Below the pieces are notes generated by a model, which had not been told where the DNA came from, did no database searches, and saw nothing but the letters and a program-made list of their open reading frames with translations. Position numbers and translations under genes: made by a program. Source: Synechococcus sp. MW101C3 (GTDB taxonomy: Bacteria; Cyanobacteriota; Cyanobacteriia; PCC-6307; Cyanobiaceae). Taken from it: a DNA stretch of 48,987 nucleotides. Each line of letters starts with the position of its first letter. Positions within the stretch are counted from its first letter, which is position 1. Location of the stretch: NCBI RefSeq assembly GCF_002252635.1, contig NZ_NQKX01000012.1:1-48987 (forward strand), written 5' to 3'. Below, one piece after another: positions 1 to 48,987 of this stretch.

Positions 1-30
1 GACAGGTTGAAGAACACCGATCGATCAGCA

Positions 31-59
31 GCCCCCGCAGATTGCGGGGGCTTTTTTTT
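31..59 (+). terminator. Rho-independent terminator
   Basis: An 8-bp perfect GC stem (GCCCCCGC / GCGGGGGC) with a 5-base loop is followed directly by eight T on the plus strand. It should end a rightward transcript that enters from outside the window. The next gene lies on the opposite strand. Confidence 0.85.
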
Positions 60-131
60 GGCAGGAAGCAGGGAGAGGTGGATGGGGTTAGGCGCAGGTC
101 TGCGGGGTGGGTATGTGGCTCTGGGCCTGGC

Positions 132-830
132 TCATCCCCAGATCCGCATCGGCAGGCCGGCACTGTCTCTGACGTCAGCGTCACCAAAGGCCACGGCTGA
201 CCCGTCGGCGAGACGGCTGGCGGTGTGCAGAGTGGCTAGGGCATCAAGGATGTCGTCGTCGGCCACCTCCCGCTTCAGAAATCGGCTCCGCACGCGGCTG
301 ACGGTGCCAGGGAAGCAACCCTCCACCAGGGCGAGCCGCTCGGCGCGGCCGGCAGCCGTCTTCTTGGCATGGAGCATCGGCGTGTCGCCGTTCCAGCGAG
401 CGAAGCACACCTCAGGGTGCGCCTCCACCGTGGCAGCGGCCAGCTGCGCATTCGCCCGCAACACCCCATCGAGCTCGCGGATCTTCGGCAGCAGGAAAAA
501 GCTCTGCTTGCTGAGCTTGCGCCCCTGCGCGGCCAGCGAGAGTTCACAGGCCTGTACGTAGGTGGTGGCCGCGAGCACGGCCCGCACCGGTGCAGGAAAC
601 ACACTGCTACCCCGCTGGCGCAGGAAGCGCCGTGCCGCCCGGTCGCAGGGACGTGGCCCGTTGTCGCCCAGTCCGATCGGCATATCGATGGCGGTGATGG
701 CTGGTTCAGCCCCCTTGAACAGCTCGACGGCGCTGCGGCAGAGCCGCACCCGCACCAGCCGTTCTTGCTGCCCCAGCTCCACGCACAACCAGCCGGCCCG
801 GCAGCCGTCGACGCCGCGCAGCAGCGTCAT
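132..830 (-). CDS. DUF429 family protein (predicted RNase H-fold nuclease)
   Basis: A 232-residue protein that starts MTLLRGVDGCRAGW, the N-terminal Asp-containing strand typical of DUF429. Internal signatures are IDMPIGL (about residue 48), VFPAPVRAVL (about 77), EAHPEVCFA (about 137) and the acidic DDDILDALA near residue 192, which in this family is thought to complete an RNase H-like metal site. The substrate is unknown and nuclease activity is a fold-based prediction from the literature on the family. Length and motif order look intact. It stands alone, reads toward the left edge, and is followed by a terminator that serves the other strand. Confidence 0.85.
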   Translation of the reverse strand: MTLLRGVDGCRAGWLCVELGQQERLVRVRLCRSAVELFKGAEPAITAIDMPIGLGDNGPRPCDRAARRFLRQRGSSVFPAPVRAVLAATTYVQACELSLAAQGRKLSKQSFFLLPKIRELDGVLRANAQLAAATVEAHPEVCFARWNGDTPMLHAKKTAAGRAERLALVEGCFPGTVSRVRSRFLKREVADDDILDALATLHTASRLADGSAVAFGDADVRDSAGLPMRIWG

Positions 831-1461
831 CTGGCCCCGAGGACGACCTCTGCATCGCCCTGCGACAGGCGATCCCGGGGGCAGGGCGGCGCCACATTGG
901 CCGTTCCCCTGGCTGTTCCACTGCCTTGATCAAGTCTTGCCCCACGGCCTCGCTTCGCCTCGGCCTTGCTTGGGCGTTTCATTACCGCGGAACAGGCGGT
1001 TGAGGAGCCATTCGCCTGGCACCGGGAACTGCAGTGGTTTCTGAATCTGCGGACGGCGCTCGTTCCGCCCTTGTGGACATCTGCGGAAAATGATGTCCTG
1101 TGGATCATTGATTGGTTGAAACTCTGGAAAGCCAGTCCGACTGCGAAGCAAGGGTCCTGGGATAGCAGGGATGGATGGGTGGGGCTCATGGGCAACAGTT
1201 AGCTCGGGTTTGGTGATTTCGAGCAGACCACATCCAGGTGAATCCATCCCCCAACAGCGTGTTGTTTGGCCGCAGGAATGAACAACCTCGTGAGGGATCA
1301 CCGCTAAGAAAGCACAAGCAGGCTGCCAACCTTTTCCCCGTTGATGACGTGGCGAATGGGTCGAGTTCTGGCGTGGGGTTGGAAACTGCGTGATGGAGTG
1401 AAAAGGCGCTGCTGGGAGCTTGTAGGCAGCGGCTTCCCATGGCCACGTGGCGTGCCCCAAT
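831..1461. other. Gene-poor stretch, nothing recognised
   Basis: About 630 bases between the DUF429 gene and the next leftward gene. Short open frames exist on both strands, but none has a recognisable motif or the strong third-position GC bias of neighbouring genes. Base composition is less GC-rich than the genes to the right. It may be decayed sequence. Confidence 0.5.
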
Positions 1462-2475
1462 TCATTTTGCCAGCCGTTGGCCCTCTGTTGGGAGGGGCGG
1501 TGGTATGGGAAAGCTAGTCCCTTGGAGCGGCCTGACAGAGCTGGCCTGGGTCGCTGAGACTGGAGGTGGCAGCCTTGAATCAATCCGGGAATTCACTGCC
1601 TTTGGTGGGGATGGCAGCGATTGCAGCAACGGGTGGATGGTTACCAATGCGATGGATAGAGCGCCTTGATTCGGTACAGGCTGTTGTGCAGCCCAGTCTT
1701 CAATGTCTTTGATTGCTGCACGACTGTGGGGCGCACGCAGCAAAGTGGCAGTACCGTCGTGGTGGATTACCACAGGCACCTGTTCTATCAGGGTAACTCT
1801 GGTTGAGGGAAGATGAACAACTTGTGCAGTGAGTTCGGTGAGTTTCTGTTTGCTGGTAGAAACGAGCTGGTTTACCGCCTGGCGCATGGGAGTGCGCCAC
1901 TCGGCGGGCAGCGGCGCTAGTGGATCACCGCTGCTTGCCCAGTGTGCACGTTGAGCCCTAGCAAGAACCGGCATCACGACTTCGCGTGAGGAGGCGAGGG
2001 TGAGCGGACCGCCCAGCAGATCAGCCTTGCTGAATCCGATCGATACGCCCGGCCGGGGAACTCCAATCTGTTCACGGAGCCCTTCTTCCCTTGCTCTTGA
2101 AGACGCAACCAGGACGTTGTCGCTTCGTTCAGATGGCACGGCCGCTGGGCTTGAGGATGGATTATGTCCAAGGCCTTCTTTCGGGCTTGATGACTGAAGG
2201 AAAGGGCCCTCCTTTCGATTCGACGCTGGCTCCTTGGGGAGAGAGGAGCTGGACGAATTCAGCAGCAGTGCTGACAGCACCGAATCGTGAATAGCCGCAG
2301 CATGATCTGCAACGAGCTTGCGCTTTGCGGGTAATGGCCTAGCGGGAACGTCAACCAATTGGCTCACCCCATGGCGCTCACTGCCATTGATCATGGCCAG
2401 GGTGATCCAGACCAACGGGAAGAGCGTAGTGACACAGATGACCCGCAAAGTGGCCATCGCATTGCTTTGCATCAT
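1462..2475 (-). CDS. Hypothetical membrane-anchored or secreted protein
   Basis: A 337-residue orphan that I do not recognise. It begins with two consecutive Met codons and a hydrophobic segment (about residues 8-28, LRVICVTTLFPLVWITLAMI), consistent with a signal anchor. The next ~110 residues are rich in Ser, Pro and charged residues and look disordered. A more ordered part follows (about 190-260), including KQKLTELTAQVVHLPS and VPVVIHHDGTATLL. The C-terminal tail is Pro-rich. Codon use is less GC3-biased than in housekeeping neighbours, suggesting recent arrival or weak constraint. The long uninterrupted frame on this strand and the N-terminal membrane segment are the reasons to call it a gene. 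Confidence 0.5.
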   Translation of the reverse strand: MMQSNAMATLRVICVTTLFPLVWITLAMINGSERHGVSQLVDVPARPLPAKRKLVADHAAAIHDSVLSALLLNSSSSSLPKEPASNRKEGPFLQSSSPKEGLGHNPSSSPAAVPSERSDNVLVASSRAREEGLREQIGVPRPGVSIGFSKADLLGGPLTLASSREVVMPVLARAQRAHWASSGDPLAPLPAEWRTPMRQAVNQLVSTSKQKLTELTAQVVHLPSTRVTLIEQVPVVIHHDGTATLLRAPHSRAAIKDIEDWAAQQPVPNQGALSIALVTIHPLLQSLPSPPKAVNSRIDSRLPPPVSATQASSVRPLQGTSFPIPPPLPTEGQRLAK

Positions 2476-3251
2476 GACCTCTGCGTTACAGACAACCCTA
2501 GGTAGGAGACGCTAGATGAGCGCTTGTCAGAACCGTGGGTTGATGTTGTCATTAGAAGAATGGATCACCATGAACTGCCCTCTGGGCAGGCTTGCCTAGT
2601 TCCGGGTGTCCACCGCGTTGTCTGAGGGGTTTCGATTCTTTACCATGGTGTCACCCTCACGCAAAATTGAGTTGAAGGTAGTGGACACCACACCCATTGG
2701 TTGTAGGCGATGGCGGGGGTTTGGCGCTACATAGTGCTATTGAGGCGGATGAGAATGATCTGAGCGTCGCTCCTCGGTGCACCAGTGCTTAGGCCCCTTT
2801 GCGATTCGAGTGATGTCCATCAGAGGGTGGTTGCTTTCCCGCAGAGGGACGTACCCCAGAGCTCGGACCGCCAAGCTCACAGTCATGGTGATTGTCTCGG
2901 CGAAAGGGTTGCCATCGTCAATCTTCGGCTCATCATCCGCTGATGGCGTGAAGATTCGAGCGGTCAGGAAGGTGTTCCGGTAGAACAGAGATTGTCCTGA
3001 TACTGGCTGTTGATGCGTGGAAATTCAACGAAGTTGAGCTTGATAGGCTTGACCTCTGCGCCTATGCTCGGCGTTCTGAGGCTGAGGTGAAAAGCCACCT
3101 GGCGCAGATCCGCGCTTCATGGGGTGATGCTGCCGGGCTTCTCAATCGTTGATATCACGAAGGAAAGGCTCGGTTAGTTCATAGTGAGTCATTGTCTTTC
3201 GCACCATCTCCCGCTTGGCGCCAATGACCCTGCTTGGATTCGGAATCTCTC
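2476..3251. other. Intergenic stretch with probable gene relics
   Basis: About 775 bases without an intact gene. It holds a 9-bp inverted repeat (GGTGTCCAC near 2607 and GTGGACACC near 2680) and a start-less open frame at 2952-3153 on the plus strand, described separately. Composition is mixed and lower in GC than the flanking housekeeping genes. Confidence 0.5.
2952..3153 (+). pseudogene. Possible C-terminal gene remnant
   Basis: An open frame of about 66 codons with no convincing start, ending with TGA after the tail SWGDAAGLLNR. The second half (AVDAWKFNEVELDRLD, then RRSEAEVKSHLAQIRASWG) reads like a charged helical C-terminus of a real protein, while the upstream part does not. I cannot assign a family. 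The likeliest reading is the surviving 3' end of a decayed gene. Chance is possible. Confidence 0.25.
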
Positions 3252-3665
3252 CTAACCCCGACGCAAGCACGGGCTTATCCGAACAATTCGCAGCGTGAGC
3301 TCGGGCCGCAATAGCACCTGTTTATAGAGTTGGGTTAACCACCTCTCTGCTTGACTCAGAGTGAGGCCGCTGAGCTTGGCTGAACCAATGAGGGCCAGCG
3401 AGGCAGTGCCATCGCTGAGTATTTCCAGGCTGCCACCTAGGGGCTGTGCCGAGGAATGGAGCATTCTCAGTTCCAGTACATCCCCAGGGGCGAGGATGTA
3501 GCCTTCCACCTGTATGGGCTCGCCGCAGTGTTGCAGGAGCTCCGTTTGAATCTGCATGGCCTGTGTCGCTGATCCTGCAGGCAAGGCTGCTGGAGCCAAC
3601 AGCACAGAGGCAGCGGCCACCATCAGAAAACGATGTGGTAAGGAACCTGGCTTACGGGAAGGCAT
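3252..3665 (-). CDS. Truncated polysaccharide-export (Poly_export) domain protein
   Basis: A 137-residue protein with a cleavable-looking signal peptide (RFLMVAAASVLLAPAALPAGSA is the hydrophobic region, about residues 12-33) followed by a domain resembling the N-terminal part of Wza/Poly_export outer-membrane exporters: GYILAPGDVLELRM (about 55-68), LEILSDGTASLALIG (about 80-94), LTLSQAERWLTQLY and RPELTLRIVR (about 119-128). Full exporters of this family continue with SLBB domains and a C-terminal helix. Here translation stops right after the first domain. Either it is a minimal single-domain relative or a truncated gene. No other capsule genes lie nearby, which favours a remnant. Confidence 0.6.
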   Translation of the reverse strand: MPSRKPGSLPHRFLMVAAASVLLAPAALPAGSATQAMQIQTELLQHCGEPIQVEGYILAPGDVLELRMLHSSAQPLGGSLEILSDGTASLALIGSAKLSGLTLSQAERWLTQLYKQVLLRPELTLRIVRISPCLRRG

Positions 3666-3770
3666 GGTGCTGACAAATCGCTGGCCTGAGAATGGTTGCT
3701 ATTCGGAGGCCGATATGCATGGTTAGCAGATGGCTCACTGTTTGATCCGGGAAGCAACCTACACTGTCCC

Positions 3771-4037
3771 TCATACCTGAAGGTTGCCACAACATGCGAT
3801 CAGGGAATCAATGCTGGCAAGGTTACGCTCCAGATGGGCGAGCTGCTGCTTGATCGCCTTTTGCATTCTGCTGATGCGAGGGCGCCTCTTCTTGACCACG
3901 ACAAGACACTGCGGGCTGGTTTTCTGTCGATGTGTGCCTAGCTTCTGGGCAAAGGTATCTCTGATTGGCGGATGCATCGCATCAGGTTTCCCCTGCTGAA
4001 TGACGAGAATCGGATTTCTAGCAGGGTGAGAATTCAT
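3771..4037 (-). pseudogene. Probable transposase fragment (IS5/IS1182-like)
   Basis: An 88-codon open frame whose C-terminal half, RMQKAIKQQLAHLERNLA followed by SIDSLIACCGNLQ, resembles the basic helical segment found mid-protein in IS5/IS1182-like transposases, where a run like K-AI-KQL-H-RN---I--L precedes the next catalytic part. The frame ends at once after this segment and the rest of the transposase is not visible. If the assignment is right this is a relic in a decayed zone. It rests on pattern memory only. Confidence 0.35.
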
Positions 4038-4200
4038 CAGATCAGCAAACGGTGTGGATTCTGTGCAGCTAGTTCATGGGATTGGTGCCCATGCTATTGG
4101 ATTCGCTTGATGCAATGCATACTCGTTCTCGCGCAGAAAATCGCACACCTAGAGGAGGTCTTGGCTCGCCTTGTTGGTTCATCCGGAGCAAGTCAGCATG

Positions 4201-4225
4201 AAAAAGCCAGGGGTAACCCCCTGGC
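4201..4225 (-). terminator. Rho-independent terminator after the Bax inhibitor-like gene
   Basis: On the minus strand an 8-bp stem (GCCAGGGG / CCCCTGGC) with a 4-base loop is followed by five T. It lies 22 bases past the stop codon of the leftward operon that ends at 4248. Confidence 0.85.
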
Positions 4226-4247
4226 AAATCACAACACTGTGCAGTGT

Positions 4248-4976
4248 TCAGTCGCGCCGGCCGCCGCCGTTGAGGGCAATGATCAGGCGCAGAATGAAGA
4301 TGAACAGGTTGATATAGGTGAGGTACATTCCCAGAGCGCCGGCCAGGTACTGGTCGTCGTTGTAGGTGCGGGGCATCGTGTAGAAGTCGAGGAAGGCGGC
4401 TCCCACGAACAGCACGGTGCCGAAGCCGGCGATCAGCAGCTCGAAGCCGTTGCCACCGAAGCCCGGAATGAAGATCCCGCCCACGATCTGCACCACCATG
4501 GCGATGATCAGGCCGAGGATGCCCAGGCCCACCACACCGCCCAGGGCCTGGCCCAGGTTGTCGCTCATGCGGCGGCCCACCATTGAGGCCACCACGAAGG
4601 TGATGCCGGTGGCCAGGGCGGCCGTGCCGATGGCGCCGATCCCGGCGGTGCCGATGGCCATGGCCACGATGCCGCTGAGCGTGAACCCCGTGATCAGGCT
4701 GTAGATCGCCAGGATCGGCAGCGCCGTGCTGTTGTTGCCCTTCATCGCCACGTTCTGGGCGACGAAGAACAGGATGAAGTTGCCGATCAGGGCCACCCAG
4801 AACAGGGGCATGAACAGCGGGGTGCCGATCATCGACAGGCCACCCACCACACCCCCGGCGGTGAGCACCATGCCGCCGCCCACATAGGGGAGAGCCTTGT
4901 TGACCACATTGGGGCCAACCAAGGCGCTCGACTGGGCCTCACGAATGGCTTGCTGAAAATTGCTGCTGGCCGGCAT
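4248..4976 (-). CDS. Bax inhibitor-1/YccA family membrane protein
   Basis: A 242-residue protein with about seven membrane segments, the size and topology of the BI-1/YccA (TMBIM) family. A soluble start (MPASSNFQQAIREAQSS) precedes the helices. Segments include MVLTAGGVVGGLSMIG, FWVALIGNFILFFVA, LPILAIYSLITGFTLSGI, a central Ala/Gly/Thr-rich helix and LIAGFGTVLFVGAAFLDFY. The family's acidic ion-path region sits near the C-terminus, where TYNDDQYLAGALGMYL and ILRLIIALNGG are seen. Bacterial relatives are proposed pH-sensitive calcium leak channels or protease regulators; the role in cyanobacteria is unknown. The ATG at 4976 is preferred over one 10 codons upstream because it matches the usual family start. 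It closes a leftward run and is followed by a good terminator. Confidence 0.85.
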   Translation of the reverse strand: MPASSNFQQAIREAQSSALVGPNVVNKALPYVGGGMVLTAGGVVGGLSMIGTPLFMPLFWVALIGNFILFFVAQNVAMKGNNSTALPILAIYSLITGFTLSGIVAMAIGTAGIGAIGTAALATGITFVVASMVGRRMSDNLGQALGGVVGLGILGLIIAMVVQIVGGIFIPGFGGNGFELLIAGFGTVLFVGAAFLDFYTMPRTYNDDQYLAGALGMYLTYINLFIFILRLIIALNGGGRRD

Positions 4977-5087
4977 TGCGCTCCAGTGGAACGAAACTCC
5001 ATCCATCCTGCCAGCGGGTTTCGGTCATTGGGAGCGTCCACGCCTGCTGAGGGGTGCGGATCTCCCCATGCCGTCTGAACGGTCGCT

Positions 5088-5582
5088 TCAGTCTTTGTCG
5101 ACGGGACCTGGCCAGAGCCGGACGCCCAGCATCGCCACGCCCGTGCCGATGCAGGATTCAACGAAGCGAAGCAAGGCGTTCAGGCCCGGGCTCAGCTTCG
5201 GATCCAGGCTGCCGGTGACCATCACCACGATCACCGTGATCGCAGCCAGGCGGCCGTGGCTGGGAATGTTGACGACGGCGCAGAGCAGAACCGTGGCGAA
5301 GATCGCCAGGGCCATGCCGAGCGGGTGAAAGGGCAGCAGCGTCAGGTAGATGGCGCTGGTGATCGCGCCGATTGCCGATCCAAGAATGCGCAGGGAGGCG
5401 GAGGAGGTCGTTTCCCTGCGGGTGGACTGGGTGACCACGATCGCCGAGATGGCCGACCAGAGGCCGCCGATCTTGGGCAGATAGCCAGGGAACAGGCTGG
5501 TGAACCAGAAGCCGAGCACATAGGCCACAAGGGCCGCCAATGCGATTTCGGCGGGAATGCGGAGCCGTTCTCTGCTGTTCAT
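5088..5582 (-). CDS. FUSC-like / aromatic acid exporter-type membrane protein
   Basis: A 164-residue protein with four to six hydrophobic segments (EIALAALVAYVLGFWF, GLWSAISAIVVTQSTRR, ILGSAIGAITSAIYLTLL, LAIFATVLLCAVVNI, RLAAITVIVVMVTGS). This matches the N-terminal membrane half of FUSC/ArAE proteins, including the pattern W-A-ISA-VV-Q that precedes the short loop with basic residues. Full exporters are longer and carry a cytosolic domain. Short versions like this are common in cyanobacteria with unknown substrate. Its ATG overlaps the TGA of phoH (ATGA), so the two should be translationally coupled. Confidence 0.75.
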   Translation of the reverse strand: MNSRERLRIPAEIALAALVAYVLGFWFTSLFPGYLPKIGGLWSAISAIVVTQSTRRETTSSASLRILGSAIGAITSAIYLTLLPFHPLGMALAIFATVLLCAVVNIPSHGRLAAITVIVVMVTGSLDPKLSPGLNALLRFVESCIGTGVAMLGVRLWPGPVDKD

Positions 5583-6610
5583 GGTCCCCGGCGGCGTTGC
5601 TGGCCGTCGAATCGCTGTTGCGCTGTGGGTGCCGGCCCGTTGGCATCGCGGTTGGCGTAGGCGGTCACCAGCCGCTGCACCAGGGGGTGGCGCACCACAT
5701 CGGCCGCCGTGAGCTCGCAGATCGCCACGCCTTCGACCCCCTGAAGCACCTGGGCCGCCTCGATCAGGCCGCTGAGCTGGCCCGCCGGCAGATCCATCTG
5801 GGTGGGATCACCCGTGACCACCATGCGGGAGTTCTCCCCCAGCCGCGTCAGCACCATGCGCATCTGGGCTGTTGTGGTGTTCTGGGCTTCATCGAGGATC
5901 ACGAAGGCGTCGGCCAGCGTGCGGCCTCGCATGTAGGCCAGCGGAGCCACCTCGATCACCCCTTTTTCCAGCAGCGCGCTGGTTCGTTCCGCCCCCAGCA
6001 GGCTGTGCAGCGCGTCGTAGAGGGGACGGAGGTAGGGGTCCACCTTCTGCTGCAGATCGCCGGGGAGGAAGCCCAGCCGTTCGCCTGCTTCCACGGCAGG
6101 CCGGGTGAGGATCAGCCGTTCCACCCGCCGCTCAGTCAGCATCCGCACCGCCTGGACGGTGGCCAGGAACGTTTTGCCGGTGCCCGCTGGACCGAGCGCC
6201 AAGGTGAGGTCGTGGCGCTCCATCGCCTCGACATAGCTGCGCTGGCGCAGGGTGCGCGGACGCAGCAGCTTGCCGGCCTGGCTGCGGGCCAGCACCACAT
6301 TGCCCAGGTCGCGATGTTCGGCGCTGCGGCCGGTGTCGAGCGCCACCAGTGCGGTTTGCACATCCACGGCCCCGACGGCCTGGCCCTCTTGCCAGAGGGG
6401 CCTCAGCAAATCAACGAGGGCGGCGGCCCGCTCGCGCTGGCTGCTGCGCCCCTGAATCGACAAATCAAGACCCCGCAGCACCATGGAGACGCCGGTGAGC
6501 GCCTCGATGTGGTGCAGGGTGGCTTCTGCTTCGCCAGCCAGAGCCAGGGCTGACGATGGATTCGGCAGCGCGATGAGCGTGCGCGAAGAGGAGGTGTCGG
6601 CCCCGGTCAT
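5579..6610 (-). CDS. phoH: PhoH family ATPase
   Basis: A 343-residue PhoH-type P-loop ATPase. An N-terminal segment with QGRSSQRERAAALVDLL (RNA-binding-like in some relatives) precedes the ATPase core: Walker A GPAGTGKTFLA, then RLILTRPAVEAGERLGFLPG, the Walker B VILDEAQNTT and VVTGDPTQMDLP. The end ITAYANR-like VTAYANRDANG is typical. The cellular role is not settled; bacterial homologues are linked to phosphate stress and RNA metabolism. The ATG at 6610 gives a normal N-terminus; a TTG at 6625 overlapping the rpsP stop is an alternative start. The order ffh-rpsP-phoH recurs in cyanobacteria. Confidence 0.9.
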   Translation of the reverse strand: MTGADTSSSRTLIALPNPSSALALAGEAEATLHHIEALTGVSMVLRGLDLSIQGRSSQRERAAALVDLLRPLWQEGQAVGAVDVQTALVALDTGRSAEHRDLGNVVLARSQAGKLLRPRTLRQRSYVEAMERHDLTLALGPAGTGKTFLATVQAVRMLTERRVERLILTRPAVEAGERLGFLPGDLQQKVDPYLRPLYDALHSLLGAERTSALLEKGVIEVAPLAYMRGRTLADAFVILDEAQNTTTAQMRMVLTRLGENSRMVVTGDPTQMDLPAGQLSGLIEAAQVLQGVEGVAICELTAADVVRHPLVQRLVTAYANRDANGPAPTAQQRFDGQQRRRGP

Positions 6611-6621
6611 GGGGCGCGCCC

Positions 6622-7080
6622 TCAAGCGGCCGCAGAAGCAGCAGTCGGTTCAGGTTCGGCGGCGGCGGCAGCAGCGGCTTCAGCAGCCTCTGCCGCTTTG
6701 GCAGCAGCTTCAGCGGCTTCCTTGGCGGCAGCTTCTGCAGCGGCGGCCTTGGCTTCTGCCGCTTCCTTCTCAGCCTGCTTGGCTGCAGCTTCGCGGGCAG
6801 CGGCCTGGTTGGCCTTGCCGACGGTTTCGCCCGGACGGATCGTTTTCTCGATCAGGCCGCCTTTTTCCAGCAGCGAGCGCACCGTGTCGGTGGGTTGGGC
6901 GCCCTGGCCCAGACGCACACGGATCGCCTCGGTGTCGAGGCGTGTTTCTTTCGTGCGGGGGTTGTAGAAGCCCAGTTCCTCCAGCGGCCGCCCATCACGA
7001 CGTGATGTGCTGTTGGTGGCAACCAAGCGGAAGCTCGCTTCCCGCTTCTTGCCGAACCGCTTCAGGCGGAGCTTGATCAT
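6622..7080 (-). CDS. rpsP: 30S ribosomal protein S16
   Basis: A 152-residue S16 with the standard core in the first ~85 residues ([52 protein letters not shown]). It binds 16S rRNA during 30S assembly. The remaining ~65 residues form an Ala/Glu/Lys-rich extension (repeats of AAEAAAK type) that is probably a long charged helix; S16 is about 80-90 residues in most bacteria. The ATG at 7080 starts the conserved core, so the longer open frame upstream is not used. The gene lies 76 bases after ffh and 11 bases before the phoH ATG. Confidence 0.97.
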
Positions 7081-7156
7081 CGTGGCGCAGTCGTGAAGAT
7101 GGCAGTCCATAACGGTACAACAGCCCTCACAGCCCACAGGCGCGGCCGGCTGCTGC

Positions 7157-8647
7157 TCACAGCTGGCCGAAGCCTTTGCGCTTTTTCGGCGGCCGGTTGG
7201 CTTTGCGCGCCCCCCCAGCAGTGCCCCCACCGGCAGCGGCCGGCATCCCTCCGCCCATGCCGGGGAAGCCGCCCATGCCTGGCATGCCGCCCCCCATTCC
7301 GGGGAATCCAGGCATGCCGCCGCCCATCCCTGGCATGCCCGGCATGCCTCCGCCGCGGGTCATCTGCTGCATGAAGCCGCGCATCTTCTGGAAATCAGCC
7401 AGCACCTTGTCGACATCCGCCGGGGTGTGACCGCTGCCTGCGGCGATGCGCCGCCGCCGTGAGGGTTGGGCCGCCAGCAATTGGGGTTGCTTGCGTTCGT
7501 CCTCGGTCATTGAGCCGATCATCGCCTCGATCCGCTTGAGCTGGGCCTCGCCCTGCTTGAGCATGCCGTCGTCGATCTTGTTCATTCCCGGGATCAGCTT
7601 CATCAGGCCGCCCAGAGATCCCATGCGCTTGATCATGCGCATCTGCTGAACGAAGTCGCTGAAGTCGAAGGAGGCTTCCTGCAGCTTCTTCTGCATACGC
7701 TCCACATCGGCGATCTCCACCTCCTTCTGGGCTTTCTCCACCAGGGTGAGCACATCGCCCATACCGAGGATGCGGCTGGCCATCCGCTCCGGGTGGAACG
7801 GCTGCAGGGCTTCCACCTTTTCGCCGGTGCCGATGAACTTGATCGGCGCGCCGCTCACCTTGCGGATCGAGAGCGCCGCACCCCCGCGGGAGTCGCCGTC
7901 GAGTTTGGTGAGCACGGCTCCGGTGATGCCCACCTGCTCGTGAAAGGCGCGGGTGAGGTCGGCGGCCTCCTGGCCGATCATCGAATCCACCACCAGCAGC
8001 ACCTCATCGGGCGCTGCCACGGTGCGGATCCGCACCATCTCCTCCATCATCGCGGTGTCGATCTGCAGCCGGCCGGCGGTGTCCACCAGCACGGTGTCGA
8101 AGCCTTCGGCACGCGCCTTGGCCACACCCGCGGCAGCGATGTCCTCCGGCCGGGCGTCGGCCCCCAGGCTGAACACCTCCACGCCGATCTGCTTGCCGAG
8201 GGTCTGCAGCTGATCGATGGCGGCGGGCCGGTAGACGTCGGCGGCCACCAGCAGCGCGCGCCGGCCCTGTTCCTTGAGGTGGAGGCCCAGCTTGGCGGTG
8301 GCGGTGGTCTTGCCCGCCCCCTGCAGACCGGCCATCAGCACCACCGTGGGGGCCTGATCGGCACGGGCCAGCGGTGCGTTCTCCCCGCCCATCACCTCCA
8401 CCAGTGCCTGATGCACCAGCTGGATGAACTGCTGATCCGGGCTCACCCCCCGCACCACCTCGGCACCGATGGCGCGCTCGCGCACATCGGCGATGAAGCC
8501 CTTGACCACATCGAGGCTGACATCGGCCTCCAGCAGGGCCCGGCGCACCTGCTGCAGCGCCCCATCCACGTTGCTCTCGGTGATCTTGTCCTGGCCTCGC
8601 AGGCTCTTGACCGCGTCTTCGAAACGCTGGGAAAGTTCGTCGAACAT
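7157..8647 (-). CDS. ffh: Signal recognition particle protein Ffh
   Basis: A 496-residue SRP GTPase that targets nascent membrane proteins with SRP RNA and FtsY. It starts [18 protein letters not shown] (N domain). The G domain shows [48 protein letters not shown] and [17 protein letters not shown]. The M domain follows with [20 protein letters not shown] and the RNA-binding part near [12 protein letters not shown]. The C-terminal ~55 residues are an extended Gly/Met/Pro repeat ([14 protein letters not shown] and similar), longer than in E. coli. The ATG at 8647 fits the family; 14 codons upstream are a frame extension. First gene of the ffh-rpsP-phoH run. Confidence 0.97.
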
Positions 8648-8772
8648 GGGGCGAAGCACCGGCGGATCGTGACCCGATCGTAAAAACATGCCGGCCGGCC
8701 TTCCGCCGCTGCTTCGGCGGCGCCGCTTGCACGCCCCCAGCCTCAGCTCAGGCTCAAGGGCTCAGCTGCGGC

Positions 8773-10863
8773 TCAGGAGAGCGGGCGGAAGCCCACCACC
8801 TTCCACACCTCGCCCTCGCGGCCGAAGATGTAGAGGTTGCGAAAGTTGGTGGCAGGGGTGCGATCGACCACCTTGCCCTGGGCGTCGAGCGCCGTGTCGC
8901 TGTAGCGGATGTCCACGGCGGCGGCGATCCGGCGGGGGGTGCGGGTGTCGATGCGGAGGCCCTGGATCTCGGTCGTCACCTGCTCACGGCTCACGCCCCG
9001 GGCACGGTTGCGGCGTAGCTCGGCGGCCAGTTCGCGCACCAGCCTTTCCCGGGCCAGGTCTGCGGGCGGGATGGCGGGGGTTCGGCCATCGAGGGCTGCG
9101 GCTTTGGTCTGCAGCCAGGCTTCCAGCAGGGCGCGCAGCTGGCTTTCATCCGGCTCGGCGCTGGTGAGCGGCACTGGGCCAGCCGCCCGGGCTGGCTGGG
9201 GCTTGGCCGCGGGGGGGCTCTTGGCGGGGGTGTCTGCTGGCGGGGGGGAGGTGCTGGTGGCGCCCACTCCTGGTTTGGGCTGCTTGTCGGGGCTGGCGGG
9301 CGACAAGGGCCGCAGGGCCATCATTCCTGCCAGGCCAGCGGCGACGAAGGCGCTGACCAGAACGGCGGCCGCGGCCATGCGGCCCCAGCCGGGCAGAGCT
9401 TTCCAGCCGGCGGCGCCAAGGGGAGCGCGCCTGGGGCGGGGGGCGGCACTGGACCGCGCCGGGGTGGTTGTCGCTGTGCGGAAGGGGTCTGAGCTCTCGA
9501 GCGGCAGGCTGGCCGGGTCAGCGGCGGGCTCCAGTGGATCCGGCCAGCGCATCGGGTCTTCAGAAGAAGCTGCCGTGCCACGGGACGCCAGAGAGTCGAG
9601 GACCGGAGCTGTGGTGAGCGGAGCAGCAGACATGGCTTCCGCACCGGCATGGCTCCTGCCCTGCAGCTCCCGGTTCTGGCGCCGGTCGAGCTGCTCCACA
9701 TAGGCCTGCACGTCGCGATCGGCGAAGTAAGCCTCCAGATCAGGGTCGATTTCGATGTCGCGGTATCCGGCGAGAACATCGCGCCGCAGCCAGTCGCAGC
9801 AGTAGGCGCAGAGCTGAGCCAGCGGTTCGCTCCCATGCTCGGCCGCCCAGGCGCGCAGGGCGGGATCAGCGCCCTGGCTGAAGCAGGCCTCCGCCGTAGC
9901 CACCCGCCCCAGCAGCAGATGCTGGCAGGCCAGGAAGGGCTGCAGGCCCGGTTGACCGCTGGCCTCCAGCCGCAGCTGGGCGGCGGCGATGCGTTCTGGC
10001 TTGCGCTGGGCGAAGCCGGAGGCGGTGAGCGCCAGGCAGGCCAGGAATTCGGCGGTGGCGGAGCCGGGGGTGGTGGCGTTGCCGCTGGCCCAGCGGCTGA
10101 ACAGGTCGACCTGCTCCTGGACCGTCAGGTAGTGGCGGATCTGCTTGAAGAAGTCCTGGAAGTCTTTCCTGGGTAGGGCTGGATCTCCGTCGCCCTCCAG
10201 TCCGCCGCGCCGCTCCACCAGCATCTCCAGCAGGTTCAGACCTTCGGCGCGCTCGTCGGTGGCGCTCAGATCACGCCGCAGCAGATCGAGCACCCGAAAC
10301 GGCAGCAGATCGGCCAGGTCGTGTTCCATCTGCCGTTGCTGCTCCGGTTGGCGGCCCGTGCGCCGCATCAAGGTGATGCCCTCCTGAAGCAGCTGGGCCG
10401 CCCGCTCGAACTGACGGCGCCCCTGCAGCTCTCTGGCACCCATGCGGCAGGCTTCCCCCGCCAGCAGGGTGAGATCGGCCTCGCGGTGGCTGCCCAGTGC
10501 CGGCGCCTGCGGCGGTTGCAGGCAGCGACGGGCTGCATCGAAAGCATCGATGGCCAGCCCCGCTTCCCAGAGCAGCAGCAAGGCCCCCATCTCGCGGGAA
10601 GGCGGCACGTCCAGGCCCGGTGTCAGGGCGCCGTCCTCGGTGTCGAGCGCCATGAGCTCGGCTTCGTAGGCCTGGCGTCGCTCCGGATCGCTGAGCACAT
10701 CAGCGCTTTCGCGCAGCAGCACGGCACGGGCCTCCAGGGCTGCGGCGGTGAAACCCTGCTCCGGCGGCCGGTCGAGCCGCTGCTGCAAGGTGTGCAAGAC
10801 CGTCTGGGCATCAGTGGCCGGTCTCACCCCCAGAAGTTGGAAATGGTCGATCGGCAGTTCCAA
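8773..10863 (-). CDS. ftn2: ARC6/Ftn2/ZipN-type cell division protein
   Basis: About 696 residues in the layout of cyanobacterial Ftn2 (ZipN), the FtsZ-tethering division protein related to plastid ARC6. The N-terminus is the J-like domain ([19 protein letters not shown], then [16 protein letters not shown]) without a strict HPD. A long helical middle carries repeated Leu/Ala helices, such as [21 protein letters not shown] linker rich in Pro/Ser precedes a single membrane segment (about residues 515-535, [20 protein letters not shown]), a Pro/Lys/Ala-rich spacer and the C-terminal IMS domain, including [16 protein letters not shown] and [10 protein letters not shown]. The start is uncertain: TTG at 10863 gives the usual N-terminus and leaves room for the pdhA promoter, whereas longer frames would run into pdhA. 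Confidence 0.85.
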
Positions 10864-10987
10864 CCCTGGCGACTCGCAATCCCGCGGCACGGGCTTGGCA
10901 GGGAGTGTAGGCAGAGGCAACCAATTTGACTCTGCAGGCGGAACAGACCCCGTACAGTCAGCGGTCAGAAGTTCCGCTGTCCCTGCC

Positions 10988-12070
10988 ATGACCCAGGAGA
11001 TCGCTGTCCCGGCCCCGCCGGCGGCCGAGCCTGTCAGCAGCCATTCGGAAAGGCTCGCATCCCTTTACACGGCTGGCCCCACATCGGTGAGCCGTGCCGA
11101 CGGTCTGGTCCTCTACCGGGACATGACCCTGGGTCGACGGTTCGAAGACAAGTGCGCGGAGATGTACTACCGCGGCAAGATGTTCGGCTTCGTGCACCTC
11201 TACAACGGCCAGGAGGCCGTGAGCACGGGCGTGATCAAGGCGATGCGTGCCCAGCACGACTGGTTCTGCAGCACCTATCGGGATCACGTTCATGCGCTCA
11301 GCTGCGGCGTGCCGGCCCGTGAGGTGATGAGTGAACTGTTCGGCAAGGCCACCGGCTGCAGCAAGGGCCGGGGTGGCTCCATGCACCTGTTCTCCAGGGA
11401 GCATCACCTGCTGGGCGGCTATGCCTTCATCGGCGAAGGCATCCCGGTGGCCCTGGGGGCGGCGTTCACCAGCCGCTACAAGCGCGACGCGCTTGGTGAT
11501 GCCAGCAGCGATGCGGTCACCGCCGCCTTCTTCGGCGATGGCACCTGCAACAACGGCCAGTTCTTCGAGTGCCTGAACATGGCGGCGCTCTGGAAGCTGC
11601 CGATCCTGTTCGTGGTGGAGAACAACAAGTGGGCGATCGGCATGGCCCACGACCGTGCCACCAGCGATCCGGAGATCTGGCGCAAAGCTGCCGCCTTCGG
11701 CATGGCTGGCGAGGAAGTCGACGGCATGGATGTGCTGGCGGTTCGCGCTGCGGCTCAGCGGGCGGTGGAGCGGGCCAGGGCGGGTGAAGGCCCCACCCTG
11801 CTGGAGTGCCTCACCTATCGCTTCCGCGGCCACTCCCTGGCCGACCCCGACGAGCTCCGCAGCGAGGCGGAGAAGGACTTCTGGGCGCAGCGCGATCCGA
11901 TCAAGGCCCTCGCCGCTCACCTCACGTCCCACGGCCTCGCCAGCGCCGATGAGCTGAAGGAGATCGAGAAGGAGATCGACGCGGAGGTGGCCGATGCGGT
12001 CAGCTTCGCCCTCGCGGCGCCCGAGCCCGATCCCGCCGAACTCACCCGCTACATCTGGGCTGAAGACTGA
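10988..12070 (+). CDS. pdhA: Pyruvate dehydrogenase E1 component, alpha subunit
   Basis: A 360-residue thiamine-diphosphate enzyme subunit that decarboxylates pyruvate in the PDH complex. Visible are the E1-alpha start ([20 protein letters not shown]), [31 protein letters not shown], the ThDP motif [20 protein letters not shown] (Gly-Asp-Gly...Asn), NNKWAIGM and the C-terminal [18 protein letters not shown] phosphorylation-loop equivalent. Length fits the family. The E1-beta gene is not adjacent, as is normal in cyanobacteria. Upstream a TTGACT at 10926 and TACAGT at 10953 look promoter-like, but the 21-base spacing is too long for a confident call. It converges with the deacetylase-family gene. 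Confidence 0.95.
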
Positions 12071-12124
12071 GGCGCTGAGGGCTCGCCAGCCCCAACACAG
12101 AGGTGCAGTGGCGGCCTGCTGGGC

Positions 12125-12973
12125 TCACAGCCCGTGCAGGCGGGCCTGCTCAGCAGCGGCGCGGAACACCAGCCCATGGCGCTCCACCAGCTCCGGCAGG
12201 CTGTCGTAGCCGCCGCCGATCACGCTGGCCACGGGGACCCCTCGCCTGAGGCAGGCGTCGAACACCAGGCGGTCGCGCTGCAGCAAGCCCTCGCTGCTGA
12301 GACAAAGCCTGCCCAGCCGATCGTCGCGGTGCGGGTCCACACCGGCGTTGTAGAGCACGAGATCCGGCCGGAGCCGCTCGAGCAGGACGGGCAGGTGCTC
12401 CCCCACCGTCTCCAGGTAGGCCTGATCCTCGAGGCCGTCAGCGAGTGGCAGATCCAGGTCGCTGGCTTGCTTGTGCAGGGGAAAGTTGCTGGCGCAGTGC
12501 ACCGAGAAGGTAAACACGCGTGGCTCTTCGGCGAACAGCGCCGCCGTGGCATCGCCTTGATGCACGTCCAGATCCACCACCAGCAGCTGACGCACCGCCC
12601 CTTCCGCCAGCAGCACCCGGGCAGCGACGGCGTAGTCGTTGAAGATGCAGAAGCCGCTGCCCTGGGTGGCGAAGGCGTGGTGGGTGCCGCCGGCCAGATG
12701 GCAGGCCACGCCATGGCGCAGGGCTAGCCGGGCGGTGAGCACGGTGCCTCCTACCGCCAACCAGGTGCGGCGCACCAGTGGTGCCGTGGCCGGCAGGCCG
12801 ATGCGCCGCTGCTGGGCCGCACTCAGCTGATTGCGGGCAAACGCCTGGTGATACGTGCGGGGATGCACCTGTTCGATCCAGCGACGCGGCGCTGGCAGCG
12901 GCTGGTGCAGCTGGCTGTCCCGGGCCAGATCCCGTGCGCGCAGCAGGTCGTGCAGCAGCCGGAATTTGGCCAT
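12125..12973 (-). CDS. Histone deacetylase family hydrolase
   Basis: A 282-residue member of the arginase/deacetylase fold family (HDAC, AcuC, acetylpolyamine amidohydrolases). The zinc-site motifs are all there: GGTHHAFATQGSGFCIFND (paired His and the charge relay), VVDLDVHQGDATA (Asp and His ligands), VLYNAGVDPHRDDRLG (second Asp) and VIGGGYD near the end. It likely removes an acetyl group from a lysine, polyamine or similar amide; the substrate cannot be read from sequence. Length is typical of short bacterial forms. It lies downstream of the sigma factor in the same direction and converges with pdhA across 54 bases. Confidence 0.88.
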   Translation of the reverse strand: MAKFRLLHDLLRARDLARDSQLHQPLPAPRRWIEQVHPRTYHQAFARNQLSAAQQRRIGLPATAPLVRRTWLAVGGTVLTARLALRHGVACHLAGGTHHAFATQGSGFCIFNDYAVAARVLLAEGAVRQLLVVDLDVHQGDATAALFAEEPRVFTFSVHCASNFPLHKQASDLDLPLADGLEDQAYLETVGEHLPVLLERLRPDLVLYNAGVDPHRDDRLGRLCLSSEGLLQRDRLVFDACLRRGVPVASVIGGGYDSLPELVERHGLVFRAAAEQARLHGL

Positions 12974-13049
12974 CGGAAAACGATGGCTGCTCGGCAGCGG
13001 CGCGGAGTAGGCCGGGTGGTAAACGAGGGGAGGCCGCAGGGGCTGGCCC

Positions 13050-13979
13050 TCAGAGGCGGCTGGGCAGCCGGTGGGTGAGGCTGCGCAGCTTGCGCAGCGC
13101 CTTCAGTTCCACCTGCCGCACCCGTTCACGGGAAACGTCGAGCTGACGGCCGATCTCGGCGAGGGTGTGGCGCTCGTCGCCATGCAGTCCGAACCGGAGT
13201 TCGAGCACCTGGCGCTCCTGTTCGGAGAGATGGCTAAGCCAGCGGTTGAGCTGTTCGTGGTGCATGCCACGCTCCACCACATCGAGCGGTTGCTCGTTGG
13301 CGGGATCGGCGATCAGATCCCCGAGGAAACTGCGGCCCTCTTCGCCGTTCACGGGCGCATCCAGGCTGGAGGTGGTGAGGGCCTGGCCCAGCAGGGCATC
13401 AAGCTCTTCGAGCGGCATCGCCATGGCCTCGGCGATTTCGCGGCGGCTGGGCATGGCGCCAAGCTTGTGGGCCAGATCTAGGCTCACGCGGCGGATGGCG
13501 GTGAGCCGTTCGCTGAGATGCACTGGCAGGCGGATCGTGCGCGACTGGCAGGCGATCGCGCGGGTCATGCTCTGGCGGATCCACCAGAAGGCATAGGTGG
13601 AGAACTTGTAGCCGCGGGTGGGATCGAACTTCTCCACCGCCCGCTCCAGACCGAGCGAGCCTTCCTGGATCAGATCGAGCAGCTCCAGCCCTTTGCCCTG
13701 ATATTTCTTGGCCACGCTGACCACGAGCCTCAGGTTGGCTTTCATCATCCGCTGCTTGGAGCGGCGACCGATCCGGATCAGCTGACGTTCCTGGTCGGTG
13801 GGATGGTCGGGCTCACCGGATTGGGTGAGCTGCATCATCGCCTGCACCTGATTGCCCAGTTCGATCTCTTCGGCAGGGGTGAGCAGAGGTTCTCGGCCAA
13901 TGGAGGTGAGATACCAGCTGATCGGATCCCCACCGCGGCTCCGACTGCTTTTTTCGCCCTGGAGGCTGGAGGCTGTCAT
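13050..13979 (-). CDS. Group 2 (non-essential) sigma-70 factor
   Basis: A 309-residue sigma factor of the cyanobacterial SigB/C/D/E type. Region 1.2 is DPISWYLTSIGREPLLTPAE. Region 2 carries LDLIQEGSLGLERAVEKFDP and the -10-reading helix YAFWWIRQSMTRAI. Region 3 has LPVHLSERLTAIRRV. Region 4 ends the protein with LSEQERQVLELRFGL, the helix-turn-helix TLAEIGRQLDVSRERVRQVE and KALRKLR. Region 1.1, present in the primary sigma SigA, is absent. These factors direct stress- or light-dependent transcription. Its own promoter must lie in the ~145 bases before 14124, which are AT-richer than the flanks. I did not assign a subgroup letter. Confidence 0.92.
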   Translation of the reverse strand: MTASSLQGEKSSRSRGGDPISWYLTSIGREPLLTPAEEIELGNQVQAMMQLTQSGEPDHPTDQERQLIRIGRRSKQRMMKANLRLVVSVAKKYQGKGLELLDLIQEGSLGLERAVEKFDPTRGYKFSTYAFWWIRQSMTRAIACQSRTIRLPVHLSERLTAIRRVSLDLAHKLGAMPSRREIAEAMAMPLEELDALLGQALTTSSLDAPVNGEEGRSFLGDLIADPANEQPLDVVERGMHHEQLNRWLSHLSEQERQVLELRFGLHGDERHTLAEIGRQLDVSRERVRQVELKALRKLRSLTHRLPSRL

Positions 13980-14123
13980 GGAGGAGCCTGTGCCCGCTGA
14001 TTGGCGTCACTATCCGCTCTGTTTTTTGAAAGGGGCTGTGATTTCAGCAACCTTTCAACTTTCTGCGTGCAAAAGGAAACATTGGCCGGTTTGATTGATC
14101 GATTCGTTCATTTGTCGCCTGAT

Positions 14124-15737
14124 TCAAGCGGCAGATCCCAAGGTGGCGGCCACTTCCTGGGGCGTGGTCTGCCCTGCCCCTCGCTGCCGGGCACAGGTCA
14201 GGCCCGCCTCGGCATGCTCCAGCACCGCCGCTGCCAACAGCACCCCGTCCCCGGCGGCGGCGCATGCGCCTCGCCCGGCGGCGTACCCCGCCAGCACATC
14301 CCCCAGGCCGGCCCGGGCGGCGGCGGTGGCCGCCTGGAGCACTTGCCAGCGCCGCCCATCGGCAGCGGCCACCACGGTGCGGGCCCCCTTGAGGGCCAGG
14401 CTCACACCGCACCGCTGTGCGGCGGTGGCGGCGGCCCGCAGCGGCGTTTCACCGGCCAGGTCGGGGAACAGCCGGGCGAACTCGCCCTGGTGGGGCGTGA
14501 GCCAGGTGGTTCCGGCCCGGCCCCGCAGCCACTCCTCTGGCGCACCGGCGGCGCCGGCCGCCAGGCGGTTGAGCCCGTCGGCGTCGAGCACCACCAGCCC
14601 GGGAAAGCGACCCAGCGCCTCCCAGCCCTTCTCCTCGCCGCCCGCCGTTGCAGCAGAGCCGTGCTCCATCCTCAGGCACGCTTCGCCACCAGCCCCGCTG
14701 TCGCCCCAGTGATCGCCTCCGATGCCGGGCCCCACCAGCACAGTGTCCAGCCGCTCCAGCAGCCCGGGATTCGCCAGACCCGCCAATGCCAGCCCGCCGC
14801 CGACCCGCTCCTCAAGTGCGGCGCTGATCACGACGTGGGGCTGCACCAGCCAGATCTGCTCCGCCAGGGCGCGGGGCAGGGCTGCCCGCAGGCTGCCGCA
14901 GCCGCTGGCACTGGCCCCCAGCAGGCTGAGCTGGCCTGCTCCGGGGTAGGCGGCGCTGCCGCTCACCACCAGCACGCGCCCTCGGGCGTACTTGCCGGCC
15001 GCCTGGGGCCGCTGGGGCCAGGGAGCGGTGGCCCGGTCGCTGCCGAGCAGTGCCAGTGGTTGATCGGCGGGCAGGTCCGCCAGCAGTGCCGCCGGCAGGC
15101 CGAGATCGAGGCGCTCCAGCTGGCCCACCCAGGCCAGGGCCGTGTCCTGCACCAGCCCCTGCTTGAGCAAGCCCAGGCAGTACGTGATGGCGGCGCAGGC
15201 GGCCACCGGGCCCAGGGGCCGGCCGCTGTCGGCGCAGAGGCCGGTGGGCACATCGATCGCCACCAGCCGACCGCCCATCAGCCGCTGGCGCTGCTCCAGC
15301 AAGGTGGCGATGCGGGGCTCCGGCGGCCGGTGCTGGCCGATGCCGAACAGGCCGTCGACCCACAGCTCGGTCGCCGCCGGATCGGGTGGCGCCGCGAGGC
15401 GTTCGATGCCCAGCCAGGCCGCATGGCGCAGATGGGCTTCGGTAAGGGGTTTGTGGCGCTCAAACGGGCTCCAGATCCGCACGGCGACACCGGCCAGGTA
15501 CAGCTCCCGTGCCACCACCAGCGCATCGCCGCCGTTGTGGCCCGGCCCTGCCAGCACGAGCACGCCATCCCGCAGCAGCTCGGGCCGCGCCAGCAGCGCC
15601 CGGCTGATCGCCAGGGCGGCTTTCTCCATCAACGCCTCCACCGGCAGCCCGCTGGCGAACAGGCGTTCCTCCAACGCCGCCATCGGCGCGGATTCCACCA
15701 GCAGGTGGGCGGCGTCACGGGCGGGCCAACAGCTCAT
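14124..15737 (-). CDS. nnrED: Bifunctional NAD(P)HX epimerase/dehydratase
   Basis: A 537-residue repair enzyme for damaged NAD(P)H hydrates. The N-terminal YjeF_N epimerase half (about 1-215) has [18 protein letters not shown] and [11 protein letters not shown], with [16 protein letters not shown] near 145. The C-terminal ADP-dependent dehydratase half (about 230-530) has [70 protein letters not shown] and the nucleotide-binding [13 protein letters not shown]. In this last motif the usual AGSGD is AGLGD. A Gly/Glu-rich insert of about 25 residues follows GPGIGGD. The gene is divergent from mnmA, with 47 bases between the starts. Confidence 0.93.
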
Positions 15738-15784
15738 GGCAGCACTCGAAGGGTGGGGCCCAACCGTGCTGGGCGCGTCGCTTC

Positions 15785-17056
15785 ATGATGGAGAGGCCCC
15801 GACGCTGCGCACTCGCGACGGCGGCACCGCTCCCCTTGGCCTTTCCTCCCCCCGCCACCTCCGGCGCCCCTGACGGGCCTTCTGCCACCGCAGCCGCTCT
15901 TGCTGCCACCCCTGCCGCCCCCGCCGCTGCTGTGATCGGCCGCCTGCGCGGCTGGCCCGGGGAACATCGGGTGGCCGTGGGGCTCTCCGGTGGTGTCGAC
16001 AGCTCCCTCACCGCGGCGCTGCTTGTGGAGGCCGGCTGGCAGGTGGAGGGGCTCACCCTCTGGTTGATGAGCGGCAAGGGAGCCTGCTGTGCCGAAGGGC
16101 TGGTGGACGCGGCCGGGATCTGCGAACAGCTGGCGATTCCGCATCACGTGGTGGATTCGCGCGCCCGCTTTGAGGAGCAGATCGTCGGGTTTCTGGTGGA
16201 GGGCTATGCCGCTGGGGTCACGCCCCTGCCCTGCTCCCGCTGCAACCGCGAGGTGAAGTTCTCGCCGATGCTGGAGTGGGCGGAGCGCGAACGCGGCATT
16301 GCCCGGATCGCCACCGGCCACTACGCCCGCCTGCGGCACGCTCCCGAACCGAGCGGCCGTACCCAGCTGCTGCGCGGCCTGGATGCGCGCAAGGATCAGA
16401 GCTACTTTCTCTACGACCTGCCCCAGCAGGTGCTCAGCCGGCTGGTGTTCCCGCTCGGGGAGCTCACCAAGGCGGACACGCGGCTGGAGGCGGAGCGGTA
16501 CGGGCTGCGCACGGCCAGGAAGCCTGAATCCCAGGACCTCTGCCTTGCCGATCACCATGGCTCGATGAAGGCGTTTCTGGATGCCTATCTGCCGCCGCGC
16601 CAAGGAGAGATTGTGCTGAGTGATGGGCGGGTGCTGGGCCAGCATGACGGCATCGAGCACTTCACCATCGGCCAGCGCAAAGGACTGGGGGTGGCCTGGA
16701 GCGAACCGCTGCATGTGGTGCGCCTCGATGCCGCCATGAACCGGGTGGTGGTGGCGCCGCGGGCTGAGGCCGGCCGGGGTGGCTGTGTGGTCGGGGCGAT
16801 CAACTGGGTGTCAATCGATCCGCCCCAGGCGCCGCTGGATCTGGAGGTGCAGGTGCGCTACCGCAGTGCTCCGGTGGCGGCCCGGCTCACTCCCCTGGCT
16901 GCCATCGCCGCCGACACGGCCGCCGGCCGGCCCAGCCGTGCCCGCCTGGAGTTCGCCGAGGAGCAGTTTTCGATCACCCCCGGACAGGCGGCGGTGTTCT
17001 ACGCCGGAGAGGTGCTGCTGGGCGGCGGCTTGATTGCCGCAGAAGATCACCAATAG
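15785..17056 (+). CDS. mnmA: tRNA-specific 2-thiouridylase MnmA
   Basis: A 423-residue enzyme that thiolates U34 of Lys, Glu and Gln tRNAs. The PP-loop is [17 protein letters not shown] (about residue 63). The first catalytic Cys lies in [14 protein letters not shown], the family's tRNA-binding [10 protein letters not shown] follows, and the second Cys is in [12 protein letters not shown]. The C-terminal beta-barrel includes [20 protein letters not shown] and [13 protein letters not shown]. The first ~55 residues are an Ala/Pro-rich extension of low complexity; a GTG at 15932 would remove it, so the true start is open between 15785 and 15932. It overlaps the stop of the small ferredoxin gene by 10 bases, tail to tail. 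Confidence 0.93.
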
Positions 17057-17310
17057 GGATCGACTGCCAGCTCCACCTGCAGGACGCCGTTGCCGCAGGC
17101 GTGAACGGTGGCGATGCAGGCCCTCAGCACCTCGCCGTTGACATCGATTTCGCAGGCCCCGCAGCTACCACCCAGACAGCCGGTAGGAATCACCACCCCG
17201 GCCGCGGCGGCTGCCTGCAGCCAATCACTGCCCACCGGTGCGCTGGTAGTGCTGCCATCTGGCCACTGAATCGCTACCACGGGCTCTGAATTCGGCGGGG
17301 CCTCAGGCAT
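17047..17310 (-). CDS. Small [2Fe-2S] ferredoxin-like protein
   Basis: An 87-residue protein with four Cys in the spacing C-x4-C-x2-C-x11-C ([19 protein letters not shown], then RACIATV). This spacing is the one seen in the N-terminal [2Fe-2S] domain of molybdenum hydroxylases and in some small cyanobacterial ferredoxins, and is shorter than the plant-type spacing. The front half shows the ferredoxin beta-grasp pattern ([20 protein letters not shown], then [13 protein letters not shown]). It probably carries one electron to an unknown partner; no molybdenum enzyme gene is nearby. The ATG at 17310 is chosen because upstream codons show no ferredoxin-like sequence. Confidence 0.85.
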
Positions 17311-17358
17311 GGCGTGGCGAGGGGGAGGAGGAGCAATCGGGACGTGGATTGCTACAGA

Positions 17359-17700
17359 GAGACTCAGGAACATCCGCCCCATTCACAGGAGGATGACCCT
17401 GTGATTGCAGGTAAGCACTGGGTTCACGGGCGGCAAGCCGCTTGGATTCGGAGACTACGAGCAGATCACGGCAAAGAAGCGCACCTAAGGCGAGACGTTT
17501 CTGGCCGACATGGAGCAGGTCGTGCCCTGGCAGGCGCTGATCCATCTGGTTGAGCCCCGCTACCCCAAGAGCGGCATGAAAGGAGGCCGCCGTTTGGCCT
17601 TCAGAAGACCCGGCTGCGGGGAATGACCAAGAACAGCTGCAAGGTGAACGTGTTCGCTGCTCAGCGATGCTGTTCTTGGCCCATCATCAGTTGTTGGATA
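17359..17700 (+). mobile_element. Degenerate, internally deleted IS5-family element, copy 1
   Basis: The reading frame of an IS5-family transposase N-terminus is recognisable: PLGFGDYEQ, then a frame ending in TAA near 17487, then TFLADMEQVVPWQALIHLVE and PRYPKSG. Sequence then jumps to a C-terminal piece, LRGMTKNSCKVNV, like the RG-AKN end of these transposases. The several hundred bases encoding the catalytic DDE core are missing. Bases 17381-17576 match 43318-43513 with only four differences. This copy lacks a further ~45 bases still present in copy 2, apparently lost between short GCC repeats. No clear terminal inverted repeat was found by eye, so ends are approximate. Confidence 0.8.
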
Positions 17701-18869
17701 GGACATGACCAGCGAAGGGTGTGCTCCTCTGGACGACAATGGAGAACCGAATCAAGCAGGGTAAATGGCCCCAAAGAGCTGGAATTAGACCGAACCTTGC
17801 TGAATCTGAACCGAGAAGGGCCAACGCGAACCTGCCAAGGGCACTTAGGTATCGCTTGCCACTTTTTGACCACAACTTCCCTGATATAGCTCCTTCCTTC
17901 TTGATACAGGCGAAGGAGCAGTATTTGAGTCAGCGGTGCAATTGTGGCGATTGCTACTTGCGTGAAGAGCTGTATCAACCTGGCTTTCAAGCCCGGAAAG
18001 CCCTAAGATTGGGCTTGCATCAAGTTCCATAGTTTACATCCGCAGACCATGACTTCAGGAAAACATGGTTCACATTCAAGCGCATCCTCTCTGCAATTTC
18101 CTTCATGTCTTTCACTCGTAGACGGCTTTTTTGCAAACTGCCAGCTCGTGTATCAACACAATCAGGACATTGGCGCCCCTGAAGAGGAGGTGATGGCTGT
18201 TCCGAGTGAGCTGTCGGCAGAATTCCAAAAACTATCACCTGCGGTCAGGAACTTAGGCAGGGCATTTGAGCTCGGTCTTTTTCATGACTGATGCCATGGT
18301 GGCTTCAGTTGGCTTGTTGGAAGCCTTGGGGCATTTCGATTCTATCTGAATTCCTTTCAAGTGCCTTTATCTCAACTCGGTTGCACTCGAATATGACTCG
18401 AATATGATCAGAAAGGCTCTCAATTGCAGTTCTGTCTGTCAATCCTAATGCCCAGTGCCAGTGCTGGACTTTCTCACACTTCTTCCGTTCATTCGATGCA
18501 TTTTTAGATGCCATCCGGTTGGCGGTGATCGTTCACGAAGAGCATGGTTTCATTGGGATCGCGAGGCTTGACTTCGACTCTGGCGCTCCCCAGCACTCGT
18601 TGAGTTGGATCGAGAATTCCGAGCAAGTTTCAGCACTGCGGCTCCGACCAGTGCTCTCCCGTAGGCATCATGATCCCGTGGGCACCTTGGGCAAGCGAGG
18701 AGAAACCACGCCAGCGGCACGCAAGGGTCAGGCTCTTGATCCCAGCTTTAGGACACAGCAGCGCCCATGCATGGCTTGAGCGACATACCCAGTGTTTGGC
18801 AGGGGCACCTGCCGCTCCCTCTCCGCCTGGGCAAAAGGGCAGATGCTGTGGTTGCCCTAGACGAGCGCA
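17701..18869. other. Gene desert of lower GC
   Basis: About 1.17 kb with no gene I can support. Overlapping open frames on opposite strands (for example 17661-17990 minus and 17721-18032 plus) compete, and none has a known motif or the local codon bias. Base composition is clearly less GC-rich than the flanking genes. A short leftward frame at 18305-18514 starts MASKNASNERKKCEKVQHW and could be a relic. Position next to an IS relic suggests an old insertion hotspot. Confidence 0.5.
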
Positions 18870-19535
18870 TCAGCGAGTCATCTCTTTAGGTAGACCAGGA
18901 CGCCTAACATCGCCCGGCAGTACTAGGAATCCGTAGACGACGGGCTCATATCCTCGCGGCAGCAAATTCCAGCCAGCGTCATACACATGCACCCTGCGGG
19001 TGGCCTTGCCATCGGCCTCGAACGGCAGGCCCGCATGGGCCCAGGCCAGCGCACTGCCAGCCAGGTTGCGGGCCTCGAACCCTCGCTCTCTGAGCGTTCT
19101 GGTGTAATGGCCGCTGCGCACGCCGATGGTGCAATACGGCACTACGAGCCAGGAACGATAGCGGGCGCTGTTGCGCTCGAACTCTTCGCTGCTGATCGCC
19201 CCCGGCAACATCGACACGCGCCGTTCGTGCGGTTCGCGCACATCCACCAGCACCGCAGGCCGGTCGTTCGGGCGGGTCACCCATTCGCCCACGGAGATCT
19301 CCGGCTGGCCGGGAAACTGCTGCAGCTTCATCTCGTTATAACGGCGCTGCACTTCGGCCGCCAGCTCCTGATCGGCGGAGCTGGAGGTGCCTCTGTCACT
19401 GCCTTCATCCGAGCGATGCAGCCACAAGCCCGCCACAGCGGTGACCAGAGCCACAGCCAATGCCGCTCTGGCCCTGGCAGTTTTGGACCACGAAGGACCC
19501 ACCCAACGCAGCCGCTCAGGGCCAGGTCGCTTCAT
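18870..19535 (-). CDS. Membrane-anchored rhodanese-like domain protein
   Basis: A 221-residue protein with one N-terminal membrane segment (about residues 23-42, AALAVALVTAVAGLWL) and a rhodanese domain behind it: VLVDVREPHERRVSMLPGA (about 93-111) and the active-site loop VVPYCTIGVRSGHYT, where the Cys (about residue 133) sits at the catalytic position. Rhodaneses move sulfane sulfur or act as phosphatase-like or regulatory modules; with the anchor it would work at a membrane surface. After the domain a ~55-residue tail (VHVYDAGWNLLPRGYEPVV) has no known fold to me. Its ATG overlaps the NUDIX stop (ATGA), so the pair is one operon. Confidence 0.85.
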   Translation of the reverse strand: MKRPGPERLRWVGPSWSKTARARAALAVALVTAVAGLWLHRSDEGSDRGTSSSADQELAAEVQRRYNEMKLQQFPGQPEISVGEWVTRPNDRPAVLVDVREPHERRVSMLPGAISSEEFERNSARYRSWLVVPYCTIGVRSGHYTRTLRERGFEARNLAGSALAWAHAGLPFEADGKATRRVHVYDAGWNLLPRGYEPVVYGFLVLPGDVRRPGLPKEMTR

Positions 19536-19960
19536 GGCACCCAGCCCTCCTCCACCAGCTTCTCCACCGCCCGCTGCAGCGAGGGGGCCAGCGGGCGCGT
19601 TTCCGTGCGGCGGGGGCTCCAGATCGAACCGGTGCGCAGCTCCTCCAGGGAGGCCAGCGTCAGATCCTGCCCCTCACGCAGATCGAGCGCATCCAGGGGC
19701 AGCGTGATGGTGGTGCGGAAGAAGTGGGCGTCGCGTTGTGGGTTGCGGTGCAGAAACCAGAAAGCGAGGTCTTGCGCCTCCCAGCGGATCTCCTCGCGCA
19801 ATTCGCGCCGCAGGGCCTGCTCCGGGGTTTCACCCGGATCCAGGTGGCCGCCGAACAATCCCCAGGTGCCGGGGTACACGATGCCCTCGATGTCGTCGCG
19901 CAGCTGCAGCAGCCAGCGGCCCTGCTGCTCCGCCATCGCCAGGGCCACCTCCACGCTCAT
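19532..19960 (-). CDS. NUDIX hydrolase
   Basis: A 142-residue NUDIX protein. The box G-x5-E-x7-REUxEE is complete (GHLDPGETPEQALRRELREE, about residues 40-59), giving the metal-binding Glu residues needed to cleave a nucleoside diphosphate linked to another group. Preceding VYPGTWGLFGGH is the usual strand before the box. The substrate is not predictable. The chosen ATG at 19960 begins MSVEVALAMAEQQGRWLLQL, a normal NUDIX start; the longer frame upstream is low-complexity and overlaps the 11-bp repeat array. It is cotranscribed with the rhodanese gene. Confidence 0.88.
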   Translation of the reverse strand: MSVEVALAMAEQQGRWLLQLRDDIEGIVYPGTWGLFGGHLDPGETPEQALRRELREEIRWEAQDLAFWFLHRNPQRDAHFFRTTITLPLDALDLREGQDLTLASLEELRTGSIWSPRRTETRPLAPSLQRAVEKLVEEGWVP

Positions 19961-20048
19961 CGCTATTGCCGGCCGCAGACGGATCCAGCTTGGCGCGGGG
20001 GGCGAGGAACCAGCTGGCGACCGACCAGTGCGTGAGCAGGGGAAGAAC

Positions 20049-20103
20049 AGCGCAAGACCAGCGGAAGGACAGCGGAAGGACAGCGGATGGACATCGGATG
20101 GAC
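20049..20103. repeat. Imperfect 11-bp tandem repeat, five units
   Basis: Five adjacent 11-base units vary around AGCGGAAGGAC (first unit AGCGCAAGACC, last unit ATCGGATGGAC). The array lies between the divergent NUDIX and GH57 genes, where promoters are expected. The period matches about one DNA helical turn. Confidence 0.8.
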
Positions 20104-20182
20104 AGTGCCCGACCAATCCGTGAGCCATCCGGGGCCAGCCCGGGCCGCCGCGACGATGATGACCCTGCCGGCAGCCATCACA

Positions 20183-21661
20183 ATGAGCCACCCAACCCTG
20201 CCGCCGATCGCCGGCTCAGAAGCCGAGATCCTTGCCCTGGTACAGGATTCCGGCCCGGTGTTCCTGCCACGCAGCAACCTGAACCTGGGGCAGATCCGCT
20301 CAGGCTTCGCCTGCGCCTTGCACATGCACCAACCCACGATTCCAGCGGGTACCGGTGGTGAGCTGATCTCCCACCTTCAATACATGCTGGAGCATCCGGG
20401 CGAAGGCGATAACCACAACGCCGAACCCTTTGCCCACTGCTACAGGCGTCTGGCAGACATCCTCCCCCAGCTGATTGCAGAGGGCTGCAACCCACGGATC
20501 ATGTTGGATTATTCCGGCAATCTGCTCTGGGGCCTGGGTCAGATGGGCCGCGTCGATGTGATCGAGGCGCTGCAGAAGCTCGCCTGCGACCCCAGCCTCC
20601 AGCCCCATGTGGAGTGGCTCGGCACCTTCTGGAGCCACGCAGTGGCGCCCTCCACCCCGATTCCCGATCTCAGGCTGCAGATCCTCGCCTGGCAGCACCA
20701 GTTCAAGGCCCTGTTCGGCCCTGAGGCACTGCAGCGGGTGAAGGGATTCTCCCCACCGGAGATGCACCTGCCCAACCATCCCGACACCCTCTATGAGCTG
20801 GTGAAGGCGCTCAAGGAATGCGGCTACCGCTGGCTGCTGGTGCAGGAGCACAGCGTGGAACGGCGTGATGGCAGCGGCCTGAGCCAGGAGCAGAAGGTGC
20901 TTCCCAATCTGCTGGTGGCGCGCAACTCCAGCGGGGAGGAACTGTCGATCACGGCATTGATCAAAACCCAGGGCTCCGACACGAAGCTGGTGGGTCAGAT
21001 GCAGCCCTGCTATGAAGCGATGGGGCTGGGCCGGCAGGTGCTGGGAGGCAGCACGGTGCCGTCGTTGGTGTCACAGATCGCCGATGGCGAGAACGGTGGC
21101 GTGATGATGAATGAGTTCCCGCCCGCCTTCCTTCAGGCCCACCGCACCATCAGTGCCAAGGGCAGCGAGGCGGACACGGTGGCCATCAACGGCACGGAAT
21201 ACCTGGAGTTGCTGGAGGCGGCTGGGGTGACCTCCGAGCAGTTCCCCCAGATTCAGGCGGTGCAGCAGCACAAGCTCTGGCAACAGCTGAGCGGCCCGCC
21301 CAGCCCTGCTGCCACTGAAGCTGCGATCGCCGAGCTCCAGGCCCAGGATTCCTCCTTTTCGATGGCCGGCGCCTCCTGGACCAACAACCTCAGCTGGGTG
21401 GAGGGCTACGCCAATGTGCTCGAACCAATGACCAGCCTGAGCGCTCAGTTCCACCAGCTGTTTGCCCCTCAGCTGGCGAGGGATCCCGGTGTCACCGCCA
21501 CCGAGCCTTACCAGCAGGCCCTGCTGCACCTGTTGTTGCTGGAAACCAGCTGCTTCCGCTACTGGGGCCAAGGCACTTGGACCGACTACGCCAGCGAGAT
21601 TCACAGGCGCGGCCTTGCCCAGCTGGAGCTCGCAGCCGCCGGCGCCCTACAGGTTGTCTAG
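20183..21661 (+). CDS. Glycoside hydrolase family 57 protein
   Basis: A 492-residue GH57-type protein. The hallmark first motif H-x-HQP is seen as ALHMHQPTIPAG (about residue 44-48), and GFSPPEMHLPN (about residue 190-200) resembles the G-x-W-x-x-E segment that carries the Glu nucleophile. GH57 enzymes include alpha-amylases, 4-alpha-glucanotransferases and branching enzymes, so a role in glycogen handling is likely but the exact reaction is not readable. The start is open: ATG at 20183 (MSHPTLPPIAGSEAE) or one at 20156; both lie just downstream of the 11-bp repeat array. Next gene is the GAF protein, convergent. Confidence 0.85.
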   Translation: MSHPTLPPIAGSEAEILALVQDSGPVFLPRSNLNLGQIRSGFACALHMHQPTIPAGTGGELISHLQYMLEHPGEGDNHNAEPFAHCYRRLADILPQLIAEGCNPRIMLDYSGNLLWGLGQMGRVDVIEALQKLACDPSLQPHVEWLGTFWSHAVAPSTPIPDLRLQILAWQHQFKALFGPEALQRVKGFSPPEMHLPNHPDTLYELVKALKECGYRWLLVQEHSVERRDGSGLSQEQKVLPNLLVARNSSGEELSITALIKTQGSDTKLVGQMQPCYEAMGLGRQVLGGSTVPSLVSQIADGENGGVMMNEFPPAFLQAHRTISAKGSEADTVAINGTEYLELLEAAGVTSEQFPQIQAVQQHKLWQQLSGPPSPAATEAAIAELQAQDSSFSMAGASWTNNLSWVEGYANVLEPMTSLSAQFHQLFAPQLARDPGVTATEPYQQALLHLLLLETSCFRYWGQGTWTDYASEIHRRGLAQLELAAAGALQVV

Positions 21662-21690
21662 ACCGCGCCGCAGGTTCGGCTCACCCACAT

Positions 21691-22416
21691 TCAGCTTTCC
21701 GGTGCATCCCCGGCAGGATCCCCCGGGATGGGCTCCACTTCTGGGAAGAAGCGGGCCATGCAGGCGTTGCAGACACCGTGGGAGAACTCCACGTTGTCGT
21801 GGCTCTTGATGAAGGCCTCCACGCTCTGCCAGTAGCCGCTGTCGTTGCGGATGCCCTTGCAGTAGGAGCAGATCGGAATCAGCTCCTCCATCACATTGAT
21901 GCGCTCGAGGGCAGCCGCAAGCTGATCGGACACCCGCTTGAGCTCCAGCTGCAGCACCACCTGATGGGCCAGCACTTCAAGCGCGTGCACCTGCGCGGCG
22001 CTGAGTTCACGGGGTTGGCGGTCGATCACGCAGAGGGTGCCGATCTTGGCGCCTTCCGGTGTGCTCAGCGGCACCCCCATGTAAAACACGATGTTCGGTT
22101 CGCTGCATACGAGCGGGTTATCGCGAAAGCGCTCATCTTCGCGGGCATCCCGCACGACGAGGGTTTGCTCGCCGAGAATGGCGTGCGCGCAGAACGACAC
22201 ATCACGGCTCGTTTCGCTCACCTCCAGGCCCACCTTGGATTTGAACCACTGGCGTTCCTCATCCACCAGGCTGATCAAGGCGATCGGCACGTCGCAAAGC
22301 TGGGCGGCCAGATAGGTGATCGCGTCGTACGACGATTCAGCCTCCGTATCCAGGATGCGGTAGTTCTTCAAGGCCTCCAGGCGGGCTGCTTCGCGTGGAG
22401 CCACATTCGCGCGCAT
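21691..22416 (-). CDS. GAF-domain sensor protein with C-terminal Cys motif
   Basis: A 241-residue protein with one GAF domain (about 20-165). It opens with ARLEALKNYRILDTEAESSY, a start typical of GAF proteins, and contains DVPIALISLVDEERQWFKS, FCAHAILG and FYMGVPLSTPEGAKIGTLCV. After a coiled stretch (LKRVSDQLAAALERINVMEE) the C-terminus has ICSYCKGIRNDSGYW and HGVCNACM, a paired C-x2-C motif found at the ends of many signalling proteins of unknown biochemical role, possibly metal- or redox-binding. No kinase or cyclase domain is attached. It faces a hybrid histidine kinase across a 173-base shared upstream region, so a signalling link is plausible. Confidence 0.85.
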   Translation of the reverse strand: MRANVAPREAARLEALKNYRILDTEAESSYDAITYLAAQLCDVPIALISLVDEERQWFKSKVGLEVSETSRDVSFCAHAILGEQTLVVRDAREDERFRDNPLVCSEPNIVFYMGVPLSTPEGAKIGTLCVIDRQPRELSAAQVHALEVLAHQVVLQLELKRVSDQLAAALERINVMEELIPICSYCKGIRNDSGYWQSVEAFIKSHDNVEFSHGVCNACMARFFPEVEPIPGDPAGDAPES

Positions 22417-22589
22417 GGAAAGCCTGATCACCACTGCAAACGTAGGGAACAGGGATCGTGCGCCCTGGGAGGGTTCACATCTCCTCATGGCGCAACGCCA
22501 GGTCCTCGCGCAGGCGCGCCTGAGGGGCCACCGTTGTAGACCAGAGAGACGACGGGCCGTGAGGGCATCTGGCTGGCTGGTTCTCCCGC

Positions 22590-24647
22590 ATGTCCGGTGT
22601 TTCCCGGTCGGCTCAACGCCAGCCTGAGCTCGCCACATCCGGTTGGAGCCGCCAACGCATTCGCCGCGAGAGCGTTCTACTGGCCGCCACGATCTTTGGC
22701 GTGGCCGCGGTTGCACTCAGTTTCAACTACTGGAGTGCCACCAGGCTGCTGCGCCAGGAGGTGCGCGAAAGCCTGCGCCATCTGGTGAGCATCGCTGCGG
22801 GCGAGATGGATCCAGCCCTGGTGGCTGCGATCACCAGTCCCGAGCAGACGGGCAACGCCGATTACCGCCGCGCCAGTGCTCCGCTGCTGAAGCTGCGCCA
22901 GCTGGTGCCCGAGATCTTCTACGCCTATGTGTTGGTCAACTCGCCGGAAGGCCTGCGCTTCACGCTTGACAGCACCTATTACATCAAGAATCCGAGGGAC
23001 TTCGTCAGCCCTCTCACCGTTGGTGAGCTCTACCTCGACCCCTCGGCGGACGCGCTGCAGGCGGCCCGAACCGGCTTGATCCAGATCAGCGCCAGGCCCT
23101 ATACGGATCAATTCGGCACCTTCATGAGCGGCTTTGCCCCGATCCGCAGGAGCGATGGGGAGCAGGTGGGCCTGGTGGGCATCGATTTCTCGCTGGCGCA
23201 ACTGCAGCGCAAGGAACTTCCGCTGCAGCTCACCTTCGGGCTTGGTCTGCTGGGCAGCGCCGGCTTTTCGCTGCTGGCGGCCGGCTTCCATCGCCGTTCC
23301 CTCAAGGCCCGTGCCCGAGCGTTTGAAGCCATGGCTTCCGCCGATCGGGCCAAGAGCACCTTTCTCGCCACCCTCAGCCACGAGATCCGCACCCCACTCA
23401 ATGGCGTCATCGGCATGACTGGCCTTGTGCTGGATACGGACCTGTCCAGCCAGCAGCGGGAGTGCCTGGAGATCGTGAACAGCTCGGGCGAATCCCTGCT
23501 CGCCCTGCTCAATCAGGCGCTCGACTTCGCCCGGATCGAAGCGGGAGACCTGGTGGTCGAGCAGGCGCTGTGCTCACTGCCTGCGCAGATGGAGGAGGTG
23601 ATCGCCACCTGCCTGAGCCTGGCCAGAGCCAAGGCGATCGACCTGTCGTTGGTGGTGGGCGCAGAAGTGCCGCCGCTGATCCGCACCGACGGCCAGCGCT
23701 TGCGCCAGATCCTGCTCAACCTGATCGGCAATGCCATCAAGTTCACCGACGCCGGCCGTGTGGTGGTCTCCGTTCAGGCATCTGAGGTCACTGGGGAGGT
23801 CACAGCAAAGGGCACCGCCCCCAAAGGAGAGCAACCGGCAACTGCCTTGACCTTCTCCATCGTGGACACCGGGGTCGGCATGGCCGCCGATCAGATCGAG
23901 CTCCTGTTCCGGCCGTTTTCCCAGCTCACCAGCTCCACCAACAAGCCCCACGCCGGCACCGGTCTGGGCCTGGCCATCAGCCGGCAGCTGGTGGAAGCCC
24001 TCGGCGGCACGATCCAGGTGGAGAGCCACCCCGGCCAAGGCACCGCTGTGAGCTTCAGCCTGCCGGTGGAAACGGTGGCCTCAACGCCCGCTCCGGAGGC
24101 GGACGCCGCTGTGTCTGCGCTGGACCCCCTTGCCACAGGGTCTGCTCTGGAAGCTGCGGCCTCTCCAACTGCCCTGGAACCCCCGGCCGCCACACCTCCG
24201 TCAGGTTCCTCGTCTTCGCCGCCGGCCCAGCCGGAGGGCAGCAGCTTCGCGGCCTGCCATCCCCTGCGCATCCTGCTGGCCGACGACAGCGCCGTGAACC
24301 GGCGGCTCTGTGAGCTGATGCTGCGGCGCCTGGGCTATGAACCCGAGTCCGCCGCCGATGGCCAGGAGGCGCTCGAACGCCAGCGCCAGTTCGACCCGGA
24401 CCTGATCCTGATGGATGTGCAGATGCCGCGGCTGGATGGCCTGGAGGCCACCCGCCGCATCCGCTCCGCCACCGGTGGCGCGGAGCGGCCCTGGATCGTT
24501 GCCGTCACCGCCTTCACCACCGTGGAAGATCGGGCGGCGGCCCTGCAGGCCGGCATGAACGAAGTGCTCGGCAAGCCGCTCAAGAGCGAACCGCTCACGG
24601 CCAGCCTGGTGCGCGCCCACGCCCGCTGCCGCGCCCATCCGCCATAG
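22590..24647 (+). CDS. Hybrid sensor histidine kinase/response regulator
   Basis: A 685-residue membrane hybrid kinase. One membrane segment at about 30-50 and a second at about 207-230 bracket a periplasmic sensor of ~155 residues with a PAS/Cache-like look ([33 protein letters not shown]). The HisKA helix has the phospho-His in [11 protein letters not shown] (residue 264). HATPase motifs are [21 protein letters not shown] and [10 protein letters not shown] Ser/Pro/Ala-rich linker of ~70 residues leads to a receiver domain (about 557-680) with phospho-acceptor Asp in [13 protein letters not shown] (about 609), Thr in VAVTAF and Lys in GKPLKS. No separate output domain is present. The stimulus is unknown. 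Confidence 0.92.
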
Positions 24648-24668
24648 GCGTGCAGCCAGGCCCCGGCC

Positions 24669-26006
24669 TCAGGGGGTGAGCTCCACGGCCTCTGGGGGAG
24701 TGGCCAGCACCAGGCGCAGCAGCACCGGCGCCAGGAAGGTGGTGCCCATCACCATCAGCAGGATCGCCGCCTCCAGCGACGGACCCAGCACTCCGGTCTG
24801 GGTGCCGAGGCCGAGGAAGATCAGGCCCACTTCGCCGCGCGGCATCATGCCCAGCCCCACCGCCAGCCGGTTGGTGGGCTCCTTGCTGAGGTAGCTCCAG
24901 CCCGCCGCCACCTTGCTCACCACCGCCGCCACCAGCAGGAAGCCGGCCATCACCAGCCCCTCATGGTTGGCCGCATCGAAGGGGTTGAGCACGGCCAGAT
25001 CGAGGCCGCTGCCGATCAGCACGAAGAACACGGTGGCGAACAGCGCCACTAGGGGCTTCACCGCCACCTCGATCGCATGCTGGTGGCGGGAGGAACTCAG
25101 GATCAGCCCGCCGGCGAAGGCGCCGAGGGCGGCCTCCAGCCCGAAGGCCTGGGCCGCGAAGCAGGCCAGCGAAAGCACCAGGAAGGCCGCCACCACCACT
25201 TCACCCGGGGCGCGCAGGCGGTCGAGCAGCCAGTCGAAGGCGGGCGCGGCGGTGCGGCTCAGCAGCAGGGCCACCGCCACGAACACCGCAGCTGCTGCCA
25301 CCAGCTTCAGCACCGGCGCCAGGGCGAAGCCTTCGCCGCCGGCCAGCGCCACCACCACCGCCAGGATCACGATGCCGAGGATGTCATCGAGCACAGCCGC
25401 GCCGATCACGGTCTGGCCGTCGCGGGTGCGCAGAAACTTGAGCTCGCCCAGCACGCTGGCGGTGATGCCGATGCTGGTGGCGGTCATGGCGGCGCCGGCA
25501 AAGATCGCCGGCAGCAGGGGCACACCGAACAGGGCATGCAGCCCGAAGGTGCCAAGAACAAAAGGCAGCACCACCCCGGTGAGCGCCACGGTGATGGCTT
25601 GCACCCCCACGGCCATCAGCTCCTCCAGCTCGCTTTCGAGGCCGGTGAGGAACAGCAGGGCGAACAGGCCGATCTTGCCCACCGACTGCAGGTTGCTGAA
25701 GCTGTGGTCGTAGATCTCCTGCACCTGGACCGGCTCCACGTGGGCCAGCGAGGCGATCGCGCCCTGGGCGGTGCCGTTGAGCGCACTGGCCAGCTCCGGC
25801 GCCAGGATCAGATGCAACCCCGACACGCCGATCAGCACCCCGGCCACCAGCTCACCGAGGATGGCCGGCAGGCCGAACCGCACCATCAGCTCGGCCAGGG
25901 CGCGGGCGGCGAAGAGGATCACGATGAAGCGACCCGCCTGGATGAGCGTTTCGGCCGCTTCGATCTGATGCCCCCCGGTGGAGAGCAACAGGGCTGGAAG
26001 ATCCAT
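24669..26006 (-). CDS. Cation:proton antiporter, CPA2 family
   Basis: A 445-residue antiporter with about twelve to thirteen membrane helices and no TrkA-N tail. Early helices show ALAELMVRFGLPAILGELVA (typical CPA2 start) and GVLIGVSGLHLI. The ion-path helix region contains TSIGITASVLGELKFL and, shortly after, AVLDDILGIVILAVVVAL with the paired Asp residues expected for Na+ or K+/H+ exchange. Late helices have GLMMPRGEVGLIF-like GLGMMPRGEVGLIFLG. Cyanobacterial homologues (NhaS-type) sit in plasma or thylakoid membranes and handle ion and pH balance. It converges with the kinase gene with 21 bases between them. Confidence 0.9.
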   Translation of the reverse strand: MDLPALLLSTGGHQIEAAETLIQAGRFIVILFAARALAELMVRFGLPAILGELVAGVLIGVSGLHLILAPELASALNGTAQGAIASLAHVEPVQVQEIYDHSFSNLQSVGKIGLFALLFLTGLESELEELMAVGVQAITVALTGVVLPFVLGTFGLHALFGVPLLPAIFAGAAMTATSIGITASVLGELKFLRTRDGQTVIGAAVLDDILGIVILAVVVALAGGEGFALAPVLKLVAAAAVFVAVALLLSRTAAPAFDWLLDRLRAPGEVVVAAFLVLSLACFAAQAFGLEAALGAFAGGLILSSSRHQHAIEVAVKPLVALFATVFFVLIGSGLDLAVLNPFDAANHEGLVMAGFLLVAAVVSKVAAGWSYLSKEPTNRLAVGLGMMPRGEVGLIFLGLGTQTGVLGPSLEAAILLMVMGTTFLAPVLLRLVLATPPEAVELTP

Positions 26007-26217
26007 GACAGGCGCTCAGCAGTGTGCCGGGCATCCTTTCATCCCTGCAGGGTGATGGAGACCACCATGGGCAGACCGCGATCAGAGGGCCTCAGGGTCG
26101 GCCACCTGCTCAGCCAAACGAGGCAGCCCTTGAATCTGGCACCAGCGTCTCGCCGTCCACCGGCGCCTTGCGGCACCCCGTCACACTGAATCCCCAGCAG
26201 GCCGGCAGGTTCCAGCG

Positions 26218-26424
26218 ATGGGAAGGTCCACCAGGCCATTGCGGCGGCGGCATCGCCACAGCCCGACCCAGTCCATCGAGGTTCCGCCGGTCCGCGCGTC
26301 CACGATCTCCCCGGGGGTGGCGATCGCCATTGCCGTGGTGCTGTTCACCCTGCCGCTGCTGCTCACCAACGTGCAGCAGTCGGGCGACCCGCTCAAGGTG
26401 CGGAGAGAGCTGCGCAAGTTCTGA
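26218..26424 (+). CDS. Small single-span membrane protein
   Basis: A 68-codon frame at most. Its last ~40 codons look genuinely coding, with strong GC3 bias: SPGVAIAIAVVLFTLPLLL (membrane helix), then TNVQQSGDPLKVRRELRKF (basic tail). The first ~25 codons (RPLRRRHRHSPTQS) look non-coding, so the real start may be a GTG or other codon near 26300. It lies alone between two leftward genes. No family recognised. Confidence 0.45.
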   Translation: MGRSTRPLRRRHRHSPTQSIEVPPVRASTISPGVAIAIAVVLFTLPLLLTNVQQSGDPLKVRRELRKF

Positions 26425-26481
26425 GCGGATCCGCCAGCGCTCGCTCGGGGCAAGTGGTCCCTGCGGCGATCTGGCTCCGCC

Positions 26482-26631
26482 TCAGGGCAGGGTGAAGCCC
26501 GAGGTGTTCAGGTGCTTGAGATCCAGCAGCACCACCGCGAACCACCCCAGCAGGGCCAGGCCACCGATCACCGCGAGCACCACCAGCAGGCTGGCCAGCA
26601 CCGATTTGGAAGAGCCGCTGTCGTTCGGCAC
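26482..26631 (-). CDS. Small single-span membrane protein
   Basis: A 49-residue protein from a GTG start: VPNDSGSSKSVLASLLVVLA, then VIGGLALLGWFAVVLLDL as a membrane helix and a short tail KHLNTSGFTLP. Codon use matches the local high-GC genes, and a GAAGG lies upstream of the GTG. It sits 82 bases behind the SDR gene in the same direction and may be cotranscribed. It is below the size most gene callers accept. Confidence 0.5.
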   Translation of the reverse strand: MPNDSGSSKSVLASLLVVLAVIGGLALLGWFAVVLLDLKHLNTSGFTLP

Positions 26632-26713
26632 GCACTGGATCGAAGGGCCCTTCACTGTCCCACAGGCCGGCAGCGCCAGCAGCTCACCCCAAAGCCGCTT
26701 ACGCCACAGCCGC

Positions 26714-27379
26714 TCACCAGGGCAGCAGCTCGCCGTTGGCGTGCCAGAAGCTGCCGGAGGTGGCGAGGTTGAGCGCATCGATGCGGGCCAGCAGCCCCTG
26801 CACCGACTGCTCGACGCTGATGCCCTGCGCCGTGAAGCCCGTCATGCGCGTGCGCACCAGGCCGGGATGAAGGATGGCCACCGCGATGCCGCGTGGCGCC
26901 AGGTCAATCGCCAGCGACTTGCCCGCCATGCAGAGCGCCACCTTCGACATCCGGTAGCCGTAGGAACCGCCGGAGCTGTTGTCGGCGATCGAGCCCATGC
27001 GGCTGGTCATCAGGATCACCTTGGCGCCGGTGGGCAGCTGGGCCAGCAGGGCGCGGGTGAGACGCAGCGGTGCCACCGCATTCACCTCGAACTGACGGCG
27101 CAGGCTGATCGGATCGAGATCCTCCAGGCTCGTGCGCTCCAGGATGCCGGCGTTGTGGATCAGTCCATCGATCGCCAGCCCGTCGAGCCGTTGCAGCAAG
27201 CCGGCCACGGCGGCCTCGGAGGTGATGTCCACGTCCTGCTCGATCCGCACACCCAGGGCCGCGAGCTCGGCCGAAGTTGTGCGGCAGGCGGCGATCACCG
27301 TGTCACCGCGGGCCTTCAGCTGGCGGCAGTATTCGGTGCCGATGCCGCGGTTGGCACCGGTGACGAGGAAGGTGGCCAT
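26714..27379 (-). CDS. Short-chain dehydrogenase/reductase (SDR)
   Basis: A 221-residue classical SDR. The cofactor loop is TGANRGIG near the N-terminus, followed by the NAG motif (LIHNAGILERTS), a catalytic Ser in ILMTSRMGSIADNSSGG and Tyr-Lys in YGYRMSKVAL. The pattern resembles the C-factor/sniffer-like subgroup, which reduces carbonyl compounds with NADPH; the substrate is unknown. The ATG at 27379 is chosen because it starts directly before the Rossmann strand (MATFLVTGANRG). Divergent from the amine oxidase, with 105 bases between the starts. Confidence 0.9.
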   Translation of the reverse strand: MATFLVTGANRGIGTEYCRQLKARGDTVIAACRTTSAELAALGVRIEQDVDITSEAAVAGLLQRLDGLAIDGLIHNAGILERTSLEDLDPISLRRQFEVNAVAPLRLTRALLAQLPTGAKVILMTSRMGSIADNSSGGSYGYRMSKVALCMAGKSLAIDLAPRGIAVAILHPGLVRTRMTGFTAQGISVEQSVQGLLARIDALNLATSGSFWHANGELLPW

Positions 27380-27484
27380 GGGCGCGTCGAGCGGCACCGC
27401 AGGCTCTGGAGACTATCGGCTACAAGAGCGCTGGTGGTACCCGCCGCACCGGCGTCCCCTGCGCCCCGTTGCGATGTTGAACAG

Positions 27485-28975
27485 ATGAGCCTGAACATGT
27501 TCGATCCCGTCGATGTGGTGGTGGTGGGCGGTGGCCTGTCGGGGCTGGTGGCGGCTCGGGAATTGCAGGCGGCCGGCCGCTCCGTTCATCTGATCGAGGC
27601 CGCAGCGGAACTGGGTGGCCGCATGACCGGCCAACGGGTGGACCTCTCCGGCCCGGGTTCCGCAGTGGCGGCGCCGGCCTCCAGCCCCTGGGTCGATCTG
27701 GGCGGCCAGTGGGTCGGGCCCACCCAGACCCGCTTCCTCGCGCTGCTGGAGCGCCACGGCATCCGCCGCTTCGAGTCCCCCCACGACGGTGAGACGGTGC
27801 TGGTGTTCGGCAGCACGCGCTGCACCTTCGCCGGCTTCTTCCAGGGGTTCCCGGAAGGCCAGCCGCCAGCCGTGCCCAGCGCCGACTGGGACGACGCCAT
27901 GGCGGCACTGGAGCGCTTCCAGGCGCTGGTGGAGGAGCTTCCCGAAGGCCACCCGCACCACCATCCGGCCGCCGCCGAGCTCGATCAGCTCAGCTTCCAG
28001 GAGTGGATCGACGCCAATACCCATACCCCCTTCGCCGCCTGGTATTTCGCCTACTTCTGCCGGGCCGTGGGCTTCCTTGGTCCGGCGGAACCGGAGCAGG
28101 TGTCGCTGCTGCACGTGCTCTGGGGCCAGCGCACCGCCGCCCAGGGCGAGCACCCGGAGGAAGAGCTGCTGCATGGCGGCGCCGGCCAGCTGCCAGCGCT
28201 GCTGGCGGCGGACTTAGGGGAAGGCGTCGTGCGGCTGGGGGAACCGGTGCGGGCCGTGAGCCAGCTGGAGCCAGGCGGTCCTCTGCAGGCGGCGAGCGGA
28301 GTCCCGGATCAAGCCGATCCGGCAGGCAGCGGCCCCACGGCCGCCCACCCCGTCGTGGTCCACACCGACAAGGCGGTGTATCCCTGCCGTGCGGCGATCG
28401 TGGCGATGCCACCGGCCCAGGCCGCCCAGCTGCGCTTCAGCCCGGAGCTGCCCGCTGATCGGCTGGAGCTGCAGCAGCGCATGGAGATGGGCGCCTGCGC
28501 CAAGGTGCTGGTGGTGTACCGCACGCCGTGGTGGCGCCAGCAGGGGCTGTCGGGCATCGCGATCGGTGATCGCCCCTGGGTGGAGCTCTGCGCCGACAGC
28601 TCCGACCCGGAAAGCGGCACCGGCGTGCTGGCGGCCTTCGTGGTGGGTCACCGCTATGCGCGCTGGGCACCGCTGGATGCCGAGGCGCGAAGGCAGGCGG
28701 TGCTGGGCGATCTGGCCACCTATCTCGGCCCACAGGCGCTCGAACCTGTGGCCTATGTGGAAAAAGACTGGCCTGCCGTGCCCTTTGTGGGCGGTGCCTA
28801 CGCCGCCTGGATGCCACCGGGGCTCTGGAGCCGTTGCGGCGATGCCATGCGCCGGCCCCACGGGGCGGTGTACTGGGCCGGCACCGAAGTGGCCGAGCGT
28901 TGGCCCGGCTTCTTCGACGGAGCCGTGCGCAGCGGCGAGGAAGCGGCGGCGGCAGTGCTGGCGCAGCTGGGCTGA
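27485..28975 (+). CDS. FAD-dependent amine oxidase
   Basis: A 496-residue flavin amine oxidase. The dinucleotide site is VVVVGGGLSGLVAARELQAA with Glu in HLIEAAAELGGRMTG. LGGQWVGPTQTRFLALLERH follows, as in monoamine and putrescine oxidases, and the C-terminal FAD motif is VYWAGTEVAERWPGFFDGAV. A loop rich in Pro/Ala/Gly near residue 265 ([16 protein letters not shown]) looks like a disordered insert. It would oxidise a primary or secondary amine to an aldehyde, ammonia and H2O2; substrate unknown. The reading frame stays open for 1.4 kb upstream because of high GC, but ATG 27485 is where the family similarity begins. Confidence 0.9.
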   Translation: MSLNMFDPVDVVVVGGGLSGLVAARELQAAGRSVHLIEAAAELGGRMTGQRVDLSGPGSAVAAPASSPWVDLGGQWVGPTQTRFLALLERHGIRRFESPHDGETVLVFGSTRCTFAGFFQGFPEGQPPAVPSADWDDAMAALERFQALVEELPEGHPHHHPAAAELDQLSFQEWIDANTHTPFAAWYFAYFCRAVGFLGPAEPEQVSLLHVLWGQRTAAQGEHPEEELLHGGAGQLPALLAADLGEGVVRLGEPVRAVSQLEPGGPLQAASGVPDQADPAGSGPTAAHPVVVHTDKAVYPCRAAIVAMPPAQAAQLRFSPELPADRLELQQRMEMGACAKVLVVYRTPWWRQQGLSGIAIGDRPWVELCADSSDPESGTGVLAAFVVGHRYARWAPLDAEARRQAVLGDLATYLGPQALEPVAYVEKDWPAVPFVGGAYAAWMPPGLWSRCGDAMRRPHGAVYWAGTEVAERWPGFFDGAVRSGEEAAAAVLAQLG

Positions 28976-29171
28976 GCGGGGCTGGGCTGAGCGCGGAGCC
29001 GGCGGAGCGGCGGTGCGTGGGGCCGGCTCAACAGAGGTGCGTGGCGGGCCGGCTCAGCCCACACCCATGCTGGTTTCCCCCCATCCGTGTGGGCGGCTTC
29101 CGCCTCCTGAGGCAGGGATTGCAGCTCGAATCGGCGGCGGATTCAGCCACCTCCTCACGACTGATCCGTTC

Positions 29172-29987
29172 TCAAGTGGAGGCGGCCTCAACACCGGCAG
29201 CGTTCACGATCTCCAGCACGTCTGCGAGCTCGGTCAGGCTGCTGACAGGCACATCGATCCAGCTCTCGGGGGTCAGGTCGGTGTCAACACCGGGACCGAA
29301 TTCAAGCGGGCGGGCAATGAAGGCTGTGCGCATGCCGAAGGCACGTGCTGCTTTGAGGTCGTATTTGTGGCAAGCCACCATGAGGATCTGACAGGGCCTG
29401 TAGCCGAGAGAATCCACCGCCAGCTGATAAACAGCGGCAGCGGGCTTGTAGGCCTGCACCAGTTCGGCTGTCAGCACGGCATCGAAAGGAAGCCCTGCCC
29501 GCTTCACGATCGACACCATCGTGGCCATGCCCGCATTCGACAACGTGGAGGTGACGTAGCTCTGACGAAGGCGGCGTAATCCTTCAACCGTGTCGGGCCA
29601 GGGTTCCAATCTCGACCAGATCCCATTGAGCTGATCGCGCTCCGTAGCGGAAAAGTGGCTGGCAAGGCCGCGATCCTCCAACAGCACATCGAGTGTTTCG
29701 CGGTAGATCTCCACGACTGGAAGCCAGGGCCGATGCCCGCAGATCACGGCATCGAGCACCTCTCGGTAGAGCGCGCGCCATCCCGACGACATCACTGCCC
29801 AGTCGATCGAGAGTGACTTCGCCTGGTTGATGCTGTCTCCCAGGCGAAGCAGCGGGCGGTAGAAATCAACGCAGGTGCCCTGCACATCAAAGGTGATCGC
29901 CTGGACCGCGCGCAATGCGGTGCAGCATTCATCAGAAAGTGCTGCGGCTACTGCTGAAGCCACCATCCGATCCCTCGTTCCAACCAT
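29172..29987 (-). CDS. Haloacid dehalogenase type II (HAD superfamily)
   Basis: A 271-residue HAD hydrolase of the L-2-haloacid dehalogenase type. Motif I is ITFDVQGTCVDFYRP with the Asp nucleophile (usual FDVFGT is FDVQGT here), motif II is TSTLSNAG, the Lys of motif III lies in VQAYKPAAAVY and motif IV is LMVACHKYDLKAARAFGM, where the usual acidic pair is replaced by the type II pattern with HKYDL. It may dehalogenate 2-haloacids or act on a related substrate. The ATG at 29987 is preferred to one 19 codons upstream. An isolated gene. Confidence 0.85.
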   Translation of the reverse strand: MVGTRDRMVASAVAAALSDECCTALRAVQAITFDVQGTCVDFYRPLLRLGDSINQAKSLSIDWAVMSSGWRALYREVLDAVICGHRPWLPVVEIYRETLDVLLEDRGLASHFSATERDQLNGIWSRLEPWPDTVEGLRRLRQSYVTSTLSNAGMATMVSIVKRAGLPFDAVLTAELVQAYKPAAAVYQLAVDSLGYRPCQILMVACHKYDLKAARAFGMRTAFIARPLEFGPGVDTDLTPESWIDVPVSSLTELADVLEIVNAAGVEAAST

Positions 29988-30138
29988 TGTGGGCCTCACG
30001 ACATTCCGGTCGGCCGCCGTCTGATCGGCCAGGTGATCGGGCACGCTCGGAGCGCCAGGGGGCCCTCAGCAATCCCTGCAGCTGCCTGCAGCGGGCTCAG
30101 CCCAGCACGGCTGAGCGCCACTGGCCGCCCCTTGCCAC

Positions 30139-30327
30139 TCAGCCGTGGGAGTTCTGGCTCCGATCTGCTGCTGCCACCAGCTCCCGCCGCCGCAACTCCC
30201 GCCCAAATGCGCGGCTGAGCGCCTGTGCCCTGTGCCGCTGCCAGCGGCGCGCCATGCCCACAGCCTTGACGGCCAGCATTCCTGCCCAGATCAGGGCGGC
30301 AATGGTGTGAGGCGTGGGGTGATGCAT
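30139..30327 (-). CDS. Small hypothetical membrane protein
   Basis: A 62-residue frame: MHHPTPHTIAALIWAGMLAV gives a short membrane-type helix, followed by a strongly basic part (RRWQRHRAQALSRAFGREL, then RRRELVAAADRS). A GTG codon lies directly before the ATG. The composition (hydrophobic then basic helix) resembles small cyanobacterial membrane proteins, but I do not recognise a family. It may be translated upstream of the HAD gene on the same strand. Confidence 0.4.
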   Translation of the reverse strand: MHHPTPHTIAALIWAGMLAVKAVGMARRWQRHRAQALSRAFGRELRRRELVAAADRSQNSHG

Positions 30328-30479
30328 CACTCACCACTCTGGAGGCTGCCGGAGCGCAAGGCCGCGCAGCCATCACAAGGTGTTCATGACTTCCACACCT
30401 GATGGCCACTTCGCCCCCAGTCGAAACAGTGCGTTCAGGCCCAGCCCAAGCCCCCTCTGCCTGGCCTTACCTTGCAGCG

Positions 30480-31283
30480 ATGGCCAGTTCTGCCTCCCCC
30501 AACCCTTACTTCGAGGTCCAGGCGGTGGAGGCCTGGCTTGGTCCGCGCAAGGTGTTCGAGAACCTCAGCGTGCGGTTCCATCGCGGCGAGCATGCCGTGG
30601 TGATGGGGCCCAACGGCTCCGGCAAGAGCTCCCTGATCAAGTTGCTCAGCCGTGAGCTCTATCCGGTGGTGAAGCCGGGCTCGCGGCTGCGGCTGTTCGG
30701 CAGCGAAACGGTGAACCTGTGGCAGCTGCGTCGTCGCATCGGCCTGGTGTCGCAAGACCTGCAGGCCGGCTACGTGGGCCGGGTGCCTGCCGCTGATGTG
30801 GTGCTCTCCGGTTTCTTCGGTTCGGTCGGCATCGGCCGCAGCCAGGTGGCCAACGCCGCCCAGCGCGAGCGCGTGCGCACGCTGATGGAGCAGCTGGGGC
30901 TGGCAGATCTGGAGGAGCGTCCCTACGCCCAGCTCTCCGATGGCCAGCGCCGCCGGCTGCTGCTGGCCCGCGCGCTGGTGCATGAACCGGAGGTGCTGGT
31001 GCTCGATGAGCCCACCAACGGCCTCGATCTCCAGGCCCGCCACCAGTTGCTGGAGATCCTGCGTGGCCTGGCCCGGGCCGGCACCACCCTGCTGCTCGTC
31101 ACCCACCAGATCGACGCGATCATTCCGGAGATCAGCCGCTGCGTGCTGCTTCGCCAGGGGACGGTGGTGGGCGATGGCCCAGCCGCCACGCTGCTGCAGG
31201 ATGCCCCGCTCAGCGCCCTGTTCGACACGCCGCTGCGGGTGGTGAGCGCCAACGGCTACCGCCAGGTGCTGCCTGGCAGCTGA
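30480..31283 (+). CDS. ABC transporter ATP-binding protein
   Basis: A 267-residue ABC ATPase with Walker A MGPNGSGKSSLIKLL, Q-loop LVSQDLQAGYVG, signature AQLSDGQRRRLLLARAL (the usual LSGGQ is LSDGQ), Walker B VLVLDEPTNGLDLQARH and the H-loop LLLVTHQIDAIIPE. It resembles the ModF/YlmA-type stand-alone ATPases rather than a metal importer subunit, since no permease or binding protein lies nearby. The ATG at 30480 is favoured because preceding codons (MATSPPVETVRSGPAQ...) are low-complexity. The PPC-glutaredoxin gene follows after 49 bases on the same strand. Confidence 0.88.
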   Translation: MASSASPNPYFEVQAVEAWLGPRKVFENLSVRFHRGEHAVVMGPNGSGKSSLIKLLSRELYPVVKPGSRLRLFGSETVNLWQLRRRIGLVSQDLQAGYVGRVPAADVVLSGFFGSVGIGRSQVANAAQRERVRTLMEQLGLADLEERPYAQLSDGQRRRLLLARALVHEPEVLVLDEPTNGLDLQARHQLLEILRGLARAGTTLLLVTHQIDAIIPEISRCVLLRQGTVVGDGPAATLLQDAPLSALFDTPLRVVSANGYRQVLPGS

Positions 31284-31332
31284 GCTGTCGGGCTCACCCG
31301 TAACCTGACCCCCTGAGCCGTCGTCTTTGCCC

Positions 31333-32091
31333 ATGCATCCGTTGCCGCTGCACCTCGAACCCGGCAGCGATCTGCGCGCCAGCCTCGAGCAGCTGGCCGT
31401 GGAGCAGAACGCCGCCGGCTTCGTGCTGGGGGTGGTGGGCAACCTCTCGCGTGTGGCCTTTCAGTGCCCGGGCCGCTCGCAACCGTCGGTGCTGGAAGGC
31501 GATCTGGAGATCATCACCCTGCAGGGCACGCTCTCGCCCCAGGGAGTGCACCTGCACCTGAGCCTGTCCGATTCCGATTGCCAGGTGTGGGGCGGCCACC
31601 TGGAGCACGGCACCGTGGTGCTCAAAGGCGCTGATCTGCTGGTGGGCTTCCTGGCCGGCGCGCCGGAGCCGGCGCCGGAGCCAGCCGCCGCCGCCCATGC
31701 CGCCGCCATGGCCGAGGCCATGTCCCGAGCGGCCGCCCCGGCGCAAGCGGCCATGGCTGCCCCTGCGCCAGCCCCATACGCAGCGGAGGCGCCCCCAGCC
31801 GCCGCGCCCGCCGCGCCGCCTGCATCAGATCCCCACCTACAGGGCGACTCCCGGGTGGAGATCGCCGTTCTGCCCGGCTGCCCCTATTCCGCCCGCGCCC
31901 AGCGCATGCTGCGCACGCTCGGCATCGCCCACCGGGTCCACACCGTCACCAGCGACGACCAGCGCCAGGCCCTGCTGGAGCACACCGGCATCAACACCCT
32001 GCCGCTCGTGTTCATCGATGGGGCCTGCATCGGCGGCTACGACGCCCTCGCCGACCTGCACCTGCGCGGCGAACTGGACGCCCTGCGCTGA
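31333..32091 (+). CDS. PPC (DUF296) domain fused to a glutaredoxin domain
   Basis: A 252-residue two-domain protein. Residues ~1-115 form a PPC/DUF296 domain: GFVLGVVGNLSRVAFQCPG, LEGDLEIITLQGTLSPQG, HLHLSLSDSDCQVWGGHL with the GGHL metal-site region. Bacterial DUF296 proteins are trimeric, of unsettled function. A linker of ~55 residues rich in Ala and Pro (about 115-170) joins it to a glutaredoxin fold: VEIAVLPGCPYSARAQRML, GINTLPLVFIDGACIGGYDAL. The active site reads CPYS, so only the first Cys of the usual CPYC remains, as in monothiol glutaredoxins or thiol-exchange enzymes. The cis-Pro (TLP) and the glutathione GGYD motif are intact. I know no described protein with this combination; the ATG at 31333 is the best start. 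Confidence 0.85.
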   Translation: MHPLPLHLEPGSDLRASLEQLAVEQNAAGFVLGVVGNLSRVAFQCPGRSQPSVLEGDLEIITLQGTLSPQGVHLHLSLSDSDCQVWGGHLEHGTVVLKGADLLVGFLAGAPEPAPEPAAAAHAAAMAEAMSRAAAPAQAAMAAPAPAPYAAEAPPAAAPAAPPASDPHLQGDSRVEIAVLPGCPYSARAQRMLRTLGIAHRVHTVTSDDQRQALLEHTGINTLPLVFIDGACIGGYDALADLHLRGELDALR

Positions 32092-32179
32092 TACGTCTCA
32101 GATGGCCTGCGCAGTCAACTCGGACGCCAGCGCCGCGGCCACAGCCGCAATCCGCCTGGCCGGCCTGATCGCAGCTCCC

Positions 32180-32590
32180 TCAATGCCTGGAGCCGCTGGG
32201 CACCACCTGCATGCCGATCGGCGCCAGGGCGATCAAGGCCAGCTTGATGTGCTGGATGCCGAAGGGAATGCCGATGATCGTCACGAAGCAGGCCAGGGCC
32301 GAGCTGAGGTGGCCGAGGGCCAGCCACCAGCCCGCCAGCACGAACCACACGATGTTGCCCACCAGGCCCAGCGGGCCGGTGCCGAAATCCGTGCGACCGG
32401 TGAGCTCGCGGCGGCTCACGGCCTCCTGGCCGAACGGCCAGAAGGAGAAGTTGCCGATCACGAAGCAGGCGCGCGCCCAGGGCAGCCCCACGATCGTGAT
32501 CGCCGCCACCAGGCCGGCCAGCCACCAGCCGACCCCCATCAGGAAGCCCCCCAGCACGAACCAGAGGATGTTGAGCAGTGTGCGGATCAT
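32180..32590 (-). CDS. YccF-domain inner membrane protein
   Basis: A 136-residue protein with two repeated YccF units: NILWFVLGGFLMGVGWWLAG (about 6-25) and NIVWFVLAGWWLALGHLSSA (about 83-102), each followed by a helix with the pattern I-GIP- (VGLPWARACFVI, IGIPFGIQHIKLAL). Three to five membrane segments are expected. YccF proteins are common in bacteria but have no firm function. The start MIRTLLNILWF at 32590 is chosen because the preceding 27 codons look non-coding. It lies between two rightward genes on the opposite strand. Confidence 0.88.
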   Translation of the reverse strand: MIRTLLNILWFVLGGFLMGVGWWLAGLVAAITIVGLPWARACFVIGNFSFWPFGQEAVSRRELTGRTDFGTGPLGLVGNIVWFVLAGWWLALGHLSSALACFVTIIGIPFGIQHIKLALIALAPIGMQVVPSGSRH

Positions 32591-32725
32591 GCCTCCACCC
32601 TGCCGCAACTTCTCCCCGCTGTCCCGCCGCCGCCACCGGCAGGGGTCCGATGCAGCAACGGGCACAGCCATGGGCCTGCAGCCCCGCTACAAGAAACTTG
32701 ACATCTCTTCGGAGCGGCCGGATCC

Positions 32726-34165
32726 ATGGCGCCGGAACGCTTCTTCCTCGAACTCGATCCCCCTGCCGCCCGACTCGCAGGGGTCCCCCATGTGGTGGTG
32801 GTGGGTGGTGGCTTTGCCGGTCTGAGGGTGTGCCAGGCGCTGGCCAACCGGCCGGTGCGGGTCACCCTGATCGACAAGCGCAATTTCAACCTGTTCCAGC
32901 CGCTGCTGTATCAGGTGGCTTCGGGCCTGGTGTCGGCGGCGGATGTGGCGTCACCGCTGCGCCAGATGGTGGGCCAGGCGCCCAATGTGCAGGTGCTGCT
33001 GGGGGAGGTCACCGATGTGGACCTCGACGCCCGCACGCTGCTGTTCAACGGCCATCACTACGCCTACGACCAGTTGGTGCTGGCCTGCGGCTCAGGTTCC
33101 GCCTACTTCGGCCATGAGGAGTGGCGGCCGCTGGCGCCGCCGATGAAGATCCTTGAGCACGCCCAGGAGATCCGCCGGCGCCTGCTGATGGCCCTGGAGG
33201 AGGCGGAGCAGACCCCCGATCCCCAGCGCCGCCGCTTCCTGCAGACCGCCGTGGTGGTGGGGGCCGGCCCGGCCGGCTGTGAGCTGGCCGGCTCCTTGAT
33301 CGAGCTGATGCATTCCGCCATCCGTCGCGATTTCAAGCAGTTGCGACCCGAGGCCTGCCGCGTGCTGCTGGTGGATGCGGTCGACCGGGTGCTGCCGGTG
33401 ATGCATCCGAGCCTGTCAGCCGCGGCAGCCGGCTATCTGCGCCGCCAGGGCGTGGAGCTGCGGCTGAACACGATGGTGGCGGCGATCGAGCCGGGCAAGG
33501 TGCGGCTCAAAGGAGAAGAGGGCAACGAACCGCTGGAGGCGGCCACGATCTGCTGGACCGCTGGTGTACGCGCCTCCCGCCTCGGTGCCCTGCTGGCCGA
33601 GAAGAGCGGCTGCAGTGTGGACCGGGGCGGGCGGGTGCAGGTGGAGCCTGATTTCAGCCTGCCCGGCCACCCGGAGGTGCGGGTGATCGGTGATCTCTGC
33701 CATTACAGCCACACCAGCGACGGCGCCCCCCTGCCTGGCATGGCCGGTCCGGCGGTGCAGATGGGCGCCTGGGTGGCGAAGGACATCCTCAACCAGCTGG
33801 CGGGCCAGGCCAGCGCCCCGTTCCGCTGGATGGATCTGGGCAGCATGGCCGTGATCGGGCCGATGTATGCAGTGGCGGACCTGCGCGGCGTGCGGGTCAC
33901 GGGCTTTCCGGGCTGGCTGCTGTGGGGGCTGGCCCACCTGGCCTTCATCCCCGACACCGAAAACCGCATCACCCTGTTGAGCCGCTGGCTGTGGCAGATC
34001 GCCACGCGCCAGCGGCGCGCGCTGCTGATCACCGGCCGCCCCGATCAGCACATCGGCGTCGATGTGGGGCTGGCCCGCGCCCAGGGCCTGGCACTGGCGA
34101 GCGGACCAGGCAGTGCTCCGCTCGCCGGCGGACCGGACGCCGGCCAGGAAGCGGCGGCGGCATGA
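32726..34165 (+). CDS. Type II NADH dehydrogenase (NDH-2)
   Basis: A 479-residue two-dinucleotide-fold flavoprotein of the Ndb type that oxidises NADH and passes electrons to quinone without pumping protons. The FAD motif is VVVVGGGFAGLRVCQALANR, and FNLFQPLLYQVASGLV is the usual quinone-site strand after it. The NADH motif is AVVVGAGPAGCELAGSLIEL. VIGDLCHY and PGMAGPAVQMGAWVA follow, and the C-terminal part has GVRVTGFPGWLLWGLAHLAF, a segment likely to sit on the membrane. The length is within the NDH-2 range. ATG 32726 is the only plausible start. The oxygenase gene follows 28 bases downstream. Confidence 0.92.
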   Translation: MAPERFFLELDPPAARLAGVPHVVVVGGGFAGLRVCQALANRPVRVTLIDKRNFNLFQPLLYQVASGLVSAADVASPLRQMVGQAPNVQVLLGEVTDVDLDARTLLFNGHHYAYDQLVLACGSGSAYFGHEEWRPLAPPMKILEHAQEIRRRLLMALEEAEQTPDPQRRRFLQTAVVVGAGPAGCELAGSLIELMHSAIRRDFKQLRPEACRVLLVDAVDRVLPVMHPSLSAAAAGYLRRQGVELRLNTMVAAIEPGKVRLKGEEGNEPLEAATICWTAGVRASRLGALLAEKSGCSVDRGGRVQVEPDFSLPGHPEVRVIGDLCHYSHTSDGAPLPGMAGPAVQMGAWVAKDILNQLAGQASAPFRWMDLGSMAVIGPMYAVADLRGVRVTGFPGWLLWGLAHLAFIPDTENRITLLSRWLWQIATRQRRALLITGRPDQHIGVDVGLARAQGLALASGPGSAPLAGGPDAGQEAAAA

Positions 34166-34193
34166 CACCACCAGGGCCATCACAATCGGTGTG

Positions 34194-35252
34194 ATGAGCA
34201 GCGCCATCCTCGACGTCGATCTGCTGGCCTTTGAACAGGGCAGCCGTGCCGCCCGAGCCGCGGTGGTGGAGGGAGTGCGGTGCAGCCTGGCCACCGGCTT
34301 TGTCTATGCCCGCGCCGATCTCTCCGCCGATCTGCTCGATGCCGCCTACGGCCTGCTGGGCCGCTTCTTCGCGCTCGAGCCGGCGGTCAAGCAACGCTTC
34401 GTGGCCAGCGGTTCAAGCGGCCAGACGGGCTACACGGGCCTGCTGGTGGAAACAGCCGCCGGCCACAGCCATGCCGATTGGAAGGAGATGCTCAACTGGG
34501 CGGCGCCGCTGCCGCTGGCGCACCCGTTGCGGCGCCGCTTCCCGCTGCATTATCCGGAGCCGTTGCTGCCCGAAGCGGTGGTGCCCGGGCTGAGCGTGGT
34601 GCTGCAGGAGTTCCATGCGGCAATCGCCGAGCTGCAACGCCGCTTCCTGCGGGTGATCGCTGTGGGTCTGGGTGCCGCTGAAGGTTTCTTCGATGCCGTC
34701 GTCGAAGACGCCCCCACCCTCACCCGCGCCATCCGCTACCCACCGATGGCCGAAGCGCCTTCAGGCCCCCACCTCTGGGCCGCCCCCCACGCCGACATCA
34801 ACCTGATCACGGCCCTGCCGCGCGCCACTGCCCCGGGGCTGCAGGTGCTGGTGGAGGGGGAGTGGGTCGAGGCCCTGCCGCCGGATGGCCGCGTGATCAT
34901 CAACAGCGGCCTGATGCTGGAGCGGCTCAGCAACGGCCACACCCCGGCTGGCTGGCACCGGGTGATCGCCCCCGCCCCGCCGGCCGCTGCCGCCGAAGCC
35001 CCAGCAGTGGCTGCCGCAGGCCGCCTGAGCGTGGTGCAGTTCTGCCATGCCCGCCCCAGCACGGTGTTGCAGCCGTTGCCCTGCTGCTGCGGACCCGACA
35101 CCCCCCAGCGCTACGCCGCGATCAGCGCCGCCGATGCGCTCGAAGACGTGCTCTACCGCATCAACTTGCTCGAGGCAGCACCCGCCCCTGGCGGTCCACC
35201 AGCTGACGCGGCAGCGTCTGTGGCGCCACCGTCCGCAGCGTGCGCAGGTTGA
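34194..35252 (+). CDS. 2-oxoglutarate/Fe(II)-dependent oxygenase, IPNS family
   Basis: A 352-residue member of the isopenicillin-N-synthase-like family. Iron ligands: His-x-Asp in APHADINLIT (about residue 200) and the distal His in GHTPAGWHRV (about 250). The N-terminal DIOX_N part shows SLATGFVYARADL and QTGYTGLLVETAAGH. After the distal His there is an Ala/Pro-rich insert (APPAAAAEAPAVAAAG) before RLSVVQFCHARPSTVLQPL, where the Arg for 2-oxoglutarate normally lies. It may hydroxylate or desaturate an unknown metabolite. Its 3' end overlaps the 3' end of the metallophosphoesterase gene by 92 bases. Confidence 0.88.
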   Translation: MSSAILDVDLLAFEQGSRAARAAVVEGVRCSLATGFVYARADLSADLLDAAYGLLGRFFALEPAVKQRFVASGSSGQTGYTGLLVETAAGHSHADWKEMLNWAAPLPLAHPLRRRFPLHYPEPLLPEAVVPGLSVVLQEFHAAIAELQRRFLRVIAVGLGAAEGFFDAVVEDAPTLTRAIRYPPMAEAPSGPHLWAAPHADINLITALPRATAPGLQVLVEGEWVEALPPDGRVIINSGLMLERLSNGHTPAGWHRVIAPAPPAAAAEAPAVAAAGRLSVVQFCHARPSTVLQPLPCCCGPDTPQRYAAISAADALEDVLYRINLLEAAPAPGGPPADAAASVAPPSAACAG

Positions 35253-36207
35253 TCGTGGTGCTCAGCGGCCGGCCGCCGCGGCGCGGCAGATCGAGCACGG
35301 TGAGCGTCTGAAAGGGAGCGGCGCTGCTCTGCAGCAGGCGGCGTGGACCGCTGCCCAGCGCCCCCAGGGCGATCACATCCAGCTCCCCCAACCGGCCGGG
35401 GAAGAAGGCGTGGTGATGGCCGCTGATGTAGGCCTCCACGTCGTGGCGTTCCATCAGTTGACGCAGGCTGGTGGCATCACGCAGCACGTTGCCGGCGCTG
35501 TCGCGCCCCTGGGCCACCGCCTGCAGGGGCAGGTGCCCCACCACCAGCCGCCGCCGCGCCGCACGGGCCGCCGCGGAACCGAGGCTGCGGTCGGCCCAGC
35601 GCACCTGTTCCGCCGGCACCACCGCCGAAGAGGCGTCCCACACCAGCACGAACAGATCCTGCTGACGGAACGAATAGAAGAACGGAAAGCCACTGCCGTC
35701 CACGAACGTCAGACCGAGCGCCTGTTTCTGACGCGTCCAGAACCGTTCTGCCTCGGCCCGATCGCGGGCGAACAGGTAGCCGTCCCCCTGGCGCAGGCTG
35801 GAGGCATCGTGGTTGCCCATCGCCGGCGCAAACGGCAGGCCGGCGCGGCGCAACGGCACCAGCACGGAGCGATCGAAGCCGGCCCACATCGCCTGCAGCT
35901 GCGCGCTGCTCAAGCTGGCCTTCTGGCCCGCCACCATGTCGCCGGCGCAGAGCACCAGATCGGCCTGCAGCGCCGGGATCAGGGCCACCCCCCGGTGCAC
36001 CTGCTCGATGTAGGTGGTGGAGCCGTAGCTGGCGTTCAGATCGCCGATCAGCACCACGCGCAGATCACCGCGGGGCGGCAGGCTCAGCCCGGCCGGCAGG
36101 CGGCTGGCTGTTTCCGCAGCCACGCCGCGCAGGGCGCCGCAGGCCAGACCAGCCAGCCCCAGGCCGCCCAGGGCCAGGAACTGGCGGCGGTTGAGCGAGG
36201 GGGGCAT
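35161..36207 (-). CDS. Tat-exported metallophosphoesterase
   Basis: A 348-residue calcineurin-like phosphoesterase with a twin-arginine signal (LNRRQFLALGGLGLAGLACG), so it is folded in the cytosol and exported or membrane-delivered. Metal-site motifs: VVLIGDLNASYG (GD-x replaces GDxH), LVLCAGDMVAG, MGNHDASS, VVGHLPL and YISGHHHAFFPG. The family cleaves phosphomono- or phosphodiesters. The ATG at 36207 places the Tat motif directly at the N-terminus. The C-terminal ~30 codons overlap the oxygenase gene on the other strand, and the start faces the MlaE-like gene across about 90 bases. Confidence 0.88.
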   Translation of the reverse strand: MPPSLNRRQFLALGGLGLAGLACGALRGVAAETASRLPAGLSLPPRGDLRVVLIGDLNASYGSTTYIEQVHRGVALIPALQADLVLCAGDMVAGQKASLSSAQLQAMWAGFDRSVLVPLRRAGLPFAPAMGNHDASSLRQGDGYLFARDRAEAERFWTRQKQALGLTFVDGSGFPFFYSFRQQDLFVLVWDASSAVVPAEQVRWADRSLGSAAARAARRRLVVGHLPLQAVAQGRDSAGNVLRDATSLRQLMERHDVEAYISGHHHAFFPGRLGELDVIALGALGSGPRRLLQSSAAPFQTLTVLDLPRRGGRPLSTTINLRTLRTVAPQTLPRQLVDRQGRVLPRAS

Positions 36208-36297
36208 GAGATCAACCGGGAGGCGGTGTCGAAAGCATGGGCGAGGCTGAGCCGATCCGCCAGCTGTGCCTAGGCTCCCAGACGCTTGCGCCCCTGG

Positions 36298-36912
36298 ATG
36301 CTGCAGCAATTACGGCGGGATGTGGTGGGGGCGGCGCCGCTGGCGGTGGTGCTGGGCGGCGCCATCGGCGCCTTCGTGACGCAGTGGCTGCTGGAGCCGC
36401 TGCGCCTCAGCACGCCCTTCGCGCTCGAAACCACCACGCTGGCCAATGTGCAGATCGTGGCGCCGCTGGTGGTCAACCTGATCTGGATCGGGTGCTGCGT
36501 GCCGCAGCGGGTGCAGCTCGCCGGCCGGATCCAGCCCTCCGTGGGCCGCCACCTGCTCGGGGCCAGGGTGGCCACGGCGATGCTGGGTTCTCTGCTGCTG
36601 CTGCCCTACTTCCTGCTGGCGGTGGTGCTGGCCAGTGTGTTGCTCTCTCCCCGGCCGGATCTGAGCGAACAGTTGCCGCTCTTCCTGGGCACGCTCACGC
36701 CGGAGCGACTGGGGTCCGCCATGGTTCGCACGGCCGTGTTCGCGGCCGCTTCCGCCTGCCTGGCCCATGCCATCGGCAAGCAGAGCCGCCGCCATCCGGA
36801 GCGCCTGCCCAACCTGATCAGTCTGGCGATCGTGTGCTGCGCGCTCGGCGTGGTGGCGCTGGAAGCCCTCTGGCTGACCGTCCTCCCCCCCGCGGCCCTG
36901 GGCTTGCCATGA
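36298..36912 (+). CDS. Divergent MlaE-like membrane permease
   Basis: A 204-residue protein with five to six membrane segments. The layout resembles MlaE/Ttg2B permeases of MCE lipid transporters: an N-terminal QQLRRDVVGAAPLAVVLGGA (helix 1 with the family's L-G-G start), a paired middle helix region (ANVQIVAPLVVNLIWIGCCV), and RTAVFAAASACLAHAIGKQS followed by a final helix, in the place where MlaE has its K-A-VFG segment. The permease signature is much eroded and the protein is shorter than typical MlaE (~250 residues). The strongest support is context: its TGA overlaps the ATG of an MCE protein (ATGA). No MlaF-type ATPase is in the cluster. Confidence 0.6.
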   Translation: MLQQLRRDVVGAAPLAVVLGGAIGAFVTQWLLEPLRLSTPFALETTTLANVQIVAPLVVNLIWIGCCVPQRVQLAGRIQPSVGRHLLGARVATAMLGSLLLLPYFLLAVVLASVLLSPRPDLSEQLPLFLGTLTPERLGSAMVRTAVFAAASACLAHAIGKQSRRHPERLPNLISLAIVCCALGVVALEALWLTVLPPAALGLP

Positions 36913-37979
36913 GTTCATCCACCCCCCAGCCGGCATCACAGGAGCCACCCCAGACCCCATTGCCGCCACAGGTGCCACTGCAGCCACAGGCTCAGCCGCC
37001 AGCCGAACCGCCGGCGAGCGATACCGCCCCACCCCGCCGGCGGTTCGATGGACCGCTGGAGGGGCTGGCCACAGCGCTGAGCTGGGCCGTGCCCGTGGGG
37101 GCGGTGGTGCTGGGCGTGTGGATGGTGGGAGCCGCCGTCCAGCAGCAGAGCTGGCTCACCAGCAGCTTCGGGGTGCGCTTCCGCACCACCGATGCCAGCG
37201 GCATCTGGCCGGGGGTGAATGTCACGGTGGCGGGCTACCGGGTGGGGCGGGTGGAACGGGTCACGCTGGCTGGCGATGGCACGGTGGCCGTCGACCTGCG
37301 CATCGCCGACCGCTACCGGCGGTTGATCGGCCCTGGCAGCCACGCCGAGCGTTACCAGGAGGGCTTGATCGGTGCCAGCCAGATCGCCCTCACCCCCGAC
37401 GTCCTCTCCCCTGGAGAAGAAACGCCGCGGCGCGACCTGCTGATTCCTTTCCGTCCGTCGGCCGATCTGGCCCAGCTGCTGGAGGAGATCGGCACCACCC
37501 GGATCAAGCTCAATCGCGCCCTCGAAGGCACGGCGCGGATGGCGGAGCGTGATGTGCCCGGGGCCGTGGGCAGCTTCCGCAGCACGTTGCTCGACCTCCA
37601 GCGCCTGAGCCGGCGGCTGGAGCTGGAGACAGGCCGTACCGCTGCCACCACTCGCCAGACCCTGCAGGTGTACGAGAGCACCGCCCGGCGCATTGACACC
37701 ACTGGCAGCGCGGCCCGCCAGGCCACCGAGGAAGCCCTGGGCTTGATGCGTGAAGCCCACCCACCGCTCGTGGACACGCTTGAGGAAGTGCGTCTGCTGA
37801 CCCGTCGTATCAACCAGTTGCTGGAATCGCTCGGGGTGGGCAGCCCCCAGCCCCGCCGGCCCGCCGGTGCTTCGAAGGAGTCTCCGGAACCGGCATCACC
37901 TGAAGCCCCATCACCGGCAGCCGTGCCAGCTCCAACACCGGCGGCTGCGCCGGCGATGCCTGGCCGGGGTGCCCCATGA
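36909..37979 (+). CDS. MCE (MlaD-like) domain protein
   Basis: A 356-residue protein. After a cytosolic Pro/Gln-rich stretch (about 1-45) comes one membrane segment (about 60-78, LSWAVPVGAVVLGVWMVG), then an MCE domain (about 90-175: VRFRTTDASGIWPGVNVTVA, GYRVGRVERVTL, with IGASQIAL at the end), a long coiled-coil-like helical part (LLEEIGTTRIKLNRALEG, RRLELETGRTAATTRQTL) and an Ala/Pro-rich tail. MCE proteins form rings or tubes that shuttle lipids between membranes. The Pro-rich N-terminus and C-tail are unusual. Coupled to the MlaE-like gene by a 4-bp overlap, and ends at a strong hairpin. Confidence 0.88.
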   Translation: MSSSTPQPASQEPPQTPLPPQVPLQPQAQPPAEPPASDTAPPRRRFDGPLEGLATALSWAVPVGAVVLGVWMVGAAVQQQSWLTSSFGVRFRTTDASGIWPGVNVTVAGYRVGRVERVTLAGDGTVAVDLRIADRYRRLIGPGSHAERYQEGLIGASQIALTPDVLSPGEETPRRDLLIPFRPSADLAQLLEEIGTTRIKLNRALEGTARMAERDVPGAVGSFRSTLLDLQRLSRRLELETGRTAATTRQTLQVYESTARRIDTTGSAARQATEEALGLMREAHPPLVDTLEEVRLLTRRINQLLESLGVGSPQPRRPAGASKESPEPASPEAPSPAAVPAPTPAAAPAMPGRGAP

Positions 37980-38025
37980 GCTGCCGGGAGCGGGCAGGGC
38001 CGCAGCCCCACCCGCTCCCGGCAGC
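37980..38025. terminator. Perfect 15-bp hairpin between convergent genes
   Basis: GCTGCCGGGAGCGGG at 37980-37994 is the exact reverse complement of CCCGCTCCCGGCAGC at 38011-38025, with a 16-base loop. It starts directly after the stop codon of the MCE gene and precedes the end of the convergent linker gene. There is no U-tract, so termination would be of the hairpin-only kind; it could serve both strands. Confidence 0.65.
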
Positions 38026-38042
38026 GGCCCGGGGCTGGGGCC

Positions 38043-38984
38043 TCAGCTCACAGTCACATCGGTGACGCGGCCACCGAGGCGCTGCACCCGTCGCAGGGCT
38101 TCGTTCATGCGGGAGTAGGGCACCCGCAGCACGTAGGCGCTGGTGCGCACATAACCGTTGTCGGCGATGCCGGTGGCGGAGATGGTCACCACCCGGGCAC
38201 CGCTGCCGCTGGTGGAGCGGTCCCCGGCTGACACCCGCAGTGCTTCCGCCCGGTGCTCCTGCGACGGTGCCCGGCGCGCGCTGCCCCAGTCGTCGTCGTT
38301 GAACAGGTTGGTGGCGGAGCTCACCTGTGCCTTGAAAGGTCCTTCGGTGGACACGATCACCACCCGGCCCATGGAGCCGCGCACAGGCACGGCCCGGTCC
38401 TGGTGCAGTGCCTTGCCGAGGCGGAACTGGGTGCCGGAGGGATCGCCCTTCACTGAGGCCGCAGCGCCACGGGCCAGCTGCATCAGCCAGGAGAACTGCC
38501 GGCCTTCATGCCCTGCCGAATAATCCCAGCCGTGCAGGTAGGGAACCGTGTCCTGCCCGAAGCGTTGCTGGTATTCATCGCCATCGATGTAGGAGTCGAT
38601 TTCGGCATCGAAGCCCTCCTCCTGCAGGATTGTGAAGTGGTGAAGCATCTCGGCGCGGTTCTGCGGCGCGCGGCCGAGCAGGTGCTTGTGGTTCAGCTCG
38701 ATGAAGCGGTAGGGGTTGCAGTTCTCGAAGAAGCGCTCGCGGTACAGCCCGCTCTTCGCCACGGTGCGCACCAGCTCGCGAACACTCAGGAAACCATTGC
38801 GAAACAGGGATTCGGCCCCGGTGAGCCGCTCATTGGCCATCACATACTGATGACCAAGCACCTGCTGATACACCGCCCGGATGATCGTGGTGTTGTCGTC
38901 GTCGGAGGCCTGTGACCAACTCTGTTTGTTCCTGTCGTTCTCGAACCTCTCGATTCCCAGCGAGGGCGCCTGAAGCAGTGCCAT
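38043..38984 (-). CDS. Phycobilisome rod linker polypeptide
   Basis: A 313-residue linker with the N-terminal PBS linker domain (about 25-165: IIRAVYQQVLGHQYVM, ERLTGAESLFRNGFLSVREL, GLYRERFFENCNPYRFIELN, HKHLLGRAPQNRAEM and FDAEIDSYIDGDEYQQRFGQ) and a C-terminal CpcD-type domain (about 255-313: VVTISATGIADNGYVRTSAY, then VLRVPYSRMNEALRRVQRLG). It joins phycocyanin or phycoerythrin hexamers into antenna rods. The stretch between the domains (LHGWDYSAGHEGRQFSWLMQ) differs from CpcC1-type linkers. I cannot decide whether it serves phycocyanin or phycoerythrin. No other phycobilisome gene is nearby, so it is an orphan copy. Confidence 0.92.
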   Translation of the reverse strand: MALLQAPSLGIERFENDRNKQSWSQASDDDNTTIIRAVYQQVLGHQYVMANERLTGAESLFRNGFLSVRELVRTVAKSGLYRERFFENCNPYRFIELNHKHLLGRAPQNRAEMLHHFTILQEEGFDAEIDSYIDGDEYQQRFGQDTVPYLHGWDYSAGHEGRQFSWLMQLARGAAASVKGDPSGTQFRLGKALHQDRAVPVRGSMGRVVIVSTEGPFKAQVSSATNLFNDDDWGSARRAPSQEHRAEALRVSAGDRSTSGSGARVVTISATGIADNGYVRTSAYVLRVPYSRMNEALRRVQRLGGRVTDVTVS

Positions 38985-39413
38985 GGTGAAACGGTCAGCG
39001 AAGGGAGAAAGCAACAGATCCGAATCCCTGGACCCGACGCCATTGATGAGAATTCTTCAATCAGAACTCCTGGCTCAGACTTCTTCAGGCAGAAGCTCTG
39101 GGTCGGAATCTTTGGTGTCAGAATCCCTGAATCAGCACCTGTTGGCTCGCACAACTTTAAGAGCAGAACAAAAAAAGACGGCCAACTTCTGATCCCGTAA
39201 ACAAACGAAAGATGCCTTCATCTTCAGCCGAGTGCCCCGCTGGCCTCCCGATGCTCTGTCCACCACCTCTTGGTGGCCCTCTCCTGTTGCCGACAGTCCA
39301 GCTGCAAGCAAGGATCCTGCCAGTCCGCCAGGCCACATCCCAGCCCCAATCTGCCGCACTCCCCCCTTGGTAGCCCCTCCAGCCCCCTTACGCTGAACAG
39401 CCTTCGCCCTCCT
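38985..39413. other. Upstream region of the rod linker with degenerate repeats
   Basis: About 430 bases between divergent genes. At 39019-39146 short units related to TCAGAATCCCTGG recur every 14-16 bases on the plus strand: TCCGAATCCCTGGAC at 39019, TCAGAACTCCTGGC at 39061, TCAGACTTCTTCAGGC at 39075, TCGGAATCTTTGGTG at 39103, TCAGAATCCCTGAA at 39118 and TCAGCACCTGTTGGC at 39132. The rest shows no gene. The linker's promoter and leader must lie here. Confidence 0.55.
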
Positions 39414-39707
39414 GTGGATCCGCCCTTGTCCGCCCGTCTCGCCATCGGTCCTGTCGATGTCGACCCCGTCGTGCGCGAATGGGTGGATGCCGAAACCCTG
39501 CAGCGCCTGGTGGCTCGCCACCGCCGCGGTGACTGGGGCGATGTGGACGCCCGCGATGCCCGCGACAACACCCTGGCCGCTTATCGCCAGCAGGGGGGGC
39601 TGCGCAGCGTGTTCAACCTCGGCCGTGGGCTGCAGGTGTGGGTGATCACCAGTGATCTGGGCAAGGACAGCCTGCACACCACGGTGCTGCTGCCCGAAGA
39701 CGCCTGA
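39414..39707 (+). CDS. Small conserved protein of unknown function
   Basis: About 97 residues from GTG 39414 (a TTG at 39426 is an alternative). The sequence has the pattern AETLQRLVARHRRGDWGDVD, NTLAAYRQQGGLRSVFNL, LQVWVITSDLGKDSLHTTVL and LLPEDA. The run RH--GDWGD-D followed by VWVIT and TTVLLPEDY/A matches a widespread small family in bacteria that is often annotated as plasmid-related protein or loosely as a restriction subunit; the actual function is unknown. Strong GC3 bias supports coding. It stands upstream of the ABC-2 operon on the same strand. Confidence 0.7.
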   Translation: MDPPLSARLAIGPVDVDPVVREWVDAETLQRLVARHRRGDWGDVDARDARDNTLAAYRQQGGLRSVFNLGRGLQVWVITSDLGKDSLHTTVLLPEDA

Positions 39708-39859
39708 CCCTGCAGTGAAACCTCCGCTGCCGCTCTCACCTCCGTGGCGTCAACGCCTGCCACTCCCACGCTGGCGGCCATCTGTTCTGCAGTGCCGATC
39801 CCAGCGGCACGCGGCCCCTCAGCCAGCCGCTGGAGTCGGCCAGTGATCGGAGCCTGCCG

Positions 39860-40852
39860 GTGATCATCGAGGTCCAGCAGCTCAGCAAGACCTACCGGGT
39901 GGCCGACAAGCAACCCGGCATGGCCGGCACCCTGCGCCACTTCGTGCGCCGCCGCCATCGTGATGTGCCCGCCGTGAGCGGGGTGTCGTTCGCGATCGCG
40001 CCCGGGGAGATGGTCGGGTTTCTGGGGCCGAACGGTGCCGGCAAGACCACCACCTTGAAGATGCTCACCGGCCTGATCCATCCCACCGCCGGCACGGTGC
40101 GGGTGGCGGGGCACGAGCCGAAACGGCGCCAGGCCGCCTTCCTGCACCAGATCACCCTGGTGATGGGCCAGAAGCAGCAGCTGATCTGGGATCTGCCGCC
40201 GCTGGACTCGTTTCGGGTCAACGCAGCGGTCTACGGCCTCACCCCGCCCGAAGCGCGCCGCCGCATCGCCGAACTGGCCGACATGCTCGAACTGGGGGAG
40301 GAGCTGACCCGCCCGGTGCGCAAGCTGTCACTGGGCCAGCGCATGAAGGCCGAGCTGCTGGCGGCCCTGCTGCACCGTCCCGCCGTGCTGTTCCTCGATG
40401 AACCCACGCTCGGGCTCGATGTGAACGCCCAGGCTCGGGTGCGGGATTTCCTCGCCGACTACAACCGGCGCACCGGCGCCACCGTGCTGCTCACCAGCCA
40501 CTACATGGGCGACATCACCGCTCTGTGCGAGCGGGTGTTGCTGATTCATCAGGGCCGGCTCTTCTATGACGGCCGCCTGGAGGGGTTGAGCGAGCAGCTG
40601 GCGCCCTACCGGCTGGTGCGGCTGGAGCTGAACGTGCCCCAGCCCGCCTCCGCCTTCGCCGCCCATGGAACCGTGGAATCCCTGCAGGGGAATCAGGTCT
40701 GCCTGCGGGTGCCGGCGGCCCAGCTCACCGGCAGCGTGGCCCAGCTGCTGGAGCGGTTCGCCGTGGTGGATCTGGAAGTGAGCGACCCGCCGATCGAGCA
40801 GATCATCGGTGGGCTGTTCGAGCGGGGGACGGTGGATGACAGTGCCGCCTGA
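39860..40852 (+). CDS. ABC-2 type exporter, ATP-binding subunit
   Basis: A 330-residue ABC ATPase from a GTG start (VIIEVQQLSKTYRV). Walker A is FLGPNGAGKTTTLKMLTGL, Q-loop region VMGQKQQLIWDLPPLDSF, signature KLSLGQRMKAELLAALL, Walker B VLFLDEPTLGLDVNAQ, and H-loop LLTSHYMGDITALCE. The C-terminal ~75 residues form the extra domain typical of this subfamily (COG4586 type). It powers the two downstream permeases; the substrate is unknown. Its 3' end overlaps the first permease by 17 bases. Confidence 0.93.
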   Translation: MIIEVQQLSKTYRVADKQPGMAGTLRHFVRRRHRDVPAVSGVSFAIAPGEMVGFLGPNGAGKTTTLKMLTGLIHPTAGTVRVAGHEPKRRQAAFLHQITLVMGQKQQLIWDLPPLDSFRVNAAVYGLTPPEARRRIAELADMLELGEELTRPVRKLSLGQRMKAELLAALLHRPAVLFLDEPTLGLDVNAQARVRDFLADYNRRTGATVLLTSHYMGDITALCERVLLIHQGRLFYDGRLEGLSEQLAPYRLVRLELNVPQPASAFAAHGTVESLQGNQVCLRVPAAQLTGSVAQLLERFAVVDLEVSDPPIEQIIGGLFERGTVDDSAA

Positions 40853-41648
40853 ACCCCGCGCCAGGCCAGTGCTGCCGCTGGCGCGGGTGCTGCTCAGCAC
40901 CCAGTACGCCTACATGCTCGAATACCGCGCCGAAATCGCCTTGTGGGCGCTTTCCGGGGTGCTGCCGCTGATCATGCTCGGCGTCTGGAGCGGATCCGGA
41001 GCCGGCGCGGCGGCAGGCTTCACGCCGGCGATGCTCACCCGCTATTTCCTGGCGGCCTTCGTCGTGCGCCAGTTCACGGTGGTGTGGGTGATTCATGTCT
41101 TCGAGGAAGACAACCTGCAAGGACGGCTCTCGCCCTACCTGCTCCAACCGCTGCATCCGTTCTGGCGCTACCTGGCCGCCCACGTGGCCGAGCAGGTCAC
41201 CCGTGTGCCGTTCGTGGCGGCCCTGCTGGCGCTGCTGTTCCTGCTGCAGCCGAGCCTGTTGTGGTGGCCCCATCCCGCTGACGTGTTCTGGGGGGTGCTG
41301 GCCACCGTGTCAGCGTTCATCTTGCGCTTTCTGCTGCAGGGGGTGATCGCCATGGCCTGCTTCTGGAGCGAGCGGGCGCTGGCGCTGGAGCGGCTGCTGC
41401 TGATTCCCTATCTGTTCCTCTCGGGCCTGGTGGCGCCGCTGGAAACCTTTCCGCCGGGCGTGCGCGCCTTCGCGCTGGCCACCCCGTTCCCCTACACGAT
41501 CGCCTTTCCCGCCCGCGTGCTGATGGGAGCGGAGGTCAACCTGGCGGCGGGCTTCCTGGGCCTGGCGCTCTGGAGCGGCCTGTTCCTGCTGCTGTTTCTA
41601 CTGCTCTGGCGCGTCGGCATCCGGCGGTATTCGGCCATGGGGGCCTGA
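40836..41648 (+). CDS. ABC-2 type permease, subunit 1
   Basis: A 270-residue permease with six membrane helices, of the COG4587 type that pairs with a COG4586 ATPase. An N-terminal helix region (LLSTQYAYMLEYRAEIALWA) is followed by AFVVRQFTVVWVIHVFEEDN, LQGRLSPYLLQPLHPFWRYL (cytosolic coupling loop to the ATPase), and later helices such as GVLATVSAFILRFLL and ERLLLIPYLFLSGLVAPLET. The ATG at 40836 fits the family and lies inside the ATPase 3' end. Its stop overlaps the next start (TGATG). Confidence 0.9.
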   Translation: MTVPPEPRARPVLPLARVLLSTQYAYMLEYRAEIALWALSGVLPLIMLGVWSGSGAGAAAGFTPAMLTRYFLAAFVVRQFTVVWVIHVFEEDNLQGRLSPYLLQPLHPFWRYLAAHVAEQVTRVPFVAALLALLFLLQPSLLWWPHPADVFWGVLATVSAFILRFLLQGVIAMACFWSERALALERLLLIPYLFLSGLVAPLETFPPGVRAFALATPFPYTIAFPARVLMGAEVNLAAGFLGLALWSGLFLLLFLLLWRVGIRRYSAMGA

Positions 41649-42436
41649 TGCACCGCTACCTGCGCACCCTGGCCCAGTTCTGGAGCGCCTCGCTGGCGGC
41701 GGAAATGGAATACCCCGCCAACTTCGTGTTGGAGCTGCTCGCCGAAGTGGGCAACCTGGCCGGCAGCCTGTTCGTGCTCTCGCTGCTCTACGGGCCAGGC
41801 CAGAACCTGGGCGGCTGGAGCTGGAACGCGGCGCTGGTGGTGCTGGGCTTCTACACCCTGCTGGAAGGCCTCACCAGCACCCTGTTCCAGCCCAACCTGT
41901 CCACGATCGTCACCCACGTGCAGAACGGCACCCTTGACTTCGTGCTGCTCAAGCCGATCGACAGCCAGTTCTGGTTATCCCTGCGCACCTTCTCCCCCTG
42001 GGGGCTGCCGGGCATGGTGATGGGTGCCGGCCTGATCCTGGTGGCCGCCCTGCGCGCCGGTGCGGTGCTGGGGCCGGACACGGTCGCCGCCGCTGCGGTG
42101 CTGCTGCTGGCCAGCGCCGCCATCCTCTACAGCCTCTGGTTCGTGATCGCCGCCACCAGCATCTGGTTCGTGAAGGTCTGGAACGCCACCGAAGTGCTGC
42201 GCAGCACCCTCGTGGCCGGCCGCTATCCGGTGAGCGTGTACCCGGCAGGCCTGAGGGCCTTCTTCACCTTCGTGCTGCCCGTGGCCTTCCTCACCACGGT
42301 GCCGGCCGAGGCGGTGCTGGGGCGGGCGTCCGGCAGCTGGATGGTCGCCAGCGTGGCGGTGGCCGCCGCCTGCCTCATGATCAGCCGCGCCATCTGGCGC
42401 TATGCCCTGCGCTTCTACACCTCTGCTTCGAGTTGA
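41648..42436 (+). CDS. ABC-2 type permease, subunit 2
   Basis: A 262-residue permease with six helices, COG3694 type, the partner of the preceding subunit. It begins MHRYLRTLAQFWSASLAAEM, with an early membrane helix (LLAEVGNLAGSLFVLSLLYG). The coupling segment is VTHVQNGTLDFVLLKPIDSQ, the counterpart of LSPYLLQPL in subunit 1. Later helices include AAAVLLLASAAILYSLWFV and AFFTFVLPVAFLTTVPAEAV. The start overlaps the previous stop by one base (TGATG). The three genes form one transport operon of unknown substrate, ending here. Confidence 0.9.
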   Translation: MHRYLRTLAQFWSASLAAEMEYPANFVLELLAEVGNLAGSLFVLSLLYGPGQNLGGWSWNAALVVLGFYTLLEGLTSTLFQPNLSTIVTHVQNGTLDFVLLKPIDSQFWLSLRTFSPWGLPGMVMGAGLILVAALRAGAVLGPDTVAAAAVLLLASAAILYSLWFVIAATSIWFVKVWNATEVLRSTLVAGRYPVSVYPAGLRAFFTFVLPVAFLTTVPAEAVLGRASGSWMVASVAVAAACLMISRAIWRYALRFYTSASS

Positions 42437-42514
42437 TCGTGCCACCAGTTGATCCGGCCTCCAGTGGATGCGGTTTGGCAGCAGGATTTCTGTCGGGGTG
42501 GTTGACCCATAGCC

Positions 42515-42541
42515 GTGCTGGCATTCAGCGCTTGCCAGCAC
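42515..42541. terminator. Possible hairpin terminator between convergent genes
   Basis: A 9-bp perfect inverted repeat, GTGCTGGCA at 42515 and TGCCAGCAC at 42533, with a 9-base loop. It overlaps the stop codon of the leftward membrane protein gene and follows the end of the rightward ABC operon. No U-tract. Could serve either direction or be incidental. Confidence 0.35.
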
Positions 42542-43097
42542 GCTCCAGCTCCCGGCGCAGACGTTCCAGTTCCCGTTCGGCGGCGGCAAGGTCGTCGGCG
42601 CTGGAGCTGGAATCACCAGAAGCACCGAGCCCATCGGCGTGGGTGCTGCGGCTGCTCCCCTCGCCGGCATAGCTGGAGAGGGAGCGGAACATCAGACCAC
42701 CGCCGGCGGCGATCATCACCACCATCGTGGCCAGGCTCCAGAGCGTGGTGGGGCGGAAGCTGATGAACAGGCTGTGCAGCACCCCCACCCCCACGGCCGC
42801 TGAAGACGCCCAGACCAGAAACCAGCCGGCCCGGCGGTAGGTGCCGGAGAACAGCAGACAGACGCCGATGCCCAGCAGCAACACCAGCAGACCGAAGCCC
42901 TCACCCACCCCCTGGGCCACCACCCCACTGAAGCCGCCACCGAATCCCCCGCCGAAGGTGCGACCTCCGAAACCGCTGCCGGAGAACCGCAACGCCGATC
43001 CCACCATCACCTGATTGGTGAACAGAAAGATGCCGGCGGCGAAAAAGCCACCGCCAACTAGAAACAGGAAGAAATCCTGCTTGGGTTTGGCTGTCAT
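42525..43097 (-). CDS. Hypothetical four-helix membrane protein
   Basis: A 190-residue protein with four membrane segments: FFLFLVGGGFFAAGIFLF (about 9-26), FGLLVLLLGIGVCLLFSG, RAGWFLVWASSAAVGVGVL and WSLATMVVMIAAGGGLMF. A Gly/Phe-rich periplasmic-side loop (FGGRTFGGGFGGGFSG) follows helix 1. The cytosolic end has a Ser-rich part and a charged helix (DDLAAAERELERLRREL) likely to coil. No family recognised beyond general similarity to small cyanobacterial membrane proteins. The ATG at 43097 (MTAKPKQDFF) matches a normal start. Confidence 0.75.
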   Translation of the reverse strand: MTAKPKQDFFLFLVGGGFFAAGIFLFTNQVMVGSALRFSGSGFGGRTFGGGFGGGFSGVVAQGVGEGFGLLVLLLGIGVCLLFSGTYRRAGWFLVWASSAAVGVGVLHSLFISFRPTTLWSLATMVVMIAAGGGLMFRSLSSYAGEGSSRSTHADGLGASGDSSSSADDLAAAERELERLRRELERAGKR

Positions 43098-43294
43098 GTC
43101 TGCACTGTGATGAGGCTTTGAATTTAGAGCCAATCGGCATTGATGGCTGTGTAGATCTGCGATCGGCTATGGACAACTGTGTGTTCTATCCAGCGCTCCG
43201 CTGCAGATCACCCAATGTCATTCCCGTTCGTCAATGCCGTTGTTTGCTCATCGTTAGCGCTGTCCATTGTTGTGCATCAACGCCTACGCCTAAG
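43098..43294. other. Spacer with no gene seen
   Basis: About 200 bases upstream of the membrane protein gene and before the IS relic. It must hold that gene's promoter. AT-richer than neighbours. No open frame worth naming. Confidence 0.4.
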
Positions 43295-43692
43295 GAGACT
43301 CGGAAAAGTCCGCCCCCATTCACAGGAGGATGACCCTGTGATTGCAGGTAAGCACTGGGTTCACGGGCGGCAAGCCGCTTGGATTCGGAGACTGCGAGCA
43401 GATCACGGCAAAGAAGCGCGCCTAACGCGAGACGTTTCTGGCCGACATGGAGCCGGTCGTGCCCTGGCAGGCGCTGATCCATCTGGTTGAGCCCCGCTAC
43501 CCCAAGAGCGGCAGGAAAGGAAGCCGCCCGCCATATCTGCTGGCGATGTGTTGCGGATTCACCTGATGCAGCCGTTTGGCTTTCAGAAGACCTGGCTGCG
43601 GGGAATGACCAAGAACAGCTGCAAGATCAATGTGCTGGCTGCACTGACGAACCCGTTCCTGGCACGGCGCCAGTTGCTCGCGACACCATGAA
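43295..43692 (+). mobile_element. Degenerate, internally deleted IS5-family element, copy 2
   Basis: Second copy, on the same strand as copy 1 and about 26 kb away. Bases 43318-43513 differ from copy 1 at only four positions. Both share the in-frame TAA near 43427 in the transposase N-terminus. This copy retains the extra ~45 bases that encode MLRIHLMQPFG after correcting a small frame error, then jumps to a C-terminal part reading LRGMTKNSCKINVLAALT and NPFLARRQLLATP, the end of an IS5-type transposase. The central catalytic region is absent. A left end near GGAGACTCGGAAAAGTCC is likely; the right end is unclear. Confidence 0.82.
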
Positions 43693-43861
43693 CAAGGGAA
43701 TTCGGGCGTCCAAAGGAGCCGCTCACAGGGATATCTCCAGACCACCAGAAGGAGACAAGCCGCTTCAACGAGTATCGACCACGCCCTCATCGCAGAGAGG
43801 GGCCACTACCGGGGATCTCTGGGCACGGCTGCCCGTCAAATCCCTGTTGGCCAGAGTTTCC

Positions 43862-45385
43862 CTAGACCAGCAGCGGGGCCAGGTTCACCTCCGCTTCGAA
43901 AGCCTCCGCCAGGCGATCGAGCAAGTCTTCGCGCTGCAGGCCGTGGTGCGGCACATCCAGCGGCAGGGCGGAGAAGCCGCGCGCCTCGCGCAGCTGATTG
44001 AGCCATTGCCGCCGCCAGCGGCCGTTCTCGAACAGACCGTGCAGGTAGGAGCCGGCGACCCTGCCCGACCACCAGCCCAACCCGGCACCTGATTCACCAG
44101 CCGCCAGCGGCTCACAGTTGGCCGGATCGAGGCAGTGGGTACGGCCCTGATGCAGCTCGAAGCCTTCCAGCGGTGTGCCCGCTGCGGGCCAACAGGCGAA
44201 CTCGCGACGCTGTCGCAGGGTTTTCCCTGCCATGAAGTAGGTGGCCAGCGGCAGCAGCCCCAGCCCCCTGAGCCCCTCCTCGCCATCCGCGCTGGCGCTT
44301 CCCTCCAGCCTGTGCGGATCCTCCAGTCGTTCTCCCAGCATCTGCAGGCCGCCGCAGAGCCCGAACAGGTGGCCGCCGCCAGCCACGAAGCGCAGCAGCG
44401 CGTCGGCCAGTGGGCTCTCCTTGAGCACGGCCAGATCCCGCAGGGTCTGCTTGCTGCCGGGCAGGATCACTGCAGCGGGCTGACCGAGTGGATCCCCCGG
44501 CCGCACCCAGCGCAGGCGCACACTCGGCTCGGCCTCCAGCGGATCGAAGTCGGAGAAGTTGCTGATCGACGGCAGCCGCACCACGGCGATCTCCAGCTCC
44601 GCCTCGGGTTTGCGGGCCCGCCGTTCCAGCAGATCGAGCGAATCTTCCGGTGGGAAGAGTTCATCGAGCCAGGGCATCACGCCCAGCACCGGAATCCCCG
44701 TTTCCTGTTCCAGCCACTGGCGCCCCGCGTCGAACAGCTGCCGCCGCCCGCGGAAGCGATTGATCAGGATCCCCCGGATCAGCGGGCGCTCCACCGGTCT
44801 GAGCAGGGCCAGGGTGCCGACGATCTGGGCGAACACACCGCCGCGCTCGATGTCGGCCACCAGCAGGCAGCGGGCGCGCAGGAACTGCGCCAGGCGCAGA
44901 TTGGTGAGATCCCGCGCCTGCAGGTTCACCTCCACCGGGCTGCCGGCCCCCTCCAGCACCAACCGCCCGCCGGGATGGCTGAAGCGCAGGTCTTCCAGCC
45001 CCTGGCGAATCGCCTGCCAACCGGGGCGGAACCAGTCGCGGTAGTAGTGCTCGGCGCGGGCCGTGCCCACCGCGCGGCCCATGTGGATCACCTCGCTTGT
45101 GCTGTCGCCCTGCGGCTTGAGCAGCACCGGATTCATCGCCACCCGCGGCTCCAGGCCCGCGGCCCAGGCCTGCAGCGCCTGGCTGTAGGCCATTTCGCCG
45201 CCGTCCTCATCCACCCAGGCGTTGAGGCTCATGTTCTGCCCCTTGAAGGGCACCGGTGTTTCGCCGCGACGCCGCAGCACCCGGCAGAGCGCCGCCGTCA
45301 TGAGGGATTTGCCGGCGCCGCTGCTGGTGCCCAGCACCATCAGCGCCGGCGGCACAGGGCCGGAACCCGCAGCCGGTGCTGTCAC
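43862..45385 (-). CDS. cobQ: Cobyric acid synthase
   Basis: A 507-residue CobQ, which amidates four side chains of adenosylcobyrinic diamide in cobalamin (pseudocobalamin) synthesis. N-terminal BioD-like domain: [19 protein letters not shown] (P-loop), [35 protein letters not shown]. The C-terminal glutamine amidotransferase-like half has [26 protein letters not shown] (with the Cys nucleophile in GLCGG) and SYLHGLFEN for the His. It starts with GTG at 45385, overlapping the TGA of the upstream small gene (GTGA), so the two are coupled. Confidence 0.95.
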
Positions 45386-45753
45386 AGGCGCGGCCGGTAG
45401 CGGCTGATCGCATGGCGCAGCTGTTCCTTCCAGCCGGCGCGCGGAATCTCCTGGCTCCAGCCCGCCAGCAACTGACGACCCATGGGCGTGAGCCTTACCC
45501 GTTCGGTGAGGCCCTGACCATCCACTTCGCGGCGCAGCACGCCGAGCCGGATCAGCCAGATGAACAGGGTTTCAGTGTCGTCGGGTGTCAGCCTGGTGCT
45601 GCAGAGCGTTTCCGCGTCGGTGCGGGCCCACAGCGCCACGCTGCTGATCGCCTCCTGCTCCAGCAAGCGGTACAGACCGAGGCGAAATGGCAGGCAGCGC
45701 ATGGCGCTGGCGGCGCGGGACAGGGAGCGAGGGTTGTCCAGGATGGGGTCCAT
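45382..45753 (-). CDS. Small conserved cyanobacterial protein (Npun_F0494-like)
   Basis: A 123-residue protein resembling a family known only in cyanobacteria: [40 protein letters not shown] and [14 protein letters not shown]. The pattern [21 protein letters not shown] suggests a winged-helix-like fold, so a regulatory or adaptor role is possible but not shown. It lies directly upstream of cobQ with a GTGA start/stop overlap, so it may relate to cobalamin synthesis. The frame runs further upstream, but similarity starts near ATG 45753. Confidence 0.7.
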
Positions 45754-45853
45754 GCGTTGATTCTCTCCAATCCCTGCTCCAGCCTGCGGAGGTTCCAGCC
45801 GAAGGCCGGCGCCGTACCCCTGGTTCGCCCTCCTGTTGTCCTGCGCTGCCGCC

Positions 45854-46468
45854 GTGTCCACCGTTCCGTTGGTGCTTGCTTCCGCCTCTCCGGCCCGCCG
45901 CCTGCTACTGGATCGGGCCCAGATCCCCCATCGCGTCTTGGCGAGTGGCTTCGATGAAGCCACGATCAAGGCGACGGATCCCTGCGAGCTGGCCGTCTGC
46001 CTGGCCAGGGCCAAGGCTGAGGCCGTGGCCACCGTCCTGGCCGACAGCGCCCCGGCCGACCCCTGCCCGGAGCTCGTGCTGGGCTGCGATTCGTTGTTCG
46101 TGTTTGAGGGCGAGATCCAGGGCAAACCCAGGGATGCCCTGCAGGCGATCGAGCGCTGGCAGCGCATGTCCGGAGGCTGGGGCGAGCTGCACACGGGCCA
46201 TTGCCTGCTGGGCAGCGGAGCCCCCCGCCTGGCGGCTGTCACCACCCGCGTGCGCTTTGCTCAGCTTGAGGCCGCTGAGATCGAGGCCTATGTGGCCAGC
46301 GGTGAGCCGCTCGGTTGCGCGGGTGGGTTTGCTCTTGAAGGCCGCGGCGGCCTGCTGGTGGAGACGATCGAGGGCTGCGTCAGCAATGTGATCGGCCTCA
46401 GCCTGCCGCTATTGCGCCGCTGGTTGAAGGATGAAACAGCCCCGCGGGTCAGCGGAACAGGTTGTTGA
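45854..46468 (+). CDS. maf: Maf family nucleotide pyrophosphatase
   Basis: A 204-residue Maf protein that hydrolyses non-canonical or modified nucleoside triphosphates. Family signatures: [20 protein letters not shown] near the start, [20 protein letters not shown] (Asp and Lys of the active site), [10 protein letters not shown] and [20 protein letters not shown] near the C-terminus. The usual Asp-Thr-x-Val is DSLF here. Start uncertain between GTG 45854 and TTG 45836. Its end overlaps the convergent YcgJ-like gene by 20 bases. Confidence 0.88.
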
Positions 46469-47333
46469 ACAGGTTCTGAAGGAATACCCCTGTGGGGTTG
46501 ACGTCCTCAAAACCACCTTGCTGCCCCTGGTTGTTCCAACGGCTGTCCTGGGCTTCCAGCCGCAGGTCGGCCCAGCGGAAGCTCACGTTGCCGTTGCGGT
46601 TGCTCACCTGCACCGGCCAGACACCAGTGGCGTCTCGGAGCACCAGGTTGCCCTGCCGGTTGAAGAAGCTGTAGCGGCGCCCATCCCCAAGCTCCACGTT
46701 GTAGGCCATGCCGTTCGACGATTCACGCCGATTGAGGACGCAGCTGCCGTTGAAGAGGCGGCGGTTTCCCTGACGCAGCTCGCAGGCGGTGTTGCCCTGG
46801 CTTTGCTGCCAGTTGTTGTTGTTCCAGTTATTGCCGTTGTTCCAGCTGCCGTTGTTGCCACTGCTGTTGTTCCAGCCACCGCCACCGCTGTTGTTCCAGC
46901 CGCTGTTGTTGTTCCAGCTGTTGCTGGTGTTGCCTGATCCCGGGTTGCGCCATGCGCCGTTGTTGCCAAACAGCTGCTTGCTCAGAGCCCTGCTGATGTT
47001 CTTGCCATCCCAGCCGTCGTCCCAGCAGGTCTGCCGCCGCACATCGCAGACATCGCCGTTGCTCAACTGGAACTGGGTGGGGCGGTTGCTGCCCGACAGC
47101 TTGCGAATCAGCTCCCGTTCGGCGCTGCGGCCGAAATACTCCCTGGTGAGGGTCACAGACACCCCGGTGCTGTCGAAGCACATCTTTGTGGCCCGGTCGC
47201 AGACCACGCCCTGGCGGGGGTAGTCGATGGAGGCATTCTTGGCGGCTGCAGGCTGAACAGCTACGAACGGCAGAAGCGCAAGGGGAAGGGCTGCTGCGGC
47301 AACCATGCGGCCGGCGGCTAGGCGGATGGACAA
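46449..47333 (-). CDS. Secreted YcgJ-like protein with Asn/Trp-rich repeats
   Basis: A 294-residue protein. A TTG at 47333 is favoured because GGGAG lies 6 bases upstream and gives a signal peptide with basic n-region (LSIRLAAGR), hydrophobic core and AAA cleavage site; an ATG at 47306 is the alternative. The mature part starts with a YcgJ-like domain: [20 protein letters not shown] and [11 protein letters not shown], with [15 protein letters not shown]. Then a ~60-residue Asn/Ser/Gly/Trp-rich low-complexity region ([18 protein letters not shown] and similar). The last part ([20 protein letters not shown]) has a pair of Cys and a beta-rich look. Function unknown, extracellular or periplasmic. 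Confidence 0.75.
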
Positions 47334-47446
47334 GGGAAACTCCCGGTGGTCCCCAAAGCTACGAAGAGCTGGATAAGCCGGCATCTCTCGAATGTGTCCG
47401 CCTGGCCGGAAAGCATCACCAAGTCTTTCTGGTCAGGCAGCCCATG

Positions 47447-47472
47447 AAAAAGCCCCCGTGGAAGCCGGGGGC
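47447..47472 (-). terminator. Rho-independent terminator after psbC
   Basis: On the minus strand a 7-bp GC stem (GCCCCCG / CGGGGGC) with a 7-base loop is followed by five T. It lies about 40 bases past the psbC stop and fits termination of the psbDC transcript. Confidence 0.85.
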
Positions 47473-47511
47473 GGAGAGAGCAACCAGTGGTGCTCGGACA
47501 AGCCGTGGAGC

Positions 47512-48900
47512 TCAGTCGAGGTCGGGCATGGCCAGGGTGGGCTCGGCCTTGCGGTCGATGCCTTTCTCGAAGCCAGCCGCCGCGGCGCGGGCTCGGCCTG
47601 CATGCCAGAGGTGACCCACCAGGAAGAAGAAGGCGAGCACGAACTGGGTGGCAGACAGCCACTGACGCACGTTCACGAAGTTCACCGAGTTGGGTTCGGT
47701 GATGATGCCGCCCACGGAGTTGAGGGACGCATTCGGAGCATGGGTCATGTATTCAGCGGCCCGGCGCACTTGCCAGGGCTGAATGTCGTTCTGGAGCTTG
47801 TCGAGGCTGAGCCCGTTGGGACCACGCAGGGGCTCCAGCCAAGGGCCGCGGAAGTCCCAGAAGCGCATGGTTTCTCCACCGAAGATGATCTCGCCGGTTG
47901 GGGAGCGCATCAAGTATTTGCCAAGGCCGGTAGGACCCATGGCTGAACCGATGTTGGCACCCAGGCGTTGGTCACGCACCAGGAAGGTGAAGCTCTGGGC
48001 CTGCGAGGACTCGGCGTTGGTGGGGCCGTAGAACTCAGAGGGGTAAGCGGTGTTGTTGAACCAGATAAAGGCCGAGGCGATGAAGCTCATGAAGCTCAAG
48101 GCGCCAAGGCTGTAGCTCAGGTAGGCCTCACCGTTCCAGATGAAGGCGCGACGCACCCAGCCGAACGGCTTGGTGATGACGTGCCAGATGCCACCGAAGA
48201 TGCAGATGAGGCCGAGCCAGATGTGGCCGCCGATGATGTCTTCCATCGAGTTCACCCCGATGATCCAACCCTCGCCACCGAAGGGGGCGCGGAACAGATA
48301 ACCGAAGATCACACCAGGGCTGAGGGTGGGGTTGGTGATGATGCGCACATCGCCGCCGCCGGGGGCCCAGGTGTCATAGACACCGCCGAAGAACATCGCC
48401 TTGAACACCAGCAGCAGACACCCCACACCCAACAGGATGAGGTGGTAGCCAATGATGTTGGTCATCTGGTTCTTATCCCGCCAGTCCTGGGAGAAAAACG
48501 AGGAGTAGTTCTCCAGGATCTCAGGGCCGCGCAGGGCGTGGTACAGACCGCCCAGGCCGAGAACGGCCGAGCTGATCAGGTGCAGAACACCGACAACGAA
48601 GAAGGGGTAGAGGCTGGTGACCTCACCGCCGGGACCGACGCCATAGCCAAGGGTGGCCACGTGCGGGAACAGGATCAGACCCTGTTCGTACATCGGTTTG
48701 TCGAAGGTGAAGTGGCTCACCTCAAACAGCATCATTGCGCCGGCCCAGAACACCATCAGGCCAGCGTGGGCCACGTGGGCCCCGAGCAGACGACCGGACA
48801 GGTTGATCAGGCGTGCATTGCCGGCCCACCAGGCATAACCGGTGGAGTCCAGGTCTTTGCCGCCGACGGCCGTAAGAGAAGGACTAGAGAGCGTTACCAC
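47512..48900 (-). CDS. psbC: Photosystem II CP43 chlorophyll protein
   Basis: A 462-residue CP43, the inner antenna of photosystem II, with six membrane helices, chlorophyll-ligating His residues ([56 protein letters not shown]) and the large lumenal loop that reaches the Mn cluster, with the conserved [20 protein letters not shown] containing the Glu and Arg that neighbour the oxygen-evolving complex. The start is taken as GTG 48900 ([17 protein letters not shown]), the start supported experimentally in other species; an ATG at 48936 adds [12 protein letters not shown]. With GTG it overlaps psbD by 17 bases, with ATG by 53. Confidence 0.97.
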
Positions 48901-48987
48901 GGGGCAGAACCTCTTCAGGGAAGACGAAGTTTTCATGCGGCTGGTCAGCCGGTGCCATCCAGGCACGCAGACCTTCATTCAGAAGAA
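48884..48987 (-). CDS. psbD: Photosystem II D2 protein, 3' end (partial)
   Basis: The last 33 codons of psbD lie at the right edge and the gene continues outside the window. The tail [20 protein letters not shown] and [12 protein letters not shown] is the highly conserved end of D2. The stop TAG at 48884 lies inside psbC. D2 binds the photosystem II reaction-centre pigments with D1. Confidence 0.95.

Follow-up and report, generated by a model that had tools for sequence, protein, structure and literature searches.

A PPC (DUF296)-glutaredoxin fusion protein of picocyanobacteria with fusion-specific cysteines in its PPC domain

The closest described protein is the DUF296-GRX fusion, which a 2009 survey of glutaredoxin (Grx) multidomain proteins presents, in its passages on this combination, as a bacteria-specific architecture with a suggested role in gene regulation based on a zinc-finger-like motif in DUF296 (PMC2679010). 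The protein described here is also bacterial and has the same domain order; however, the survey assigns its Grx to the CPYC class, whereas the relatives analyzed here mostly read CPxS and the protein under study reads CPYS. The same passages of the survey make no statement on PPC cysteines, lineage, or shortened Grx domains, and its entries may differ from the proteins analyzed here. No other treatment of a PPC/DUF296-glutaredoxin fusion was found in the open-access literature searched, and the one mention of DUF296 in the accessible text of PMC11887855 is a reference. The initial annotation of this DNA had stated that no protein with such an architecture was described, which the 2009 survey contradicts. 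The architecture is already known, whereas the literature searched yielded no description of the two PPC cysteines, the predominance of Ser in the active site, the shortening of the Grx, or the lineage picture reported below.

Each half of the fusion also has structural counterparts. Stand-alone bacterial PPC/DUF296 proteins (2hx0, 2nmu, and 2p6y) share the fold and the His residues of the PPC half (32% identity to 2p6y), but they have no Grx and no Cys at positions 45 and 83 in alignments. Class I glutaredoxins (Escherichia coli Grx3, 1fov/3grx; yeast Grx7) share the fold, catalytic Cys, Pro, and GG motif of the other half, and Grx7 also shares CPYS, whereas the Grx studied here is fused to a PPC domain and scores below the Grx3 equivalog cut-off. 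Class II glutaredoxins are marked by an insertion of five residues ahead of CxxC/S (PMC8161271). In the hybrid Prx5-Grx of Haemophilus (1nm3; chain positions 171-236 matched), the Grx is likewise C-terminal to a partner domain, but that partner is a peroxiredoxin rather than a PPC domain. The Grx of the 1nm3 hybrid serves its fused partner. To our knowledge, bacterial PPC domains have no settled function.

The fusion is encoded in the 48,987-nucleotide stretch of Synechococcus sp. MW101C3 that was analyzed (contig NZ_NQKX01000012.1, hereafter the window; genome size 3.03 Mb). Translation of a single open frame on the forward strand gives the order PPC, Ala/Pro-rich linker, glutaredoxin; translation could also begin earlier, at the in-frame TTG in position 31327. 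The features are as follows.

31333..32091, + strand: PPC-glutaredoxin fusion gene, 252 amino acids plus stop (open frame; same architecture in 132 loci and 122 distinct proteins, window included)
31333..31653, + strand: PPC/DUF296 domain (PF03479), residues 1-107 (Pfam; AlphaFold block means 91-98 to residue 110; 2p6y Z 20.4)
31465..31467, + strand: Cys45 of the PPC, fusion-specific (122/122 fusions versus 1/46 PPCs without Grx)
31549..31557, + strand: His73 and His75, putative metal-site histidines (122/122 fusions; 46/46 PPCs without Grx)
31579..31581, + strand: Cys83 of the PPC, fusion-specific (122/122 fusions versus 0/46 PPCs without Grx, which have Gly in 46/46)
31597..31599, + strand: His89 of the GGHL motif (122/122 fusions; 46/46 PPCs without Grx)
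31654..31845, + strand: Ala/Pro-rich linker, residues 108-171 (low pLDDT; length 10-65 over 122 rows)
31846..32088, + strand: class I-like glutaredoxin domain, residues 172-252 (PF00462; PDB matches Grx3 and cGrx2)
31879..31890, + strand: active site CPYS with catalytic Cys183 (C183 in 122/122; fourth residue Ser in 91, Cys in 29, Thr in 2)
32002..32004, + strand: Pro224, the expected cis-Pro (122/122)
32032..32043, + strand: GGYD glutathione-site motif, residues 234-237 (G234 and G235 in 122/122, Y236 in 118/122, D237 in 88/122)

Both domains were recognized by Pfam above the curated cut-offs: the PCC domain PF03479 at residues 4-104 (E 7.7e-21; 75 bits against 25) and Glutaredoxin PF00462 at residues 175-233 (E 2.8e-12; 47.1 bits against 22.9). 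The protein falls below the NCBIfam cut-off of the Grx3 equivalog TIGR02181 (51.8 bits against 90), and it is not a dithiol CPYC glutaredoxin, as Ser186 takes the place of the second active-site Cys. GGHL occupies residues 87-90, C183-P-Y-S186 forms the active site, P224 takes the position expected of the cis-Pro, and GGYD occupies residues 234-237. An AlphaFold model built on 34 relatives had a mean pLDDT of 86.4 and a pTM of 0.51, with block means of 91-98 in both domains. The linker forms the low-pLDDT stretch and, because it is poorly predicted, the model makes no prediction of the placement of the PPC and Grx domains relative to each other. The PPC part of the model matched the PPC proteins 2p6y, 2nmu (Z 18.6), and 2hx0 (Z 18.5), and 2h6l, which is titled a metal-containing protein, was among the fold matches; the Grx part matched 4tr1 (Z 14.3), 3qmx (Z 14.2), and 1fov (Z 13.8). 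By sequence, the PPC part matched 2hx0, 2nmu, 2p6y and, weakly, 2dt4, and the top match of the Grx part was E. coli Grx3, whose 3grx chain reads CPYS in the alignment. Collectively, these results bear out the description of two intact domains in one protein, and the GGHL, cis-Pro, GGYD, and Ala/Pro-rich linker that the initial annotation had reported were all recovered.

Fusion frames were extracted from 132 loci and reduced to 122 distinct proteins, window included, by merging 10 repeats of identical proteins; loci were chosen by similarity to the fusion, such that very divergent members may be missed, and some genomes were fetched twice. One duplicate (L004) and the unfused PPC or Grx-only loci L005-L014 were left out of this set. 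Continuous fusions in 132 loci from many separate assemblies make an artefact of frame fusion, assembly, or contamination practically inconceivable and exclude the frame-fusion error that had been considered at the outset. Among the positions counted, C45, H73, H75, D80, C83, G88, and H89 of the PPC and C183, P224, G234, and G235 of the Grx were invariant (122/122), and no cysteine other than C45, C83, and C183 is common to all distinct fusions. Mean column identity over 34 diverse members was 50%. Between the anchor positions used, the linker spans 10-65 residues (median 17; 122 rows), with the window protein having the longest at 65. In each of the 11 pairs for which dN/dS was calculated, by a simple count, it was <1 for both domains; within the window clade, values were higher for the Grx (0.35-0.43) than for the PPC (0-0.09).

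The active site is variable at its fourth residue (CPWS 42, CPFS 34, CPWC 27, CPYS 14, CPYC 2, CPYT 2, and CAWS 1). Conservation of the single Grx Cys, which the first reading had marked as worth checking, was complete (C183 in 122/122). The CPYS reading itself was likewise correct, but the accompanying statement that one Cys is lost is misleading, as Ser or Thr is the majority state (93/122) and a second active-site Cys is found in only 29/122. Loss of a Cys in the window lineage in particular is unsupported, because Ser prevails among the relatives. On a quick tree of the 122 rows, with a midpoint root only, long branches, and 48 of 119 inner branches weak, the Ser/Cys/Thr state requires eight changes and Cys alone seven, two of them forced by well supported branches. 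Of the 29 Cys rows, 24 belong to two groups in which the rows with names are all Synechococcus; a further three are from Prochlorococcus, and two are Cyanobium-like.

The stretch corresponding to residues 205-215, comprising most of predicted helix alpha2 (208-218), is missing from 28/122 Grx domains (L018, L063, and 26 others). All 28 keep C183, P224, G234, G235, and Y236. A model of a shortened Grx had lower overall confidence (mean pLDDT 76.5) but was still predicted to fold, with blocks at 77-90 pLDDT and a C-terminal block at 51.

To place the PPC cysteines in context, the fused PPC domains were compared with 52 cyanobacterial PPC loci lacking a fused Grx, which gave 46 distinct rows, including four GlmU-PPC fusions, the second PPC of the window genome (L005), and a shortened frame (L162). 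Position 83 is Cys in 122/122 fused PPCs and in 0/46 PPCs without Grx, where it is always Gly; position 45 is Cys in 122/122 and in 1/46, respectively, the sole carrier among the controls being the shortened frame. H73, H75, and H89, in contrast, are present in 46/46 controls. Positions 98-101 also differ: unfused PPCs read TTxE in all 45 rows with letters there, whereas fused PPCs have Gly99 and mostly read KGxD or RGxD (15 commonest types, 108/122 rows). Neither Cys was found in seven PPC loci read from fusion-less genomes of the source's family, among which the match of L211 ends before position 83 and L200 has a Cys at 85. The same absence was seen in the alignments of 2hx0, 2nmu, and 2p6y, which include structures from Salmonella and Vibrio. 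The differences at C45/C83 and at 98-101 indicate that the PPC half was altered together with the fusion. Since the fusions probably descend from a single event, the co-occurrence of the cysteine pair and the Grx counts as one evolutionary association rather than many. The stand-alone second PPC of the window genome (contig C4, 231351-231644, - strand) lacks Cys at 45 and 83.

Genome neighborhoods were compared across 101 loci, a set in which some flanks are short and some genomes appear twice. In the window, an ABC ATPase gene (30402-31283) stops 49 bp ahead of the ATG used for the fusion. A homolog ending at most 100 bp upstream was found at only 5/101 loci in four genomes (two loci lie on the same contig), namely the window genome, two relatives of the same genus, and one more distant genome. 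ABC ATPase matches were detected in 41 loci (26-100% identity), and in 36 of these they lie elsewhere and may be paralogs. An operon with the ABC ATPase was thus rejected as a conserved link, and the tie to this upstream gene that the initial annotation had left open is unsupported in that sense; a joint transcript within the window clade is possible. No promoter or terminator was found in a scan of 30250-32250, where 0.1 and 0.3 would be expected. Clustering of neighborhoods was blurred by shadow ORFs, and no redox theme was apparent in the neighborhoods looked at. At L044, in a small genome taken to be that of a Prochlorococcus relative, the neighborhood comprises HisA, an epimerase, a CDP-alcohol phosphatidyltransferase, an NAD(P)H-binding protein, and an HhH-GPD repair protein.

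The closest named relatives of the window protein come from an uncultured Cyanobium MAG and Synechococcus sp. ATX 2A4, and the best 80 of 363 relatives among genome contigs carry the titles Prochlorococcus, Synechococcus, Cyanobium, and their kin, with the exception of one contig labelled as a Bifidobacterium breve MAG (L075). The protein encoded on L075 falls among the fusions of picocyanobacteria, and this contig is probably mis-binned or mislabelled. In a sample of 386 genomes of the phylum, matches outside the source's family were single-domain among the matches listed. Four phage records matched, none covering >80% of the query.

Within the source's family, some match was found in 395/400 sampled genomes (251/251 of the better ones). 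By our reading, however, the best E-value was weaker than 1e-40, too weak for a full fusion, in 21 family genomes with completeness of at least 95%. A second search covered 19 of them together with one genome that is 94% complete. Among the matches listed for these 20 genomes, none spanned both domains, although the absence in G707 is unsure because two of its Grx matches are 36 and 53 bases away from contig ends, so that they may be truncated fusions. Beyond the seven loci read, PPC matches comprised two long ones and a fragment in G601, a match interrupted by stops in G677, and a fragment in G707. The fusion is widespread within the source's family, yet absent from parts of it, and a universal presence in the family was rejected. 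The fusion-less genome G601 has four long PPC matches, perhaps an expansion, and the two that were read (L194 and L214) are both unfused to Grx. PPC domains also occur in another fusion: L144:4418-6343 (+) encodes a GlmU-like protein of 641 amino acids in which a PCC domain lies C-terminal to a nucleotidyltransferase and hexapeptide repeats (Pfam on L144 only), and the same long GlmU-PPC frame is present at L145, L171, and L185 (86-97% identity) in three further genomes from a different family of the class.

The cysteine pattern suggests, from sequence comparison, a redox switch built into the PPC half. We give the leading place, tentatively and at somewhat less than an even chance, to a glutathione-dependent thiol switch contained within one protein, with a monothiol Grx working on the cysteines of its own PPC. 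The C-terminal domain would be a monothiol class I-like glutaredoxin whose single active-site Cys183 would move glutathione on and off C45 and C83. These target thiols may belong to the same chain or to a neighboring subunit of a PPC oligomer, and the flexible linker would allow the Grx head to reach them. Their thiol state would alter the binding or assembly of the PPC module. We infer the role of C45/C83 as Grx substrate, the oligomerization of the PPC, and what such a switch would control. The invariance of C45, C83, and C183 despite only 50% mean column identity, the absence of the pair from the unfused PPCs read, and dN/dS < 1 in both domains are consistent with such a switch, and a tethered Grx beside a domain that has two invariant cysteines to itself would most simply be an enzyme with its substrate attached, on the model of the 1nm3 hybrid. 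Ser186 does not imply a dead enzyme, since CPYS class I glutaredoxins can be active: passages of PMC8161271 and PMC5382279 describe yeast Grx7 as having a natural CPYS site and Chlamydomonas GRX2 C30S (CPYS) as reducing and oxidizing roGFP2 more efficiently than the wild type. The earlier proposal that redox or glutathionylation state regulates the PPC module thus gains indirect backing from cysteines that are invariant when fused and almost never present in the unfused PPCs compared, while the coupling of Grx to PPC is what we infer. Against a thiol switch, the pair could instead serve metal binding or packing, its co-occurrence with the Grx is a single evolutionary association if the fusions share one origin, 28/122 Grx domains are without most of helix alpha2, the window clade has higher dN/dS for the Grx than for the PPC, the neighborhoods looked at have no redox theme, and some genomes of the family are without the gene.

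Several of these observations could be accommodated differently. PPC might be a scaffold only, with its oligomer gathering several Grx heads that act on other cell proteins, and the initial annotation had likewise raised a PPC trimer that may gather glutaredoxin units; in plant AHL proteins, contacts between proteins are made through PPC domains and heterotrimers are predicted according to the relevant passages of PMC8056045, and the low-confidence linker of variable length and the complete catalytic and GG residues of the Grx would fit. However, a scaffold leaves unexplained why two PPC cysteines are invariant if fused and absent if unfused, and we consider it unlikely, if still a serious contender. 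The cysteine pair, perhaps with the PPC histidines, might instead form a metal or Fe-S site that the Grx loads, protects, or reads with glutathione. The invariant H73, H75, and H89, which lie near C83 in sequence, and the fold match to 2h6l would be in keeping with a metal site, but the same His set is present in 46/46 PPCs without the pair, implying that the usual site needs no Cys pair. For an Fe-S site, sections of PMC8161271 report that Chlamydomonas GRX2 (CrGRX2) binds a cluster despite CPYC and that yeast Grx4 given CPxS still can, but also that several class I glutaredoxins are hampered in Fe-S binding by a Pro next to the catalytic Cys on its C-terminal side and that CrGRX2 C30S was purified without its cluster. 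The active-site Pro and the cluster loss of the CPYS variant would argue against a cluster held by the Grx, although CrGRX2 itself indicates that Pro need not be a bar. Overall, we regard a metal or Fe-S site as improbable. Lower still, in our estimate, stands a Grx domain that binds glutathione as a sensor for the PPC module without being catalytic: the 28/122 domains without most of helix alpha2, the one CAWS site, and the absence of a second Cys in 93/122 could be read in this way, but C183, Pro224, and both Gly residues are kept in 28/28 shortened domains, which points to retained chemistry, and these domains are still predicted to fold.

Returning to the thiol switch, it can be extended to a one-protein glutathione redox sensor of picocyanobacteria, in which the state read by the Grx would set C45/C83 of a PPC oligomer and thereby switch its binding of DNA, protein, or a small ligand; we advance this extension as a speculation that is doubtful at present. 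If true, the fusion would be a redox-controlled PPC regulator, a kind for which no report was found in the literature searched. A Grx-tied PPC with invariant cysteines of its own offers a handle, consisting of three cysteines and one redox couple, on the function of bacterial PPC domains, and the carriers of the fusion include Prochlorococcus and Synechococcus.
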